From positions 62,001-126,000 of the forward strand of contig JAFRUE010000003.1 in NCBI GenBank assembly GCA_017441925.1: 64,000 nucleotides of DNA, in the 5' to 3' direction. Each line of letters begins with the position of its first letter. Within the stretch, counting starts at the first letter, position 1. The position numbers and the translations under genes were made by a program. This document shows, in pieces, positions 1 to 64,000 of this stretch. The notes under the pieces were generated by a model. That model did no database searches and was not told the DNA's origin. It worked only from the letters and a program-made list of their open reading frames with translations. This DNA comes from Bacillota bacterium (lineage in GTDB: Bacteria > Bacillota > Clostridia > Lachnospirales > Bianqueaceae).

Positions 1-656
1 AGCAGGGAATCATAGTTCATGTTGCCTTCGCCGATCGGCATGATCATCTGTCCCGGACGCATCTCTTTGGTGAAGCGGTCCATGACCATACCGAATCCCA
101 TGTCCTTCATATGGATGACAGGGGTACGGCCTTTCAGCTTGCGGATCCAAGCTGCAGGATCAGCGCCGCCGGACTGTACCCAGAAGCAGTCAAGCGTTAT
201 GCCCATCTCTTCGGGAGTGAAACGCTCCAGAATATGATCCATGATCAGCTTGCCGTCGACTTTGCTGAACTCACGGTTGTGGTTGTGATACATGAAAAGC
301 TTGCCGTGCTCTTTGAAGACTTCGGTCGTGTGACGGTAAGCCTGTTCAAAAGCATCGATGCCCTTGCCGGCAAGATCAAAGGATCCAAGTCCGATGTATT
401 TGCAGCCAAGGATGTCATGCTCCTTAACAACAGCTTCCGGATCGTCCGTCAGAGCCGGTCCGCGGTAATGCGTCAGAACGCAGGTTAGGCCGTTCTTGTC
501 CAGCTGTTCTTTCATCCACTCGGGATCGAACGGGCATCCGCCGGAGAGCTGAATATACTTATAACCCATATCCGCTACTTTCTTCAGAGACTCCTCTACA
601 GAAGGCAGATCCTGCATGAATTCACGGACCGTGTACAACTGTGCGCCAACTTTCAT
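1..656 (-). CDS. Sugar phosphate isomerase/epimerase-like TIM-barrel protein, 3' end missing
   Basis: The reading frame opens at an ATG (654-656) and stays open to the window edge, so the C-terminus is missing. About 218 residues are visible. They begin MKVGAQLYTVREFMQDLP and contain YHNHNREF, LDCFWVQSGGADP and IHMKDM, the metal-ligand blocks of the xylose-isomerase-like/AP-endonuclease-2 TIM-barrel family. Members isomerise or epimerise sugars or inositol derivatives in the cytoplasm, usually with a divalent metal; the substrate here is not determinable. A purine-rich AAAGGGG lies upstream of the start and a TATAAT -10 box at 686-691. It probably forms a separate unit from the GH2 gene, 92 bases upstream of its start. 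Confidence 0.85.
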   Translation of the reverse strand, partial: MKVGAQLYTVREFMQDLPSVEESLKKVADMGYKYIQLSGGCPFDPEWMKEQLDKNGLTCVLTHYRGPALTDDPEAVVKEHDILGCKYIGLGSFDLAGKGIDAFEQAYRHTTEVFKEHGKLFMYHNHNREFSKVDGKLIMDHILERFTPEEMGITLDCFWVQSGGADPAAWIRKLKGRTPVIHMKDMGFGMVMDRFTKEMRPGQMIMPIGEGNMNYDSL

Positions 657-748
657 TTGTTAAAACCCCTTTCCGTTTTTTCTTTATTATAGCACATTTT
701 CCAGGATTTAACAGATAATTACGAAATATTCCCTCAAAAATCCGATCT

Positions 749-3010
749 TTAATCTTCAAATTCCGGACGGTCGATCTTGGTCAGCTTCCGGTTGAGCTCT
801 TTAACGAACTCTTCCGTATGCTTTACGGGAGAACGGTCAAAGCAGCGGACAAGCGCGGTGCCGGACTTCTGATAACGTTCTGTCGTCAGCTCAGGGACCT
901 CCTGCTGCAGGATTGCCCAGGCTTCCGGAACCGTGTACAGATTGCGCATCTCGTCCAGGATCGACAGTTTACCCTCCGGGAACAGCTCTTCCGACTTGCC
1001 GGCGCCTGTCACCCAGTCACGGACCTGAATACCGGGATTCGGATTCACGTAGATATAACTCTCCTCGGGCTCGTCTTTCCGCTCGATCTCCATGGAATCC
1101 GTCAAAGCTCCGGACTGTGCCGTGATCACGTTGATGCCCTTCTCGAGCGGCACGTTCTCAAACGTGAATACATATTGTCCGCTCTGCGTCCCGAACGGCA
1201 CGCCGTTTACAAAAAGCGTCACGCTGCCCTGGTTGCTGTACGCTTTTACGCGGATCTGCTCTTCCGTCCTGACCGCGAAACGTCTCTCGCACAGATGTAC
1301 GAAAGGCTCATCCGACCAGTTGGCCTTGTAATAATAGAACGCGTCCTTACGGGTCTTGCGGTCGAACGTGACCAGTCCCTTGCGGTTCTGTCCGAGCAGC
1401 GGTTCGAATGCTCTGTGCGGGCTGGAGAAATCGAACATGTTCCAGATGAAGCTTCCCCAGATCCACTCGTGTCCTGTAATCGACGGATAGGTCGCTTCAT
1501 GGAACGTCGTCTGATACTCTTCGGAATAATCCTCGCGCTTCGGATTTGCCTGATGCAGGGTCGTCCGGCAGTCCACACCGTATTCGCTGATGCCGATCGG
1601 GACCTGCGGATTCACGGTATGGAACCTGTCGAAGAAATGCTCAAGCTGTCCCAGTTCGCCGTAATACCAGCCGTAGTACAGGTTATATGCCTGCATGTCG
1701 GTCACACGGTTCAGCGGGCTGTGGTGGCGGACTGTATATTCGTTCGAAGAAGCCGTGATCGCGTCGGGCTTGAGTTCTTTCACGATATTGTGCAGCTTCT
1801 CGATCCTGTCGCGCATGCCGAGCGTCTCGCCCATGATGGCGACCTCGTTCTGCACGCCCCAGAAAACGATGGACGGATGGTGACGGTACTGCGTCAGCAG
1901 CTCGCGCATCTGTGTCTCCGCGTTCCGCATGATGCCCTCGTTGCCGTCCGGCATGGACAGCATCGGAATCTCCGCCCACACGAGCAGACCCATACGGTCG
2001 CAGATGTCATAAGTGTACTGATTATGCGGATAATGACTGAGACGTACCGCATTCGCGCCGATCTCACGGATGATCGCGAAATCCTCGTCCAACTGCTCAT
2101 TGGTCTCCGCCGGGCCGCACCCTTCCCGGTCCTGATGTCTCGCAACACCGTTGATCCGGATATGCTTCCCGTTCAGGAAGAATCCGTGATCCGCCGTCAT
2201 CTCCGCTTTGCGGAAGCCGATCTGCATTACGCAGACGTCCTGTACCTCTCCTGCCGTTACGAGTTCGGCCCGTATCGTGTACAGATACGGATCCGCAAGT
2301 CCGTCCCACAGGATCGGATCCGCTACTTTCAGCTCCAAATCGCGGCTCTCGGTCTCGCATTCCGCGACAGTCCTGCCGGCGGCGTCATATACTTTACAGC
2401 GGATACTGTCCCCGCCGACCGTCTTGGCCTCGGCCTTAATGGTGCCATCGGCGAAAGTGTCGATCACAAGGCCATCCGTACCGTACCAGCAGATGTCAAA
2501 ATGGTCCTTAGGCAGGCAGATCAGCTCGGTCTCGCGGTAGATTCCGCCGTATTTTGCAAAATCGCCGCTCATCGGGCAGATATCGGCAAAGATCGTATTG
2601 TCCGCGAAAACAGTCAGTACATTCTCCCCGTCCTTTGCCGCCGGTGTCAGATCAATGCGGAATCTTGTATGTCCGCCGCGGTGCTCACCGACCGGAACGC
2701 CGTTCAGGAAGACCTTGCACAGTCCGAAAACGCCCCCGAAAGACACAAAATACTGTCTGTCCTCACCCGGATGATCCAGCACGAGCGTTTTCTCATAGAG
2801 TTTCGGCAGAGCCTCCGTCGGCTTATCTTTGTTCCAGACATAAGGCAGATCCACGTCCGTACATTCGGTATGCTCCGGGATCCGGTCCAGTCCGTCCCAG
2901 ATCGAGGACGGAGTCAACGGCATCCACGGATTCCTGTCAATGACTGCTCCTTCCGGATAATCACAGGCAGCGAATTTCCATCCTTTACGGATGTCTGTTG
3001 TAAATCTCAT
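749..3010 (-). CDS. Glycoside hydrolase family 2 (beta-galactosidase/beta-glucuronidase type)
   Basis: A 753-residue enzyme predicted to hydrolyse terminal beta-linked galactose, glucuronate or a similar sugar. The N-terminal part is the sugar-binding jelly-roll typical of GH2, followed by an Ig-like domain and a TIM barrel. The acid/base is E389 in FWGVQNEV and the nucleophile E476 in GISEYGVD. There is no signal peptide, so it should act in the cytoplasm on imported oligosaccharides. The start has a strong AGGAGGAAC site about eight bases upstream. Length is at the short end for lacZ-type enzymes and fits the beta-glucuronidase-like group with an extra C-terminal domain. Exact specificity is inference only. 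A long open frame on the opposite strand is a shadow of its codon use. Confidence 0.93.
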   Translation of the reverse strand: MRFTTDIRKGWKFAACDYPEGAVIDRNPWMPLTPSSIWDGLDRIPEHTECTDVDLPYVWNKDKPTEALPKLYEKTLVLDHPGEDRQYFVSFGGVFGLCKVFLNGVPVGEHRGGHTRFRIDLTPAAKDGENVLTVFADNTIFADICPMSGDFAKYGGIYRETELICLPKDHFDICWYGTDGLVIDTFADGTIKAEAKTVGGDSIRCKVYDAAGRTVAECETESRDLELKVADPILWDGLADPYLYTIRAELVTAGEVQDVCVMQIGFRKAEMTADHGFFLNGKHIRINGVARHQDREGCGPAETNEQLDEDFAIIREIGANAVRLSHYPHNQYTYDICDRMGLLVWAEIPMLSMPDGNEGIMRNAETQMRELLTQYRHHPSIVFWGVQNEVAIMGETLGMRDRIEKLHNIVKELKPDAITASSNEYTVRHHSPLNRVTDMQAYNLYYGWYYGELGQLEHFFDRFHTVNPQVPIGISEYGVDCRTTLHQANPKREDYSEEYQTTFHEATYPSITGHEWIWGSFIWNMFDFSSPHRAFEPLLGQNRKGLVTFDRKTRKDAFYYYKANWSDEPFVHLCERRFAVRTEEQIRVKAYSNQGSVTLFVNGVPFGTQSGQYVFTFENVPLEKGINVITAQSGALTDSMEIERKDEPEESYIYVNPNPGIQVRDWVTGAGKSEELFPEGKLSILDEMRNLYTVPEAWAILQQEVPELTTERYQKSGTALVRCFDRSPVKHTEEFVKELNRKLTKIDRPEFED

Positions 3011-3118
3011 AAAGTGTTCCTCCTGTATAAAACTGTAATGCCGTTATAGCTGATTCTATCATATCACATTCCGGACGGAATGAAAAGTGTTCCGACGATT
3101 TCTCCTGCTTCCGCATAC

Positions 3119-3157
3119 AAAAACCTCCTGCGCGGTTATCCCCGCACAGGAGGTTTT
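3119..3157 (-). terminator. Rho-independent terminator after birA
   Basis: The arms AAAACCTCCTG and CAGGAGGTTTT pair, with partly paired GCGG/CCGC between them. Read on the minus strand the second arm ends in a T run. It lies 40 bases beyond the birA stop codon. Confidence 0.8.
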
Positions 3158-3198
3158 ATCTGTATATCCGCTTGCCGGCAGACGTTCGCTGCCCGGAG

Positions 3199-4047
3199 TT
3201 ATCCGGCAGTCTTAACGGATACTTCGCCAAAACCGACCGAGATCTCCTCACCGCTGTCCTGCCGTACGATCAGCTCACAGTTATCTCCGACCGCAGCAGC
3301 CATTCCTTCATACCGGCGGCCGTCCATCTCAAAGGACACGCGCTTCCCCACCGTGAAGCACTTCTTTTTGTATTCTTCCATGTACTCGCCTGTTGCGATC
3401 TTATCCGCACCGTCGAGTACTTCATTAAGGATCTCCGCCGCGAATCTGTTCCGGGAGACCGGCGAAACACCGTTTTCATACAATGATCCTGCGGTCTCAC
3501 GGAGTTCTTCCGGGAATTCGTCTGCTCTGGTCGAAATGTTCAGACCGATCCCGACGACGATCCGGTTGATGCGCTGTATATCAATATCCATCTGTGCTTC
3601 GGTCAGAATGCCGCAGACCTTCTTCCCGCCGATCAGAATATCGTTTACCCATTTGATCTGCGTATCCTTGCCTGTCAGCTTCTCGATGGCATGACAGACC
3701 GCGACCGCCGTCATCGTCGTGATATTGACGGCTTTTTCTCTGGGAATGTCTCTTTGCAGAATAATGGACATATACAGTCCGCTGCCCGCCGGAGATACGA
3801 AGCTCCTTCCCAGTCTGCCTCTTCCGGCCGACTGCGTATTCGCGATCAGCGTCGTCCCGTTCAGCGTGCTGTCATCGGATATTTCCTTTGCCGCGCGGTT
3901 TGTGGAATCGATCTGATCATACAGATAAATATGGATGTTCCTGTATTTCTCCGAAAGATTCTTCTGGATCTCGGACAAAGACAGCCTGTCCGCACGTTCA
4001 GCCTGACTTCCGCCTTTATCTCTGCCGCCGTCAGTACCATATGCCAT
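3199..4047 (-). CDS. birA: Biotin--[acetyl-CoA-carboxylase] ligase, no DNA-binding domain
   Basis: Cytoplasmic enzyme that makes biotinyl-AMP and transfers biotin to a lysine of biotin carboxyl carrier proteins. The 282 residues contain the biotin/ATP loop GRGRLGRSF, the KWVNDI motif, GGKKVCGILTE and a small C-terminal SH3-like domain. There is no N-terminal winged helix; instead about 25 polar residues precede the catalytic core, so this is a monofunctional (group I) ligase that cannot itself repress biotin genes. The start is preceded by AAGGGGGAA. It is transcribed divergently from a small ribbon-helix-helix gene, and an inverted repeat flanks its -10 box, so regulation by that neighbour is possible. 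Confidence 0.94.
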   Translation of the reverse strand: MAYGTDGGRDKGGSQAERADRLSLSEIQKNLSEKYRNIHIYLYDQIDSTNRAAKEISDDSTLNGTTLIANTQSAGRGRLGRSFVSPAGSGLYMSIILQRDIPREKAVNITTMTAVAVCHAIEKLTGKDTQIKWVNDILIGGKKVCGILTEAQMDIDIQRINRIVVGIGLNISTRADEFPEELRETAGSLYENGVSPVSRNRFAAEILNEVLDGADKIATGEYMEEYKKKCFTVGKRVSFEMDGRRYEGMAAAVGDNCELIVRQDSGEEISVGFGEVSVKTAG

Positions 4048-4103
4048 GTTCTGTTCCCCCTTAATTGCGGTGTGTTACAAAAACATATCGGTTTACATAT
4101 ATC

Positions 4104-4133
4104 ATTGTAGCATATATTTTGTAAACTTGTCAA
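4104..4133 (-). promoter_or_regulatory. birA promoter inside a GTTTACA/TGTAAAC inverted repeat
   Basis: On the minus strand TTGACA (4128-4133) and TACAAT (4104-4109) are separated by 18 bases. The arms GTTTACA (4091-4097) and TGTAAAC (4120-4126) flank the -10 element symmetrically, a typical placement for a repressor operator. Binding by the adjacent ribbon-helix-helix protein is inference. Confidence 0.55.
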
Positions 4134-4169
4134 TGTATGATTGTCACAAAGATATAGGAGGATGAGAAT

Positions 4170-4352
4170 ATGACCGACAAGCCACTAGTCATCAGAAAAC
4201 GCGGCGAAGACGGGAGCAAAGTGATCTCTCTGCGCATCCGCCAGGAGACGCTTGATGCTCTTAATAAAATAGCTGCAGAATGCAACTGTTCCCGTAACGA
4301 AGTTATAAATATCATGCTCGAATACGGTGTGTCGAATATAGAGATCAAATAA
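4170..4352 (+). CDS. Small ribbon-helix-helix (CopG/Arc-like) DNA-binding protein
   Basis: A 60-residue protein with the short beta strand KVISLRIR followed by two helices (QETLDALNKIAAECNCSRNE then VINIMLEYG), the ribbon-helix-helix plan. Such proteins bind DNA as dimers through the paired strand. A good AGGAGG site precedes the ATG. It is divergent from birA with 122 bases between the starts and is not followed by a toxin gene; the next gene has its own strong promoter. It is therefore more likely a stand-alone regulator than an antitoxin. The target is unknown. Confidence 0.75.
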   Translation: MTDKPLVIRKRGEDGSKVISLRIRQETLDALNKIAAECNCSRNEVINIMLEYGVSNIEIK

Positions 4353-4396
4353 AACACCGTCGGAAGCATACACCAAACAGTCCGTTTATGTCAACC

Positions 4397-4425
4397 TTGA
4401 CAATTGTCTGCCTGCTTTTTATAAT
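4397..4425 (+). promoter_or_regulatory. Consensus promoter for the DUF218 gene
   Basis: TTGACA (4397-4402) and TATAAT (4420-4425) are separated by exactly 17 bases, an ideal vegetative promoter, 35 bases before the TTG start. Confidence 0.8.
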
Positions 4426-4459
4426 ATAAAGCAAGTATTATATTCGGCAAAGATGATCT

Positions 4460-5305
4460 TTGTTAACTATATTGACAGAGGTTGCAGTACTGGCACTGTT
4501 TATGGTCCCCGTACTCTTGGTCATCAACGGGATACAGCTGATCCGGCGCGAATCACTAGCTCTCCCGCATCTGCTTTCGCTTGTTCTCGGGATCGTCGTC
4601 GGTATCGGAGAGATCGCGGCGGTCGTTTATGTGTTTGGCCTGTATGATTCATCCGATCTGGAGAACGCGAATCTCTGGATCCTGCTGCTCGCGGCGACTG
4701 TTTTCTATTTCAGTTTCCTCGTGCTGTGCTTCGTTCTGTACAGCGTTTTCATTCAGCTGATGCCTCACAGGATGAATTTCCGCTACGTGATCATTCATGG
4801 CTGCGGGCTCTCCGGCGGCGAGAAAATGACCAGGCTTCTCTCGAATCGTGTGGACAAAGCGATCGAGATCTACAACAAATGCCGTGTTAAGCCCGTCATC
4901 ATCCCGAGCGGGGGACAGGGTCCGGATGAGAAACTGAGCGAAGCCCAGGCAATGAAGAACTATCTCCTGAGCAACGGGATCCCGGAAAAGCATATCGTGC
5001 TGGAGGACCGTTCCGCTACGACAAGAGAGAACCTGGCCAATTCCAAAGAGATCATCGACGCGCGCGGCGGCGCACGGCGGATCGCGCTGGTATCCAGCAA
5101 TTACCATGTCTACCGCTGCCTGCGTCTTGCAAGAGAAGTCGGTCTGAAATGTACCGGTATCGGCGCGAAAGTCGCGTTTTATTTCTGGCCGTCGACTCTG
5201 ATCCGCGAATTCATCGCGATATTTTTGACCAAACGTTTCCTGATCCTGTCTCTGATCGGGTATCTGATCTTCATCAGTCCGATCCTGTACGGACTGTTCA
5301 ACTGA
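4460..5305 (+). CDS. YdcF/DUF218 family membrane protein
   Basis: A 281-residue protein with two or three hydrophobic helices in the first 95 residues, a DUF218 domain and a final hydrophobic helix. The domain shows VIIHGCGLSGG, VIIPSGGQGPDEKLSEAQAM and RSATTRENLANS, the conserved blocks of the family, whose members include SanA and YdcF of E. coli and are linked to envelope integrity. The biochemical role is not established. The start is a TTG with no strong ribosome binding site; the choice rests on the hydrophobic N-terminus that follows. It is monocistronic between its promoter and a strong terminator. Confidence 0.85.
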   Translation: MLTILTEVAVLALFMVPVLLVINGIQLIRRESLALPHLLSLVLGIVVGIGEIAAVVYVFGLYDSSDLENANLWILLLAATVFYFSFLVLCFVLYSVFIQLMPHRMNFRYVIIHGCGLSGGEKMTRLLSNRVDKAIEIYNKCRVKPVIIPSGGQGPDEKLSEAQAMKNYLLSNGIPEKHIVLEDRSATTRENLANSKEIIDARGGARRIALVSSNYHVYRCLRLAREVGLKCTGIGAKVAFYFWPSTLIREFIAIFLTKRFLILSLIGYLIFISPILYGLFN

Positions 5306-5316
5306 TCATCCGGCGT

Positions 5317-5345
5317 AAAAAAGCTGCCTCCCGGGGCAGCTTTTC
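5317..5345. terminator. Bidirectional terminator
   Basis: AAAAGCTGCC and GGGCAGCTTTT pair around a short loop, with an A run on one side and a T run on the other. It separates the convergent DUF218 and GNAT-GrpB genes. Confidence 0.85.
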
Positions 5346-5350
5346 TGTAT

Positions 5351-6430
5351 TCAGCTGTTTCTCCATTCCGCGGCGGCCTCGAGGAGCTCGGCGATCCTGC
5401 CGGCTTTGCCCTGCGTATACGAGCTCCGGTCATCCTTATACTCTTCGCAGAGCCCGGTCTTCAGCGCCTCGTACTCCCTGGCAGCCTCCGCATGGGTGTT
5501 CAGATAATCTCTCAGATTCAGGTAATTGTTCCATTCCGCCGTACCGTATTCCACAACATGGATATGGTGCGTGATGAAATCATTCCCGATATCCCCGGCT
5601 GAAAACAGCAGTTCTCTCGGCCACTCGACCTTCCGCAGAATGAACTGGCACGCCGCAAGCTCCGCCGTTTTGTCAAGTACCTCCTGCGGATCGCGGATCC
5701 CTACCGCGATATCCAGGATCGGTTTTGCCTTGATCGACGGGATCGCCGTGCTTCCGACATGCTGCACATCCACAGCAATGCCCGGGAGCATTTTTTTAAT
5801 GGTCCGGACCGTGTCCTCTGCCATTATGTCCCATTCCGGCACATGCTCCGCAAGCCGCACTGTGCCGCGTTTCAGGCCGATGGAATACTTATCATACTCC
5901 ATCACCTCAAAGCCTTTGCCGCGGTCCTCCGCCGCACGTCTCCAGAAACCGGAATACTCTGCATCCGTCAGCGCGCCGCGGCTGATCAGCATCTCGTATC
6001 TCTCACCTTCCCAGCCGAGCCGCACCGGAGTCTTCAGGAAACCGTTCCTCTGATAAAAGCGGAGCCGGGACAGACGTTCTCCGTTATTCAGGCTTGTTTC
6101 AGAAGGCTCCTCCACATCCGCCATGATCCGCTGCGATGGATAGTATGCCAGCATGGCCTGAACCGCAGCGCTCCCGTACCCCTTACCGCGCAGCTCTTCT
6201 TCTATCGCGAAGAACAGGATCTGCGTCAGATCGTCATAGCTCATCATGATCGCGAGCCCGCAGAAAGCGTTCGCATCATCATAAAAGCCCAGGATATCCA
6301 GCGTACCGGTATGATCCTCCAGATACACGTCCAGACAGATCCTCTCCTGGATCGGGAAAGCCGACCGGTACAGCCGGCGGAATTCCGGCCAGTCCGGCGA
6401 AGCCGCGTCAATTTTACGAATCGTCAGCAT
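5351..6430 (-). CDS. GNAT acetyltransferase fused to a GrpB (UPF0157) domain
   Basis: A 359-residue two-domain protein. Residues 1 to about 150 are a GNAT N-acyltransferase: the acetyl-CoA loop is EEELRGKGYGSAAVQAML, and RLRFYQRNGF closes the fold. From about residue 185 to the end is a GrpB-family nucleotidyltransferase-fold domain with VQHVGSTAIPSIKAKPILDI and the late HIHVVEYG and YLNLRDYL blocks. GrpB domains are usually stand-alone and some are fused to dephospho-CoA kinase. Joining to a GNAT domain suggests modification of a small molecule, but no substrate can be read. No strong ribosome binding site precedes the ATG. It faces the DUF218 gene tail to tail. Confidence 0.87.
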   Translation of the reverse strand: MLTIRKIDAASPDWPEFRRLYRSAFPIQERICLDVYLEDHTGTLDILGFYDDANAFCGLAIMMSYDDLTQILFFAIEEELRGKGYGSAAVQAMLAYYPSQRIMADVEEPSETSLNNGERLSRLRFYQRNGFLKTPVRLGWEGERYEMLISRGALTDAEYSGFWRRAAEDRGKGFEVMEYDKYSIGLKRGTVRLAEHVPEWDIMAEDTVRTIKKMLPGIAVDVQHVGSTAIPSIKAKPILDIAVGIRDPQEVLDKTAELAACQFILRKVEWPRELLFSAGDIGNDFITHHIHVVEYGTAEWNNYLNLRDYLNTHAEAAREYEALKTGLCEEYKDDRSSYTQGKAGRIAELLEAAAEWRNS

Positions 6431-6536
6431 GATCCGTCACCCGAACGCAGCCTGATCCTGGACAGCGAAACTCCGTCGACCTCCGTTCTCGGAAACTGTT
6501 TCTGCATCTGTGATCCTCCTGTATATTCATACTTCT

Positions 6537-7691
6537 TTACATCATTTCTTCCTTCGGCTCATACCGATCCTTGAGCCTTTCATATACGGTAAGGGCGTCC
6601 CGCACCTGGCCAGAACCTTCTTCATATGCGCCGAGAGTTGCGAGAATATAAGTGCGTCCCCCGATTTCGGAGAAACTGACCAGGCACTTTCCCGCCGGCG
6701 TCGTGGTTCCTGTTTTCCCTCCATAGATCAGATCCCCAAAAGGCCAGTCGTCATCTCCGTGCAGATAGTATACAAGCACATGATGGAAGGTCAGGCCCTC
6801 CGGATAGTTCTCGGATGGCGCGGTTGTATACACGGGTGTGCAGACCACCTCCCGCAGGAAAGGATTCTCCAGAACGGCTTCCAAAAGTCTGGCCGCATCA
6901 AGAGCCGTCGTCACCTGTCTGTTATCGTGTGCCCCGTGCGGATTGGTAAAATGCGTACCGGTGAGCCCTAATTCGGCTGCTTTTTCATTCATCAGGACTG
7001 CAAATTCTTCCTCACTGCCGGCGACCTGTTCCGCAAAAAGCAGCGCGCACTCTGCGCCGGAGGGTACAAGCAGCCCGTAAAAGCAATCACGGACAGATAC
7101 GGTATCACCGTCAATAAAGCCCGCGATCGTAAGATCCTGCTCAAATGTAGTATTAATAATATCTCCCGTCATCGTGATCGTCTCGTCCAGATCCAGATGA
7201 TCATAAGCTACCAAAGCCGTCATCAGTTTGGTAATAGAAGCAGGATACATCGTCTTCTCAGAATTCTTGCCGCTTATCGGAACACCGTTTCTGAGAAGTA
7301 CCGCCGCCTCGCTCTCCAACCCGTACAGGAAATCGCTTTCATCCTCATAATGCTCCGGCACAATCTCATTCTCTGCATCAGCGGCGGATTCCTCCGGCCT
7401 GCAGGCCTCCTGTGATTCGCCGGATTCCTGTAATTCACTGGATTCCTGTAATTCACCGGATTCCTCAACAGAGGACTGCTCCTTTGCTGCAGAATTGTTC
7501 TGAACGGACTGCTCCTGCACGGCAGAAAGCGCAGAATCATCTCGGCTGGACCGGATACATCCGGAAAGGCCGGTCAGGCAGAAAACCATCAGGCAGAGCA
7601 CTGTCAGACAGAATGCCTCAGCCATCGATAACTTCCTCATGAATACGGACCCGTTCCTCATCCGGGCACTGTGCGATATGCTCTTTGGCAT
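6537..7691 (-). CDS. D-alanyl-D-alanine carboxypeptidase (S11 family) lipoprotein
   Basis: A 384-residue penicillin-binding-protein-5-like enzyme that trims the terminal D-Ala of peptidoglycan stem peptides outside the membrane. The catalytic SxxK is S152-ITK; the KTG triad is at 326-328. The middle motif reads SGA (211-213) where SxN is canonical. An unusually placed hydrophobic stretch (25-44) ends in LSGC with lipidation at C45, after an extra 18-residue leader. The ATG at 7691 is chosen because GAGGAGAG lies eight bases before it. Residues 50-110 are a Ser/Glu/Gln-rich linker with imperfect LQES repeats. The gene follows the PIG-L gene by 77 bases on the same strand. Confidence 0.92.
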   Translation of the reverse strand: MPKSISHSARMRNGSVFMRKLSMAEAFCLTVLCLMVFCLTGLSGCIRSSRDDSALSAVQEQSVQNNSAAKEQSSVEESGELQESSELQESGESQEACRPEESAADAENEIVPEHYEDESDFLYGLESEAAVLLRNGVPISGKNSEKTMYPASITKLMTALVAYDHLDLDETITMTGDIINTTFEQDLTIAGFIDGDTVSVRDCFYGLLVPSGAECALLFAEQVAGSEEEFAVLMNEKAAELGLTGTHFTNPHGAHDNRQVTTALDAARLLEAVLENPFLREVVCTPVYTTAPSENYPEGLTFHHVLVYYLHGDDDWPFGDLIYGGKTGTTTPAGKCLVSFSEIGGRTYILATLGAYEEGSGQVRDALTVYERLKDRYEPKEEMM

Positions 7692-7768
7692 TGGCTTCTC
7701 TCCTCAAACTGAAAAACTCCGAGCAGTCCGTGTATTGAGACGGCCGCGGCTGATATCCGGCTGCGGCT

Positions 7769-8536
7769 TCAGTATCCGAGCTCGGGGACGCAGTGCAGCC
7801 CGCCCGCAGGTATCACGCGGAAGCCCTCTGCTGTCCCCAGATACCGTACCCCGTACTCATAAGCCCGCAGTTTCAGGTAAAGACGAACAGAATCGGCAGC
7901 GGGAGACCCTTTCGGAAACTGCGACAGATGGCATTCGAAGATGGAATCCAGCTGTGTTTTCAGGAAGCCCGTCGTCTTGCAGAAGCGGTTGGGCTTTGCC
8001 GTCATATAATAAGCGATAGCCTGCACGTTCGCCTCTTTTGTCCCATATGCTGCCATAATGCCCGGATTGCCCGCGATCACGGCGAGCCGCCGCGCCGCGT
8101 TCCCCACGTTCAGATGATCCGGATGGCTTTCCGAGGTCACGTTCGGGTCCGGCGCAAAGATAATATCCGGCCGGAAATCCCCGATGACGCCGGCGATAAC
8201 CGTAAGCAGCTCCTTTTTCTTATAAAAAGCGCCGTCGGAAAGATCCCCGAACCTCACATCGGTCACGCCAAGCATCTTCGCTGAGGCGAGTGCTTCTTCC
8301 CGGCGCTTGGCAGCGAGCTCCTGTCCCGTAAGCGTCCGGTCGTTGTCGGTCCCGTAACGCCCGTCCGTGCAGATCAGGAAACAGACTTCCTTCCCGGATG
8401 CGGCGAGCGCTGCCGCCGTCGCTCCGGCTCCGATTTCAATATCGTCCGGATGCGACCCGATAAAAAGATACCGTTTGAAGGCACCGATCTGTGGTGCCTT
8501 TATTACATTTCTGACAATTATACCGGTAAAGCTCAT
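7769..8536 (-). CDS. PIG-L (LmbE-like) family deacetylase
   Basis: A 255-residue zinc-dependent N-deacetylase-fold protein. The zinc motif HPDD is in FIGSHPDDIEIG near residue 30, and the second histidine block is ESHPDHLNVG. Relatives remove acetyl groups from GlcNAc-containing lipids, mycothiol or bacillithiol precursors, or antibiotics; the substrate here is unknown. The open frame extends further upstream but into the end of the next gene. The ATG at 8536 is preferred because GGAGAGGAA stands just before it. The gene is cytoplasmic and lies downstream of the hydrolase-like gene with a 91-base gap. Confidence 0.88.
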   Translation of the reverse strand: MSFTGIIVRNVIKAPQIGAFKRYLFIGSHPDDIEIGAGATAAALAASGKEVCFLICTDGRYGTDNDRTLTGQELAAKRREEALASAKMLGVTDVRFGDLSDGAFYKKKELLTVIAGVIGDFRPDIIFAPDPNVTSESHPDHLNVGNAARRLAVIAGNPGIMAAYGTKEANVQAIAYYMTAKPNRFCKTTGFLKTQLDSIFECHLSQFPKGSPAADSVRLYLKLRAYEYGVRYLGTAEGFRVIPAGGLHCVPELGY

Positions 8537-8627
8537 GATTTTTTCCTCTCCGTCTGCATTGTTTTCATGATAACATAACACCTGCGCAAAATCAACCGCA
8601 GATAAGCGGGCCTGCTTCTCCTGCAGA

Positions 8628-9701
8628 TCAGACAGTTTCAAAATCGAAGGAATCAAGGTTATCGAGAGTGTATTCCCTCCCGGTCTCCTTGAAGCGCTCA
8701 TAATTGTCATGCAGCATCTCGTAATAAGCGGGATTGTTCATGCGCTCGATGCCCATGAGGTTGATATTCTCGATGCCGCATTTGCGCTCGAGCATGATCT
8801 TTTTGCGCAGATTTTCCGGAGTCAGGGCACCGTGGGGATAGACGGTAGACTCGCTGAATATGCGCGAGACGTCGCCCATCAGCGCCATGTGGCGCAGCAC
8901 ACCCTCGACAAGCCGGCGCTTATTCCCGGGCGTTTCAAATTTTGCATCGTCAAACATATACTCGCCTACGCGGAACAGGCAGTCCGGGACAGCCTCCCTT
9001 ATCTTCAGGATATCTATGCCGTGGCGACGGTCACCGTTATGCATCACCATGATGCCGTTCTGCACGCCTTCGACGGAAGTGTCCCTCATGAAACGAGTGA
9101 CGCGCTCGCAGGTGAAATCCGTCCACGCCTCGCGCAGCGCAAGCTGATCTTCGTTCAGACCGGCAGGATCTCTTTTGATGACGGGCCGCAGCGACTCGCG
9201 GCTGAAACCATCAGGAATGTCAGATCTGTATTTGCCGGCGAACTCGGCGAGGCAATCGTCGCAGAAACAGCCCTGAATATCGCCTTCATAGTTGCCCTGG
9301 CGCAGATCATCGTCCCAGATCATCGCGGGGATGCCAAGTTCTTTAAGCTCATACATATGTTTTTTGATATCGGTTATAAGCTGCGGGGTTATCGCATTGC
9401 ACCAGCGCACCGGCCGGTTATCGATGTCACGGCGGATGTGCCAGCCCTCGTGGAAGGTATAACAGGGAGTATCGAGGCCTTCGGGATGTCCGAGCGGGAG
9501 GCCGATAGCCATGACGGCAAAACCCTCTTCATCGAGGATTTTTTTGACCTTGGCAATGTTTTCGAGGGACGTCCTGCCGGTGACATTGAAGGTGGTCGTA
9601 AGAATCCCTTCTATATGGCTGTCCCTGATCATTTTCATCCATCCGGGAGTCTGCGCTCCTTTGATGACGGTACCGAGCCCGGCACATGCCCAGATTTTCA
9701 T
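8628..9701 (-). CDS. Uncharacterised protein, possibly a TIM-barrel glycoside hydrolase relative
   Basis: A 357-residue soluble protein that I cannot assign to a named family. It begins MKIWACAGLG; a conserved-looking central part carries IWDDDL and the cysteine cluster CFCDDCLAEF, reminiscent of Cys-rich loops in GH42-like or related TIM-barrel proteins. Later blocks include NGIMVMHNGDRRHGIDIL and RIFSESTVYPHG. No signal peptide is seen. The start is well supported by AGAGGAGC. It heads the run leading to the PIG-L and carboxypeptidase genes, so a role in sugar or cell-wall metabolism is plausible but unproven. Confidence 0.6.
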   Translation of the reverse strand: MKIWACAGLGTVIKGAQTPGWMKMIRDSHIEGILTTTFNVTGRTSLENIAKVKKILDEEGFAVMAIGLPLGHPEGLDTPCYTFHEGWHIRRDIDNRPVRWCNAITPQLITDIKKHMYELKELGIPAMIWDDDLRQGNYEGDIQGCFCDDCLAEFAGKYRSDIPDGFSRESLRPVIKRDPAGLNEDQLALREAWTDFTCERVTRFMRDTSVEGVQNGIMVMHNGDRRHGIDILKIREAVPDCLFRVGEYMFDDAKFETPGNKRRLVEGVLRHMALMGDVSRIFSESTVYPHGALTPENLRKKIMLERKCGIENINLMGIERMNNPAYYEMLHDNYERFKETGREYTLDNLDSFDFETV

Positions 9702-9771
9702 GTTATTCTGCTCCTCTCGTTTCTTGTCCGTATATAGCGCGGGACAATTCCCGTTATTAGAGTTTTTCCTG

Positions 9772-9813
9772 AATAAATAAAGGGATCAGGCATTATTCCA
9801 GCCAAATCCCTTT
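9772..9813 (-). terminator. Terminator of ssrA
   Basis: On the minus strand AAAGGGAT pairs with ATCCCTTT and is followed by the T-rich TTATTTATTC, 12 bases beyond the tmRNA 3' end. Confidence 0.75.
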
Positions 9814-9824
9814 TCTGAGAACTA

Positions 9825-10173
9825 TGGAGATGATGGGAATTGAACCCATGTCCGAAGATCCGTCCATTCCTGGCGCTACCATCATAGCCGGCATTTTGGT
9901 TTCCCGTCATCAGGCCCCTGCCGGCGGGGTCCTGCTCCGGTAGCTTCATCCTATGCCCTTAGTATCTCAAAGCTTTGAAGTAAGGGTGTCCCGCCTTATC
10001 GATGCCTTGTCCGCGGGCGCGGGTAACCTTTGGCAAGACAGCTGCCTGATCAGGCAGCGAATGCGTAACTATTATTGTTAGCGTTTATATTTAAGCTCAG
10101 ATTTTAACGCAGCCCTGAACCTGCGGATGGCTCCCTGAATCTCTGGCACCCCCGTCGAAACCTTGACATCCCC
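9825..10173 (-). ncRNA. ssrA: Transfer-messenger RNA (tmRNA)
   Basis: Rescues stalled ribosomes by acting first as alanyl-tRNA and then as mRNA for a degradation tag. The 5' end GGGGATGTCAAGGTTTCGAC pairs through GGGGATG with CATCTCC at the 3' end to form the acceptor stem; the T arm reads TGGGTTCAATTCCCA. The discriminator A is encoded but CCA is not, so CCA must be added. The tag frame (10050-10082) encodes ANNNSYAFAA followed by TGA, giving the tag AANNNSYAFAA with the usual hydrophobic C-terminus for ClpXP recognition. Length, 349 bases, is normal for a one-piece tmRNA. Confidence 0.97.
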
Positions 10174-10195
10174 GTGAGTGCCTGCATAAACAGGC
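10174..10195 (-). other. Leader hairpin of pre-tmRNA
   Basis: GTGCCTG and CAGGCAC pair perfectly around TTTATG immediately upstream of the mature 5' end, between the promoter and ssrA. It probably belongs to the precursor removed by RNase P. Confidence 0.55.
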
Positions 10196-10201
10196 ACGAT
10201 C

Positions 10202-10230
10202 ATTATAGCAAAGAACGCTGCGGCTGTCAA
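10202..10230 (-). promoter_or_regulatory. Consensus ssrA promoter
   Basis: TTGACA (10225-10230) and TATAAT (10202-10207) are separated by exactly 17 bases on the minus strand. The -35 box overlaps the stop codon end of the neighbouring zinc-ribbon gene on the same strand. Confidence 0.9.
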
Positions 10231-12356
10231 GAAACCGTGATCTTGACTTCCTTTGGCTCTGTCCTGAAGATCAGGCCGTACGCGGCGGCAGCCGTTTTCG
10301 GGTCCAGCTCGCTGTTGTAGTCGATCGTCGCGTTCGTACCGGCCGCTCCGATATTGTTTAATGTATAGGAACCTTTCGCGAGCTCCTTCCCGGATGCGTC
10401 GACAATCGTGAAAACAACCTTTCGTTTATCGCCCTTATCCGCATCCTGTACAGACAGCCGGACCGTATATTCACCCGCCTTGAAAGAATCCTTGGTCAGC
10501 GTCAGCTTGCCGGTGATCTTATCGCCCTTCTTCGTGAATACCGGCTTGATATAGTCACGTGGTTCCACTTCTGTCGTGTCCTTCAGCCCATTGATCGTAA
10601 AGCTGCGGCTCTCCGGCAGAATGATCCCGCACTCCTCATCGATCTTCTTCAGGATCTCCGGATCCGCCTTCAGCGTAACGGTATCATTGTTCTTCAGAGA
10701 AGCTGCTTCTGCTCGGTACGCAGCAGTATAAACCGTCTCTCCGTTACCCTTCACCACAGCGGCGTCCATGCCGAAAGTATCCTTGGGAAGAGAATAGCGC
10801 AGTGTATACTCTCCGGCCTCGGCGGACTCCTTCGACAAAGATGCCTGAAGCTTCCCGTAGCCGTTATAGCCGGAAGCCGTCACATTCAGCGCATCCAGTA
10901 CGTTCACGTTCTGAAGTTCCGCAAGTCCCTCAACAACGAAAGTTTTCTCCGCGGCTGCAGCCTCCAGGCCGTATCCCGCGAGGAAAGCCGCTGTCTCGTC
11001 CTCTTCATCCGCAGGGATTCTGTAAATGATCTCCTGTCCGTTCTCAAGTGTTCCTTGTGTAATCCCGTCGGGAACCAGCCGGATCCGGAATCCGTCGTCA
11101 GTTTCTGCCTCGGCCCAGCACTCTGGCGGTGTGCTCTCATCCTCTTCAGAAAGCGCCAGCTTAAGGGAAAATGTCACGCCGCCGGCCGTGAAGCTGTCAG
11201 AATCGAGTTTCAGTCCGACATTTCCTCTTGTGTTGAACCCGGTATATTCCGCCGTGAGCGACGCGAACAGATCGACCTGTTCCAAAGCGGCAAGCCCTTC
11301 TGCTTCATAGCTGCGCTCCTCGGTAATCAGCTCCACCCCGTGGGCACCCAGCCATTTGCCGTCATGTCCCTCGATGCTTACGAGACTGTAGGCCACTGTA
11401 CTGCCGTTCGACAGCCGGTCCGTCTGATGATCTGTCCCGTAAATGACCGAAGCCGTTTCGCCGGTGGTCTTGCTGACCAGATCGAACTGCAAAGTGTCCC
11501 CGTCGGCATCCTGCTGCAGCGTCACCGTGAGATCCCCGACTGTCAGGCTCTCGCTGTCGAGTCTTGCCGACCCGGTCCCCCAGCCGTTATAGCCTTCATA
11601 GGTGAAAACAACGTGATCAAGCAGATTGATCCCGGTGACCGGATTCAGTCCGGCAACCTCAACCGCGCCGAAATACCTGAACCGTATCCTGAAATCCTTC
11701 TCAATGGCTGTAAGATCCGGATAGCGGATATTCACGATGTCTCCGTTGCGCAGTTCTCCTGCCGGCCGGTCGCTTCTGATCGACGGAGAAATGACCTTGT
11801 CCATGCTGCCGCCCGCTGATTCCAGAGCGCCCGGGTTTCTCCTGGCAGCCATCTGATTCAGCTCTGCAAGCTTCTCCTCGTCCCAGACAAGTCTTGCCGA
11901 ACCGTATCCGTCCGCACCGTCCACCTCGACTGTAAAATAATCCGATAGTCTGACCGTCTTCGGGGCAAGCAGGAAATACGCAGCTGCGCCCAGCAAAAGA
12001 ACACCGATCACGGCAAGCAGGATCACAAGCTTATGCGAACGCTTGCCGGACGGCTTCGATGGACGGCGGGCTGGCTGTGACGCATCGCTGCCCGGCGGCG
12101 TAGCGGTGCCGGTTGGCGGCGGTGTGGACGGCTGCTGTACCGGTATATTCGGGATCGTCGCTGTCAATCTCTGTTTCTCGGCCGCCAGCGCACGTCTTGC
12201 GGCTTCCGCCTGCTCTGCTTTACGCATGGCTTCCAGAGCCGCTTCCGACCCGGCCGGACCGGCTGAATCCGGCCAAACGATACGAACCCCGCAGTTCTGG
12301 CAGAACCTCGCTCCCTCGATCAGCTCTGCTCCGCATTTAGGACATCTCATGGACAA
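10227..12356 (-). CDS. Membrane protein with zinc ribbon and repeated extracellular domains
   Basis: A 709-residue protein. Residues 5-22 form a zinc ribbon (CPKC and CQNC), 40-66 a charged Ala-rich helix, 75-105 a Pro/Thr linker, and 110-131 one membrane helix (LVILLAVIGVLLLGAAAYFL). The remaining 575 residues, probably outside the cell, contain about five related units with GYNGWGTGSARL, GFNTRGNVGLKL or GYNGYGKLQASL followed by a strand and AGEYTLR-type endings. The function is unknown; zinc ribbon plus one helix plus beta-rich repeats is common in gut Clostridia. The TTG at 12356 is chosen because AAGGAGA is correctly spaced for it; an ATG two codons on is the alternative. Confidence 0.8.
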   Translation of the reverse strand: MSMRCPKCGAELIEGARFCQNCGVRIVWPDSAGPAGSEAALEAMRKAEQAEAARRALAAEKQRLTATIPNIPVQQPSTPPPTGTATPPGSDASQPARRPSKPSGKRSHKLVILLAVIGVLLLGAAAYFLLAPKTVRLSDYFTVEVDGADGYGSARLVWDEEKLAELNQMAARRNPGALESAGGSMDKVISPSIRSDRPAGELRNGDIVNIRYPDLTAIEKDFRIRFRYFGAVEVAGLNPVTGINLLDHVVFTYEGYNGWGTGSARLDSESLTVGDLTVTLQQDADGDTLQFDLVSKTTGETASVIYGTDHQTDRLSNGSTVAYSLVSIEGHDGKWLGAHGVELITEERSYEAEGLAALEQVDLFASLTAEYTGFNTRGNVGLKLDSDSFTAGGVTFSLKLALSEEDESTPPECWAEAETDDGFRIRLVPDGITQGTLENGQEIIYRIPADEEDETAAFLAGYGLEAAAAEKTFVVEGLAELQNVNVLDALNVTASGYNGYGKLQASLSKESAEAGEYTLRYSLPKDTFGMDAAVVKGNGETVYTAAYRAEAASLKNNDTVTLKADPEILKKIDEECGIILPESRSFTINGLKDTTEVEPRDYIKPVFTKKGDKITGKLTLTKDSFKAGEYTVRLSVQDADKGDKRKVVFTIVDASGKELAKGSYTLNNIGAAGTNATIDYNSELDPKTAAAAYGLIFRTEPKEVKITVS

Positions 12357-12401
12357 TATTTATACTTCTCCTTACTCAATCCTTATACTGCAAATCGCTG
12401 C

Positions 12402-12887
12402 TTACGACTCTGCCAACTGCCGGATGAAAGCGGCAAGACGCGCTTCGTTCTCTTCTGTCGGTCTGGCTTTGGGATCGACAAGACTGACCTGTGCCACAAG
12501 TTTCTCCACTCCGGCTTCCTTCTGCAGCTGCAGGATGCATTTATCCGCATTTCCTCCGCTGCTGCTCGCGATAACGGCAACTTTCCTGCCGCGCAGATCA
12601 TTCTCGGCAAGGAAACTGCGAAGCGGCGGCGTGAATGTTCCTGCCCAGACCGGCGTGCACAGGACCACCAGATCATAATCACCCGCGCTAAAGCCGTACG
12701 GCTGCAGTTCCGGCTTGTCTTTCATAACTGCAGCCTTGCCTCCCCACATGAATTTCTTAATACCCTTGTCCGGGTATGCTTTCACCGGGACAAGCTCGAC
12801 CATCGCGGCATCCAGCGCCTTGGCGGTCTTCTCCGCAGCATACCTGACGTTTCCCTCCAGCGAATAAAAAACAACTGCTGTTCTCAT
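12402..12887 (-). CDS. Flavodoxin
   Basis: A 161-residue FMN-binding electron carrier. The phosphate-binding loop is YSLEGNVRYAAEKTAKAL at the first strand, a variant of the T/S-x-x-G-N-T loop, and later blocks (DLVVLCTPVWAGTFTPPLRSF and VIASSSGGNA) match the isoalloxazine-binding loops of flavodoxin-like proteins of the kind often annotated as NAD(P)H-dependent or clostridial flavodoxins. The start has AGAGGAGAA in place. The zinc-ribbon gene follows after 45 bases, so co-transcription is possible. Redox partners are not evident nearby. Confidence 0.9.
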   Translation of the reverse strand: MRTAVVFYSLEGNVRYAAEKTAKALDAAMVELVPVKAYPDKGIKKFMWGGKAAVMKDKPELQPYGFSAGDYDLVVLCTPVWAGTFTPPLRSFLAENDLRGRKVAVIASSSGGNADKCILQLQKEAGVEKLVAQVSLVDPKARPTEENEARLAAFIRQLAES

Positions 12888-12944
12888 CCGTATTCTCCTC
12901 TCTGATAATGCTGTTCTGTCCCCAAAATACCGGACAGAATGATT

Positions 12945-12976
12945 AAAAAGACCCGCCCGTCCGCCGGGCGGATCTT
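12945..12976 (-). terminator. Terminator after the M18 aminopeptidase gene
   Basis: AAGACCCGCCCG pairs with CGGGCGGATCTT (one mismatch), followed on the minus strand by TTTTTAAT. It ends the GH3-DJ-1-aminopeptidase run. Confidence 0.8.
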
Positions 12977-12992
12977 GCCTTCAAAACTCTGT

Positions 12993-14273
12993 TTATTCCC
13001 CGAAAAACGCCTTGAACGCGCGGATCCCGAGCTCGGTATCCTGTGTTCCGCCGGTCTCCGCTGCCGAATGCATGGCCAGCTGCGGCAGTCCTACATCCAC
13101 GCTCGCTGCCGATACGTGGGACGTAGAGATATGTCCCAGCGTCGAACCGCCTGCGATATCGGACCGGTTCGTATATGTCTGATACGGAACGCCGGCCTTG
13201 CGGCACCAGCTCTTCATCTTCGCGGCAGAGAAAGCATCCGAAGTATATTTCTGTCCACCGTGATACTTGATCACCAGCCCGCCGTTCAGTACCGGACGGT
13301 TTGTGGGATCGGCTTTCTCCGGATGGTTCGGATGCACCGCATGTGCGTTATCCGATGAGATCACGAAACTCTCCGCGAGCAGACGGTCGTATCTGTCCCC
13401 GTCAAACTCGCAGCAGGCGCAGGCTCTGCGCAGGACGTCTGAAAGGAACGTCGAATCAGCTCCCTGCCGGGTCCCGCTTCCGACTTCTTCGTTATCAAAA
13501 ACGGCGCAGACATTAATGTAACGCTCCGGCGTGCTCTGCGTAAACGCGGTCACGGCCGCGTACACGCTCTGCAGGTCGTCCAGCTTAGGCGACAGGATGA
13601 ACTCCCCGTTCTCACCAAAGAATGTTCCTTTCTGCCGCGGATACAGGAACAGATCGTGTGCAAGGATCTCCTCTTTCTGTACTCCGGCCGCAGCCGCCGC
13701 GCGGGCGATCACATCCCCGTCTTTCCCGCTGTAAAGCGGCTCCAGATCGACCTGTACATTATACTCGTATCCTTTGTTGATCTCGCGGTTCATATGGATC
13801 GCGACATTCGGGATCACACAGAGGTCCTCATCCACATTGACGAGAACCGTCTTCACGCCATCCGGCGTATCCACGGCGATCCGGCCCGCAACGGACAGCG
13901 GCCTGTCGAACCATGCGGACATGATCATACCGCCGTATCCTTCCACATTCAGCTTGGTATAAGCGCCTTCCGCGCGGACTTCCGGTTTCTCCTTGATCTT
14001 GAAGCAGGGCGAGTCGCAATGCGCGGCCAGGATATGGAATCCCGCCGGTTCGCCGTCCGGGATCTGCACCGCGATGACCGACGAATCATTCCGGACCGTA
14101 TAGAAGCACCGGCCGGCATCCCTCCAGTCATCCGCCTCCGCAACGCGCTTATATCCCGCTTCTTCCAGCATCCGGCCGACCTCTGCGGCGGCGTGGAAGC
14201 ATGTCGGACTCTTTCCGATAAAGTCCATCATCTTCCTGGCGGACTCACGGTATGTTTCTTTTCTGATCTCCAT
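12993..14273 (-). CDS. M18 family metalloaminopeptidase
   Basis: A 426-residue cytoplasmic di-zinc aminopeptidase that removes N-terminal (often acidic or neutral) residues from peptides. Metal-ligand blocks are visible in family order: AAHCDSPCFKIK, CAVFDNEEVGSGT, SSDNAHAVHPN and STSHVSAASVDVGLPQLAMH. The frame extends 27 codons further upstream into the DJ-1 gene, but the ATG at 14273, with GAGGTG just ahead and one base after the DJ-1 stop, is the natural start. Translation is probably coupled to the DJ-1 gene. The length is normal for the family. Confidence 0.93.
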   Translation of the reverse strand: MEIRKETYRESARKMMDFIGKSPTCFHAAAEVGRMLEEAGYKRVAEADDWRDAGRCFYTVRNDSSVIAVQIPDGEPAGFHILAAHCDSPCFKIKEKPEVRAEGAYTKLNVEGYGGMIMSAWFDRPLSVAGRIAVDTPDGVKTVLVNVDEDLCVIPNVAIHMNREINKGYEYNVQVDLEPLYSGKDGDVIARAAAAAGVQKEEILAHDLFLYPRQKGTFFGENGEFILSPKLDDLQSVYAAVTAFTQSTPERYINVCAVFDNEEVGSGTRQGADSTFLSDVLRRACACCEFDGDRYDRLLAESFVISSDNAHAVHPNHPEKADPTNRPVLNGGLVIKYHGGQKYTSDAFSAAKMKSWCRKAGVPYQTYTNRSDIAGGSTLGHISTSHVSAASVDVGLPQLAMHSAAETGGTQDTELGIRAFKAFFGE

Positions 14274-14274
14274 T

Positions 14275-14826
14275 TTACACCTCATATACGATCGCGTCGG
14301 CGATCTCGCGTGCCTTGGCGGCTCCGCAGAAATGCTCTGTGATCGCCAGTGCAAACGCGATTGCTGTCCCGACTCCGCGGGATGTAATCACATTCCCGTC
14401 CTTTACGACCGGCTCTGCAAGCCATTCCGCGCCAAGCAGATCTTTCTCGAAGCCCGGATGGCATGTCGCTTTGCGGCCTTTCAGGATCCCGCGGTGTCCG
14501 GGCACGCTCGGCGCCGCGCAGATCGCCGCGACGGTCTTATCCTCGGCAAAACGGTCCAGGACCTCCATCAGCCCGGCATGGGCTTCCAGATTCTCCGTCC
14601 CGACTTTGCCTCCCGGCAGGACCAGCATATCGTAACTGTCCCAATCCGCGTCCTCAAACAGCACGTCCGCCGCAAAATCGATCCCGTGCGAACCGTGCAC
14701 CGTCAGACTTCCGCTGACGGAAACCATCTCAACTTCGATGCCCGCTCTCCGGCAGAAATCGACGACCGTCAGGCCTTCGATCTCCTCAACGCCGTCAGCC
14801 ATCGCCACAGCTATTCTGCTCATCAT
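14275..14826 (-). CDS. DJ-1/PfpI family protein
   Basis: A 183-residue protein of the DJ-1/ThiJ subfamily. The nucleophile-elbow cysteine is C103 in AICAAPSVPG and the paired glutamate is in ADGVEEIE near residue 16. The family covers protein or nucleotide deglycation-like and chaperone-like roles; a precise activity cannot be assigned. Two adjacent ATGs occur (14824-14826 and 14821-14823); GGAGG is better spaced for the second. It lies 16 bases after the GH3 gene and one base before the aminopeptidase gene, so the three form one unit. Confidence 0.9.
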   Translation of the reverse strand: MMSRIAVAMADGVEEIEGLTVVDFCRRAGIEVEMVSVSGSLTVHGSHGIDFAADVLFEDADWDSYDMLVLPGGKVGTENLEAHAGLMEVLDRFAEDKTVAAICAAPSVPGHRGILKGRKATCHPGFEKDLLGAEWLAEPVVKDGNVITSRGVGTAIAFALAITEHFCGAAKAREIADAIVYEV

Positions 14827-14842
14827 ATGTCCTCCGGCCTGA

Positions 14843-17323
14843 TCAGTTCAGTCTGCCCATGCGGATCATGCCCGCAAGGATACGGGCCGCACATCCGCGG
14901 ATCTCTTCCGCCGTCAGTCTGCCGTCCTTATAAGCTTCCGTAACATCCTTGATATCGCCTTCCGTACCCGGCATGATCAGATCGTTCCCGGCCGCAGGAC
15001 ACTTCCATGCGTTTGCGCCTCCCCACGGGGACGTCGTGGTCCAGTCCGTCATGATCAGTCCCTTGAATCCCCATTCAGTACGGGCGATCTCCGTGCAGAG
15101 ATCCTTATTGTTGGCGGAGAAAACGCCGTTGATCCTGTTATAGGAAGTCATGATCGCGTAAGGCTGCGCTTTGCGTACCGCGATCTCAAAACCGCGCAGA
15201 TAGATCTCGCGCAGCGCGCGTTCGGATACGACACTGTCCGCGCCCATGCGGTGCTCTTCCTGATTGTTGCAGGCGAAATGCTTGATCGTCGTTCCGGTAT
15301 GCGGATTCTGCTGCACACCTTCCGTGATCGCGGCCGCCATCATGCCGGCGATCAGCGGATCCTCGGAATAATACTCGAAATTGCGTCCGCACAGAGGATT
15401 CCTGTAGATATTCATGCCCGGAGCGAGCCACCAGCTGATGCCAAGCTCTTCCATCTCGGCGGAGACCGCTTTGCCGACTTTGCGTACGATCTCGGGATCC
15501 CAGGTCTGAGCAAGCAGCGCGCCGACCGGGAAAGCCGTGCAGTACTGATAATAGACTTCCGCTCCGGGATGCTTCTCCGCCGTGCTGAACAGACCACCTT
15601 CCATGCTGTCCAGCATACCTGCCGGATACAGACTGCCGGTCTCCGGATCGACTTCGTATTCTTTCGTAACGCGGACGCCTGCGGGGCCGTCCGCCATCAC
15701 GATCGCCGGAACGCCGTATTTCTCTGCAAGTGTGTCTGTCGTCTCGCCTGCAGCGCCCGGGACCGCGCGTCCCGCACTGCCGAGCGCGGAAGCGTCCTTG
15801 GAGAAAGCTCCTGCGAGCAGCGGGATCAGCTCTTCGATCGGGATCTGATCCGCGATCGCACGTGCGCGCACGTCTGCGGTATCTTCCTCACGGCCGATAT
15901 TCTCGAGAGCCGCCGGGATAAACGTATACTCCGGAATGCGCAGCGTCTTTGCGATCTGCTGCCATCCCTGCTCGCGTTTCAGCAGGCTCTCGGGGACCTC
16001 GATCTCGGTAAGCTCTTCCTGCAGCGGACAGATCGGGGCGACCGTCTCAAGAACGGTATCTTTGCCGACCGTCAGGACGCCGCCGAGCACCGACGCCTCA
16101 AGGCTATTGCCGATCCACAGACCGTACTTGCCGGCCTGCAGCACCCATGTACCCTCTTTTTCATTGAAAGAAGCAAAATTCTTGGAATCCGCCATGATCA
16201 CGATGACCTGGGACTGTCCGGGCAAAAGCACACGCGTCTTTGCATAGCCGACCAGTCTGCGGTATTCCTTCGGGAAACCGGACTGCGGGCAGGAGGCGTA
16301 GACCTGAACGACCTCAGCGCCGGAGTAGCGGTCGCCGGTATTCGTGACCTTCGCAGTAAACGTCACATCGTCCTCATCCGAAGAAACACGGAATTCGGAG
16401 ATCTCAAATGTCGTATAGGACAGACCGTAGCCAAAACCGAATTCCGGCTCGATGCCCCATGTGTCAAAATAACGGTATCCGACGAAAATGCCCTCGGTAT
16501 ATTTCTCTGTATCGACGTTGCCGTCCTGCAGGCTGAACGTCGCGGAACTCGGAAAATCTTCATAGCGCTTGGCCCAGGTCGCAGTCAGTTTGCCGGAAGG
16601 CGTAACGTCGCCCTTGAGGACCGCAGCCAGAGCGTTGCCGCCCTCCTGTCCCATCTGCGCGACGTAAAGGATCGCCTTAAGGCAAGGCAGCTCGCGGACT
16701 GCAGCAAGATCGACCGGTCCGCCCGCGTTGATGACCAGAACGATCTGCGTGCCCAGCTCGTTCAGCGTCTCGAGATCCCCGGTCTCACGGTCCGTCAGAT
16801 AGTAATCACCCTTCTCCGCACGGCGGTCAGCGCCTTCGCCCGCGATCCGGGAAATGACATAAACAGCCGTCTCCGCGTGATCCACGTCCGACGCTGCAAC
16901 AGGCCGTCCGTCCGGAGTCCTGTAGGGATGCTTGGAATACTCATCAAAGAATCCGATCCCGGTGGTTCCTTTGATCCGCTCGAGGATCATGTCCCTCCAG
17001 TCAATACGGCTCTTATTGTATCTGGCCTCAAAATCATCCAGCCAGTCCTTGCTTGTCAGATCAAATCCCGCGTTCTCAAAGCCTTTGCGGATCGTAATGG
17101 ACTCCCGCTCATTTACATCGCCCGAACCGGTGCCGCCCTTTACGGTCCTGGCCGCGCCGCTTCCGAGCAGAGCGATCCGGCTGCCCGACGCGAGTGGCAG
17201 CACACCGTCATTTTTAAGTAATACGATACCGGCCTCTGCAGCTTCTCTCGAAAGTGCGCCGTTCAGTACTTCCCGCTCCGTGATCGTGGGATCCGTTGTT
17301 CCGCTCCATCTATGCTGTGCCAT
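14843..17323 (-). CDS. Glycoside hydrolase family 3 with reversed domain order
   Basis: An 826-residue beta-glucosidase or beta-xylosidase-type enzyme. The domain normally C-terminal comes first (VLLKNDGVLPLASGSRIAL and TVKGGTGSGDVNER), a fibronectin-III-like domain follows (near 380-460), and the catalytic barrel is last, with KHFACNNQE and the nucleophile Asp in LIMTDWTTTSPWGG. This order is known from Ruminococcus albus and Butyrivibrio beta-glucosidases. No signal peptide, so it acts on imported or diffusible oligosaccharides in the cytoplasm. The ATG at 17323 is preferred over one three codons upstream because AAGGAT is correctly spaced only for the former. It is the first gene of a run with DJ-1 and M18. 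Confidence 0.94.
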   Translation of the reverse strand: MAQHRWSGTTDPTITEREVLNGALSREAAEAGIVLLKNDGVLPLASGSRIALLGSGAARTVKGGTGSGDVNERESITIRKGFENAGFDLTSKDWLDDFEARYNKSRIDWRDMILERIKGTTGIGFFDEYSKHPYRTPDGRPVAASDVDHAETAVYVISRIAGEGADRRAEKGDYYLTDRETGDLETLNELGTQIVLVINAGGPVDLAAVRELPCLKAILYVAQMGQEGGNALAAVLKGDVTPSGKLTATWAKRYEDFPSSATFSLQDGNVDTEKYTEGIFVGYRYFDTWGIEPEFGFGYGLSYTTFEISEFRVSSDEDDVTFTAKVTNTGDRYSGAEVVQVYASCPQSGFPKEYRRLVGYAKTRVLLPGQSQVIVIMADSKNFASFNEKEGTWVLQAGKYGLWIGNSLEASVLGGVLTVGKDTVLETVAPICPLQEELTEIEVPESLLKREQGWQQIAKTLRIPEYTFIPAALENIGREEDTADVRARAIADQIPIEELIPLLAGAFSKDASALGSAGRAVPGAAGETTDTLAEKYGVPAIVMADGPAGVRVTKEYEVDPETGSLYPAGMLDSMEGGLFSTAEKHPGAEVYYQYCTAFPVGALLAQTWDPEIVRKVGKAVSAEMEELGISWWLAPGMNIYRNPLCGRNFEYYSEDPLIAGMMAAAITEGVQQNPHTGTTIKHFACNNQEEHRMGADSVVSERALREIYLRGFEIAVRKAQPYAIMTSYNRINGVFSANNKDLCTEIARTEWGFKGLIMTDWTTTSPWGGANAWKCPAAGNDLIMPGTEGDIKDVTEAYKDGRLTAEEIRGCAARILAGMIRMGRLN

Positions 17324-17471
17324 TTTGTACATCCTTTCTGTTACGTTTTTATCTGGTAAGTAAATTATAGCCCAAACCTGCTGTAAAAACAATGCCTTTC
17401 GGAAAATTCGCATGTGCCGGCAAGGGACGGGACGATCCGCCGCAAAAACCTAAAGCCCGCATTTTTGCACA

Positions 17472-17504
17472 CAAAAAATCCCCTTCCGGATGCCCGGAGG
17501 GGAT
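17472..17504 (-). terminator. Terminator after the repeat-rich protein gene
   Basis: ATCCCC plus CCGG pair with CCGG plus GGGGAT, followed on the minus strand by TTTTTT. Confidence 0.8.
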
Positions 17505-17525
17505 CATTATAATTCCAGCTATTGA

Positions 17526-18767
17526 TTACCAGTTGACCGCGATATCGATGACCCCGGGACCAACGCCTCTGTCGAGGACGATTCCTGTTCCGAGAGACGT
17601 CGAAACGATCGATCCTCTGCTATACTCATACTCACTAGCGGCAAGAATGATATAGCCTCCAAACATCTTACAGCCGTCGCTGCGGATCCAGTATCCGCTC
17701 GTATCCAGGATATTGTCAATGATATCCTTGTTAATGCAGTCATTGTAAGCCCAGCCGCCGCGGTTCATCGCGTCGATCAGTCCGCCCATATACATGTTGT
17801 AATAGGTTTCCTTGTGACCGTTATAATAATTCACGCCCATATATGCGTTCAGCGGTGAATCGTCTACAGGATCCTGCGGTTCAGGTTCGGGTTCAGGTTC
17901 AGGCTCAGCCGGCTCTTCTGCAACAGAAGATTCTTCGGCTTTGGACTCTTCAGCCTTGGATTCTTCTGCTTTAGATTCCTCGATCTTAGAGGACTCTTCC
18001 TTCTTGGATTCCTCAGCCTTGGAGGACTCTTCCTTCTTGGACTCTTCAGTCTTAGAGGACTCTTCCTTCTTGGACTCTTCAGCCTTGGAGGACTCTTCCT
18101 TCTTGGATTCTTCAGCTTTCTTGGCTGCTTCCTCGGCTGCCTTCTGCTCCTCGGCTTTCTTGGCCGCTTCCTCGGCTGCCTTCTGCTCTTCGGCTTTCTT
18201 GGCCGCTTCCTCGGCTGCCTTCTGCTCCTCGGCTTTCTTGGCCGCTTCCTCGGCTGCCTTCTGCTCCTCGGCTTTCTTGGCCGCTTCCTCGGCTGCCTTC
18301 TGCTCCGCCGCTTTCCTGGCTGCCTCTTCAGCCGCTTTCTGCTCTGCAGCCTTCTTGGCCTCTTCAGCTGCCTTCTGCTCCGCCGCACGCTGGGCTGCCG
18401 CCTCTGCTTCGGCCTGAGCCTTTACTTCAGCTTCTTCCTTATGCAGCTGGACCGCAGGAATGACCTGCACAGCCGCGGATGTCTCATCTGCTGCCAGATA
18501 ACGCGTAGCTTCAGGAATTACGATCTCAGAGACCTCTGCATCAACAGCAATAAAACTCACGACTGCCGGAGTTTTATCCAGTGCTGCGGCATAAGCCGTG
18601 ATCGAAACGTCCTGCGTAGCCTTCTGCATGGATCCGCCCTTAACGACCGAAGCCGTTACAGGCGCTTCCTGTCCGGGATTCTTACCGGGCAGCAGGACTG
18701 CCGCGATCATCGCGATAACAAGTACAACAGCCGCTATTCTGCCGGCGATTGCTTTCCAATTCGTCAT
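17526..18767 (-). CDS. Membrane-anchored Ala/Glu/Lys- and Ser-rich repeat protein with 3D-like C-terminal domain
   Basis: A 413-residue protein. Residues 8-27 form one N-terminal membrane helix. Residues about 120-215 are a coiled-coil-like tract built of 13-residue units AAEEAAKKAEEQK, and about 215-270 a tract of 11-residue units of the type AEESKKEESSK, then a Pro/Glu stalk. The last 105 residues are folded and end in IILAAS, RGSIVSTSLG, GIVLDRGVG and IDIAVNW, which resembles the double-psi-beta-barrel 3D domain of clostridial wall-lytic or resuscitation-type proteins. The plan suggests a surface protein whose C-terminal domain is held away from the membrane, possibly in the peptidoglycan. 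The 3D assignment is inference. It has a clear promoter and its own terminator. Confidence 0.8.
   Translation of the reverse strand: MTNWKAIAGRIAAVVLVIAMIAAVLLPGKNPGQEAPVTASVVKGGSMQKATQDVSITAYAAALDKTPAVVSFIAVDAEVSEIVIPEATRYLAADETSAAVQVIPAVQLHKEEAEVKAQAEAEAAAQRAAEQKAAEEAKKAAEQKAAEEAARKAAEQKAAEEAAKKAEEQKAAEEAAKKAEEQKAAEEAAKKAEEQKAAEEAAKKAEEQKAAEEAAKKAEESKKEESSKAEESKKEESSKTEESKKEESSKAEESKKEESSKIEESKAEESKAEESKAEESSVAEEPAEPEPEPEPEPQDPVDDSPLNAYMGVNYYNGHKETYYNMYMGGLIDAMNRGGWAYNDCINKDIIDNILDTSGYWIRSDGCKMFGGYIILAASEYEYSRGSIVSTSLGTGIVLDRGVGPGVIDIAVNW
17985..18390 (-). repeat. Two in-frame tandem repeat tracts (33-base and 39-base units)
   Basis: About four 33-base units encode the AEESKKEESSK-type tract (about 17985-18115) and about five to seven 39-base units encode the AAEEAAKKAEEQK-type tract (about 18116-18390). 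Several 39-base units are almost identical at the DNA level, so length variation by slippage or recombination is likely. Confidence 0.85.
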
Positions 18768-18855
18768 TCAAAAACCCTCTCTAAACTGCATTAATGACCA
18801 TTTTTAACAGCAGTTTCACAAAAATTGCAACAATAATTCTGGTTCGAACGTTTGT

Positions 18856-18884
18856 AATATAACACTTCCATTAATATCTGTCAA
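18856..18884 (-). promoter_or_regulatory. Promoter of the repeat-rich protein gene
   Basis: TTGACA (18879-18884) and TATATT (18856-18861) with a 17-base spacer on the minus strand, 89 bases before the start codon. Confidence 0.7.
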
Positions 18885-19103
18885 CACTTTTTAATAAATC
18901 TGTAACAAATTTTATGCGATTCTGGCGGATCGATACCTTTAAACGCCCCGAAAACCGCCGGAAGCGGTGAAAAAAAGATAAGATTTCTTATTAATTTGCT
19001 TGTATCTTGAGACCGTTTATGGTAGACTGGAGTCCGTAAAGAAAATCAGACAACAGATCTTTTATTTCCAACCATAAACATATAGAAGGGGGATTTGTGA
19101 TCC
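18885..19103. other. Intergenic region before the MATE gene
   Basis: AT-rich gene-free stretch between the divergent repeat-protein and MATE genes. A possible plus-strand promoter (TTGTAT, 17 bases, TAGACT) lies around 19000-19030. I see no RNA gene or further open frame. Confidence 0.4.
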
Positions 19104-20732
19104 GTGGCAGAAAAGAGGACCGTTAAAGAACAGACCCGTAAGACAATTCCGATTACCCTTGACCGCCTCCCGGCCGGTAAGGATATGTATGAATACGGCG
19201 GCGGCGAGCGTTATTCCAAAAAGCTTCCCGACGGCGTGACCCGCGGACAGATCTACAAGGACGTTATCCGCATCGGCTGGCCCGCTTTCATGGAGCTAAT
19301 GCTGACACAGCTTGTCGGTATGTTCGACCAGATCCAGGTCGGAGCCGTTGGCCCGTACGCGATCTCGGCCGTCGGACTTTCCAATCAGCCCAAATTCCTG
19401 CTGATGACCGCCTTCATGTCGATGAATGTCGGTACGACCGCGATGATCGCCCGCGCCAGAGGCCGCAAAGACGCTGAAGCGGCAAACCTTTTCCTGCGCC
19501 AGGGCATGTCATTGACCTTTGTCCTCTCCGTCATCATGTCCATCATCGGCTACATCTTTGCCCGCCCGCTCTGCGCTTTCATCGGCGCGTCCGATCTGCA
19601 GACGCTGGAGGCCGCTACCGAATATCTTCAGATCATGATGATCGGTATGGTCGGACTCGCTCTGACCAACGTCGTAACGTCCGCGCTGCGCGGCGTCGGC
19701 AATACAAGAGCGCCTCTGATCTATAACGTGATCGCCAACACGGTCAATATTTTCTTCAACTACGTCTTGATCACCGGACGGCTCGGTTTCCCGCGTCTGG
19801 AGGTCCGCGGCGCGGCGATCGCGACCGTAATCGGTCAGACAACAGCTTTTGTGATCGCGATGATCGTCATCACTTTCAACAAGAGCTTTGTCCGTCTTGA
19901 CTGGAAGCCTTCCGGTTTCAAACTGCAGAAAGCCGCTGTTTCCGATATCGTACGGATCGGCCTTCCCGCTGCCGGCGAGCAGCTCGTCATGCGTGCAGGC
20001 ATGATCCTTTACAACCGGATCGTCGCTTCCCTCGGGACCAATGCCTACGCGACCCATACCATCTGCATGAACATCCAGGCCCTGACGTTCATGAATGGTC
20101 AGGCCTTCGCGGTCTCCGCCACGTCCCTGGTCGGACAGAGCCTTGGCAAAAAACGTCCCGATATGGCGCAGGCCTACAGTAAATCCAGCCAGAACACCGG
20201 TTTCTTCGTTGCTCTGATCTTTGCCGCGACATTCCTTGTCGCCGGCGGCAAGATCGTCGGTCTCTATACCGACGTCGACGAAATCATCCGTGCCGGTCAG
20301 AAGATCCTGCTCTTTGTCGCTTTCGTCCAGCCGTTCCAGTCCTCCCAGCTGATCCTGGCAGGCGCGATGCGAGGCGCCGGCGACACCAAATTCGTCGCGT
20401 ATATCACGGCATTCACGATGCTGGTCGTCCGACCCGCCATCGCCGCTCTTCTGGTCTATGTCTTCCATCTCGGCATCATGGGGGCCTGGTACGCGCTCGC
20501 CGCGGATCAGCTGACGCGTACGCTGCTCGTCTTCATGCGCTACCACAGCGGTAAATGGAAGACCACGTTCCGTTCCGCGACAGAAGCTTCCGCAGAGAAA
20601 GAGCTGCCTAAGGATAAAGCAGAGCCCGCGGAAGCCGAATCCATGGAAGAAGCTCTCGTGGAGGCCGTTGCAGAGGCGGAGACGGAAGAATCCGAGGCAA
20701 AAGCCTCTCCCGATATTCCGTCTAATTCCTGA
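19104..20732 (+). CDS. MATE family efflux transporter
   Basis: A 542-residue multidrug and toxic compound extrusion transporter, driven by a Na+ or H+ gradient, exporting cationic drugs or metabolites. Twelve hydrophobic segments can be followed in two homologous halves, starting WPAFMELMLTQLVGMFDQIQ. Extra features are a 50-residue polar N-terminus and an acidic, Ala/Glu-rich C-terminal tail of about 50 residues, both cytoplasmic by prediction. The start is GTG, with AAGGGGGAT about eleven bases upstream. The truA gene starts two bases after the stop, so the two genes are co-transcribed. Confidence 0.93.
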   Translation: MAEKRTVKEQTRKTIPITLDRLPAGKDMYEYGGGERYSKKLPDGVTRGQIYKDVIRIGWPAFMELMLTQLVGMFDQIQVGAVGPYAISAVGLSNQPKFLLMTAFMSMNVGTTAMIARARGRKDAEAANLFLRQGMSLTFVLSVIMSIIGYIFARPLCAFIGASDLQTLEAATEYLQIMMIGMVGLALTNVVTSALRGVGNTRAPLIYNVIANTVNIFFNYVLITGRLGFPRLEVRGAAIATVIGQTTAFVIAMIVITFNKSFVRLDWKPSGFKLQKAAVSDIVRIGLPAAGEQLVMRAGMILYNRIVASLGTNAYATHTICMNIQALTFMNGQAFAVSATSLVGQSLGKKRPDMAQAYSKSSQNTGFFVALIFAATFLVAGGKIVGLYTDVDEIIRAGQKILLFVAFVQPFQSSQLILAGAMRGAGDTKFVAYITAFTMLVVRPAIAALLVYVFHLGIMGAWYALAADQLTRTLLVFMRYHSGKWKTTFRSATEASAEKELPKDKAEPAEAESMEEALVEAVAEAETEESEAKASPDIPSNS

Positions 20733-20734
20733 TC

Positions 20735-21484
20735 ATGAATAACTATAAACTGACTGTCGCCTATGACGGCAGCCGTTACCAGGGCTGGGAACATCAGCCG
20801 GATACGGATCTGACGGTCCAGGGCAAGCTCGAGGCCGTCTTTTCCGCGCTGGAAGGCCGTCCGGTCGAGGTGACCGGCGCAGGCCGTACGGATTCCGGTG
20901 TGCACGCGCTCGGCATGGTGGCAAATGTCCGTCTGGAGACGGATATGCCTGCCGCCGCGATCCGTGATTACGCGAACCGTTATCTACCGGATGACATCAG
21001 TGTAACGGACCTGCATCCCGCGGCGGACCGCTTCCACGCGCGCTATAACGCTGTCGGCAAGACCTACCGCTATACGATCTGGACCGCCCGGTCCAAGCCG
21101 CTTTTTGAACGCAGATATGTCTACGTACCGGAAGGAAATCTTGACGTCAGCCTCATGAAAAAAGCCGCCGAGAGCTACGTCGGCGTGCATGATTTTGCGG
21201 CCTTTTGCGGCAATCCCCGCATGAAAAAATCCACGGTACGCGAGCTGTATTCCGTGGATTTTGAAGAGGACGCTGAGCATCTGCGGATCTTCTATCACGG
21301 CGAAGGCTTCCTGCAGTACATGGTGCGGATCCTGACCGGGACACTGATCGAGGTTGGTCTCCACCGCCGCGATCCCGCAACGATCCCGCAGCTCCTCGAC
21401 GGCGGCAAACGCGCCGACGCCGGCTTTACCGCGCCTGCCAAAGGCCTCTGCCTGATAAAGGTCGACTATAATAGGGACAACTAA
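20735..21484 (+). CDS. truA: tRNA pseudouridine(38-40) synthase
   Basis: A 249-residue enzyme converting uridines 38-40 in the tRNA anticodon arm to pseudouridine. The catalytic aspartate is D53 in GAGRTDSGVHALG; other TruA blocks are YDGSRYQGWEHQP at the N-terminus, VGKTYRY and FLQYMVRILTGTLIEVG. Length is normal. The ATG lies two bases after the MATE stop codon with only a weak purine stretch, so translational coupling is likely. It is followed by a gene-free structured region. Confidence 0.96.
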   Translation: MNNYKLTVAYDGSRYQGWEHQPDTDLTVQGKLEAVFSALEGRPVEVTGAGRTDSGVHALGMVANVRLETDMPAAAIRDYANRYLPDDISVTDLHPAADRFHARYNAVGKTYRYTIWTARSKPLFERRYVYVPEGNLDVSLMKKAAESYVGVHDFAAFCGNPRMKKSTVRELYSVDFEEDAEHLRIFYHGEGFLQYMVRILTGTLIEVGLHRRDPATIPQLLDGGKRADAGFTAPAKGLCLIKVDYNRDN

Positions 21485-21559
21485 TTTAATACGGCAATAG
21501 GCCTTCCATCACAGTTGTCAGTAGTATGACTCCGACAAACGCTATCGAAATTTCCTGCC

Positions 21560-21767
21560 CAGCAGAAAACAAAGTCTTTTCATCGTGTTTTTCTGCTTTA
21601 TACGCCATCTCGAGCAGAAAAATCACTGTCTTGACACAAAAATTCTGCCTGATGAGGTTCAAATCCCCCTCATCAGGCAGAATTTTAATTGATTTAGTTA
21701 GGTTTTTCTGCTTTTCCGGCTTATCAAAGCAGAATTTCGCTCAAATTGAGCCGTTTTTTCTGCTTGG
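21560..21767. repeat. 208-base palindromic element built of alternating GCAGAA/TTCTGC motifs
   Basis: Gene-free region between the convergent truA and ABC genes. A perfect 19-base-pair hairpin (21639-21657 with 21668-21686, arm AAAATTCTGCCTGATGAGG, loop 10) is at the exact centre. On both sides six more motif copies sit at mirrored distances: AGCAGAAAA near 21565 against TTTTTCTGCTT near 21760, TTTTTCTGCTTT near 21594 against AAAGCAGAATTT near 21731, and AGCAGAAAAA near 21618 against TTTTTCTGCTTTT near 21709. Orientation alternates, so each neighbouring pair can also make a local hairpin. The central hairpin could end transcription from either side; the rest of the design is unexplained. Confidence 0.75.
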
Positions 21768-21858
21768 ACCGATTTTCATCGTGAAAAACGAACACAAGCA
21801 CAGTTCGCACGGCTTGCATCGGGCTATCCTTTGCTCGCCGTCAGGTGCAGTCACCTGA
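21768..21858. other. Intergenic remainder before the ABC transporter stop codon
   Basis: Gene-free. AGGTGCAGTCACCT just before the ABC gene end can form a short hairpin. Nothing else was recognised. Confidence 0.4.
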
Positions 21859-23703
21859 TCAGATCGCTTCGGCGTTGACGAACTGGCTCGTCCAGAGTTC
21901 AGCGTAGAATCCGCCTCGCGCGAGCAGTTCTTCGTGGGTGCCGGTCTCGACGATGTCGCCGTCCTTCATGACCAGGATCACATCCGCGTTGCGGATCGTG
22001 CTCAGACGATGAGCGATCGTGAAGGAGGTCCGTCCCTCGGTCAGCTTCTCCATGGAATCCTGTACGATCTGCTCGGTACGGGTATCGACGGAGCTCGTCG
22101 CCTCGTCCAGGATCAACAGCGGCGCGTCCTCGATCATCGCGCGGGCGATCGTCATCAGCTGCCTCTGGCCCGCCGACAGATTCGAATCATCCGTCAGCTT
22201 TGTATTATATCCGTCCGGCAGTGTCGAGATAAAGTGATGCAGACCGACAGCCTTGCAGGCTTCGATGACCTTTTCATCCGGAACATCCCGCATGCTGTAC
22301 ACGATGTTGTCGCGGATCGAGCCTTCAAACAGCCAGGTATCCTGCAGGACCATGCAGAACTGATCGTGCACGTTTTCGCGGGTCGTTTCCCTCGTATTGA
22401 CGCCGTCGATCCGGATCTGTCCGCCCTGGATCTCATAGAAACGCATCAGCAGATTGACAAGCGTTGTCTTGCCGGCGCCTGTCGGCCCGACGATCGCCAC
22501 CTTCTGTCCGGGCTTGATATCCATCGAGAAATCGTGGATGATCGTGCGGTCCGGCGTATATCCGAACTTAACGTGATCAAAGGTGACCTGTCCCTTGCAG
22601 CCGTCAAGCAGCGCCTGCTTGCCGCTCTCGTCCTCCATCTCCTCTTCTCCGAGGAAGCCAAAGACACGTTCTGCCGCCGCAGCCGCGGACTGCAGATTGA
22701 CCATCGCCTGTGCGAGCATGCCGAGAGGCTGAGAGAACTGCCGTACATACAGGATAAACGCTACGATGACGCCGAAGGTGATCGTTCCGTTCTTGGCCAT
22801 GATCGCGCCGACGACACAGACCGCCACATAGCCGAAATTAGCGATGAACTCCATGAGCGGTCCGTTGATGCCGCCGATAAACTGGCTCTTCCAGTTGTTC
22901 TCGCAGAGCTTTTCGTTCAGACGCTCAAACTCCTTGCGGGATTCCTTTTCGCCGTTGAAGGCCTTCACGATGATGTGTCCCGCGTACATCTCCTCGATAT
23001 GACCGTTGAGCTGTCCCAGATACATCTGCCGCCTGGAGAAATACTTCTGGCTGCGCTTGATGATCACATTCATCATGAAGAAGCCGAACAGGCTCGCCGC
23101 GATCGCGATCAAGGCCAGCAGTACATTAGTGAGCAGCATCATGATCGTGCAGCCGATGAAAACCGTCACTGCCGTGACGATATCGGCCGCGGCGTTATTC
23201 AGGCTCATACCGATCGTATCGACGTCATTGGTCACACGGCTCAGCAGGTCTCCGAAAGAAGACGAGTCAAATCTCGACAGGGGGATCTTGTTGAGCTTAT
23301 GCGAGATATCGTTGCGCATGTAGCGCATGATATTGGACGAGACCGTCGTCAGCGTGATCGCCTGCACATAGATCAGCAGCGCGCTGACCAGATAGAAGCC
23401 AAGCGTGAGCATACTCTTGTGCAGGATCGCCGGCAGATCGATGGAACCGCTCTTCATGCCGTCACTGATCATATCGGTGATCTGGCTCAGCAGATCCGGC
23501 CCGAACAACTGCAGGATCACGCTGATGACCGCGCAGGTAAAAGCGACCGTGATCAGGGGCAGGAAGCGCTTCAGATACAGGATCAGCATCCGCATCGCGC
23601 CCTTAAAGTCCTTAGGCTTCTCCGCGACCCGCATACCGCGCATTCCGGGGCCGCGCGTACTGTTCATATTGACAGATCCAAGCTGATAATCATTCTTTGC
23701 CAT
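21859..23703 (-). CDS. ABC exporter subunit, canonical nucleotide-binding site
   Basis: A 614-residue half-transporter with six membrane helices (about 45-330) and a C-terminal ATPase domain: Walker A GPTGAGKTT, signature LSAGQRQLM, Walker B LLILDEATSS with the catalytic glutamate present. With the upstream gene it should form a heterodimeric multidrug or lipid exporter. Its ATG overlaps the upstream stop codon by one base (TAATG), which signals coupled translation. It is the last gene of a marR-ABC-ABC operon. The first 40 residues are a cytoplasmic extension. Confidence 0.95.
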   Translation of the reverse strand: MAKNDYQLGSVNMNSTRGPGMRGMRVAEKPKDFKGAMRMLILYLKRFLPLITVAFTCAVISVILQLFGPDLLSQITDMISDGMKSGSIDLPAILHKSMLTLGFYLVSALLIYVQAITLTTVSSNIMRYMRNDISHKLNKIPLSRFDSSSFGDLLSRVTNDVDTIGMSLNNAAADIVTAVTVFIGCTIMMLLTNVLLALIAIAASLFGFFMMNVIIKRSQKYFSRRQMYLGQLNGHIEEMYAGHIIVKAFNGEKESRKEFERLNEKLCENNWKSQFIGGINGPLMEFIANFGYVAVCVVGAIMAKNGTITFGVIVAFILYVRQFSQPLGMLAQAMVNLQSAAAAAERVFGFLGEEEMEDESGKQALLDGCKGQVTFDHVKFGYTPDRTIIHDFSMDIKPGQKVAIVGPTGAGKTTLVNLLMRFYEIQGGQIRIDGVNTRETTRENVHDQFCMVLQDTWLFEGSIRDNIVYSMRDVPDEKVIEACKAVGLHHFISTLPDGYNTKLTDDSNLSAGQRQLMTIARAMIEDAPLLILDEATSSVDTRTEQIVQDSMEKLTEGRTSFTIAHRLSTIRNADVILVMKDGDIVETGTHEELLARGGFYAELWTSQFVNAEAI

Positions 23704-25475
23704 TATGCCAGTTCCTCCTCCGACAGCTGCGTCAGCGCGATCTCCTTATACACTTCGCAGTTCTTCATCAGTTCCTCATGCGTACCCTCGCCGACGATCC
23801 TGCCTTCGTCCAGGACAATGATCTTGTCCGCGTCCCGGATCGTTCCGATACGCTGAGCCACGATCAGTGTCGTAACGCCGGCCGTTTCTTTCTTAAGGCG
23901 GGCCCGCAGCAGACGGTCCGTCTTATAGTCGAGCGCTGAGAAGGTGTCGTCAAAGATATAGATCTCCGGTCTGCGGAAGACGGATCTCGCGATGCTGAGA
24001 CGCTGTTTCTGTCCGCCCGAGACATTGGTGCCGCCCCGGGTAATATCCGCGTCGTAGCCGCCGCGCATCTCCTTGACAAAATCCTCTGCCTGCGCGATGC
24101 TGACAGCCTTTTCGATCTCGGCCTGCGCCGCTTCCGGACTCTCGTCCATATCCTTATACTCGCCGTATTTCAGATTGCTTGCGACCGTGCCGGTAAAAAG
24201 CACCGCCCGCTGCGGCGCGTAGCCGATCTTCTTGCGCAGCGCAGTCTGATCATATTCCTTAACATTGCGGCCGTCCACAAGCACCTCACCCTTGCCCGCG
24301 TCATAGAAGCGCGGCACCAGATTGACAAGCGATGTCTTGCCGCTGCCGGTCGCGCCGATAAACGCGACGGTCTCGCCCTTTTTCGCCGTGAAGGAAATGT
24401 CCCTCAGGATATCGTCCTCAGCCGCCGGATAGCGGAAACTGACATTGCGGAACTCTACGGTGCCTTCCTGTCCGGCCACGCCCTCGGTCTCTTTCCCGTC
24501 CTTGATCGACGGTTCGGTATCGAGGATCTCATTGATACGCTCCGCGCTGACAGTCGCGCGCGGCAGCATGTTGAAGATCATGTTCAGGCTCATGAAGGAG
24601 CCAAGCACGCGGGCCGCGTAGGTGGAGAAAACGACCATCTCGGAGAAGGTCACGAGCGCGTCTCCCGTCCCGAGCTGCGACGCGATAATGTACGCGCCGA
24701 TGCAATAGATGCCGACCGTCAGGCCGTTATTGGTAAAGCGCATGACCGGCCGCATCAGGTTCATGGCACGGCGGGCCTGCAGCGCGTTGTCTGTCAGGAT
24801 GTCATTGGCGTCCGAGAATTTGTCCTGCATGTATCCCTCCGCGTTGTAGGCGCGGACGACGCGGATACCGGTCAGATTCTCTCTCGTGACCTGGTTCAGG
24901 TTGTCTGTCAGCACCTGCATGCGGCGGAAACGTGGATGCGCGTATTTGATCAGATAGATAACGACCATCAGCACCATCACGACGCCCGCGCCGAGCAGCG
25001 ACGTCCACTGCCAGCTCTTGCCCCAGATCTTGATCATGGCGATCGTCACGGTGATCGGAGTATTGATGATCATCCGCAGGCCCCGGGACATGAAGTTCTG
25101 GATCTGCGTAACATCATTGGTAGACCGCGTGATCAGCGACGCCGTAGAGAAACGGTCGATCTCCTCCAGGGAGAAATTCTCCACCGCGTTAAAGATATCG
25201 CTGCGCAGATCGCGGGAGAAAAGCGCCGCCAGCCTTGCGCTGACATACCCAGACAGCAGGCTGAGGCACATCGCGAGCACCGCGCACACTAGCATCATCA
25301 GACCCGCGCGCCAGATCTCGCTCATTGGCGACCCTTCTGTCTTGACGAGGATCGTGATCGTGGTCATGTAATCGGGGATCCGCAGATCGATCCAGACCTG
25401 CGCGATGACGACAAGAACACTGAGCAGCAGTAGCATCCACGTGTCCTTGCGCATGTGTTTGAAAATCTTAAGCAT
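23703..25475 (-). CDS. ABC exporter subunit with degenerate Walker B
   Basis: A 590-residue half-transporter with six membrane helices and an ATPase domain: Walker A GATGSGKTS and signature VSGGQKQRLSIA. Walker B reads IYIFDDTFSALD, with Asp where the catalytic Glu is expected. That substitution is the hallmark of the degenerate-site partner in heterodimeric exporters such as BmrCD or TM287/288, and matches the canonical site in the downstream subunit. The gene overlaps the end of the MarR gene by eight bases, so expression is tied to that regulator. Confidence 0.95.
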   Translation of the reverse strand: MLKIFKHMRKDTWMLLLLSVLVVIAQVWIDLRIPDYMTTITILVKTEGSPMSEIWRAGLMMLVCAVLAMCLSLLSGYVSARLAALFSRDLRSDIFNAVENFSLEEIDRFSTASLITRSTNDVTQIQNFMSRGLRMIINTPITVTIAMIKIWGKSWQWTSLLGAGVVMVLMVVIYLIKYAHPRFRRMQVLTDNLNQVTRENLTGIRVVRAYNAEGYMQDKFSDANDILTDNALQARRAMNLMRPVMRFTNNGLTVGIYCIGAYIIASQLGTGDALVTFSEMVVFSTYAARVLGSFMSLNMIFNMLPRATVSAERINEILDTEPSIKDGKETEGVAGQEGTVEFRNVSFRYPAAEDDILRDISFTAKKGETVAFIGATGSGKTSLVNLVPRFYDAGKGEVLVDGRNVKEYDQTALRKKIGYAPQRAVLFTGTVASNLKYGEYKDMDESPEAAQAEIEKAVSIAQAEDFVKEMRGGYDADITRGGTNVSGGQKQRLSIARSVFRRPEIYIFDDTFSALDYKTDRLLRARLKKETAGVTTLIVAQRIGTIRDADKIIVLDEGRIVGEGTHEELMKNCEVYKEIALTQLSEEELA

Positions 25476-25920
25476 TTTCTTCCTCCAGTGAATCCCAGAT
25501 CTTGGTTAGGAGCTCGGACATCGTCTGCTTCTCCTCCTCCGTCAGGACTGCGAAGAAACGTCCCGCGATCTCTTTTCTCATCTTCTCGATCCGGCGGCTG
25601 TATTTGCGGCCTTCCGGTGTGATATTGACAAGCTGTTCCCGCTTGTCCGCGACGCCGCGTGTACGCGTGATGTATCCGGCATCCTCCAGTTTGACAAGGA
25701 TCCCCGTCAGCGACTGCGGACGGATCTCCAGACGCTCGGCCAGTTCCTTCTGCGGCATCTCGCCGTGGTCTGCCAGATTATGCAGCAGACGTCCGCTTCC
25801 GTGGATGCCCGGATTATCGGGCATTCCTTCGTCCGCGCTGTGACGGATCCGCTTATACGCGCGGTTGATCCGCAGGATCTCAAAAAGCAGTTCCAGATCG
25901 TTGATCGTATTCTTAGCCAT
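25468..25920 (-). CDS. MarR family transcriptional regulator
   Basis: A 150-residue dimeric winged-helix repressor. The recognition region is MPQKELAERLEIRPQSLTGILVKLE and the wing is ITRTRGVADKREQLVNITPEG. The start at 25920 has GGAGGAGTGAG ahead of it; the longer open frame runs upstream into the promoter. As first gene of the operon it probably represses itself and the two ABC genes and is released by a small-molecule ligand, as in comparable loci. A palindrome CTTAAATTAAG lies between its promoter and start. Confidence 0.93.
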   Translation of the reverse strand: MAKNTINDLELLFEILRINRAYKRIRHSADEGMPDNPGIHGSGRLLHNLADHGEMPQKELAERLEIRPQSLTGILVKLEDAGYITRTRGVADKREQLVNITPEGRKYSRRIEKMRKEIAGRFFAVLTEEEKQTMSELLTKIWDSLEEENA

Positions 25921-25948
25921 AAACTCACTCCTCCGAACTATCAGTATC

Positions 25949-25959
25949 CTTAAATTAAG
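25949..25959. promoter_or_regulatory. Candidate MarR operator palindrome
   Basis: CTTAAATTAAG is a perfect palindrome about a central A, 29 bases upstream of the marR start and downstream of its -10 box; a related TTAAG half-site and ATATCAG lie alongside. Assignment to MarR is inference. Confidence 0.45.
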
Positions 25960-25995
25960 AAAGCTGATATTAAGATGTCTGATAATTACATAAGC

Positions 25996-26024
25996 ATTAT
26001 AATCTGCTCCCGGCAGTCTGTCAA
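25996..26024 (-). promoter_or_regulatory. Consensus promoter of the marR-ABC operon
   Basis: TTGACA (26019-26024) and TATAAT (25996-26001) with a 17-base spacer on the minus strand. Confidence 0.85.
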
Positions 26025-26072
26025 TACGGAATCTGCAAAAAAACAAAAAACCTGCGGCCACAGCCGCGGCAT

Positions 26073-26112
26073 GAAAAAAGCCCTGCAGCAGATGTGTTTC
26101 CGCTGCAGGGCT
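26073..26112 (-). terminator. Terminator of the sugar-import/oxidoreductase gene run
   Basis: AGCCCTGCAGC pairs with GCTGCAGGGCT and the minus strand continues with TTTTTT, 60 bases after the last oxidoreductase stop codon. Confidence 0.88.
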
Positions 26113-26173
26113 GTTTGTTTTGCTGTCCGGGCCGTCCGGCCGGGCCGAACCGCCTGTCGGGCCTTATCCGGCC

Positions 26174-27358
26174 TTATTTGTCTTTCCTGTCTTCCTTGTA
26201 GTTGCCAAGCGTAATTTCACCCGGCGCGAAATTCTCTACGCTCGCGGTCTTTTCATAGAAATGCGTAGCATTCTTCAGAATTCCCTCAAAAGTATAGTAT
26301 TCGTCATCCTTCTCGATCGGCATATGCACATACTGCTTGAGGCAGCCGGCCTTGTAGATCGCTGTGATCAGCATGACGGTCTTGCGGCCGTCGATTCCGG
26401 TGATCATCGGACGGGTGCCGGTCTCAAGCGCGTGCATGTAGTCGTCGATCTCGCCGGCATGGCCCTCATACGGCAGATCCGGGATGGAATCGTAATACTC
26501 CTGGATCTTCCTGATGAGCTCCTTGTTGCCGCCCTGAATCGGGAAGCCATTCGGCATCGTGACCTCGGCCTTGATGTCCCACGGAGCGGAGATCTTGGCG
26601 TACTCGCACTGCAGCACGAGTCCCTGCTCTTCGCCGTGATGTACGACGGAGCTCGTGACCTCGGCAAGGTTGCCGTCCGGATATTTCAGCACCGCGAGCG
26701 ACAGATCCTCGCACTCGGAATTATCGTGCATCTTGTTGGTCAGGATCGCGACGACTTCATCCGGCAGACAGCCTTCCATCCAGTTGATCATATCGATATG
26801 ATGCACCGCATGATTCAGGGTCGGGCCGCCGCCCTCCTTCTCCCAGGTGCCGCGCCACCACAGATCGTAATAGCAGTGGCCCCTCCACCACAGAGAATTG
26901 ACGTGCGCGCAAACGATCCTGCCGGCCAGGCCGGAGTCCAGGACCTTCTTCAGCTTGTAGATCGAGTTGCGGAAACGGTTCTGCGCGATGCATCCCATCA
27001 GGACGCCGTTGCGTTTCTCCGCCTCAAGCATCGCGTCGCACTCCGCAAGGCAGGTCGCCATCGGCTTCTCCACCAGGACGTTTTTGCCGGCATCCATGGA
27101 ATGGATCGCTATCTCGGCATGAACATAGGGCGGTGTGCAGACATGAACCACATCGATCGGGATGCCGCTCTCCAGCATTTTCATATGATCGTCAAAAACG
27201 ACAGCGTCCTTAAGACCGTACTTCTCCTTGGAGGCCTCCGCCTTTTCCGGATAGATATCGCACAGTGCCACGATTCTGGCGCGGTCCGGGAACTGCAGCA
27301 GGCTCATGATATGCGCGTTGGAAATATTACCGACGCCGACAATTGCTACATTTAACAT
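26174..27358 (-). CDS. Gfo/Idh/MocA family NAD(P)-dependent oxidoreductase
   Basis: A 394-residue dehydrogenase for sugars, inositols or their derivatives. The N-terminal Rossmann fold has VAIVGVGNISNAHIMSL and the family EKP motif VEKPMATCLAECD; the second domain follows. The start ATG at 27358 has AAGAGGAAC ahead of it; the open frame extends ten codons further without a ribosome binding site. It is the last gene of a run with a second oxidoreductase, a binding protein and two permeases, so the likely substrate is the sugar that this importer brings in. Confidence 0.92.
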   Translation of the reverse strand: MLNVAIVGVGNISNAHIMSLLQFPDRARIVALCDIYPEKAEASKEKYGLKDAVVFDDHMKMLESGIPIDVVHVCTPPYVHAEIAIHSMDAGKNVLVEKPMATCLAECDAMLEAEKRNGVLMGCIAQNRFRNSIYKLKKVLDSGLAGRIVCAHVNSLWWRGHCYYDLWWRGTWEKEGGGPTLNHAVHHIDMINWMEGCLPDEVVAILTNKMHDNSECEDLSLAVLKYPDGNLAEVTSSVVHHGEEQGLVLQCEYAKISAPWDIKAEVTMPNGFPIQGGNKELIRKIQEYYDSIPDLPYEGHAGEIDDYMHALETGTRPMITGIDGRKTVMLITAIYKAGCLKQYVHMPIEKDDEYYTFEGILKNATHFYEKTASVENFAPGEITLGNYKEDRKDK

Positions 27359-27397
27359 ATTTGTTCCTCTTTTATCGCGAATATTCAATATAGCAGA

Positions 27398-27420
27398 GAT
27401 CCGGGCTGGCTGCCCGGATC
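27398..27420 (-). other. Intercistronic hairpin
   Basis: GATCCGGGC and GCCCGGATC pair perfectly around a 5-base loop between the two oxidoreductase genes. No T run follows on the minus strand, so it is more likely an mRNA-stability or attenuation element than a full terminator. Confidence 0.5.
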
Positions 27421-27434
27421 CCCTTCATCCATAA

Positions 27435-28508
27435 TCAGGCAAGCTTGGAAGCCTGCATCTGAGCCTTTACGCAAAGCTCTGCGGCCTTAAAGACATGCTC
27501 CTGGGTCATCGCGTTCTCGGTGCGGTTAATGCAGTCCAGAATCAGCTGGCCAAAGAACGGATATCCGACCTTGCCGGTAACTTCGAAGTGCTTCTCGCCC
27601 TCTTTGTTGACCAGGAATACATGGTTGCCAGTCACATCCTCGGTTCCGACGTTGATGTATTTGCGAAGCTCGATATATCCTTCTGTTCCCAGAATGAACG
27701 TACGGCCGTCGCCCCAGGTTCTTAGTCCGTCCGGCGTGAACCAGTCTACGCGGAAATACATGCTGGTGCCGTTGTCTCCGACAAGCATGCAGTCGCCGAA
27801 ATCATCCAGCTCCGGATACTGCGGATGCGCATAGTTCGCGATCTGGCTTCTGACAACCGTCGCGTCCTCAACGTCTGCATAGTACAGGAATTGTTCGATC
27901 TGATGGCTTCCGATATCGCAGAGGATTCCACCGTATTTGTCCTTCTGATAGAACCAGTCCGGACGGGTTCCGGGGCTCTCGCGGTGCGGTCCCATGCCGA
28001 TGATCTGGATAACCTTGCCGATCGCTCCCTGCTTGATCAGCTGTCCTGCAAAAACAGCTGCCTCTACGTGCAGCCGCTCGCTGAAGTAGCACATGTACTT
28101 GCGCCCAGTCTCCTTGACTGCCTTCTTGGCAGCTTCAAGCTGTGCAAGACTCGTCAGCGGCGCTTTGTCGGTGAAATAATCCTTGCCCGCTGCGATCGCT
28201 CTCAGTCCAAGTGCACAGCGCTCAGAAGTAACAGCCGCTCCGCAGACCAGCTTGACCTCAGGATCATCCAGGATCTGCTTCTCACTCTCCGCGGCCTGTA
28301 CTCCGGGGAACATCTTGCAGAATCTCTCCACCTTCACAGGATCCGGGTCATAGACCCACTTCAACGTCGCGCCGGCATCCGTCAGCGCTTTGCACATTCC
28401 GAAGATATGTCCGTGATCCAGCGCTGCCGCTGCAATAACGAACTCACCCGGCTTTACAACCGGCTCCGGCTTTCCTTCCGGTACGTAATTCATTCCGTCA
28501 CCCTGCAT
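27435..28508 (-). CDS. Gfo/Idh/MocA family oxidoreductase (second, divergent)
   Basis: A 357-residue protein of the same superfamily, but with a less usual N-terminus: the cofactor-loop region reads AAAALDHGHIFGMCKALTDAG rather than a clear GxGxxG, and the EKP-type motif is TDKAPLTSLAQLE. A catalytic-domain block FYQKDKYGGILCDIGSHQIEQ is recognisable. An AAGGAGG site supports the start. It follows the binding-protein gene after a terminator-like hairpin, so it may be expressed less strongly than the transporter genes. Confidence 0.88.
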   Translation of the reverse strand: MQGDGMNYVPEGKPEPVVKPGEFVIAAAALDHGHIFGMCKALTDAGATLKWVYDPDPVKVERFCKMFPGVQAAESEKQILDDPEVKLVCGAAVTSERCALGLRAIAAGKDYFTDKAPLTSLAQLEAAKKAVKETGRKYMCYFSERLHVEAAVFAGQLIKQGAIGKVIQIIGMGPHRESPGTRPDWFYQKDKYGGILCDIGSHQIEQFLYYADVEDATVVRSQIANYAHPQYPELDDFGDCMLVGDNGTSMYFRVDWFTPDGLRTWGDGRTFILGTEGYIELRKYINVGTEDVTGNHVFLVNKEGEKHFEVTGKVGYPFFGQLILDCINRTENAMTQEHVFKAAELCVKAQMQASKLA

Positions 28509-28542
28509 AATAATATGCCTCCTTTATTCATGCGTTTTTTTG

Positions 28543-28572
28543 AAAAAAGACCGCCTGATAGTCAGGCGGTCT
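28543..28572 (-). terminator. Terminator-like hairpin after the binding-protein gene
   Basis: AGACCGCCTGA pairs with TCAGGCGGTCT and is followed by TTTTTT on the minus strand. It lies between the binding-protein and oxidoreductase genes and may lower read-through. Confidence 0.85.
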
Positions 28573-28616
28573 CTGATCGATCTAAATGAGATGCCGGCGG
28601 CATAGGGCACGTGGAA

Positions 28617-30266
28617 TTACTTGCCCGAACCTCCGCGGACTTCGTCATAAACTGCCTGTGTATCCTCGATAACCTGCTTGATGTTGCACTTAGACTCAAG
28701 GTCTGCCATCCACTGATCGTAGTTGGCCTGAACCTCTTCCGGTTTGCAGGTGATGCACTTGATGCCCCACTCGTTGTTGACAAGTGTGATATCAGTCTGG
28801 TTATCCAGCGCGCTCTGCGGAGAATACATGTACTGAGCCTGCGGAAGCAGCTTGCCCCACATAGAGTACTCATAGTCCTGAATCGTATAGGATTCCCAAC
28901 CCGGGTTATCAGCAGCGATTGCCTGATTGAACTCGTCTACGGTCTGGAAATATCCCTGGTTCCCGATCAGGAAGATATCAGTACGCAGCCAGTCTTTGTC
29001 GACCTTGTTGTACTCAGCATCCTTAGGAATCGGAACGTTGTTCTCATTGTACTCGAAGTGCTCGCCTTCGAATCCATGATAGAATACGAATCCGCCTTCC
29101 TTGGTGCCCATCCAGTCAAGGTAGGTGATACCAGCCGCAACCTGCTTCTCATTGTAGGTCTTGGGGAAGTACAGCATCATTCCGCCTTCGCCGTAAGCGC
29201 CCTGCGGATATTCGCCCTTAACATACAGGTTCTCCAGAGGCTTGATGGCAACCATCTCAGCATCCGGATCGTTCTCCTTAAGCGTCATCAGAAGGTTTCC
29301 ACGAAGGATATCAACATTGTATCCAACGTTGGAGGAGAAGGAGCCAAGCTTGCTGTTAACAAAGTTGGACTTCAGCTGCTCTTCTGTTGCCGCGAAGAAC
29401 TCGGAGTTGGTCAGTCCTTCGTTATAGAAGCTGTTCAGATATTTCAGATAATCAATGTAATGCGGATCTGTGTAATATACATATCCGACCGCCTGGCTCT
29501 TTTCATCATTCAGGAAAGAGTTGAACGGATTGTACAGATAGGTCGTGGTGTTGTAGTCACCGGACCAGGAGATAACGCCCATCTCCATACCGATCGTGTT
29601 GGGCTGTCCGCCCGGGTTCTTGGCAACGATCTCAGCGATCGCGTCATGATACTGCTCAACTGTCGTCGGGATCTCGATTCCCAGCTCCTTCAGCCAGTCC
29701 TCACGGATGAACAGGTTCTGCAGAGCAACCGTAGCACGGCGGGCAACGATACCGATCAGCTTGCCCTCGGTGTCGCGACCGAGCTCCAGGCAGTTCTCGC
29801 CCAGATAAGCCTTCAGGTTCTTCGCCTGATCCTCTCCATCAACGAACGGAGCCAGATCCCAGATACCATCGTTGCGCATATAGTCGCGGCAATAGTTCCA
29901 GGAGTAGGTGCCCAGGATGGTCGGTGCAGTACCGGAAGCCATCATGGTGGTCATCTTTGTTACTTCATCTGCACGGGGTACGCTGACATATGTCATCTTG
30001 ATACCCTGTTTTTCCATAGCTTCCTGTGCGTAACGTGTCCACTTGTTATCTGTGGATGTTGAACCCTCAGGAGCATTAGAGCGGTCAAAAATCTCTACAG
30101 AGATCTCAGTTCCGCCGAAGTCCTCAACGCCATAGGTCGTCTTGTACTGGCTTTCCTTAACGTCACCCTTGGCATCGTCGCCTGATCCTGAGCCTCCGCC
30201 ATTGCAGGCAGCCAGAGAAACGACCATGACGACTGCAAGCAGAAGCGCAAGAAAACGCTTTTTCAT
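28617..30266 (-). CDS. ABC sugar transporter substrate-binding lipoprotein
   Basis: A 549-residue lipoprotein with the signal MKKRFLALLLAVVMVVSL and lipobox SLAAC, lipidated at C21 and facing outside. It belongs to the large binding-protein group that accompanies LplB/LplC permeases, which import oligosaccharides or glycan fragments. GGAGGAAAA precedes the start. It follows the permeases after 99 bases in the same direction. The ATPase subunit is not encoded here and is presumably a shared MsmK-type protein elsewhere, as is common for this family. Confidence 0.93.
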   Translation of the reverse strand: MKKRFLALLLAVVMVVSLAACNGGGSGSGDDAKGDVKESQYKTTYGVEDFGGTEISVEIFDRSNAPEGSTSTDNKWTRYAQEAMEKQGIKMTYVSVPRADEVTKMTTMMASGTAPTILGTYSWNYCRDYMRNDGIWDLAPFVDGEDQAKNLKAYLGENCLELGRDTEGKLIGIVARRATVALQNLFIREDWLKELGIEIPTTVEQYHDAIAEIVAKNPGGQPNTIGMEMGVISWSGDYNTTTYLYNPFNSFLNDEKSQAVGYVYYTDPHYIDYLKYLNSFYNEGLTNSEFFAATEEQLKSNFVNSKLGSFSSNVGYNVDILRGNLLMTLKENDPDAEMVAIKPLENLYVKGEYPQGAYGEGGMMLYFPKTYNEKQVAAGITYLDWMGTKEGGFVFYHGFEGEHFEYNENNVPIPKDAEYNKVDKDWLRTDIFLIGNQGYFQTVDEFNQAIAADNPGWESYTIQDYEYSMWGKLLPQAQYMYSPQSALDNQTDITLVNNEWGIKCITCKPEEVQANYDQWMADLESKCNIKQVIEDTQAVYDEVRGGSGK

Positions 30267-30365
30267 TTGTTTTTCCTCCTAATCATAATTATATCATCCG
30301 CCGCTTGTCACGGCAAGTATGATCTGATAAAAATCATCATGCGGTTTGCCCGCAACAGAATGCGA

Positions 30366-31295
30366 TCAGCCCTTGACGGAGCCGATCATGACGCCCTTTA
30401 CAAAATATTTCTGCAGCCACGGGTAGACGACAAGGATCGGAACTGTCGCCACCACGACACTGGCCATCTTCAGGGACTGCGTCATAACTTCTCCGATATC
30501 GCCGGATACGGATGCGTTCGGATCGAGATCCGTTCCGAAAAGCAATGCGCGCAGACGCAGCTGCAGCGTGTATTTTGCTTCGTCAGAGATATACAGCAAA
30601 GCCTGGAAATAATCGTTCCAGTACGTAACCGCGTAGAAAAGACCGATTGTCGCGATGATCGGGACCGACAGCGGCAGAATGATTTTGAATAGAATCTGCA
30701 TCTCGGTCGCCCCGTCTATCTTGGCTGCCTCCTCCAGCTCCATCGGAAGCTCGCGGAAGAACGTCCGCATGACGATAAAGTTGAATACGCTGATGGAGTT
30801 GGGGATGATCAGCGCGCCGAGAGAATTGTACAGGCCGAGGCTCTTGACGACCAGGAAGGTCGGGATGATGCCGCCGCCGAAATACATCGTGAACATGATC
30901 AGGCTCGTGATCGCCGTGCGTCCGGGCAGATAGTCGCGGGACAGCGCGTAGGACGCGGCGATCGTCAGAACCAGCGAAAGGCCGGTGCCCAGGATCGTGA
31001 CCTCGACCGTGGTCCACATGGCCTGCCAGATCTGCTTTCTCGACAGGATGTTGCGGATCGCGCTCGTGGAGAAGTCGATCGGGAACCACGTGACCTTGTT
31101 GGACAGAACCGCGTTGTAACCGCTGAACGTGATCGCGACGACGTTAAGGAACGGATACAGGCAGATCAGCGCAAGGAGTGTGATCAGCACATACATCAGC
31201 AGGTCAAAGACGGTGAACTTGGAAACCATTCCGGTAGAGCCGGATGCCTTCTTGACCGGAGCCATTTTTTCTTTATCCATTGTCTCTTTAGCCAT
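30366..31295 (-). CDS. ABC sugar transporter permease, LplC/YtcP type
   Basis: A 309-residue inner-membrane permease with six predicted helices. The ATPase-contacting EAA loop reads LEEAAKIDGATEMQILFKII, and the C-terminus KYFVKGVMIGSVKG is typical of the YtcP/LplC group. The start has GGGAGGTGG. It lies 15 bases after the other permease gene, and the two should form the heterodimeric channel. Confidence 0.95.
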   Translation of the reverse strand: MAKETMDKEKMAPVKKASGSTGMVSKFTVFDLLMYVLITLLALICLYPFLNVVAITFSGYNAVLSNKVTWFPIDFSTSAIRNILSRKQIWQAMWTTVEVTILGTGLSLVLTIAASYALSRDYLPGRTAITSLIMFTMYFGGGIIPTFLVVKSLGLYNSLGALIIPNSISVFNFIVMRTFFRELPMELEEAAKIDGATEMQILFKIILPLSVPIIATIGLFYAVTYWNDYFQALLYISDEAKYTLQLRLRALLFGTDLDPNASVSGDIGEVMTQSLKMASVVVATVPILVVYPWLQKYFVKGVMIGSVKG

Positions 31296-31310
31296 TGTCC
31301 GCCACCTCCC

Positions 31311-32243
31311 TTACAGGATTCCGCCCTCGCCGATCGCTTTGGCAAAGCGGTCCGCAAGGAGCAGGACGATGATGTTGACGACCGACTGGAAGAGGCCGAT
31401 AGCGGTGGACTGCGGGTAGTCCGCCTTAACGATACCAAGGCGGTAGACGTAAGTGGAGATAACCTCGGACACGCTCATTACAGCGGTATTACCAAGCAGA
31501 AGAGGCGCATCCAGGCCGATGCTCATCATTCGGGAAATACTCAGGATCAGCATGACGACAACGACCGATTTAATCATCGGAAGTGTAATATGGATGATCC
31601 GCTGGAATCTCGTCGCGCCGTCCAGATAAGCGGCTTCGTAGAGCTGCTCATCGACGCCCGTCAGAGCCGCCAGATAGATAATGGTGCCCCATCCAATCTC
31701 TTTCCAGATCTGGAGGGCGATGTACATGACCGTCCACCAGTAGGTGTTGCCGTAGAAGGATTTGGCTTCTCCTCCGAGAGAGGTGATAATGTTGTTAATC
31801 GTACCACCGTTCGTGCTGAACAGGTTGGTCGCGATACCGGCGACAACAACCCACGAAATAAAGTGAGGCAAATACAGAACCGACTGCGTCACTCTTTTGA
31901 ATTTAGCGGAACGAATCTCGTTGAGGATTAGTGAAACGATGATGGTCAACGGGAAGTTGACGACCAATGTCATCAGATTCAGGAAAAGTGTGTTCTTGAT
32001 AGACGCCCAGAAATTGATATTTGCGAACACCTTCTTGAACACTTTCAGGCCGACGAATTTCTGATTGAACAAGGAATGGAAGATGTTGTAGTCTTCAAAT
32101 GCGATTGTCAATCCGTACATCGGCAGATACCGGAACAGCAGAAAATATACAACTACCGGTACAAGCATCAGGTACAGCCATTTGTAACGCCACAGCGTTT
32201 CAAAAAAGCCGTGCCTTTTCTTAGAACGAACGGTCTTCGCCAT
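31311..32243 (-). CDS. ABC sugar transporter permease, LplB type
   Basis: A 310-residue permease and first gene of the import operon. The N-terminus is basic (KTVRSKKRHGFFETLWRYKW), then six helices; the EAA loop is LYEAAYLDGATRFQRIIHI. The family signature near the end, YVYRLGIVKADYPQSTAIG, is present. GCAGGAGGG precedes the ATG. Upstream, TTGACA (minus strand, about 32315-32320) and a widely spaced TTGTTA/TAACAA inverted repeat suggest a regulated promoter. Confidence 0.95.
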   Translation of the reverse strand: MAKTVRSKKRHGFFETLWRYKWLYLMLVPVVVYFLLFRYLPMYGLTIAFEDYNIFHSLFNQKFVGLKVFKKVFANINFWASIKNTLFLNLMTLVVNFPLTIIVSLILNEIRSAKFKRVTQSVLYLPHFISWVVVAGIATNLFSTNGGTINNIITSLGGEAKSFYGNTYWWTVMYIALQIWKEIGWGTIIYLAALTGVDEQLYEAAYLDGATRFQRIIHITLPMIKSVVVVMLILSISRMMSIGLDAPLLLGNTAVMSVSEVISTYVYRLGIVKADYPQSTAIGLFQSVVNIIVLLLADRFAKAIGEGGIL

Positions 32244-32333
32244 AGGATCCCTCCTGCATTGTTATTTTAAACTTATTCAACGTTTGTTGTTATAGTTTAT
32301 CATAAGTTAACAATTTGTCAATAGAATAAAATG

Positions 32334-32358
32334 AAAAACCTGGAATATCCGGGTTTCT
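32334..32358 (-). terminator. Weak terminator after the NUDIX gene
   Basis: AAACC-GGA pairs with TCC-GGTTT (one mismatch) and is followed by TTTTTCATTTT on the minus strand. Confidence 0.5.
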
Positions 32359-32385
32359 TTTAATTCTCGCTAATCCACACCTATC

Positions 32386-32961
32386 TTAATTGTTTCCATC
32401 CAATCTTTTTGTAAGTATGTATATCAACTGTTCGAATTCTTCTCTGCGAACGCAGTACGCCGGATCATCGGCCCGCAGTGCCGCAAGGACCGTCTCCGCA
32501 TCCTGCCACTGCACGCATTCGACCTCGCCCGGTTCCGGCCGGAAAAAGCTCTCCGGCTCGTCGATCCGCACTATGTACACATGATCGATCTCGTTGTCAT
32601 GAAACGGCATGCCGTAAAAACTCTCTATGTATTCGACTTTCTGCGTGAAAATATACTCCGGCACCGGCCCGCTCACACCAAGCTCTTCTTTCAGTTCGCG
32701 GACCGCCGCCCGGTCAAAATCTTCCCCTGTATCGAGATGCCCTGCCGCAGAAGTGTCCCAGCACGACGGGAACGAATCCTTGTCTGCGCTTCGTTTCTGC
32801 ATCAGCACCTGGAGCCTGCCGGCATCCTGACGTATTACAAAAACATGGCTCGCGCCGTGCAGGTCTCCGTCCCTGTGCACCAGCCCGCGCGCCTTCGTGC
32901 GGCCGGTCCTCGTCCCGTCCTCATTAAGAATATCAAATAATTCTTCCCTCGAATAAGCCAT
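32386..32961 (-). CDS. NUDIX hydrolase, isopentenyl-diphosphate-isomerase-like
   Basis: A 191-residue protein starting EELFDILNEDGTRTG, the usual opening of the YfcD/Idi-like NUDIX group. The NUDIX box is GHLDTGEDFDRAAVRELKEE followed by LGV, with all canonical residues. Most bacterial proteins with this architecture hydrolyse nucleoside-diphosphate derivatives and are not true isopentenyl-diphosphate isomerases. The ATG at 32961 has GGAGGCG at normal distance; the longer frame runs through the promoter. It is a single-gene unit. Confidence 0.9.
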   Translation of the reverse strand: MAYSREELFDILNEDGTRTGRTKARGLVHRDGDLHGASHVFVIRQDAGRLQVLMQKRSADKDSFPSCWDTSAAGHLDTGEDFDRAAVRELKEELGVSGPVPEYIFTQKVEYIESFYGMPFHDNEIDHVYIVRIDEPESFFRPEPGEVECVQWQDAETVLAALRADDPAYCVRREEFEQLIYILTKRLDGNN

Positions 32962-32980
32962 CCTATCGCCTCCGTTCTTC

Positions 32981-33009
32981 ATTATAATAGAGTTTACCTG
33001 CCCGCGCAA
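32981..33009 (-). promoter_or_regulatory. Promoter of the NUDIX gene
   Basis: TATAAT (32981-32986) with TTGCGC (33004-33009) 17 bases upstream on the minus strand. Confidence 0.6.
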
Positions 33010-33100
33010 GCTGATTCATCGGCCTCCGTCCTCAAAGCGACTTTCAGGTCTTTTTCTTTGCATTTTTTCTTGCATCTCTTCCTGCATCCTTCTTGCACCC
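33010..33100. repeat. Degenerate 12-base tandem TTGCATC repeat
   Basis: Between about 33056 and 33100 four imperfect 12-base units of the form CTTGCATCTTTC follow one another and merge into the TCAGCTTT array. The rest of this stretch has no gene. Confidence 0.45.
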
Positions 33101-33460
33101 TTTCCTGTCAGCTTTCTCAACAAAACATAACTTCCTCATTCAAAAGCCGACACAAACCAGGTATTTTTCTTTCATACGTATCAGCTTTTCTCGGTTTTTC
33201 ATCCAAATAATACGATCAGCTGACATTCTATCCCCAAAACTGTCAGCTATCGCTGCTTTTTCTGCAATGTCGATTCTTTTTCGGACACAAAATGGAGAAA
33301 TTCTCTTATTCTGAAGGCTCTGACCTTATCTTTGTATCAGCTTTTTCTTTGTTTGGCAGGATTCTCATTAAAAAGCTTGCACGGTTTGAGAGAAGATCTC
33401 TGTCTGTGTCAGCTTTATGCGTAAATCGTGAAGAAAACAATCATTAGCTGACACGGAATC
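33101..33460. repeat. Array of alternating inverted TGTCAGCTTT motifs
   Basis: Gene-free. Forward copies: TGTCAGCTTTC (33106), GTATCAGCTTTTC (33178), TGTCAGCTAT (33241), GTATCAGCTTTTTC (33334), GTGTCAGCTTT (33406). Reverse copies lie between them: AAAAGCCGACAC (33142), AGCTGACA (33218), AAAAAGCTTGCAC (33370, imperfect) and AGCTGACAC (33446). Neighbouring forward and reverse copies are 30-40 bases apart and can pair; the last pair has nine perfect base pairs. Between 33250 and 33334 the partner copy is unclear. The plan resembles that of the 21.6 kb element, with a different motif. Confidence 0.65.
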
Positions 33461-33628
33461 AGGCAGCAGATTGGTTTGATTTGCTGTCTCGGGACCGTCA
33501 GGGACAGTTCTGAAAAATGATTTATAAACAGATCCGATCGTTTTGCAGGGATTGGAGGATGTTCCTGCAGAAACCGGTTTATTTTTTGTACAGAAAAAAC
33601 ACCTGATAGTGAAAATGCAGGAATCCGG
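33461..33628. other. Gene-free stretch after the motif array
   Basis: No convincing open frame, RNA or terminator was recognised between the array and the end of the nuclease-like gene. Confidence 0.4.
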
Positions 33629-34348
33629 TCAGAAAACACCGCGTTCGTGAAGCATCTGCTCGATCTCGACAAGATCGATGCGCTTCCCGTGCGCGACACT
33701 GATCAGAAGATCTGTCCCCTCTTTGAGGCCGCTGTATTTGTAGCGCCCCTGTTTTCGGCGCCAGTCTTCAGCATAGCCGGGATCATCCAGCCTGCCGAGG
33801 TGCTCGTGATAAACCGTCCGCCCGTCGACCGTGTATTTGAAGTCCGGATGGATGGTCCAGCCTCCGATCTGCGTCGGCGGAGCGTACTCAAAGCGGACCC
33901 GATGCTTGTGAAGCATCTCGACGATCGCGGCCTCAGCCGTAGAACAGACGTAGATCTTATTCGTGTAATAGATGTAATGATCCGCGTGGCGCCGGTCGAT
34001 AATCGCATATTTAGCGGCCAGACGGCGCTTGTACCCTTTAAAACGCCGGGATGCCTTCCGGATTCTCGTCAGCGCAGCACGGATCAGCTTTTTCTGCTTC
34101 AGCAGTTCGATCAGCTCGGCGTCCCGTTTCAGTGAAAGATATCTGTCCCGGCGGACGTGCGCCGCCGTCGTCTGGACACTGTAATAGACCCGCTGCCCGC
34201 GGCGGCGCACGATAAGTGTCCCTTCCGGCAGATACGGCAGCTCGTACAGCAGTTTCGCGTGTAATGTGACCATCTCTTCAACCGGCATCGACTCAATATC
34301 CAGCAGCGGATCCGGCACGACCAGCTTCGACATGTCAAAATAATACAT
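33629..34348 (-). CDS. Hypothetical protein, possible PD-(D/E)XK nuclease fold
   Basis: A 239-residue basic protein. The first half is helical and Arg/Lys-rich (residues 75-125). The second half contains EMLHKHRVRFEYAPP, then HPDFKYTVDGRTVYHEHLG, then DWRRKQGRYKYSGL, and a late strand DLLISV. Asp in a PDF-type motif followed by an acidic residue on the next strand and a conserved Lys is the order of a restriction-endonuclease-like active site, here with EHLG in place of ExK. A GGGGGG site precedes the ATG. No methylase or transposase is nearby, so I do not call it a restriction enzyme. Confidence 0.6.
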   Translation of the reverse strand: MYYFDMSKLVVPDPLLDIESMPVEEMVTLHAKLLYELPYLPEGTLIVRRRGQRVYYSVQTTAAHVRRDRYLSLKRDAELIELLKQKKLIRAALTRIRKASRRFKGYKRRLAAKYAIIDRRHADHYIYYTNKIYVCSTAEAAIVEMLHKHRVRFEYAPPTQIGGWTIHPDFKYTVDGRTVYHEHLGRLDDPGYAEDWRRKQGRYKYSGLKEGTDLLISVAHGKRIDLVEIEQMLHERGVF

Positions 34349-34454
34349 TCTCTACCCCCCGTTACCCTTATTATGTAACGTTTTTCGGTTTTGGCCGGTC
34401 TTTTTGCAAATCAATATGATATAATAAGAAAAATGTCTTTGGAAAGGATCCACT

Positions 34455-36947
34455 ATGAAAACATACGAATTATCCCACCGTCTGTATTACAAGCAGCCGG
34501 CTGTCAACTGGGAGGAGGCACTCCCGCTCGGCAGCGGCCGACTCGGCGCGATGATCTGGGGCCGTCCCGGAGACGACGCGATTCAGCTGAATGAGGATAC
34601 TTTCTGGTCCGGTTATCCGCACGACACGGGGACAGACGTCGCCCCGGAAACCATCGCAGAAGTACGCACCCTTGTCGGCGAGGGACGGATCCCTGAAGCA
34701 GCCCGCATCATAGAAAACAAAATGCTGGGCGACTTTACGCAGTCCTACCTGCCGATCGGCGACCTGATCACGGATTTCCCGGGGATGCCGACAGGCTCAA
34801 CCGGCGAAACTGTCACTGATTATACCCGCAGTCTGGATCTGCGGACCGCTGCTGCTCATGTATCCTTCACAAGCGACGGCATCCGCTACACACGTGAATA
34901 CTTCGCGACCGCCGCGGACCACGGCATCGTTGCGCGCTTCACGGCGGACCGGCCCGGCAGCATCAGCCTGATGCTTTCCTTCGCTTCGCCCGTGCGCCAC
35001 AATGTATCCGTTGCCAATGGCTGCCTGGCGGCTAACCTTCAGGCTCCGGCCCAGGTCGATCCTCATTATGTCAAAGACGGCAAAGATCCGGTCCAGTATG
35101 AATTTAACGGCCATAAAGGCATGCGCGCCTGCATGATGGTCCGTCCGCTCGTTTCCGGCGGCACTGTTACGGAATTTCCGGAATCACTTGCGATCCACAA
35201 TGCAGATTCCGTGACTTTGCTGATCGCAATCCGCACCAGTTTTGCCGGTCCTGACACGGATCCCGATGCTGAGGGGCTGGATGAAACCGCTCTGTGTGCT
35301 GCAGATCTGTCCCGGATGACAGCGGTCCGCGCCGACAGTGCAGATGGTATCGACAGTGCAGACGGTGCCGACAACGCACATGGTGCAGAAGATTCTGTCG
35401 GCCGCCATGAAATCCTGCTGAAACGGCACCTGGCCGAATATACTCCATATTACAGTGCTGCAGAATTGTCTCTGGAAGCCGAAGCCGACGACATCCCGAC
35501 CGACCGCCGCCTCGAGCTTTTCGCCAAAACGCAGGACGACCCGGTCCTGTATTCGCTGCTATACCACTATGGCCGCTACCTTCTGATCGCCTCTTCCCGT
35601 CCCGGATCGACTGCGGCAAACCTGCAGGGCATCTGGAACAAAGACATTGTCCCGGCCTGGAGCAGTAATTTCACGATCAACATCAATACGGAAATGAACT
35701 ACTGGCCCGCTGAGATCTGCGGTCTGCCGCAAATGGCCGAGCCGCTCTTCCGGCTGATCGATCTGCTCACCGTAAACGGCGCGAAGACCGCGTCCCGCGA
35801 ATACCACGCGCGCGGCAGCGTTTCGCACCATAACGCTGATATCTGGGGCTTGACGAATCCTGTCGGCCGTGCCCGCAGCGGATTCAGCTTCGCATACTGG
35901 AACGTCTCGCTCGGCTGGCTTTCCCGTCACCTCTGGGATCACTATCTGTATTCCGACGACACCGGGTTCCTGCGCGACCGGGCCTATCCCGTGCTCGCAG
36001 CCTGCGCGGTCTATTTTCTCGACATGCTGCAGCCAAACGACGAGGGACACTTCATCCTCACGCCGTCCGCGTCCCCGGAGAACGTCTACCTGCTGAACGG
36101 CACGCCCTGTAAGATCGGCAAAGAAGCAACGATGAGCCAGGCCATCGTCCGCGAAGTTTTCACGCATGTTCTGGCTGCGGCGGATCTGCTCGCGGAGAAA
36201 GACGGAACCCTGCCGGGGACGGAACTCCGTCCGGAAGATCTCGTCCGTATCCGTGAAATCCTGCCGCAGCTGCAGACCGAGCGGATCGGCAGCCACGGCC
36301 AGCTTCTCGAGTGGGAAGCCGAATTTGAAGACCAGGATCCGCATCACCGTCATGTGTCCCATCTGTACGGGCTGCATCCCGCGCATCAGATCTCGCCGGC
36401 TGCGGCTCCGGAGCTTGCGGACGCCTGCCGCCGCAGTCTGGAGATCCGCGGCGATGAAGGCACCGGCTGGAGTCTCGGCTGGAAGATCAACATGTGGGCC
36501 CGTCTGTGCGACGGCGATCATGCGCTCAGTCTGCTCCGCCGTCAGCTGCGGCTCGTCCCGGCCGGCCGCCAGGTCCGTCTCACCGGCGGCGGCACGTATC
36601 CGAACCTCTTTGACGCGCACCCGCCGTTCCAGATCGACGGCAACTTCGGCACCTGTGCCGGCATTGCCGAGATGCTGCTGCAGGCCGACGAAAACAACAA
36701 TATCTATCTGCTGCCGGCTCTTCCTTCCGACCCCGCCTGGGCTGACGGATCTGTCCGCGGCCTTCGCGCACCGCATGGACTCACGGTCGATCTCACATGG
36801 AAGAATCACAGGCTCGTCTCTGCCGTTCTTCATGCCGATCACGATGTCTCAGCGCCAGTCGTGCTGCATTATAAAGAAAACGCCTGCAGCTTCAATATTG
36901 CCTGCGGGGACACATTTCTGTCAACCGGTCTGCAAAGGGCTGAATGA
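34455..36947 (+). CDS. Glycoside hydrolase family 95 (alpha-L-fucosidase type)
   Basis: An 830-residue enzyme predicted to release alpha-1,2-linked fucose, or alpha-L-galactose, from glycans by inversion. The family opening is WEEALPLGSGRLGAMIWG and LNEDTFWSGYP. Active-site blocks include NLQGIWN, NTEMNYWPAE and DGNFGTCAGIAEMLL, and HRHVSHLYGLHPAHQIS lies between. No signal peptide, so substrates must be imported. A stretch near residue 295 repeats Asp/Gly/Ala (SADGIDSADGADNAHGAED), an insertion in an inter-domain loop. GGAAAGGAT precedes the ATG; a TATAAT box lies near 34420. A terminator follows. Confidence 0.94.
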   Translation: MKTYELSHRLYYKQPAVNWEEALPLGSGRLGAMIWGRPGDDAIQLNEDTFWSGYPHDTGTDVAPETIAEVRTLVGEGRIPEAARIIENKMLGDFTQSYLPIGDLITDFPGMPTGSTGETVTDYTRSLDLRTAAAHVSFTSDGIRYTREYFATAADHGIVARFTADRPGSISLMLSFASPVRHNVSVANGCLAANLQAPAQVDPHYVKDGKDPVQYEFNGHKGMRACMMVRPLVSGGTVTEFPESLAIHNADSVTLLIAIRTSFAGPDTDPDAEGLDETALCAADLSRMTAVRADSADGIDSADGADNAHGAEDSVGRHEILLKRHLAEYTPYYSAAELSLEAEADDIPTDRRLELFAKTQDDPVLYSLLYHYGRYLLIASSRPGSTAANLQGIWNKDIVPAWSSNFTININTEMNYWPAEICGLPQMAEPLFRLIDLLTVNGAKTASREYHARGSVSHHNADIWGLTNPVGRARSGFSFAYWNVSLGWLSRHLWDHYLYSDDTGFLRDRAYPVLAACAVYFLDMLQPNDEGHFILTPSASPENVYLLNGTPCKIGKEATMSQAIVREVFTHVLAAADLLAEKDGTLPGTELRPEDLVRIREILPQLQTERIGSHGQLLEWEAEFEDQDPHHRHVSHLYGLHPAHQISPAAAPELADACRRSLEIRGDEGTGWSLGWKINMWARLCDGDHALSLLRRQLRLVPAGRQVRLTGGGTYPNLFDAHPPFQIDGNFGTCAGIAEMLLQADENNNIYLLPALPSDPAWADGSVRGLRAPHGLTVDLTWKNHRLVSAVLHADHDVSAPVVLHYKENACSFNIACGDTFLSTGLQRAE

Positions 36948-37021
36948 ACTATCGGCCGTCTGTCCCTGCATGAATCAGCCTCATTGCTCCCGCGGCTGAG
37001 AATTCATATTCCAGACAACAG

Positions 37022-37053
37022 AAAAAGGCATGACCTCGTGTCATGCCTTTTTT
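37022..37053. terminator. Bidirectional terminator
   Basis: AAAAAGGCATGAC pairs with GTCATGCCTTTTT around CTCGT, with A and T runs on the two sides, between the convergent GH95 and lipoprotein genes. Confidence 0.92.
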
Positions 37054-37089
37054 CGTCTGCAATAATCTGTATCGGGCCGCAGCCGCTCT

Positions 37090-38079
37090 TTACTCTCCGC
37101 GGATCTGCGCGATCGTCTCCTGCGTCGTCTCCAGAACAGCCGTCATCTCTTCATCGGTCATCTCAAGATAACTGATCTTGGTAATCTCCGCACCGTCCAG
37201 GAATTCATCCTGCCTGGCCTCGAATTCGTTCATCGACATCTCTTCGCCGTTAAAGATGAACTTATCGTCCTCGCTCATGTAGCCGGCCTGGTACTCCACA
37301 TCCGTGCGGATCAGCCCATCTTCCTCCAGATCGACGGTGACATACTTGCCGTCCAGATTGAACGGAGCTCCGATGCCCAAATACACAGCATCTTCCTTAT
37401 CGACGATCATCGAACAGGGCTCGATCTCCGTCCCGTCATTCGTGATCATCGCGCGGAGCGCCTGCTCGGCCTCTCCGTCAAAATACACATACAGATACTG
37501 TCGGTTCAGATACACATAGCCCGGCTCTCCGCACGCTACATAGAGCTCCGGTACGCCGTCCTTATTCATATCGATCAAACGGACGACTGCGACACCCCAC
37601 AGCATCCGGGGATCCTCTTCCTCCTCCGGCTCGCGGATCTCGCCCTCGCCGCACTGGTCCTCCAGCTCCGCGATCACGTCTGCGAAAGCTGCATAGACCT
37701 CTTCGTCAGAAGGTCCGGCCGGCTCCTCTGCGCTTTCCGACTGCTCTTCCGTCTCTTCAGCGCTCTCCTCCGCGGATCCTTCAGTCTCATCCGCACCGGT
37801 TTCGCCATTCCCGCCGGTCTCATCGGATCCGTCGGTCTCTTCAGTCTCCCCGGTCGTTTCCCCGTTGGTCTCTGTCTCTTCAGGATCGCCCGTCTCATCT
37901 CCAGTCTGCGGCTCTTCCGCATCCTCTTGCTTGGACGGTTCTTCCGTCTTGTCCGGAGCCGATGTCTCGCCGGCCTTCATCCCGGGCAGACCGCCCCATT
38001 CGCCGAGCGTTTCGATCGTGCAGCCCGACAGGGCAAGCATAAGAACGGCGGCCAACAGCAGCGCCGTGAACTTCTTCAT
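37090..38079 (-). CDS. Lipoprotein with long acidic linker and calcium-loop-like motif
   Basis: A 329-residue lipoprotein with signal MKKFTALLLAAVLMLAL and lipobox LSGC (C20). Residues 40-125 are a low-complexity Glu/Thr/Gly/Asp linker. The C-terminal domain contains VRLIDMNKDGVPELYVACG, a DxNxDG calcium-loop-like motif common in Lachnospiraceae surface lipoproteins. It is the last gene of the operon with the two CobW-like GTPases, only 14 bases after the second, so an extracellular metal- or ligand-binding role is possible but unproven. Confidence 0.8.
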   Translation of the reverse strand: MKKFTALLLAAVLMLALSGCTIETLGEWGGLPGMKAGETSAPDKTEEPSKQEDAEEPQTGDETGDPEETETNGETTGETEETDGSDETGGNGETGADETEGSAEESAEETEEQSESAEEPAGPSDEEVYAAFADVIAELEDQCGEGEIREPEEEEDPRMLWGVAVVRLIDMNKDGVPELYVACGEPGYVYLNRQYLYVYFDGEAEQALRAMITNDGTEIEPCSMIVDKEDAVYLGIGAPFNLDGKYVTVDLEEDGLIRTDVEYQAGYMSEDDKFIFNGEEMSMNEFEARQDEFLDGAEITKISYLEMTDEEMTAVLETTQETIAQIRGE

Positions 38080-38093
38080 GTAAATTCCTCCAA

Positions 38094-39050
38094 TCAGTAC
38101 AGGTAGACGACCTCGTTCTCCGGCTTCTTGCCCGAAGCGATCTTGGTCGCGTACAGGACCGGCCCTTCGCCGCCGTACTCCCTGACTTTCTCTTTATGCA
38201 CCCGGGCCGTCACGTTCACCCAGGTCCGCGGCATCAGTTTATCCGCGACTTTGCTGTGGCAGAGATATCCCATGAACTGCATGTCGTTGACGCAGCAGGT
38301 CATCGCCATCCGTCCCGGAACAAAAGTCCCCTTGGAAAAGCCCGGCTCGCGGTAGACCATGCCGGTAAAACTGACCTGTTTTCCTTCATAGCGGTCCGGA
38401 TTCTCCATCGCGTCGACGTAGAAAACGCCGAAATCATCGTCCTTGACCTCGATGACCGGAGCGTTCAGATCGTAAGGCAGGATCTCCTTGCTGTCGACCT
38501 CGATCATCTCACCGGTCTCGTCCTCGAAGATCAGCATGGCCGCGCGGTTCGTCATCTTCATGTTGCGCCAGTATTTCGCGACGGGCGTTTTCTCCCGGTC
38601 GCAGCGGTTGAAAATGATCAGATCCGCGCAGACGATGTGATCATTCATCATCTGACGCATATTGTTGATATACAGATCAAAAGTCTCGGCGTTGATCGGT
38701 GTAATGATCTGCGCGATCACCCAGGACGCCGGCATCTGCATGCTCAGAATATCGTTCATCGACCACGTTCCGTTGTATTCGATGATCACGCGGGCCGGCT
38801 TCTCATGCTTATTCTGCACGGCAAGATTCTCATATGTCAGATCCGCCTGATCCTCCACGGTAAACGTGACCGCGTTCGAACGCTTAAGCAGCTCCTCGGG
38901 ATATTCCTCCTCGCCCTCTTCGCAGACCACGATCAGCGTCTTCTCTCCCTCGGAAAAGCCCGGATCTTCGAGCAGTTCCTTGATCAGGCGCGTCTTGCCG
39001 CTCTCCAGAAATCCGGCAATGATATAAACCGGAACGTCTTGTTTAGCCAT
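38094..39050 (-). CDS. CobW-like GTPase fused to a TIGR03943-like domain
   Basis: A 318-residue protein. Residues 1-190 are a G3E-type GTPase with P-loop IAGFLESGKT (11-20), but the metal-binding CxCC motif seen in its neighbour is absent. From about 210 on, VFYVDAMENPDRYEGKQVSF, MAMTCCVNDMQFMGYLC and WVNVTARV resemble the C-terminal OB-like domain of TIGR03943/DUF1980 proteins, which are usually separate membrane-linked proteins found beside COG0523 GTPases. The fusion supports a metal-trafficking role at the membrane. It is 18 bases after the His-tract GTPase and 14 before the lipoprotein. Confidence 0.82.
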   Translation of the reverse strand: MAKQDVPVYIIAGFLESGKTRLIKELLEDPGFSEGEKTLIVVCEEGEEEYPEELLKRSNAVTFTVEDQADLTYENLAVQNKHEKPARVIIEYNGTWSMNDILSMQMPASWVIAQIITPINAETFDLYINNMRQMMNDHIVCADLIIFNRCDREKTPVAKYWRNMKMTNRAAMLIFEDETGEMIEVDSKEILPYDLNAPVIEVKDDDFGVFYVDAMENPDRYEGKQVSFTGMVYREPGFSKGTFVPGRMAMTCCVNDMQFMGYLCHSKVADKLMPRTWVNVTARVHKEKVREYGGEGPVLYATKIASGKKPENEVVYLY

Positions 39051-39068
39051 CTGTGCAAATCCTCACTC

Positions 39069-40256
39069 TTACCTGCGGAAAAGCTCCGCAAGCCTGTCTT
39101 CTTTCAGTTCGCTTCCGATCACGCAGATGCGGCCGATAACCTCTGCCGCGCCTTCGCGGATCTCGGTCTCCTCCGGCACGAAATCAAAGTGGATCCAGCT
39201 GCCTTCTGACGGGACATATCCCTTTGCACGCAGCACGATGCCGTATTCGCCGGAATCCAGTACGCTGAGCGCAGCGCGGATCTCATCTTCCGTATACTTG
39301 CGGGAAGTCTCGAATCCCCAGCTGTCAAAAATCTCGTCAGCATCATGCTCGCCGGGAGGGTGATGATGGTGGTGATGGTGATGACCGTGCTCGTCATGAT
39401 GATGGTGATGATGCTCATGCTCCTCGTGGTCGTGATCTACATGGTCGTGATCATGATCGTCGTCCTCATGATCATGTTCGTCATGGTCGTGATCGTCGTC
39501 ATCGTCATCATGGTCATGATGGTGCTCGTGCTCATGCTCTTCGTGATCATGGTCGTGGTCGTGATGATGCTCGTGCTCATCATGATCGTCATCATCGTCA
39601 TCTTCATCCTCGTCCTCAAAGACCATGGACGCGATGACCTGCTGCTCGAAGGAGCTGCCGGCCTGCATTGTTTCCAGGATCTTGGCGCCTTCCAGCTCGT
39701 CCCACGGCGTCGTAATGATCGTCGCCGCAGCATTGCGCTCGCGCAGCATCGCAACACACTCCTCGACCTTGTCTTCGGAGGCTTTCTGCGTGCGGCTCAG
39801 CACGATCGTTCCGGCGGTCTCGATCTGGTTGTTATAGAACTCGCCGAAATTCTTCATATACATCTTGCATTTCAGAACGTCCGCTACAGTCACGCTGCCG
39901 CCGACAACAACGCCTTCCATCTTGTCCGCAACGTTCTGCACAGCCTTAACGACGTCCGAAAGCTTGCCGACTCCCGAGGGCTCGATCAGGATGCGCTCCG
40001 GCTCGTATTTCTCCAGGACTTCCTCCAGCGCGCGGCCGAAATCCCCGACCAGCGTGCAGCAGATGCAGCCTGAATTCATCTCGGTGATCTGTACGCCTGC
40101 TTCCTTAAGGAAACCGCCGTCGATACCGATCTCGCCGTACTCATTTTCGATCAGGACGATCTTCTCACCGTTCAAGCCGTCCTTCAGCAGCTTTTTGATC
40201 AGAGTCGTCTTGCCGGCTCCGAGGAAACCCGAAACAACATTGATAACAGTCTTCAT
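39069..40256 (-). CDS. CobW/COG0523 metal-chaperone GTPase with huge His/Asp tract
   Basis: A 395-residue G3E-family GTPase. P-loop SGFLGAGKTTLIKKLL (9-24), metal motif GCICC (C64, C66, C67), EPSG near 93 and a C-terminal CobW domain. Between the two domains, residues about 214-304 are almost only His, Asp and Glu, with about 40 histidines, far longer than usual for the family. Relatives deliver Zn, Co or Ni to target enzymes; the tract probably stores or buffers metal. The ATG at 40256 is chosen for its AGAGGAGTG site; the frame extends 17 codons upstream through a leader hairpin. First gene of a three-gene operon. Confidence 0.94.
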   Translation of the reverse strand: MKTVINVVSGFLGAGKTTLIKKLLKDGLNGEKIVLIENEYGEIGIDGGFLKEAGVQITEMNSGCICCTLVGDFGRALEEVLEKYEPERILIEPSGVGKLSDVVKAVQNVADKMEGVVVGGSVTVADVLKCKMYMKNFGEFYNNQIETAGTIVLSRTQKASEDKVEECVAMLRERNAAATIITTPWDELEGAKILETMQAGSSFEQQVIASMVFEDEDEDDDDDDHDEHEHHHDHDHDHEEHEHEHHHDHDDDDDDHDHDEHDHEDDDHDHDHVDHDHEEHEHHHHHHDEHGHHHHHHHHPPGEHDADEIFDSWGFETSRKYTEDEIRAALSVLDSGEYGIVLRAKGYVPSEGSWIHFDFVPEETEIREGAAEVIGRICVIGSELKEDRLAELFRR

Positions 40257-40284
40257 TCCATTCACTCCTCTTCCGTAAAAACAC

Positions 40285-40300
40285 GGGCCGCATGCGGCCC
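40285..40300 (-). promoter_or_regulatory. Leader hairpin with T run before the His-tract GTPase gene
   Basis: GGGCCGCATGCGGCCC is a perfect palindrome; on the minus strand it is followed by GTGTTTTT. It lies between the promoter and the start codon, where it could act as an attenuator. Confidence 0.5.
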
Positions 40301-40331
40301 AATCCAAGCAGATTACAAAGGTACGCTATCC

Positions 40332-40359
40332 ATTATATAACTTTTCCCAAGGTTGTCAA
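40332..40359 (-). promoter_or_regulatory. Promoter of the CobW operon
   Basis: TTGACA (40354-40359) and TATAAT (40332-40337), 16-base spacer, minus strand. Its -35 box overlaps that of the divergent pcp promoter. Confidence 0.75.
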
Positions 40360-40381
40360 GACTCGCTCCCCGTGTTATACT
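40353..40381 (+). promoter_or_regulatory. Promoter of the pcp operon
   Basis: TTGTCA (40353-40358) and TATACT (40376-40381), 17-base spacer. The -35 element shares bases 40354-40358 with the minus-strand promoter. Confidence 0.7.
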
Positions 40382-40405
40382 TGTTGGCAGCAGGAGGTGC
40401 GTTAT

Positions 40406-41035
40406 ATGAAAATCTTAGTCACGGCTTTCGATGCTTTCGGCGGGGAAGAAGTCAACGCTTCCGGCGAGATCCTGTCCCGCCTTCAGGCCCCGGCAGACAG
40501 TATTCTCGTCCGGCAGATCCTGCCGACACAATTCATCAAAGGTCCGGAAGTCCTGTATGCCCGGCTTGCCGAAGAGGATCCGGACATCCTGCTGCTTCTC
40601 GGACAGGCCGGCGGCCGCAGTGCGGTTACGCCGGAACGCATTGCGATTAACTGTATGGACGCGCGCATCCCTGATAACGCGGGTTATGCGCCTTGCGATA
40701 TCCCGGTCGATCCGGACGGACCGGACGCCTATCTGACAGACTTCCCGGTCCGCGCGGCTGTGGAACACCTGAAGGCTGCCGGCTTCCCGGTGGCTGTCTC
40801 CAACACGGCCGGCACTTTTGTCTGCAACTGCCTCTTCTACAGGGCGATGCAGTATGTCCGTACACGCACCGCGCACCGCGTCCTGTGCGATTTTGTCCAT
40901 ATTCCGTATCTGACCGGCCAGCCGCATGCGGAGAATCTGCCGGAGCTTGCCCCGGACGTCTGCGCCGCAACGGTCCAGACACTGCTTGACTGGGCCGCAC
41001 AATACTATTCCGAAACCGCAAAGGAGAGATCCTGA
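40406..41035 (+). CDS. pcp: Pyroglutamyl-peptidase I
   Basis: A 209-residue cytoplasmic cysteine peptidase of family C15 that removes N-terminal pyroglutamate. The catalytic triad is visible as E77 (PERIA), C140 (NTAGTFVCN) and H165 (DFVHIP), at the usual spacing. The ATG at 40406 has CAGGAGG about nine bases before it; a longer open frame upstream crosses the promoter and is rejected. Its stop overlaps the next start by one base (TGATG). Confidence 0.95.
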   Translation: MKILVTAFDAFGGEEVNASGEILSRLQAPADSILVRQILPTQFIKGPEVLYARLAEEDPDILLLLGQAGGRSAVTPERIAINCMDARIPDNAGYAPCDIPVDPDGPDAYLTDFPVRAAVEHLKAAGFPVAVSNTAGTFVCNCLFYRAMQYVRTRTAHRVLCDFVHIPYLTGQPHAENLPELAPDVCAATVQTLLDWAAQYYSETAKERS

Positions 41036-41568
41036 TGGAAAATCCGACTAACCTTCCCGTTGACCAGTCAGCCGAAACCGATTCTGCTGCCGAGATCCTG
41101 GCTGTCCTGAGAGAACAGCTTGCCGCAGGCAAACGCCAGACACGCCTGTCCCTTATCGCGCTCTGCCTTACCGCAGTCATGCTGATCGTACTGGCCGCTT
41201 CCGCCGTGATCATTGTCCCGCCGGCTCTTAAGGCTGTTTCCACGATCAATACCGAAGCCGCCAATCTGCGGGAAGTGACTTCGCAGATCAGTTCCCTTGC
41301 GACACAGGTCAGCAAGGAGGTCGACCAGATCGACGTGATCGTTACCAAAGCCAAATGGGAGATGGACGAGATCAGCACGATGGTCACGAGCATTACCAAG
41401 ACCAGCCAGAATCTGGATAAACTCGTGACGGACAACACCAAGACCATAAACGAATCCGTTGAAAAGATCTCCAAGATCGATTTTGAGACGCTCAACAAAG
41501 CGATCCAGGATCTGGCCACAAGCGTCGAACCGCTCGCCAACTTCGCGAGGCTCTTCCAGCGTGACTAA
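41035..41568 (+). CDS. Small membrane protein with extracytoplasmic coiled coil
   Basis: A 177-residue protein of unknown function. Residues 38-62 form one membrane helix (LSLIALCLTAVMLIVLAASA). After it come about 110 residues of heptad-like helix rich in Ile, Thr, Ser and Lys (for example QISSLATQVSKEVDQIDVIV), resembling the methyl-accepting or DUF948-like helical stalks but without any signalling domain. It is translated by stop-start overlap with pcp and followed by a NUDIX gene after 31 bases. Confidence 0.75.
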   Translation: MENPTNLPVDQSAETDSAAEILAVLREQLAAGKRQTRLSLIALCLTAVMLIVLAASAVIIVPPALKAVSTINTEAANLREVTSQISSLATQVSKEVDQIDVIVTKAKWEMDEISTMVTSITKTSQNLDKLVTDNTKTINESVEKISKIDFETLNKAIQDLATSVEPLANFARLFQRD

Positions 41569-41599
41569 AGCAACAATATAAACGGCAAAGGAGAAACTC

Positions 41600-42025
41600 A
41601 TGGTCAACCGTTTTGCAGATGCCCGTCCGATCGTAATGGGCGTACTTGTCCGTGACTGCCGTATGCTTGTCGCGCCTGTCACGTCTTCTCTTACAAAAGA
41701 AATCTATTACCGCTGCATCGGCGGCGGGATCGAGTTCCAGGAACGCGGCGAAGACGCGCTGCGGCGCGAATTCTATGAGGAGACCGGGCTGCATGTCCGC
41801 ATCGAAGAATACCTCGGGCTCCTCGAAAACATTTTTACGTTCGACGCGCGCAAGGTGCATGAACTGATCCTGTATTACAGAGTATCCATCCCGGATTCCG
41901 AATATCAGCCGGAATACGTGCACAATGAAGACGGCAGTATCGGCAAAGCGTTCTGGATCCCGGTCGAAGACGTCAAAAAAGGCCGCCTCAAAATGTATCC
42001 GGGCGGCCCGCTTCCGTATCTGTAA
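41600..42025 (+). CDS. NUDIX hydrolase
   Basis: A 141-residue enzyme with the NUDIX box GGIEFQERGEDALRREFYEE then TGL, carrying all metal-binding residues. The pattern of a short N-terminal strand, YYRCIGGGIEF and a late AFWIPVEDVKKGRL matches ADP-ribose- or nucleotide-sugar-type NUDIX proteins of clostridia; the substrate is not readable. AAAGGAGA precedes the ATG. Last gene of the pcp unit, followed by a terminator. Confidence 0.9.
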   Translation: MVNRFADARPIVMGVLVRDCRMLVAPVTSSLTKEIYYRCIGGGIEFQERGEDALRREFYEETGLHVRIEEYLGLLENIFTFDARKVHELILYYRVSIPDSEYQPEYVHNEDGSIGKAFWIPVEDVKKGRLKMYPGGPLPYL

Positions 42026-42052
42026 AGATTCGCGGACAAATAGCGATCAGAG

Positions 42053-42086
42053 TACGGCCGTTCCCTCGCGGACGGCCGTATTTATT
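42053..42086 (+). terminator. Terminator after the NUDIX gene
   Basis: TACGGCCGT pairs with ACGGCCGTA, followed by TTTATT on the plus strand. It overlaps the stop codon of the convergent ABC gene. Confidence 0.82.
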
Positions 42087-43983
42087 CCTTATAGCGCGCG
42101 GCCTGCATGGTAAAGAGCTTGTTGTATTCTCCGCCGAGAGCCATCAGCTCACGATGGCTGCCCTGCTCGACGATCTTGCCCTCCTCCATGACAAGGATCG
42201 TGTCGGCGATCGTCGCGCTCGACAGACGGTGGCTGATGAAAATGCTTGTCTTGTCGGTCCGCAGCTCGTTGAACTGGTTGAAAATCTCCTGTTCGGCCAT
42301 CGGATCGAGCGAAGCCGTCGGCTCGTCCAGGATCAGGATGTCCGAATCCGAATAGAACGCGCGGGCGATCGCGAGTTTCTGCCACTGTCCGCCGGAGAGT
42401 TCCGTCCCGTTATCTTCAAAATACCGCATCAGCGGCGTATTATACGCGTCCGGCAGCGCTTCGATAAATTCGTCGGCATCGGCATGCGCAGCCGCGTCGC
42501 GGATCTCCGGATCCCCGGCATCCCGGCCGATATCGCCGAATTTGATGTTTTCAGAGACGGATACGGCATATTTACCGTAATCCTGGAAGATCATCCCGAA
42601 CATCGCGTACAGCTCGTTCACGTCGTACTCGCGGATATCATGGCCGTCGAGCAGGATCGTCCCGGACGTCGGGTCGTACAGGCGGGTCAGCAGCTTGATC
42701 AGTGTGGTCTTGCCGGCACCGTTGTAACCGACGATGACGACCGTTTCACCGGCACGGATCGTGACGTTGATATCCTCCAGCACATCCCTGCGTGAACCGG
42801 GATAGCGGAAATAAACATGCCGGAATTCGATCGTATGGCCTACATGCCGCTCCACATGGCGGGGTTCTTCCAGAATCGGAACGATCCCCGCTTTTTCGTT
42901 GAGGAAAGAGATCAGATTCTCGATGAAAAGTGTCCCCTCATAGATCGAAGACGTTCCGACGATCAGGGACGTGACACCGCTGCTGATCGCGTGGATCGCG
43001 CCTGTGTACAGGGAGAAATCACCAACAGGAAAGCTGCCGCGCCAGACGCCGCGCGCGAGGAAAATATAGAGCAGGCAGTAGACGATATTCGTGAGCAGGG
43101 CTGCTCCGAGATTATAGAGTGCCTCATTGATGCGCAGTTTCTTGAGTCCGTCGTAATACTCGTTAAACGCCTGCTGATACTTGTCGATAAAAGTATCCGT
43201 CAGATTGAACATCCGGATCTCCTTGACGAGGTCCTTATTGGTGACGGTACTCGCGTAATAATCCATCTGCCGGCGGTTCCGGGAACGGCGGAACATATAG
43301 TTCACATTCTGCCTGCGGAAAGAGAAATTGATGACCGTCGAAGGAATCGAGACGATCACGATCACGATCGGCGCCCACCAGCTGACTGCGCAGAGCACCG
43401 CCACATAGCTGACGATGGTGATCGCGGTGGACAGGATGGAGAACGTGGAACTCATGATCTGGATCGGACGCGAGCCGGCCTCGCGGTTGGCGTTTTCCAT
43501 CCGCGCGTAGAAATCCGCCTGGTCGAAGCTGACCATGTCGACTTCCTTCGCCTTCTGCATGATCTTCATCTTGACGTGGTTGCTGAGCTGCTCTCCGGAA
43601 ATCGACAGCACAAGATTGTACAGCCGCGATACCGAACTGTTCGTGAACATGTAGAAGAACTGCAGCGCGAGCAGCACAGAGATCATGGAGAAGGCGAAAA
43701 CCGTCCCGTTCTGCGACGCGGCGTAGGCCTCGGCAAGGCGGTTCATGATCCGCGCGCCGATGAGCGACCCGATGACCGGCATGACGCCATTAAAGGCTGC
43801 CATCGCGATCATCCAGAAGAACAGAGACTTTTTCGTCTCCCAAACGAGTCGGAAAATATAGAACAGCCGGCCCGCGAACTGCGAGATCAGTGTTTTAAGA
43901 TAACCGGGGACCTCCCGGAGATTCTTCGGCTTCGGTACCCTGTAGCGGTCATTGACCTGATCGGCCATCCCTCCTCTTGGCAT
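42082..43983 (-). CDS. ABC exporter (membrane domain plus ATPase)
   Basis: A 633-residue half-transporter, probably homodimeric or pairing with a partner elsewhere. Six helices at about 55-340, then an ATPase domain with Walker A GYNGAGKTT, signature LSGGQWQKLAIA and intact Walker B ILILDEPTASLD. The start at 43983 has AAAGGAGGATC; the open frame extends 43 codons further without support. The gene is divergent from the blaI-like regulator gene, with 182 bases between the starts, so it is a candidate target of that regulator. The substrate (drug, peptide or lipid) is unknown. Confidence 0.93.
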   Translation of the reverse strand: MPRGGMADQVNDRYRVPKPKNLREVPGYLKTLISQFAGRLFYIFRLVWETKKSLFFWMIAMAAFNGVMPVIGSLIGARIMNRLAEAYAASQNGTVFAFSMISVLLALQFFYMFTNSSVSRLYNLVLSISGEQLSNHVKMKIMQKAKEVDMVSFDQADFYARMENANREAGSRPIQIMSSTFSILSTAITIVSYVAVLCAVSWWAPIVIVIVSIPSTVINFSFRRQNVNYMFRRSRNRRQMDYYASTVTNKDLVKEIRMFNLTDTFIDKYQQAFNEYYDGLKKLRINEALYNLGAALLTNIVYCLLYIFLARGVWRGSFPVGDFSLYTGAIHAISSGVTSLIVGTSSIYEGTLFIENLISFLNEKAGIVPILEEPRHVERHVGHTIEFRHVYFRYPGSRRDVLEDINVTIRAGETVVIVGYNGAGKTTLIKLLTRLYDPTSGTILLDGHDIREYDVNELYAMFGMIFQDYGKYAVSVSENIKFGDIGRDAGDPEIRDAAAHADADEFIEALPDAYNTPLMRYFEDNGTELSGGQWQKLAIARAFYSDSDILILDEPTASLDPMAEQEIFNQFNELRTDKTSIFISHRLSSATIADTILVMEEGKIVEQGSHRELMALGGEYNKLFTMQAARYKE

Positions 43984-44102
43984 AGGCTGATCCTCCTTTA
44001 TCTTCTCAGTCTGATAACTTCGTATACCCGTAAATGCTTCCTGCAGAATTATAACATAAAAAATGCAAGAAAAAAACCGGTATTTGTACCGGTATCTTTT
44101 TC

Positions 44103-44131
44103 TTGACAACATGTTTCTACAGATGTAGAAT
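44103..44131 (+). promoter_or_regulatory. blaI-type promoter with embedded operator
   Basis: TTGACA (44103-44108) and TAGAAT (44126-44131), 17-base spacer. Between and overlapping them, 44115-44130, is the dyad TTCTACA-GA-TGTAGAA, which keeps the TACA/TGTA core of BlaI/MecI operators. A further TGTACA lies at 44144-44149. Confidence 0.8.
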
Positions 44132-44165
44132 ATAGATGATTCATGTACAGAAAGGGGGATGACCC

Positions 44166-44540
44166 ATGAAAAATACAGATACGCTGCCGGACGGTGAGCT
44201 TGAGATCATGCAGATCGTCTGGGACCAGGAGCCTCCGGTCTCCCGCAGTATCATAGAGGAAGCCGTGAACCGGAAGAAGCATCTCGCGCCTACCACGATC
44301 CTGACATTTCTGACAAGACTGTGCACCAGAGGTTTCCTGCAGGTCGATCACCGTGGACGGACGAATTATTATACTCCGCTCGTTTCCCGTAAGGAATATC
44401 TGGCGCGGGAGAGCCGGCGGATGCTGGATCGGCTCTACGGCGGCTCCCTGTCCGCTTTTGCCGTCTCGCTCAGCGACAGCGGCATAACGAAAAAAGAACT
44501 GGAGGAGCTTCGGGAAATGCTCGAAGCAGATACACTATGA
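44166..44540 (+). CDS. BlaI/MecI family repressor
   Basis: A 124-residue winged-helix repressor. It opens LPDGELEIMQIVWDQEPPVS and has the recognition region APTTILTFLTRLCTRGFL, matching BlaI/MecI/CopY. AAAGGGGGAT precedes the ATG. Its stop overlaps the start of the M56 peptidase gene (ATGA), the standard arrangement in which the peptidase senses a signal and triggers repressor cleavage. The operator in its own promoter indicates self-repression. No beta-lactamase gene is present nearby. Confidence 0.93.
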   Translation: MKNTDTLPDGELEIMQIVWDQEPPVSRSIIEEAVNRKKHLAPTTILTFLTRLCTRGFLQVDHRGRTNYYTPLVSRKEYLARESRRMLDRLYGGSLSAFAVSLSDSGITKKELEELREMLEADTL

Positions 44541-46057
44541 TCTGGCTAAGAGCTCTCTGGGGGCTGATCCTTGCCGGTCTGCTCGGATACGCGTTCCGCC
44601 GTGCCTGGCGCTGGGAGCACGGCGCGGAGCCGTTTGTTCTTTATGATGTGGAGAAAAGAGGCATAGAGACCTACGTTCTGGTCGTGCCGACCGTCCTTTT
44701 CTGGATCCTGCTTGTCTTTCTCGCGCTGGCCCTGATTTTCTCCGGCATAGAGGACGGACTTATCCGGTTCTTCGGATTGGCATCGAATGTAATGCTCTTT
44801 CTCTGTTTGTATTACGTGCTGCTCCTGATCCTGCTCCCCTTACTGCGGCAGAGGATCAGCGCACGAGCCTGCGCGGTTCTCTGGCTGATTCCGGCGATCC
44901 TGTTCTGGCAGGCAAATATGCTGATCAGCCTGCTGCCGCTGCCTCGACTGACGGTTTATATCCCCCGCAGCACAATTCCTGTCGTCGGTGCAGTCTGGTT
45001 CGCGGGCTTCCTCATCGTGGGCGGGTATTATCTGATCTCTCATCTGATCTTTCGCAGCCGCGTCCGCCGGATCACAACGGAAGAACAGGACGACGCGGTT
45101 CTGGCACTCTGGAAAGCTGTACAGGAAGAAATCAATTACCGTCTTCCGGTCAGGCTGCTTCGCGGAAACGTCCCCGCGCCTTTTTCCATGGGCCGCACCC
45201 GGCGGAGCCGCTGCACAGTGCTGCCGGAGCGCGCCTATACACCGGAAGAACTTACGATGATCTTCCGCCATGAGCTGCATCACCTGCAGCGCTGTGACGT
45301 CTATACCAAGGTCTTTTTCTGCCTGTGCAACGCTCTGTGCTGGTTCAATCCGCTTGTCTGGATCGCAACGCGTAAAGCTGCCGAGGATCTGGAGCGCAGC
45401 TGTGACGAGATCGTTACAGAAAATATGGACGAAGCCGGCCGTAAAGCCTATGCACAGCTGCTGCTCGAATCCGCCGCGCCGGCTCAAGGCTGCACGACCT
45501 GCCTCTCTGCCGCGGCCGGGACATTGCGTTACCGTCTGAAAAGTGTCCTGCATCCGCGCAAAAGACCGCTTGGCACGATCTTGCTCATGATCGTGATCGT
45601 GGTCTGTGTGATGTTCTTTGGCCTGATTTCCATCAGCGATGAAAGAGGCACTTTTACCTCTTTGCTGCTTTCTCCGGGGACAGAGATTACGAAAATCTAT
45701 GAATCTCCGTACGCTGAAGGAGATGCTGTCTGGGACGAGACAAGCCTGAGCAATACAAATTCAAACTATACAAAACAGGATGGCTTGCCTCAAGCCACCC
45801 TGATTCAAACCGATTCCGCATTGCGGGAAGCGCTGGACTCGATCCGGCTGGAGCATATCCCCCAGCCCGGCAGATACCGTCCTGACGAGATCCGTCTCAC
45901 TTTCCTTCTGTCCGACCGCAGATTTGCCTATCTCTCTGACAAAGTACTGCTTGTCTTCGACTATTCTCATGGCTATAGAGATGCGGCCGACTGTTTCCTT
46001 GTAAAGGGTTCCGTAGACTGGGAGGCGATCCAGGCGTGTTTCAGATCAACAGACTGA
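44537..46057 (+). CDS. M56 family (BlaR1-like) membrane metallopeptidase
   Basis: A 506-residue sensor-protease. Several membrane helices (about 5-20, 50-70, 85-103, 113-135, 148-170) surround the zinc site H245-E-L-H-H249 in FRHELHHLQRCD, with LERSCDEIV as the third-ligand block. A further helix at about 350-370 leads to an external domain of about 135 residues. That domain lacks the SxxK and KTG motifs of a penicillin-sensing domain, so this is not a true beta-lactam sensor; the signal is unknown. Translation is coupled to the repressor gene. Confidence 0.92.
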   Translation: MIWLRALWGLILAGLLGYAFRRAWRWEHGAEPFVLYDVEKRGIETYVLVVPTVLFWILLVFLALALIFSGIEDGLIRFFGLASNVMLFLCLYYVLLLILLPLLRQRISARACAVLWLIPAILFWQANMLISLLPLPRLTVYIPRSTIPVVGAVWFAGFLIVGGYYLISHLIFRSRVRRITTEEQDDAVLALWKAVQEEINYRLPVRLLRGNVPAPFSMGRTRRSRCTVLPERAYTPEELTMIFRHELHHLQRCDVYTKVFFCLCNALCWFNPLVWIATRKAAEDLERSCDEIVTENMDEAGRKAYAQLLLESAAPAQGCTTCLSAAAGTLRYRLKSVLHPRKRPLGTILLMIVIVVCVMFFGLISISDERGTFTSLLLSPGTEITKIYESPYAEGDAVWDETSLSNTNSNYTKQDGLPQATLIQTDSALREALDSIRLEHIPQPGRYRPDEIRLTFLLSDRRFAYLSDKVLLVFDYSHGYRDAADCFLVKGSVDWEAIQACFRSTD

Positions 46058-46078
46058 AAGAACCGCTGCGCGGCTCCG

Positions 46079-48481
46079 TCAGTTTCCGGCAAGCTTCCTG
46101 GCCATACGGATCACGCGCGTAGCGTTGATCTGCAATTGGACACGGTCCACAAGACCGGTTCTCAGACCCTTCATCAAAGCCTTGAAATCACCCGCGCCGC
46201 CAGGCATTGTCAGATCGTTGCCTGCTGCAGCGGTCTTAGCCGCGTCCGGAGCGGCATATTTGCCTTTCCCGTACATGAAGGAAATGATCCAGTCGGTCAT
46301 CACGATCCCCTGATAGCCGAACTCTGCGCGCAGGACATCTTCGATCAGATCGCGGCGCTCACAGGTATGGACGCCGTTCAGCAGGTTATAGGAAGTCATC
46401 ACCGCATGCGGCTGGCTTTCCCTGACAGCCAGTTCAAAGCCGCGCAGATAGATCTCACGCATGGCGCGCTCACTCACCTGGCTGTTATTGCTGTAGCGGT
46501 TCGTCTCCTGATTGTTGGCCGCGTAATGCTTAAGCGTCGTTCCGCATCCGGGATGCTTCTGCACCCCTCGCGTAACGGCGGCGGCAAATTTGCCGGAGAT
46601 CAGCGGATCCTCAGCATAGTACTCGAAATTGCGGCCGCAGCGGATATCGCGGTGAATATTGAGCGCCGGCGCCAGCCACAGATGCACGCCGAAACGCTCC
46701 ATCTCGTCGCCGACAAGATCGCCGCACTGTTCTGCAAAACGGAGGTTCCAGCTCTGCGCGAGCGCGGTACCGATCGGGATCGAGCTGCAGTTCTGCTCAT
46801 AGACTGTACCTTTCACCTTGCCGTTCCCGGCGAAAAGCTTCATTGCGAGAGCCGCCGGCGCAGGCATCAGTTCCAGGATGCTCTCAGGCATCCCGCCGCC
46901 GATAGCGTGCACGCCCTTCTCGTCCCGCGTATACTGACGGCTCAGCCGCAGTCCGGCAGGTCCGTCCGCCATGATCATCGCGGGAACGTCCTTCAGATGC
47001 ACGCTCTCTCCCGCTGCACCCGGTACGGTCTGTGAAGCGCTTCCGATCACGCTCGCGAAGCCTTTGCTCTTAAACGCTCCGATATTCAGGAGACAGAGCT
47101 CCTCGTCGCTCAGCGTGACTGTCAGCGGATCGATATCGTAGGAGCGGTCATAGTTCACGGTTTCTGTCCGGATGTCAGCGGCATCGACCGGCAGAACGGG
47201 AAGCTCCGGAAGCGTTCCTTCCGGGCGGACATCCGGCTGCCAATCGGTGAAATCGGGCTTACCGAGAGCGTTCCTGACCTTGTGGGTAATGACTTCTCTA
47301 TTCAGGCGGACAATCGCCGCCGGCTGCGTATCACGGCTGGAAATCCCGGTCCGCAGTATATAATCGCCGCTTTCCAGGATCCAGGCCGCCTGTGCTTCGT
47401 CGTAGGACGCCATCTCGCGCAGGTCGAAGGACAACGTCAGTATCTGCTCCCCGCCCGGCTCAAGATCATCCGTTTTTGCGAACGCGGCGAGGGCCTGATA
47501 CGGTTTGTCCAGCCTGCCCTGCGGCGCGGACACGTAGAGCTGCACGACTTCTTTGCCGCTGTATTTTCCGGTATTCCTAACCGACACGCTGACACTGATC
47601 CGGCTGTTCTCCGCGACGGCTGCACCTGTAGTCAGCGCAAATTCCGTATAGCCCAGACCAAATCCGAAGGGGAACAGCGGCTTCACGCCCACACTGTCAA
47701 AATACCGGTAACCGACGTAAACGCCTTCTTTATAGCGTGTGTCGTCCTTATCGCCGAACCGGCCGATCGCCGGGTAATCGCTCCAGGCGCTCCATGTCGT
47801 GGTCAGGTGGCCGGACGGTGTGCTTTTTCCAAGGATAAGATCGGCCAGGATATTGCCGGTCTCTGCCCCGAGCTGGCTGAGCAGGAGGATGTTCCGGACA
47901 GACAGAACCGGGGACAGATCGACCGGCCCGCCCACGTTAAGGACCAGCAGGAAATTCCTGTATTTTGCGTCAAGTTCCAGAATATCGCGTGTTTCTGTCT
48001 CTGTCAGCAGGATATCTCCAGCCACGGGCTTCCGGTCGGAACCTTCGCCGGAAATGCGCGACAGAACGTATACCGCCGTATCCCCCTCAGCATCCAGCGG
48101 CAGCTCATATTCAGGCTCAGGCATGACAGCGCCCATGCTGTCCAGGATCGCCAATGTCCTGCGCTTCAGCGCCGAACGCTTCAGTTCGCGGATAAAAAGC
48201 TTCTTCGCTTCTGTATAGATCTCTTCGTAGCGGTCCATCCAGGATTTGCTCGTAACGGTAAAGCCGGCCGCTTCAAGACCGTCCTCCGCCGTTATAAAAT
48301 ACCGGGAATTGGCCTCTCCGGAGCCTGTCCCTCCTTTGACCGTACGGCGCGCGCCGCTGCCGTAGAGCGCCAGTTTGCCGGGCGCGTCCAGCGGGAATGT
48401 CCCGTCATTTTTAAGCAGCACCGCGCATTCGGCGCCGAACCGTCTCAGAATCTCACTGTGTTCTTTCTCATAATCGTTCAT
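46079..48481 (-). CDS. Glycoside hydrolase family 3 with reversed domain order (second copy)
   Basis: An 800-residue paralogue of the GH3 enzyme at 14.8-17.3 kb, with the same order: the usual C-terminal domain first (AVLLKNDGTFPLDAPGKLAL and GGTGSGEANSR), the fibronectin-III-like domain near 340-420, and the barrel last, with LKHYAANNQETNR and the nucleophile Asp in IVMTDWIISFMYG. No signal peptide. The ATG at 48481 has GGGAGGATA; twenty upstream codons are open but unsupported. It lies tail to tail with the M56 gene, 21 bases apart. Likely a beta-glucosidase or beta-xylosidase. Confidence 0.93.
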   Translation of the reverse strand: MNDYEKEHSEILRRFGAECAVLLKNDGTFPLDAPGKLALYGSGARRTVKGGTGSGEANSRYFITAEDGLEAAGFTVTSKSWMDRYEEIYTEAKKLFIRELKRSALKRRTLAILDSMGAVMPEPEYELPLDAEGDTAVYVLSRISGEGSDRKPVAGDILLTETETRDILELDAKYRNFLLVLNVGGPVDLSPVLSVRNILLLSQLGAETGNILADLILGKSTPSGHLTTTWSAWSDYPAIGRFGDKDDTRYKEGVYVGYRYFDSVGVKPLFPFGFGLGYTEFALTTGAAVAENSRISVSVSVRNTGKYSGKEVVQLYVSAPQGRLDKPYQALAAFAKTDDLEPGGEQILTLSFDLREMASYDEAQAAWILESGDYILRTGISSRDTQPAAIVRLNREVITHKVRNALGKPDFTDWQPDVRPEGTLPELPVLPVDAADIRTETVNYDRSYDIDPLTVTLSDEELCLLNIGAFKSKGFASVIGSASQTVPGAAGESVHLKDVPAMIMADGPAGLRLSRQYTRDEKGVHAIGGGMPESILELMPAPAALAMKLFAGNGKVKGTVYEQNCSSIPIGTALAQSWNLRFAEQCGDLVGDEMERFGVHLWLAPALNIHRDIRCGRNFEYYAEDPLISGKFAAAVTRGVQKHPGCGTTLKHYAANNQETNRYSNNSQVSERAMREIYLRGFELAVRESQPHAVMTSYNLLNGVHTCERRDLIEDVLRAEFGYQGIVMTDWIISFMYGKGKYAAPDAAKTAAAGNDLTMPGGAGDFKALMKGLRTGLVDRVQLQINATRVIRMARKLAGN

Positions 48482-48615
48482 GGCATATCCTCCCTGTTCT
48501 CTGCTGACAGTATAACAGAATATTCCGCCGCAGTATTGCATTTTTGTTATGTTTTTTGTATAAATGTATTCTCTTTTATCCGGTATCGGACCGGACGAAC
48601 AGTAAAAGCATAAGG

Positions 48616-48771
48616 TTGACTTTTCTCTCCGGCAGGACGATCCGGGAGACCGAAAAATACTACCCCGCGCTGTTGGCCGTCCTGAAAAGATCCGTCGAAT
48701 ATGACAACGCCTACTGGCTGCTCAAATATTAGATCGAGAGCATGCTGGATATCTACAAACGGCTTCTTTGA
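48616..48771 (+). pseudogene. Possible short gene remnant
   Basis: One plus-strand frame reads like a helical protein segment (RTIRETEKYYPALLAVLKRS, then EYDNAYWLLKY), is cut by TAG at 48730, and continues IESMLDIYKRLL to a stop at 48771. There is no good start or ribosome binding site. It may be the decayed end of a lost gene; I cannot name the family. Confidence 0.3.
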
Positions 48772-48780
48772 AGCCGGCAG

Positions 48781-48837
48781 AAAAAACAAGTGCCGCATAC
48801 AGGACAACGATTCTGTCCCTATGCGGCACTTTCTTTA
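48781..48837. terminator. Bidirectional terminator
   Basis: AGTGCCGCATA pairs with TATGCGGCACT around an inner CAGGACA/TGTCC hairpin, with an A run before and a T-rich stretch after. It serves the PHP gene and anything read from the other side. Confidence 0.88.
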
Positions 48838-49632
48838 TCATGCGTCGATCCTGTTTCCCTGCTGATCGTACCAGTATTCTCCATCGGAGAGGATATAGTC
48901 CTCACGGTCCAGGACCGCGTGGATGAAGTCCTGCGGGCCCTCGAGCCTGCGCCGGAACGCCATGCCGCCTCCGAAGAGATTCACGGAATGAATGTCGCTC
49001 CCGGCCGTGACCGGAAGGCCATGCTCCTTCGCGTATGCCCAGGCTTTCGCATTGTACTCGGGACTGGTATGTGACTTGCTGAGCGGACTGGAATGCGTCG
49101 CGTTGATTGCCTCCACGCCGTCCACACAGTCCGGGAACAGCCGGATCTCCGGGATATAAGGCTCTTCGCGGAACGGATGGGCATGGATCACCATTCCTCC
49201 CGCCGCGTGGATCAGGACATACTGTTTCTCGGGCGTGAGCGGGTCCGCCACCTCCGGCCAGCCGCTCCGGGCGGCCGTCCGCAGCTCCGGATGGGCTTTC
49301 ATCCATTCCGGGCTCAGTCCGTAGATCAGGAATTCTGTCCCCGTAAAACCGGACTCCCAGCCGAAGAAAACATCCAGACCGATCTCATCGCCGCGCTTTT
49401 TTGCGGCATAATAACCTTCACAGAAGGCATCCACCCACTCTTCCCAGGGAAGGGAACGGTCGGGACGGGTATTCCCGCCCCAGTGGTGATCCGTCACAAA
49501 GATGCCCGTGTAACCGGCTGCCTTGCAGGCATCCACCATATCAGCCGCTAAGTCCTTGCCGCAGCGGCTGGACTGCGCCGTATGAAAATGCGTCTCATAG
49601 AAATACGGATATTCCGGCAGCAGCTTAATCAT
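48838..49632 (-). CDS. PHP domain metal-dependent hydrolase
   Basis: A 264-residue protein of the polymerase-and-histidinol-phosphatase fold, a trinuclear-metal phosphoesterase family. Metal-ligand blocks are YETHFHTAQSS, FVTDHHWGG, VIHAHPFREEPY and TAGSDIHSVN. Similar stand-alone PHP proteins hydrolyse phosphate monoesters or AMP-type substrates. The ATG at 49632 overlaps the end of glgB by eight bases with AAGGA before it; the longer frame lies inside glgB. Co-expression with the branching enzyme is likely. Confidence 0.88.
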   Translation of the reverse strand: MIKLLPEYPYFYETHFHTAQSSRCGKDLAADMVDACKAAGYTGIFVTDHHWGGNTRPDRSLPWEEWVDAFCEGYYAAKKRGDEIGLDVFFGWESGFTGTEFLIYGLSPEWMKAHPELRTAARSGWPEVADPLTPEKQYVLIHAAGGMVIHAHPFREEPYIPEIRLFPDCVDGVEAINATHSSPLSKSHTSPEYNAKAWAYAKEHGLPVTAGSDIHSVNLFGGGMAFRRRLEGPQDFIHAVLDREDYILSDGEYWYDQQGNRIDA

Positions 49633-51640
49633 TTCTTGTTCCTTTGTCCTTGCCGATCTTATAGACAAAAGCCGTGCGGCGCGGCAGCGTCAGACTGACA
49701 CGCGCGTCCGAAACGCGGAATTTCTGCGGGACCGGCCATCCGAGATCGTTGTCGATCCAGCCGTTGAAGCGCTTCTCGGCCGTCGAGAGGACTCTCTCGC
49801 AAGTCTGCGGCTTCGCAAAGCGCAGGGTCACGACCGCGTCCGTTGTCGGGTGGAAATTGAACAGGAACAGATAATCCCCGCGAGTAAATACCATCGTCTT
49901 GTCATCGTTATTGAGCGACAAGAGGCGCGCGCCGTTCCTGCAGTCCCATTTCCCGTCCCTTACAAGCGCTGTCATCGCGTTGTCGAAAAGCAGCATCCCG
50001 TGGTATTTCAGCTTCGGATTGTCCGCCAGGCTCCACTGTCTGCGGCAGTAATGATAGCTGTTGCCGTTGCCCTCACGCGGGAAATCGATCCATTCCGGAT
50101 GGCCGAATTCATTGCCCATGAAGTTCAGATATCCGTCCCCGCCGGCCGCAAACGTCACGAGCCGGATCATTTTGTGCAGCTCGACCGCCCGCTCGACCGT
50201 CTGGTTCTGATCGTCGGCCATCATATGCCAGTACATTTCCTTATCCGCCATCCAGAAGATCAGCGTCTTGGAACCGACAAGCGCCTGATCATGGCTCTCA
50301 CAGTATCCGACCGACTTCTCGCCCGGACGGCGCGTCGTCAGTTCATACCACATTTTGCCGAGATCCCAGTTCTCGTCCGGCACCTTGGAAACAGAGCGCT
50401 CCCAGAAATCCGGGATGCCCATTCCGAGACGGTAGTCGAATCCGATGCCGCCTTCAGCGATCGGCAGGCACATGCCCGGCATGCCGCTCATGTCCTCCGC
50501 GATCGTTACCGCATCCTTGCGGACCGCGTGGATCAGCTCGTTCGCAAGCTGCAGATATGTCACGGCTTCGGTATCGGTATTCATGCTGAAATATTTGCCG
50601 TAATTATCGAACACCCCGCCAAGGCCGTGATCCTTGTACAGCATCGAGGTCACACCGTCAAAACGGAACCCGTCGAAATGGTACTCCAGCATCCAGTATT
50701 TCAGATTTGACAGCAGGAAATGGATGACCGCCGGTTTGCCGTAATCATATAGCTTGGTGCCCCACGCGGGATGGTCTCCCTCCGGTCCGCTGTGGAAGAA
50801 CTGGTAATCCGTCCCGTCAAAATCGTTCAGGCCCTCCAGGGAATTGCGGGCAGCGTGCGAATGGACGACATCGAGCAGGACAGCGATGCCCAGACGGTGT
50901 GCCTTGTTGATCAGACGCTTCAGGCCCTCCGGCTCGCCGTACCAGGACGAAGCCGCGAACAGGTTCGTGACCTGATATCCGAAGGAAGCGTAATACGGAT
51001 GCTGCATGATCGCCATCAGCTGGATCGCGTTGTATCCGTCTTTTTTGATGCGCGGAAGGACCTCGTCCGCGAATTCATCGTACGTCGCGATCCGGGCTTC
51101 TTCTCCGGACATGCCGACGTGCGCTTCATAGATCAAGAGCGGCTGTGCGGGCATAGCAAATTCCTTGTCCGTCCAGCGGAATTTCTTCTCGGGATTCCAG
51201 ATCTGCCCGCGGAACTCATGCGTCCACGGATCCTGTACCACCCGGTGGATATACAGCGGAATACGGTCGAATGTTTCTCCGTTATGGGTCACCTGGACCT
51301 TGACAAAGGATCCGTGCGGGAGATCCGCGACCTCGGTCTCCCAGTCTCCGTTGTCATTAATGCGCCTCATCGGATTCGCATAGCGGTCCCAATGGTTAAA
51401 ATCGCCGATCAGCGCCATCGCCTCTGCCGCAGGCGCCCATTCACGGTAGATCCAGCCGGTCTTGGTCTTATGGAATCCGTAATAGTCGTTGCCTTCGGCA
51501 AAGTCCACGATCGTCTTGCCTTTCGCGACAAGGCGTTTTTTCATGTTCTTATATAACTGCATGCGAAGCTCAAGATCAGCGCGGTACGGTTCAAGCAATG
51601 GGTCCCTTTCCAGAATCTTCAATGCTTTGCGTTCTGCCAT
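49625..51640 (-). CDS. glgB: 1,4-alpha-glucan branching enzyme, eukaryote-like (GH13_8) type
   Basis: A 671-residue enzyme that introduces alpha-1,6 branches into glycogen. An N-terminal CBM48-like domain (WAPAAEAMALIGDFNHWD) is followed by the barrel: DVVHSHAA, nucleophile Asp in DGFRFDGVTSM, acid/base Glu in TIAEDMSGMPG, and CESHDQALVG. The YEAHVGMSGEE block and overall length match the eukaryote-like branching enzymes also found in some gut bacteria. AGGAGGAGC precedes the start. No other glycogen gene is adjacent. Confidence 0.95.
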   Translation of the reverse strand: MAERKALKILERDPLLEPYRADLELRMQLYKNMKKRLVAKGKTIVDFAEGNDYYGFHKTKTGWIYREWAPAAEAMALIGDFNHWDRYANPMRRINDNGDWETEVADLPHGSFVKVQVTHNGETFDRIPLYIHRVVQDPWTHEFRGQIWNPEKKFRWTDKEFAMPAQPLLIYEAHVGMSGEEARIATYDEFADEVLPRIKKDGYNAIQLMAIMQHPYYASFGYQVTNLFAASSWYGEPEGLKRLINKAHRLGIAVLLDVVHSHAARNSLEGLNDFDGTDYQFFHSGPEGDHPAWGTKLYDYGKPAVIHFLLSNLKYWMLEYHFDGFRFDGVTSMLYKDHGLGGVFDNYGKYFSMNTDTEAVTYLQLANELIHAVRKDAVTIAEDMSGMPGMCLPIAEGGIGFDYRLGMGIPDFWERSVSKVPDENWDLGKMWYELTTRRPGEKSVGYCESHDQALVGSKTLIFWMADKEMYWHMMADDQNQTVERAVELHKMIRLVTFAAGGDGYLNFMGNEFGHPEWIDFPREGNGNSYHYCRRQWSLADNPKLKYHGMLLFDNAMTALVRDGKWDCRNGARLLSLNNDDKTMVFTRGDYLFLFNFHPTTDAVVTLRFAKPQTCERVLSTAEKRFNGWIDNDLGWPVPQKFRVSDARVSLTLPRRTAFVYKIGKDKGTRND

Positions 51641-51813
51641 TTGTACAGCTCCTCCTGCTTTGATTTGTAGTTAATTCTTATAAAAAGTATATCATTTCCG
51701 ACAGGAAAAAGCAAGCCTCGCGGCTGCGGTCCGCTTTTAAGTTCGCTCTTTACACGCCGGCAAAATAATGATAAACTTTATTATATATACCTCTTGCCAC
51801 AGGAGATCCCGTC

Positions 51814-54800
51814 ATGACAAATTTCGCAGAAATCTATCCCGCGTCCGCCAGGATGCAGGAGTTATGCACGAACGGCTTATTTCTCAACCTTCTTGATTTT
51901 CCGGAAGCTTTACGGCTGCCCTACCGGCAGCTGCAGACGCAGGTCCTTGGCGGTGCTTTGCCGGGAGCTTCTCTTTTGTTATATGAATGCAGCGTCAACG
52001 CGATCCGTTTCCCGGCCCTGATCGCGGCCGGTATCGCCTATGCGCGGACTGATGTCTCCTCGTCTGACAAGGCGCGGATCCTTCTGTCCCTCTCGGACCC
52101 GAAGAAGCTGCTCACGGTCCTGCACTCGGTCTTCCTGAACCATCCCGCTGCGGAGGCGGATCCGTATCTCGCGGCGGCTGACGCGGCCGAAGCGCTGTTT
52201 TCGTCGGAGAGTTTTCATTCCTGGATCCTCCGGGACAGTGCCGGAGCCGGGCAGGAGATGAATCAGCCGACGGCGGGCGGCGGCCTGATCACCTGCGTGA
52301 CCGCGTTCAACGGGATGATCGCGCCTTTTGCGGGCTTTTACCGGCATCTTGCGGAGCAGCCGCAGGAGGAAGCCGCGTCCGGCAGAACTTCCGTAAGCAA
52401 TCTCCGTTACACCTACAATCTGGATACTGTGGATCCCGCGCCGTTCATCCTTTACAAGAACCACGAATATCTGCTCGCGCAGAGCTGGGACGCGGATTCC
52501 CGCAGGATTTTCTACCGTGCGCCGGCAAGCGGTGTCTGCATGATCGGCGAGCCTCTCGGGATCATCTGCTCCGCGGATACGGCAGCCGGCAGCCGCAAAG
52601 CTGCCCTTGACAGCGGCGCGGCGGCTTCGCTCCGTCCGGCTTACCGTATGCCCGACGCCCAGCGCCCGCATTTCCTCGATCACTGGCTCTCACAGGCTCT
52701 CGCGCGGAGAGACCGCGGTTATCTCCTGCTCACGATGGAGCGCGGCATGGGCAAATCCCTGTACACTTCGCTCCTCGATCCCTCTTCCGCTTATTATCTC
52801 CAGACGTCTCTCTTCAGCAACTGCACGGTGCTCCGCTACACGGTCTCTGTTCTGCCGGAGACCACGGACCCCGCACAGTTCCTTTCTTTCGTGCAAAGTG
52901 AAGAAAAACGGATCACGGGCTCTGCCGCCATGGACGCCGCTCTGCCTCCGTCCGCTCTGGCCGCGGATTATGCCCGCGGCATCGCGCTCTCTCTGAACCG
53001 GATCGCGGCTAAGAATCCCGGCTGTAAAATCCTGCTCATCACGGACGGTATGCAGTGGGCGGATCCCGCTGACGACACGCCAGGCACCGTATCTTTTATC
53101 AACGTCTTCCCGCATGCGTCCCAGCTTGACGCCAACGTATACATTCTGCTGACGAATACTCCCGAATCCGGCAAATATATCCGTGAAATGCTGCATAACT
53201 GCGACCCCGCGGCTGACGCGGCCGTATTCAGGCGTTCCAATTCCGATTACAGGCGGACCCTGCGTGCGTATATCACGGAAACACTGCTTGCCCGCACTTC
53301 GGACCAGTCTGCCGTGAACCGGCTGGAATCGGCTCTGCACAGCAGTTTCTCCGAAGCCGGCCTGCTGCGTAACGTCTATCCGCTCTGCCGGGACGTGTCC
53401 GACACCTCACCGGAACGTTTCTTAAAGCGGATTTCCGGTCCGGACGCGCTTGCAGAGCTCTACATCGGCCGTCTGACCGAGCTGTACGGTCCCAAATACG
53501 GCCATACGCTCGAGCAGGTCATGAATACGCTTGCCCTCTGCCCCGGTCCTGTCGATCTGAAGAGCTTCGGGCAGCTGCTTCCCGATCACCCGGATCCCGC
53601 CGTTCTCCGCATGATCCTGCGCGATCTGCGGCCTTTCCTCGTGATGACGGACTCAGATCATATCATGTACCGGGAAAGCGGGATCCAGACCGCGGTCCTG
53701 ACGTATTTTGCCCCGCAATGGCGTATCCTCTGCGAAGACATCCTGCGGGAACGCCGGCAGCTCCTTTCTTCTTCGGCAGATCCGCTCGCCCGTACAGAAC
53801 TTCTGACAAATATCGATACCTACGCGGCGGAACTGGCCGTGCCCGAGTGTGCTGAACTCCTCACTGCGATCGGAAAACTGCTTGCGCCTGACGTGAAACG
53901 CACGGAGGCGCTTCCTGCCTGCGTGACGCGTTATTATCAGACCGTCAGCGCAAAATATGACGACGAATCGCTCAATCCTCTCCGCATGGAGACGATCGCC
54001 GCCCGGTCCCTCTCCCGCCTGATCCCGGAACGCTTAAGCGCCTGCCGGAGGATGGAATCGCTGCGGGAGACCGTCCACTTTGACGAAAAACTCTACAGCC
54101 TGTACTGCAAACGCTATGCGGAACAGCTGTCGCTGACGGATCCTCTTTCGGAGAGCACGGTCCACGCGCTGGCCGCTTTCCGCCGCAAGACCGATACTCC
54201 CGCGGATACGGCTTTCCTGTGGCATCCGGAGAATCTCTCGCGCGGCAGTCTGTATGACGCGCTGAAGCGCTATGCAGGCGGCACGCTCACTCCCGAAGAC
54301 GATCCTTCCGGCGACACAGTGCGCGGTCTGGATCCGCTTCGCCTCGATTATGTCCGGACGCTGCTCCCGGCAGTTGTCGTATCCTGCCGCGCGGCCCTGC
54401 AGCCTGTTCCGCAGGAATGCGCTGTAACGAGCCATCTGCTCGTGAGTTTCTGCGAGACCATGCTGCTCGCGATGCTCCCGGTGCTCTGCATCCGCGGATG
54501 CATGCCTGAAGCCGGCGATTTCTTCAACTTCATGAAAGATATGCTGCAGCAGACCTATGCGCTGCGCAGGGACCTTGCCGATGCGATCGCCGCTTACGCG
54601 GACGTCCCGCAATCCGACATCGATTACCGGGAAGCCCTGTATACCGTGTCCGCCGCAGAAGTCCGCCGCCGTGAGGCGCTTTCAAGGGATCTCTTCGAGT
54701 GGATCCTGACTTTCCCGAGATCCCAGCGGCTCCGTTTCTACGCGGATCACACGCCTGAATGGCGGCTTCTTGAATCCGTCCTGCGTCTGGAGGATCCTGC

Positions 54801-55989
54801 TTACGCGTCCGTCCGCGGTCCTGTCCCGCAGAACCGTGCGAATGACATCTGTCAGACTTTGCTGCAGCAGTCCCATACCGGTGCCGAACTGCACGCGGAC
54901 GTGATCCGTCTGCGATTTCTGCTGGAGCACTGCTCCCTGAGCACGCGCCGCAGTCTGGAAGTAGCGGAAGCGCTCGGTTCCCGCCTTCTGGAGACGGATC
55001 CGTACAACATCTATGCAAATGCCGGCGAGGTCGTGGCCGATTTCTCCTGGCTGAACCAGGTCCTGCAGAAAGGCCGTTCTTTCTTCAGCAGCCGCCAGTC
55101 GGACGAGATCATTTCCGTCCTGCGGGAGAGCTTCATCCGCATCCTGCAGAACAATCAGTTCTACGATTATCTGATCACGGCGCAGGCCCGGCTCGATGCG
55201 TTGGAATACGGGCCTCTCGTCTGCGAGAAAAACGTCGAGGATGCTCCTGCGCCGATCGAGAAACTGACCGCGCTGCAGGCTCTCATCACCGCTTCTCCAG
55301 ACAAAACCGCTCCGCGCGGCCGCTATGCCGAATATCTGGCCGAGTTCCTGACAGACCACGGCAGCGAGATGTCGGGATCTTTCCTTGACGCCTGTGTCAC
55401 CTGGTGTCTGGATATAAATCCGCCGTCCGAGAAGCTCTCCCGTACCGTCCCGGCCGTGCTCTATGAGCGCTGGAAGAAGCTCGGTGCGCCGGATCCGGCT
55501 TTCTGCGACCTTGACGGGACGCTTGATGCCGAGGGTGCCGTCCTGCGCAGCCGGCTGTACTGCCGCCGCGTGTCTTCCTGCTATCTGCTGGAAGGCGGGT
55601 CGCTCCGCATCGACGCGCTGAAGCACGCGGTGGAAACGCAGAATCCCGATCTTGCCGTGCGCGCGTTCGTATATATGTGTCTCGGAATCACTGCCGGCGC
55701 AAGATCCCTGACCTCTGGCTGGAAACTGCTGAATCTCAGTGAAGAAGCCCTTTCCCAGCTCCCGCCGCTTGCGGAAGAATCCGCTCTGCGGGCCGCGCTC
55801 CTGCGGACCAAAGCCGCCATGCTCCTGCTCTCGGATACCGGATCGCTTACACCGCTCCCGCAGATGCTGAGCAAATGCAGCTCAGCCGGGGAATCGCTGA
55901 AACTGTCCCTGCACCGCTACGCGCGCATCTGGGCTTCACCGCTCTCCCGTCAGATCCCTAAAGGTCTCGTTAAGGTCCTGAACCGATGA
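51814..55989 (+). CDS. Large protein with P-loop ATPase (STAND-like) features
   Basis: A 1391-residue soluble protein that I cannot place in a named family. A likely nucleotide-binding unit lies near 300-500: LLTMERGMGKSLYTSLL resembles Walker A, with GKS at about 313-315 but Met at the usual first Gly position, and KILLITDGMQWAD resembles Walker B with D411. AAA/STAND proteins use this layout, often followed by winged-helix and helical-repeat regions, and the remaining 900 residues look mainly helical with many short amphipathic helices. There is no signal peptide or membrane helix. CAGGAGATC precedes the ATG. A lipoprotein gene follows after 44 bases and is probably co-transcribed. Confidence 0.7.
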   Translation: MTNFAEIYPASARMQELCTNGLFLNLLDFPEALRLPYRQLQTQVLGGALPGASLLLYECSVNAIRFPALIAAGIAYARTDVSSSDKARILLSLSDPKKLLTVLHSVFLNHPAAEADPYLAAADAAEALFSSESFHSWILRDSAGAGQEMNQPTAGGGLITCVTAFNGMIAPFAGFYRHLAEQPQEEAASGRTSVSNLRYTYNLDTVDPAPFILYKNHEYLLAQSWDADSRRIFYRAPASGVCMIGEPLGIICSADTAAGSRKAALDSGAAASLRPAYRMPDAQRPHFLDHWLSQALARRDRGYLLLTMERGMGKSLYTSLLDPSSAYYLQTSLFSNCTVLRYTVSVLPETTDPAQFLSFVQSEEKRITGSAAMDAALPPSALAADYARGIALSLNRIAAKNPGCKILLITDGMQWADPADDTPGTVSFINVFPHASQLDANVYILLTNTPESGKYIREMLHNCDPAADAAVFRRSNSDYRRTLRAYITETLLARTSDQSAVNRLESALHSSFSEAGLLRNVYPLCRDVSDTSPERFLKRISGPDALAELYIGRLTELYGPKYGHTLEQVMNTLALCPGPVDLKSFGQLLPDHPDPAVLRMILRDLRPFLVMTDSDHIMYRESGIQTAVLTYFAPQWRILCEDILRERRQLLSSSADPLARTELLTNIDTYAAELAVPECAELLTAIGKLLAPDVKRTEALPACVTRYYQTVSAKYDDESLNPLRMETIAARSLSRLIPERLSACRRMESLRETVHFDEKLYSLYCKRYAEQLSLTDPLSESTVHALAAFRRKTDTPADTAFLWHPENLSRGSLYDALKRYAGGTLTPEDDPSGDTVRGLDPLRLDYVRTLLPAVVVSCRAALQPVPQECAVTSHLLVSFCETMLLAMLPVLCIRGCMPEAGDFFNFMKDMLQQTYALRRDLADAIAAYADVPQSDIDYREALYTVSAAEVRRREALSRDLFEWILTFPRSQRLRFYADHTPEWRLLESVLRLEDPAYASVRGPVPQNRANDICQTLLQQSHTGAELHADVIRLRFLLEHCSLSTRRSLEVAEALGSRLLETDPYNIYANAGEVVADFSWLNQVLQKGRSFFSSRQSDEIISVLRESFIRILQNNQFYDYLITAQARLDALEYGPLVCEKNVEDAPAPIEKLTALQALITASPDKTAPRGRYAEYLAEFLTDHGSEMSGSFLDACVTWCLDINPPSEKLSRTVPAVLYERWKKLGAPDPAFCDLDGTLDAEGAVLRSRLYCRRVSSCYLLEGGSLRIDALKHAVETQNPDLAVRAFVYMCLGITAGARSLTSGWKLLNLSEEALSQLPPLAEESALRAALLRTKAAMLLLSDTGSLTPLPQMLSKCSSAGESLKLSLHRYARIWASPLSRQIPKGLVKVLNR

Positions 55990-56033
55990 CAGCCGGTATA
56001 ATAAATATCCTATAACGATAAGGAGAACACTCT

Positions 56034-56717
56034 ATGAAAAAAACAGTCTCTGCAGTACTTGTACTGATCCTGATCCTCAGTCTGGCTGCCTGCAAGCCTG
56101 CCGGCAATAACACAAACAGCAGCGCACCGTCCGGTTCTGCTTCTACGGCTTCCGATAGTCAGGGTACCGCCAACAATCAGAACGCGGCCGATCCGGGCAG
56201 CAGCAAGACCACCGGCAGCGCCGAAGACGCTAAGCTTTCCGGCAAGCTCATTGAGATCCCGAATGACCGCAGCGACATGCCGGTTCTGCGCGGCATCAGT
56301 TTTGCCGGCAACCGGATAGGATCGGAAGATTTCAACAACAAGCCGGCGGCTACCGAAGGGATCCGCTGCATCTTTGAGCTGAATGAATATTTCATGTGTA
56401 CACCCGATACCGATACGACCTACGGTATCCGGGTCTATATCCTAAAGCACCGCGATGACCAGGAATACTATGAGACCGCACAGTACTCCGATCTGATGCC
56501 CGGCTTCGTAAATCTGTATTATCTGGACTACAATTCCGATGATAAATGCTGGGATGCCGAAATCTACCTGAATCCGGACGAGGTTGAGCCCGGTTATTAT
56601 GATTTCGTATTTACCTACGAGAAGACCCCGTTCGCGAAACTGGTCACACGTTTCTATGCGGAGGGCGAGCTCGAGAACAAGTCCGATGCCGAACTTGAGA
56701 AGCTCATGATGGAATAA
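56034..56717 (+). CDS. Small lipoprotein of unknown function
   Basis: A 227-residue lipoprotein: signal MKKTVSAVLVLILILSL, lipobox LAAC (C20), then a Ser/Asn/Ala linker to about residue 65. The C-terminal domain, with INGVRVY-like strand blocks such as YGIRVYILKHRDDQEYYETA and VEPGYYDFVFTYEK, looks beta-rich; no family was recognised. ATAAGGAGA precedes the start. Its place directly after the large P-loop protein suggests a linked function, with one partner inside and one outside the membrane. Confidence 0.78.
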   Translation: MKKTVSAVLVLILILSLAACKPAGNNTNSSAPSGSASTASDSQGTANNQNAADPGSSKTTGSAEDAKLSGKLIEIPNDRSDMPVLRGISFAGNRIGSEDFNNKPAATEGIRCIFELNEYFMCTPDTDTTYGIRVYILKHRDDQEYYETAQYSDLMPGFVNLYYLDYNSDDKCWDAEIYLNPDEVEPGYYDFVFTYEKTPFAKLVTRFYAEGELENKSDAELEKLMME

Positions 56718-56981
56718 ACCCGGTCAGACAGAATCACTCTGCCGACAGAACCGGTCCGCAGCCAGACATCTGATCACAAAGATCCGGATCGGTTCCGTTT
56801 CCGATCTTGCCAATTCAGGCCTGAAGAATCTTTCTCAGGACCGGTCGATATAGTGCGAAAACGCTCCAGGCTCTTCGCAGTCAAACATTCCAATTTGCAC
56901 AGCAAACACACTTTCCATTTTTCACTCCACTATATAGAGCACGAGAACGCGAAAAATATAAGGTTTCTGAGAAAAATTTTT
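56718..56981. other. Gene-free boundary region
   Basis: No open frame or RNA was recognised. Base composition changes here from GC-rich to AT-rich, marking the left edge of the AT-rich segment that runs to the window end. Confidence 0.5.
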
Positions 56982-57015
56982 AAAAAAGAGACCACATACT
57001 AAGTGGCCTCTTTTT
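56982..57015. terminator. Bidirectional terminator
   Basis: AAAGAGACCAC pairs with GTGGCCTCTTT (one mismatch), flanked by A and T runs. It stands just beyond the truncated XRE gene. Confidence 0.8.
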
Positions 57016-57039
57016 AGTGACACAGTATTCTAGTTCCAT

Positions 57040-57159
57040 TTATATGTTGGAATTAATGTAGTTGGGACTTAAAGATGTGAGTTCTGCCAACTCTGCTTGG
57101 CTCAGTTCCTTCTTAATTCGAAGTTTCCTAACATTTTCTCCTAATTTCAACAGATTCAT
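57040..57159 (-). CDS. Truncated XRE-family helix-turn-helix protein
   Basis: A 39-residue frame, MNLLKLGENVRKLRIKKELS then QAELAELTSLSPNYI, is the N-terminal half of a phage-repressor-type HTH domain: helix 1, helix 2 (SQAELAEL) and the recognition helix. A normal domain needs about 20 more residues; here NSNI and a stop come directly after the recognition helix. GGAGG stands before the ATG. It is either a decayed regulator gene, cut when the AT-rich segment was rearranged, or less likely a tiny peptide. Confidence 0.6.
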   Translation of the reverse strand: MNLLKLGENVRKLRIKKELSQAELAELTSLSPNYINSNI

Positions 57160-57461
57160 GAATCCATTCCTCCATTGCTTTATGTAGATAACAAATATAT
57201 TCTACTATATAATAATTAGTATATTATAATATATAGAAATTACTTAATATAAAACATCTAGTTCGAATGAAGAAAACATTTCAACCGAAAATGCTCCTTA
57301 TTCCGCGATTTCTAACATGCAAAATCGCACACTAAACACACCCCTCCGCGTGGCAGGGCTAGTGTAGGTAAAAAGGTTCTATAGTTCTGTTTCTATATTC
57401 AAGATATTTCGCGGCCGCTCCACTAGTAATACTTGCTCCTTTTTGGTTTTCAAATGGGTTT
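57160..57461. other. Gene-free AT-rich stretch
   Basis: No open frame with a ribosome binding site, no RNA gene and no insertion sequence end was recognised. Confidence 0.4.
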
Positions 57462-57493
57462 AAAAAACTCGGCTCCTAATCTAGAAGCCGAGT
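57462..57493 (-). terminator. Terminator of the 57.6-64 kb operon
   Basis: ACTCGGCT pairs with AGCCGAGT and the minus strand continues TTTTTT. It lies about 110 bases after the last stop codon of the operon. Confidence 0.85.
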
Positions 57494-57601
57494 CACTCAC
57501 AAGTGTCAACATTTAATATATTGACCCATTGTTAATGAAATCCAAAGAAAAAGCATTTTTAAGTCTTTTCGTGTTATTTGCACTTAAGCGAATAGATTTA
57601 C

Positions 57602-58528
57602 TTATTTGCGCAACTGTTTTAGAGCATGTACAATGAAGTCATCCCGCCCTTTGGCCAGCTCTGACATGGACTTTATGCTCCAATCATAAAAACCTTTTCC
57701 GGTTTTTACACCTAGATTCCCCTGTTTTACTAATTCCGTCATATAGGGATTAGCCTTATCTGAGCTATTAATTCCTGGTAAAACGGTATTTTGGACACTC
57801 TCACACAGATCCATACCCACTGCATCCACATGCTCAAGCGGTCCCCAGGCAGGGAAGCGAATACCCATACCCATCTTGACTGCTGTATCAACATCTTCAG
57901 GAGAAGCAAGATCAATAGCAACAATATTGATTGCTTCACGTATAACAGCCTGTAAAATACGATTGGCCAACTGGCCGGGCAGATCCCGCTTTACGATGAC
58001 AGGCGCTTTACCCCAAGTTTTCAATTCATCTCTTACCCAGACTGCTTTGTCGGGATCTGTCTTTTCCCACATAACAACTTCTACCAAGGGTACCAAGTGT
58101 GCAGGAAACCAGAAATGCGTGGTCATCGTACGTTCAGGATGTTCTACAAGAGCAGCAATGTCAGTGATTCTGAGCCCAGAGGTGTTCGAACAGATTGGAA
58201 CATCTTCCGGAACAATGGCATCCAGCTGTTTGAACAACTGTTGCTTAATCTGCACGTTTTCAAAGATAGCCTCAATAATCAACGAAGCACCAGCAACACC
58301 TGCCGCCATATCCGAGCACGGAACAATCAGATTTTTAGCAAGTTCACCCTGTTCAGATGTTGCCAATTCATATCCTACTAACGCATCAATTGCAGCAAAA
58401 GCACTTTTCTGTCCTTTTTCGGCCCGTACATCATCAAGATCGATGAGAATCGTTCTATTGCCTGCAAGCGCACTGATAGCAGCAATGCCACTCCCCATCA
58501 AACCTGCACCAAAAATTGCAACTTGCAT
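57602..58528 (-). CDS. 3-hydroxyacyl-CoA dehydrogenase family NAD-dependent enzyme
   Basis: A 308-residue enzyme with Rossmann start VAIFGAGLMGSGIA and acidic LIDLDD after the second strand, the NAD-binding pattern. SNTSGLRITDIA and THFWFPAHLVPLVEVV hold the family catalytic serine/histidine region, and the C-terminal helical domain ends GVKTGKGFYDWS. The same fold serves 3-hydroxybutyryl-CoA and L-gulonate dehydrogenases. With no fatty-acid genes but a sugar importer upstream, oxidation of a sugar-acid or other hydroxy acid is as likely as an acyl-CoA. Last gene of the AT-rich operon. Confidence 0.9.
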   Translation of the reverse strand: MQVAIFGAGLMGSGIAAISALAGNRTILIDLDDVRAEKGQKSAFAAIDALVGYELATSEQGELAKNLIVPCSDMAAGVAGASLIIEAIFENVQIKQQLFKQLDAIVPEDVPICSNTSGLRITDIAALVEHPERTMTTHFWFPAHLVPLVEVVMWEKTDPDKAVWVRDELKTWGKAPVIVKRDLPGQLANRILQAVIREAINIVAIDLASPEDVDTAVKMGMGIRFPAWGPLEHVDAVGMDLCESVQNTVLPGINSSDKANPYMTELVKQGNLGVKTGKGFYDWSIKSMSELAKGRDDFIVHALKQLRK

Positions 58529-58542
58529 GATATCCTCCTTGC

Positions 58543-59013
58543 TTACAGATTGCCTTCCGGATCAATCTTGGTAAGCTCATAAATACCGTTACTGTCCCGG
58601 ACACGCTCCATCTCAAGATCTTCAATCTCAATCAGAACCATTTCCACTAGGTACAGAACACGGGATCCCGGTTCCAGATGCCCAGTATACGTTACCTGCC
58701 CTTCTTCCTTGCTTCTGCCATAGACAGACATAACCATATGGATATGAGGTGATCCATTGGCAATCAGTCCGCTCATAGCAGAAATACCAATAGGTTCATC
58801 CAGCCACTCATGAACGATATCGTTTGCAGGGAATCCGATCGTTGAAACAGTGTGCATACGGCAGCGATCAAGTGTGCCCATACCTGAAACAACGACCGCA
58901 TGTTTAATGCCTTCCTTCTTTATAACTTCTTCGATACCTTCCAGCAGATAGTCGCCGTATTTGAACTGAAGAAGATACGTTTTGGCTCCATTTTTACCAT
59001 AAAAGCTTTTCAT
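58543..59013 (-). CDS. PPC (DUF296) domain protein
   Basis: A 156-residue single-domain protein of the plant-and-prokaryote-conserved fold. Family blocks are LQFKYGDYLLEGIEEVIKKE, AVVVSGMGTLD, and SPHIHMVMSVYG, whose histidines are conserved in bacterial members that form trimers; ligand and role are unknown. It is not fused to AT-hooks, so DNA binding need not apply. The gene is tightly packed between the dehydrogenase gene (14 bases) and the ADP-ribosylglycohydrolase genes (11 bases). Confidence 0.85.
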   Translation of the reverse strand: MKSFYGKNGAKTYLLQFKYGDYLLEGIEEVIKKEGIKHAVVVSGMGTLDRCRMHTVSTIGFPANDIVHEWLDEPIGISAMSGLIANGSPHIHMVMSVYGRSKEEGQVTYTGHLEPGSRVLYLVEMVLIEIEDLEMERVRDSNGIYELTKIDPEGNL

Positions 59014-59024
59014 GAGAATCCTCC

Positions 59025-60128
59025 TTAAAGTAGCGCCTGCATAGTTGAAACATATGCCTTCTCATCGGCAAGACGTTTCTGATAGGCGTTATAAATCATG
59101 TCTGCGAATTCAACGACCGTATGATAACTACAGGTATACGGATTGCACCTTGTTGCATAGTCTGTCATATCAAACCACTCTTGAGGAATGGACTGATAAC
59201 CCGTGAGAGCACCAGAGATGCCGGCAGCTACTGCTGTTACACAGTCTGTATCACGCCCCATATTGGTGCCGGCAATCATGGCTTCCTTCGTATTACCTTT
59301 AACCATTGCAAAGATACACACGCCCTTTGTCACCACTTCAGATGCATATGCCATTGAAAAATCAATACCCTTTATACTGAATACACCATCAAAGTATTCC
59401 CGCAGTTCGCGGATATCTTTACAATATGCGCTACCTTCAACATGCTTACGAATTTTGTCTACAACCATCGGATCGCAGTTGTCATAAATCGCCTGAAGAA
59501 CACTTTCCACCGTTGCATCGGGCAGTGTCGCTGCTGCAATTGCTACACCAGTAACACAGGCCCACTTGAGGCCACGACTCTTTGCCGTCTGGTACAGCTG
59601 TCCAACTTCAAAAATGTCGTCCTTAACCGTTTCGATGTTACCGGCATTAATCAAAGCGATCGCGTGACAAGCTCTGGCAAAGCTGTTTAATCCTGCATAG
59701 TCGCAATACTTGCCGATGTCGGCACCTGGAATGTCTGCTTTTGCAAGCTCCCAAAGAACCCGTTCGAACTCCATGGAAAGAGTTCCGAAAGATGCCGGAT
59801 TCATATACTTGGCCCAGGATTTCTTCACATCATCCGCTGTAACACGACCACCCTTATCGCGAATAGCAAGTATCATAAGTCTCTGCCGCTCTACACCATC
59901 TTCCGTCATCCCTGCTTCACACTTCCATACCGGTCTGTTGGGACGTAATAAAGCAGCACGCTTTTTCATCCCAAGCGGTGGACGTTCATAAGGAAGAGGT
60001 TTTTCGATAAAACCGTAAGCTTCCTCAATGAACTGCCAGTCCATGCTTTCCGTTACGGCACCCATAGCAGAACCGATATGACAACCGGCAATACATCCGA
60101 TAAACTTATCTCTTAATGATACACTCAT
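59025..60128 (-). CDS. ADP-ribosylglycohydrolase-family protein, copy A
   Basis: A 367-residue all-helical protein of the ARH/DraG superfamily, whose members cleave N- or O-glycosidic links of ADP-ribose with two Mg ions. The opening FIGCIAGCHIGSAMGAVTE and late GTNMGRDTDCVTAVAAG match the metal-binding G-x-D-T-D block. The other metal motif, usually TDDT, reads TEDG (GMTEDGVERQR). About 65% of residues seem shared with copy B upstream. No NAD-transferase or dinitrogenase gene is nearby, so reversal of protein ADP-ribosylation is not the obvious role; cleavage of an imported glycoside or nucleoside fits the context better. Confidence 0.88.
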   Translation of the reverse strand: MSVSLRDKFIGCIAGCHIGSAMGAVTESMDWQFIEEAYGFIEKPLPYERPPLGMKKRAALLRPNRPVWKCEAGMTEDGVERQRLMILAIRDKGGRVTADDVKKSWAKYMNPASFGTLSMEFERVLWELAKADIPGADIGKYCDYAGLNSFARACHAIALINAGNIETVKDDIFEVGQLYQTAKSRGLKWACVTGVAIAAATLPDATVESVLQAIYDNCDPMVVDKIRKHVEGSAYCKDIRELREYFDGVFSIKGIDFSMAYASEVVTKGVCIFAMVKGNTKEAMIAGTNMGRDTDCVTAVAAGISGALTGYQSIPQEWFDMTDYATRCNPYTCSYHTVVEFADMIYNAYQKRLADEKAYVSTMQALL

Positions 60129-60696
60129 TCGATGTCCCTCCTTGTCATGTATTTTCCATGGTCTCTACGAACGCCTGTTGCTTAGCGAGTTGTTTGCGAA
60201 ATGCCTCGAATAAGATGTCCGCAAACTCTACAACCGACAGCTGGGAACAGGTATACTGATTCTGTTTGGTTGCTTCATCTGTCATGGCAAACCATTCTTC
60301 CGGTATGGATTCGTATCCAGTTAAAGCACCTGCAAGGCCGCCTGCAACTGCAGCTATACAGTCGCAATCTCTTCCCATATTTGTACCGGCAATCATCGCT
60401 TCTTTTGTATTGCCACGAGTCATAGCAAAAATGCAAACACCCTTGGTCACTACTTCAGCAGCAGTTGAGAAATAAAACTCTACACCTTTTCCAGAATAGA
60501 CGCCATCAAAATATTCTCTCAGTTCTTGGATATTTTTGCAATAAGCGCTGCCCTCTATATGTCGTTTGATTTCAAAGACAACACGAGGATCGCAATTGTC
60601 ATAGATTGCTTGAAGAACGCTTTCTACTGTCGCATCAGGCTTTGTCGCTGCTGCAATTGCTACACCAGTAACACAGGCCCACTTGAGGCCACGACT
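59526..60696. repeat. 54-base identical direct repeat shared by the two ARH genes
   Basis: 59526-59579 and 60643-60696 are identical over 54 bases although the surrounding gene sequences differ clearly. The repeat lies at equivalent codons and points to recent gene conversion. Confidence 0.85.
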
Positions 60697-61266
60697 GTTA
60701 GCTGTCTGATAGAGCTGTCCAACTTCCAAAACGTCTTTTATAGCGTTCTGGATGTTTCCTGCATTTATTAATCCAATGGGATGACATGCTCTAGAAAAGC
60801 TGTTCAATCCAGAGTAGTCACAATACTTACCAATATCAGAACCGGGAATACCTGCTTTTGCCAACAAATACAGAACTTCCTCAAACTGCATGGATAGAGT
60901 ACCAAAGGAAGATGGATTCATGTATTTAGCCCATGCTTCCTTGACATCATCTGCAAACACACGTCCACCTTTATCGCGGATTGCAAGAATCATTAATCTC
61001 TGCCGCTCTACACCATCCTCAGTTGTTCCCGCCGGGCATACCCACTTCGGATTCTCCTCAAGATATTTCTCTTTATCAGCATCGCCGTCTGCAAACATTT
61101 TAATAAATCCTTTTGCCGGATGCTGATAAGGCAAAGGTTTATCCACAAATCCGTATACTTCATCAATGTACTGCCAATCCATGGCTTCTGTAACTGCACC
61201 CATGGCCGAACCAATATGACAACCAGCAATGCATCCAATGAATTTGTCTCTTAATGAAACACTCAT
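60145..61266 (-). CDS. ADP-ribosylglycohydrolase-family protein, copy B
   Basis: A 373-residue tandem paralogue of copy A, 16 bases before it. It has the same opening (MSVSLRDKFIGCIAGCHIGS), the same altered motif TEDGVERQR in place of TDDT, and GTNMGRDCDCIAAVAGG, where Thr of DTD is Cys. Copy A keeps DTD, so the two may differ in metal binding or substrate. A 54-base stretch is identical in both genes. AGGAGAGC precedes the start, after a perfect hairpin that separates it from the binding-protein gene. Confidence 0.88.
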   Translation of the reverse strand: MSVSLRDKFIGCIAGCHIGSAMGAVTEAMDWQYIDEVYGFVDKPLPYQHPAKGFIKMFADGDADKEKYLEENPKWVCPAGTTEDGVERQRLMILAIRDKGGRVFADDVKEAWAKYMNPSSFGTLSMQFEEVLYLLAKAGIPGSDIGKYCDYSGLNSFSRACHPIGLINAGNIQNAIKDVLEVGQLYQTANSRGLKWACVTGVAIAAATKPDATVESVLQAIYDNCDPRVVFEIKRHIEGSAYCKNIQELREYFDGVYSGKGVEFYFSTAAEVVTKGVCIFAMTRGNTKEAMIAGTNMGRDCDCIAAVAGGLAGALTGYESIPEEWFAMTDEATKQNQYTCSQLSVVEFADILFEAFRKQLAKQQAFVETMENT

Positions 61267-61286
61267 AATCAGCTCTCCTTTCTGTT

Positions 61287-61315
61287 CTAGGGCAGAGGAA
61301 GATCCTCTGCCCTAG
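61287..61315 (-). other. Intercistronic hairpin between binding-protein and ARH genes
   Basis: CTAGGGCAGAGG and CCTCTGCCCTAG pair perfectly (12 base pairs, 5-base loop). No T run follows on the minus strand; such hairpins often protect the upstream binding-protein mRNA so that it is made in excess. Confidence 0.7.
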
Positions 61316-61328
61316 ATTGAAATACGAA

Positions 61329-62861
61329 TTAGGAATTACGGGATTTATAAATCGTGGTAACTTCATCAGCCCATTCCTGGCCGCCATTGTTTAAATACTC
61401 CTGGCAGAATGACTCAAAATTATCAACAGGAATCTCTCCAGTTACCATTTTACAAAATGTCTGCAGTACCATACTGTTCAAATCAGCAGAGTATTTAACT
61501 TCGCTTTCCGTTACATAGCCATCCGCTGCATTGGTAATAATATCCCACTTCTGAGAATCCAAACGGCCTTCCAGCAAGTATGTCTGAACCTGCAACAACG
61601 GCCATTCATTCTGATACAGAGCATGGAACTGTATCCAGTTGGAACAGTTGTCAAACTCAGGCAGAGTATGATAGGTTCCATCAGACCTTTTCTCCCAGTG
61701 TACTCCTTCGATTCCAGAGTAAGTTGTCATCATTCCGATCTCGGTATGACAATACTCAGTAACTTTGGCAAAAGCTTCCGGATGTTCGCAATTATAAAGG
61801 ACACATACCGGGTAATCAACTTCATTTACACCACGAAGTGCTGAAGTCCCATCGGGGCCTTTGGGCCCGCCCATATCTGCCCAGTCGACTGTAGGATCCA
61901 GTTTAATCATGTTGTTTTCATAACTCTGCGCTCCGGTCCACCATGTCAGAGCAACACCGAACGCATTAGCATAAGCACGCTGCTGCATTTCAGAACCTGA
62001 CATAACGATGAATTCAGGATCGATGATTCCTTCCTGATACCACTGGTTCAATACTTCAAGGGCATCTTTTACAGACGGATTTGTTGCCTGAGGATGCAGA
62101 TTGCCATCATCGCCAACATAAAAATATCCATTACATGCACCTACTACACCGTATGCACCGGTAACCATTTCAAAAGGCCAGCTGGTACTACCAACACTAC
62201 TGCCACCTGCTGCACCAGAGATACCATAGGTATTCTGCTCTCCATCACCATCCGGATCGTTATAAGTGAAGGCATAAAGCATGTCATGGAAATCATCCAG
62301 TGTTTCCGGCACTTTAAGTCCGAGTTTGTCCAGCCAATCTTTTCTGTAGGCGACATTCAAACGATGAGAACTGGTGATACACGGAACAGCATAGATGCTG
62401 CCGTTAAAGGAACAAGTGGTAAATGCTTTTTCCGAAACAGATGCGACTACGGATGGCATCTGATCCATCAGATCGTCCAAAGGTCTCAATGCACCTTGCT
62501 CCGCATAATCAACCATGGAAGAAATGGTATTCAGTTTGATGACGTCAGGAAGATCTGTAGACGCCATCAGAACTGCAATCTGTTCACCATAAGAAGCCAT
62601 CGGAGGAGAGATCTGATTCAAACGCACACCCGTTGCTTCCTCAATCGCCTGTAGAATAACATGCGGTTCGGGCGAAGCATCAAAACCGGCTTTAGTAAAC
62701 ACCCAATCCAAAACAACAGGGTCTCCCGTTGGAGCTGTCTGCTCGGACGAGTTAGCAGGTGCTTTAGAAGAGCTGCTCCCACTATTACTGCCTCCTGAAG
62801 ATTGGCAGCCAGCTGTAACCAGCAGAAGCGCTGCCAACAGAATTGCAGCAAGTTTCTTCAT
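61329..62861 (-). CDS. ABC sugar transporter substrate-binding lipoprotein
   Basis: A 510-residue lipoprotein with signal MKKLAAILLAALLLV and lipobox TAGC (C19), then a Ser/Gly linker. It is of the same family as the binding protein at 28.6-30.3 kb. Internal blocks such as YRKDWLDKLGLKVPETLDDF and DPDGDGEQNTYGISG are typical of binding proteins for oligosaccharides or sugar-containing compounds. The ATG at 62861 has GGGAGG; the longer frame is unsupported. It follows the permeases. Confidence 0.93.
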   Translation of the reverse strand: MKKLAAILLAALLLVTAGCQSSGGSNSGSSSSKAPANSSEQTAPTGDPVVLDWVFTKAGFDASPEPHVILQAIEEATGVRLNQISPPMASYGEQIAVLMASTDLPDVIKLNTISSMVDYAEQGALRPLDDLMDQMPSVVASVSEKAFTTCSFNGSIYAVPCITSSHRLNVAYRKDWLDKLGLKVPETLDDFHDMLYAFTYNDPDGDGEQNTYGISGAAGGSSVGSTSWPFEMVTGAYGVVGACNGYFYVGDDGNLHPQATNPSVKDALEVLNQWYQEGIIDPEFIVMSGSEMQQRAYANAFGVALTWWTGAQSYENNMIKLDPTVDWADMGGPKGPDGTSALRGVNEVDYPVCVLYNCEHPEAFAKVTEYCHTEIGMMTTYSGIEGVHWEKRSDGTYHTLPEFDNCSNWIQFHALYQNEWPLLQVQTYLLEGRLDSQKWDIITNAADGYVTESEVKYSADLNSMVLQTFCKMVTGEIPVDNFESFCQEYLNNGGQEWADEVTTIYKSRNS

Positions 62862-62930
62862 CTTTAAAACCTCCCATATTTTATTTTTTATTTCGAAGAG
62901 TTTGCGACTCAACGAGTACAGTTTTGAACA

Positions 62931-63833
62931 TCAGCCTTTAACCGCGCCGATCATAATGCCCTTAACAAAGTACTTTTGTACAAACGGGTAAACAATAATG
63001 ATCGGCATCGCTGTAAAAACAATCATTGCACAAGTAAGTGCATTGGCTGTAGGCTTTACAAGACTTGCATCGCTATCAAGACCAATATCTGCAACAGAAG
63101 CAGTGTTGATAATCTCTCTCAAGTAAAGCTGTAAAGGCCATAAGGATCTGCTTCGGATATAGAGGATGCTGTCAAACCAGGAATTCCAGTACTGAACAGC
63201 ATAGAACAATCCAACCGATGCAAACACTGGTGTCGAAAGAGGTATGATGATCCGTATCATGACTCCAATATCGCTGCATCCATCAATTGTTGCCGCCTCT
63301 TCCAGTTCGTGCGGAAGAGAATGGAAATAGGTTCGAATGATGATCATATTGTAGGTGCTCATAGCCATTGGAAGAAGAAAGGCCCAGAAAGTATCAATCA
63401 GCCCATAGTTTCTGACAGCTAAGTATGTTGGAATCGTCCCTGCGGAGAATACCATAGTGAAAAAGAATACAAACATTATCAGATTCTTCCCGGGAAGTTC
63501 AAGTCGAGATAAGGGATAAGCTGTTAGTGTGGACAGAATCAACGCAAGAACCGTTCCCAGAATCGTTCTTGTAATACTGATCAACATTGCCCGCCAAAGC
63601 TGTGATCCGCCTAACAGGTAACGATAATTATCTATGACCCAAACTCTTGGAAAATGAAGAAACGAATCAGCAAATTGAACCTGTTCCGATGTTGACGTAA
63701 AAGAAACAAAGATAACGTTGATGACAGGAAGAAGTGTTATCACGGTACAAAACAGCAATACTATGAAAATGATTGCCTTAAATATACTGTCTCCGGCACT
63801 TTGATGAATTCTCAATCTTGTCTGTGTAGCCAT
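62931..63833 (-). CDS. ABC sugar transporter permease, LplC/YtcP type
   Basis: A 300-residue permease with six helices, EAA loop LEEAATIDGCSDIGVMIRII and the family C-terminus KYFVKGIMIGAVKG. The ATG at 63833 is chosen because GAGGAGGGG is eight bases before it; a GTG three codons earlier is too close to that site. It follows the LplB-type permease gene by 15 bases. Confidence 0.93.
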   Translation of the reverse strand: MATQTRLRIHQSAGDSIFKAIIFIVLLFCTVITLLPVINVIFVSFTSTSEQVQFADSFLHFPRVWVIDNYRYLLGGSQLWRAMLISITRTILGTVLALILSTLTAYPLSRLELPGKNLIMFVFFFTMVFSAGTIPTYLAVRNYGLIDTFWAFLLPMAMSTYNMIIIRTYFHSLPHELEEAATIDGCSDIGVMIRIIIPLSTPVFASVGLFYAVQYWNSWFDSILYIRSRSLWPLQLYLREIINTASVADIGLDSDASLVKPTANALTCAMIVFTAMPIIIVYPFVQKYFVKGIMIGAVKG

Positions 63834-63848
63834 CTTATGCACCCCTCC

Positions 63849-64000
63849 TCAGAACAATGATTCCTGTCCCAAAGCACGAGCCAGTCGATTACTCCCCAGG
63901 ACAAGGATAAAGGAAACAACGGATTTGAATAACCCGACTGCTGTTGAGAAGCTGTAGTTCTGTTCTACAAGACCAACCCTATATACATAAGTATCCAAAA
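63849..64000 (-). CDS. ABC sugar transporter permease, LplB type, 5' part outside the window
   Basis: Only the last 49 or so codons are visible: DTYVYRVGLVEQNYSFSTAV then GLFKSVVSFILVLGSNRLAR. They match the C-terminal family signature of LplB-type permeases and align with the end of the permease at 31.3-32.2 kb. The gene heads the AT-rich operon within this window; its start and promoter lie beyond position 64000. Confidence 0.9.
   Translation of the reverse strand, partial: LDTYVYRVGLVEQNYSFSTAVGLFKSVVSFILVLGSNRLARALGQESLF

Follow-up and report, generated by a model that had tools for sequence, protein, structure and literature searches.

Genomic context of the array

The window, the whole stretch of 64,000 nucleotides that was analysed, belongs to a genome of uncultured rumen-type Clostridia (G000). 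An array of short inverted motifs lies in it between the 3' ends of a truA-type gene and an ABC transporter gene (Table 1). Eight hexamers, all of them exact, alternate in orientation over positions 21562-21763, with GCAGAA starting at 21562, 21614, 21677 and 21729 and TTCTGC at 21591, 21643, 21706 and 21758. The start-to-start steps of 29, 23, 29, 34, 29, 23 and 29 bp resolve into four rigid 35-bp dyad modules of the form GCAGAA-N23-TTCTGC. Pairs of the looser form GCAGAA-N15..30-TTCTGC occur four times in the window, always within the array, where 0.09 were expected from shuffled sequences, none of which reached four.

Table 1. Coordinates of the array and its neighbouring genes in the window.
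Feature	Position	Strand	Remarks
truA-type pseudouridine synthase gene	20735-21484	+	ends 78 bp before the array; name from protein sequence
Module 1, GCAGAA-N23-TTCTGC, 35-bp dyad	21562-21596		exact match; the 57 modules aligned come from 16 loci
Linker 1/2, 17 bp	21597-21613		commonest linker length of the family
Module 2	21614-21648		exact match; offset from module 1 of 52 bp, five helical turns
Perfect 19-bp inverted repeat, 10-nt loop	21639-21686		includes TTCTGC of module 2 and GCAGAA of module 3
Linker 2/3, 28 bp	21649-21676		one helical turn above 17; holds the hairpin loop and upper stem
Module 3	21677-21711		exact match; offset from module 2 of 63 bp, six helical turns
Linker 3/4, 17 bp	21712-21728		
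Module 4	21729-21763		exact match; 52 bp after module 3
ABC transporter (permease-ATPase) gene	21859-23703	-	faces truA; its 3' end is 96 bp from the array; name from protein sequence

The preliminary description of this locus had reported the eight alternating motifs and a perfect 19-bp central stem, and both were recovered exactly, the stem arms at 21639-21657 and 21668-21686. It had also presented the array as a mirror image organised around that hairpin. The mirror layout is visible here, but as a by-product: each 35-bp module is palindromic and the spacing happens to be symmetric (52, 63, 52). Most sister arrays lack this symmetry (the spacings of L015, for example, are 52, 52, 52 and 62), and the central stem is confined to this locus, so the four dyad modules and not the hairpin are the organising units. 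The hairpin itself is probably a bidirectional terminator serving truA and the ABC gene. Its stem takes in the half-sites by which modules 2 and 3 face each other, so that it has the look of a terminator common to both genes. It was not listed by the terminator scan because its 10-nt loop exceeds the length that the scan permits.

The truA gene of the window is a paralogue, with 39-42% identity to the TruA copies of two congeners. No orthologue of the window's own array was found in the congeners, since this paralogue is absent from their available sequence. Elsewhere in the window, a tmRNA gene (Rfam RF00023) was located at 9822-10173 on the minus strand. A 39-nt tandem repeat at 18142-18378 lies in coding sequence, where it encodes an Ala/Glu/Lys-rich segment of a 413-aa protein (17526-18767, minus strand).

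Module structure and helical phasing

An alignment was made of 57 modules from 16 loci. It reads (A)AGCAGAAAA, a free stretch, three central A/T positions, a second free stretch and TTTTCTGCT(T), and the functional consensus is a dyad of 35-39 bp, (AA)GCAGAAAA-N7-WWW-N7-TTTTCTGC(TT). The spacers of the 57 modules differ, yet all of them carry a dyad-symmetric A/T pattern that recurs every 10 bp. The A/T fraction at the central WWW is 0.89, against 0.46 elsewhere in positions 9-25, and the A/T profile of the 23-bp interior correlates with its own reverse at r=0.95. Spectral power at 10-11 bp was 3.23 (shuffle maximum 0.86), and over whole arrays the A/T autocorrelation peaked at lags of about 10, 21, 31, 42, 52 and 62. 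Such a pattern is as would be expected of DNA bent with its A/T minor grooves towards a protein, by analogy with the bending described for gyrase and nucleosomes (PMC6379681).

Facing positions showed no excess of base pairing. Within 51 modules, 202 Watson-Crick pairs were observed compared with 212 after partners were shuffled between modules, and in 22 linkers 64 pairs were observed with 68 expected. Pairing inside one copy is thus no more frequent than pairing between copies, which speaks against modules or linkers working as hairpins.

Distances between module starts were 52 bp (23 times), 62/63, 72/73, 104, 114/115, 124 and 178 bp. L018 has the single spacing out of phase, 91 bp, which is 39 bp when counted to a degenerate copy. 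With a turn taken as 10.4 bp, all spacings together have a mean phase of -3 degrees (R=0.95). The test was repeated on 14 junctions, leaving out the standard 52 bp and copies related by orthology or recent duplication. These non-52 spacings by themselves keep the phase of the 52-bp step (R=0.87; Rayleigh p=2e-5). Not one among 200,000 sets of random spacings was phased as well, so the linkers lengthen by whole turns. Site spacing in whole helical turns is one of the features by which a helically phased operator array for a DNA-bending protein is recognised, and the arrays show it. A variant module, GCTGAA ... TTCAGC, with a matched change in both half-sites, was seen in L021 (3949-3983), 52 bp from a normal module.

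Distribution and genomic location

The cluster in the window is one array among several of an intergenic element that is dispersed in the genome and restricted to the genus. Counting this one, module arrays are present at about eleven intergenic loci of G000 (contigs C4, C5, C9, C15 and C16), mostly as clustered modules. In L021, L022 and L029 the modules are nearly solitary, which means that the multi-module array is not universal. A pattern spanning two modules gave 15+14 matches in G000 and none for the control. The rumen MAG RUG12817 (G002), an uncultured member of the Clostridiales and the second species of the genus, carries at least five module loci, with 22 exact GCAGAA-N23-TTCTGC sites per strand compared with 0 for the reversed control pattern. 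A tandem two-module scan of 84,980 species returned RUG12817 only. No array was found in a third congener (G001), in other genera of the family or in the remainder of the order, which was covered with 295 genomes and yielded nothing but single chance matches; the one module of G001 was rejected as an array member, as it sits in coding-like sequence outside any array. A viral origin was likewise discarded, since scans of viral contigs gave no arrays and merely isolated single modules or chance motif clusters, besides one coding tandem repeat (L045).

The arrays of G000 lie at the 3' ends of genes. By the codon-model gene call, eight of the 11 loci are convergent, three tandem and none divergent, whereas convergent pairs make up 16/174 of all gene pairs and 6/31 of the gaps over 200 bp (p=2e-4 against the latter, stricter background). 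The neighbouring genes share no common function. In the searches and sampled stretches by which the genome was covered, no gene was consistently encoded beside the arrays and no candidate for a binding protein emerged.

Other repeats accompany some arrays. Tandem copies of GGGACAGTTC(A/T), about 22 bp or two helical turns apart, are found beside arrays in L028 (3661-3767) and L029 (1421-1454) and possibly represent a second, independent phased motif. The same word, in its form GGGACGGATCT, marks one end of many arrays. A second dispersed intergenic repeat, apparently hairpin-forming and with ends GGCGGTAAAA and TTTTACCGCC (or GGCGGTATAA), flanks modules or GGGACAGTTCT in L021, L022, L028, L029 and L054, and occurs once without an array. 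The word GGGACRGWTCT, present in 164 copies in G000, was considered as a genome-wide REP and rejected, because many copies lie inside genes; GGGACGGATCT is a frequent in-frame word there, and the count is therefore no evidence of dispersal.

Conservation at orthologous loci

Two orthologous pairs of arrays were available between G000 and G002, L024/L030 and L017/L027. In L024/L030 all five modules are kept at identical spacings (52, 52, 62 and 62), and no substitution was found in 60 motif bases compared with 39/115 in the module interiors and 28/88 in the linkers. For both pairs together, the motifs show 0/96 changes and the spacers and linkers 86/289 (Fisher p=6e-13). One spacing shifted between the orthologues, by 1 bp (115 to 114). 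This distribution of substitutions indicates that the core motifs are under purifying selection.

That the motifs are selected as binding sites for a dimeric protein had been proposed from the window alone. The proposal gained strength from the 96 of 96 motif bases kept beside spacers that have diverged by about 30%, from the quantisation of the spacing in helical turns and from the dyad-symmetric, 10-bp-periodic A/T pattern of the module. A lack of spacing conservation in relatives had been named beforehand as one sign that would count against the proposal, and the spacing was conserved. With motif and helical phase kept while the remainder drifts, the comparison is evolutionary evidence for a phased nucleoprotein array and not for an RNA or a passive repeat.

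A CRISPR array has a conserved direct repeat of about 24-40 bp and unique spacers of acquired origin. This class was rejected, as only the hexamers and A/T flanks are conserved here and the same drifting spacers recur at orthologous loci.

Interpretation of the arrays

With a probability of about two in three, we regard the arrays as operator arrays for an oligomerising, DNA-bending, sequence-specific protein, having a BIME-like role without being members of the REP/BIME class. A symmetric DNA-binding protein, a dimer or higher oligomer, would sit on each module and touch both inverted GCAGAA half-sites, which are 29 bp apart. It would curve the DNA around itself where the A/T-rich minor grooves fall, at positions 7, 17 and 27. 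Because successive modules are integral helical turns apart, bound units would face the same side of the helix and could join cooperatively in a single nucleoprotein structure that is curved or wrapped. Since the arrays are found where genes end, in most cases where two convergent genes meet, an architectural role is likely. As judged by position alone, this role is likely that of a boundary, which may be topological or transcriptional, as proposed for BIMEs in enterobacteria.

It is possible, though doubtful, that the arrays are non-autonomous MITE-like elements with ends AGAACTGTCCC ... GGGACGGATCT(C), whose modules would be transposase binding sites or passive cargo. Arrays L020 and L023, at non-orthologous sites, are 78% alike over 264 bp, and the likeness ends at GGATCTC. 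In eight of 15 arrays one flank carries GGGACGGATCT, with at most one mismatch, beginning 24-25 bp beyond the outermost module, and both L019 and L020 carry AGAACTGTCC 23 bp outside the other side. L016 holds an internal duplication (3964-4278), in which a 114-bp two-module unit is repeated in tandem almost unchanged; this is direct evidence of array growth by duplication. However, no clear target-site duplication was seen (L020 has at best an imperfect one), nor was a candidate transposase found. The ends AGAACTGTCCC and GGGACGGATCT stand at a fixed distance in only a subset of the arrays, several lacking end motifs and the window's array lacking both, and the end motif is also common within coding sequence. 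The counterparts of the L024 neighbour in G001 and G003-G005 are distant paralogues, so that no empty site can be demonstrated. The motifs are invariant at orthologous sites while the spacers drift, as would not be the case in a dead MITE. The data suggest that some of the arrays have moved as short elements bounded by inverted repeats, and such an origin can be compatible with a binding function, so that the two readings need not exclude each other.

An unlikely explanation is that DNA gyrase prefers the arrays as its sites, since positive supercoils accumulate between convergent genes. DNA wrapped by gyrase has an A/T pattern of 10.75-bp period (PMC6379681), and the A/T pattern of the modules, their convergent location and the precedent of BIME-2 would all fit. 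Gyrase recognition is nevertheless long and degenerate and would not be expected to keep a pair of hexamers invariant while the spacers diverge; moreover, gyrase is universal and the arrays are genus-restricted.

Slightly less probable still is an RNA element, either a transcribed array alternating between one long stem and several short hairpins, as the preliminary description had offered as its second option, or a composite terminator. Both strands of the window array fold far better than shuffled sequences (z of -6.8 and -6.6), and the perfect central stem points in the same direction. This folding energy is, however, a trivial outcome, as the inverted motifs and the 19-bp stem suffice to give it, and sister arrays do without that stem. 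The switch found no support in the spacer positions that would pair, which do not covary, and an RNA gives no reason for linker lengths that move in steps of 10-11 bp. A search of Rfam gave no RNA family match for the array, and L016 and L017/L027 carry separate terminator-like hairpins outside the array.

A macrodomain or centromere marker (matS- or parS-like), limited to one region of the chromosome, is very unlikely. The modules do resemble long-range dispersed operators, and all 11 loci fall on five contigs (55% of the genome). Arrays were nevertheless found 34 kb and 110 kb from dnaA as well as 50-210 kb from the terminus inferred from the skew switch on contig C4; being near both origin and terminus, they mark no single chromosomal domain.

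Least credible is that the arrays are genuine REP/BIME elements and the product of a RAYT (REP-associated tyrosine transposase): the alternating orientation, the intergenic placement at gene 3' ends and the varying module number agree with it, but the sole Y1 transposase of G000 (L032) is by sequence a canonical IS200-type TnpA with no adjacent GCAGAA array, none was found in G002 (genome 86% complete), and there is neither a contiguous REP hairpin nor a GTAG/CGTC tag.

Comparison with known systems

The REP and BIME elements of enterobacteria are intergenic clusters of one alternating motif that bind IHF (BIME-1) or gyrase (BIME-2) (PMC2817692). The arrays share with them extragenic clusters of regularly spaced units, built from one motif in alternating orientation. 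They differ in the unit, which is not a short hairpin-folding palindrome: where a REP is a contiguous hairpin, the 35-bp dyad is split, its half-sites 23 bp apart around a free interior without pairing covariation. RAYT is missing here, the spacings follow helical turns and the loci number about 11 compared with hundreds.

BOX elements of Streptococcus pneumoniae are also dispersed modular intergenic elements, with a varying number of internal units between two end sequences (PMC3049150). A BOX module is recognised by its conserved sequence and its predicted RNA fold (PMC3049150), whereas the present module is free in sequence except for the motifs and the A/T pattern, and does not covary. Prokaryotic MITEs are similarly short, non-coding and intergenic, with possible inverted ends and possible internal sites for architectural proteins, such as IHF in Correia elements (PMC10969869). 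Unlike these, about half of the copies described here lack the end motifs, clear target duplications and a matching transposase were not found, and the core motifs appear to be under purifying selection.

For the operator arrays favoured here, mechanistic models may be sought among DNA-wrapping and cooperatively assembling proteins. RemA and LrpC/AsnC of the Bacillota have been proposed to wrap DNA, and RemA protects A/T-rich stretches with a periodicity of about 10 bp (PMC8481266). By analogy, they are a possible model for binding of the arrays, although RemA binds direct repeats of low conservation that lie upstream of promoters (PMC8481266). At proV of E. coli, helically phased high-affinity sites about ten turns apart direct the cooperative assembly of H-NS (PMC5418058). 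Phased sites of this kind could likewise be a model for array assembly, but H-NS recognises A/T-rich motifs within a silencer of a promoter region and the present sites are arrays of dyad modules at gene 3' ends. Gyrase or IHF, as bound at BIMEs (PMC2817692), may serve as a further model.

No earlier description of the motif was found in the open-licence literature searched. To that extent the intergenic element is previously unreported, and the evidence of its helical quantisation is unusually clean. More tentatively, it might belong to a lineage-specific chromatin system, in which a putative protein would wrap DNA at arrays of turn-digitised modules at convergent gene ends and so form boundaries or supercoil sinks. 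The roles of BIME-type arrays of intergenic palindromes are still debated, and the GCAGAA/TTCTGC family separates the questions cleanly. Its 35-39-bp dyad module is a well-defined bait for an architectural protein in uncultured Clostridia, and the family offers a way to test convergent gene ends as architectural boundaries.
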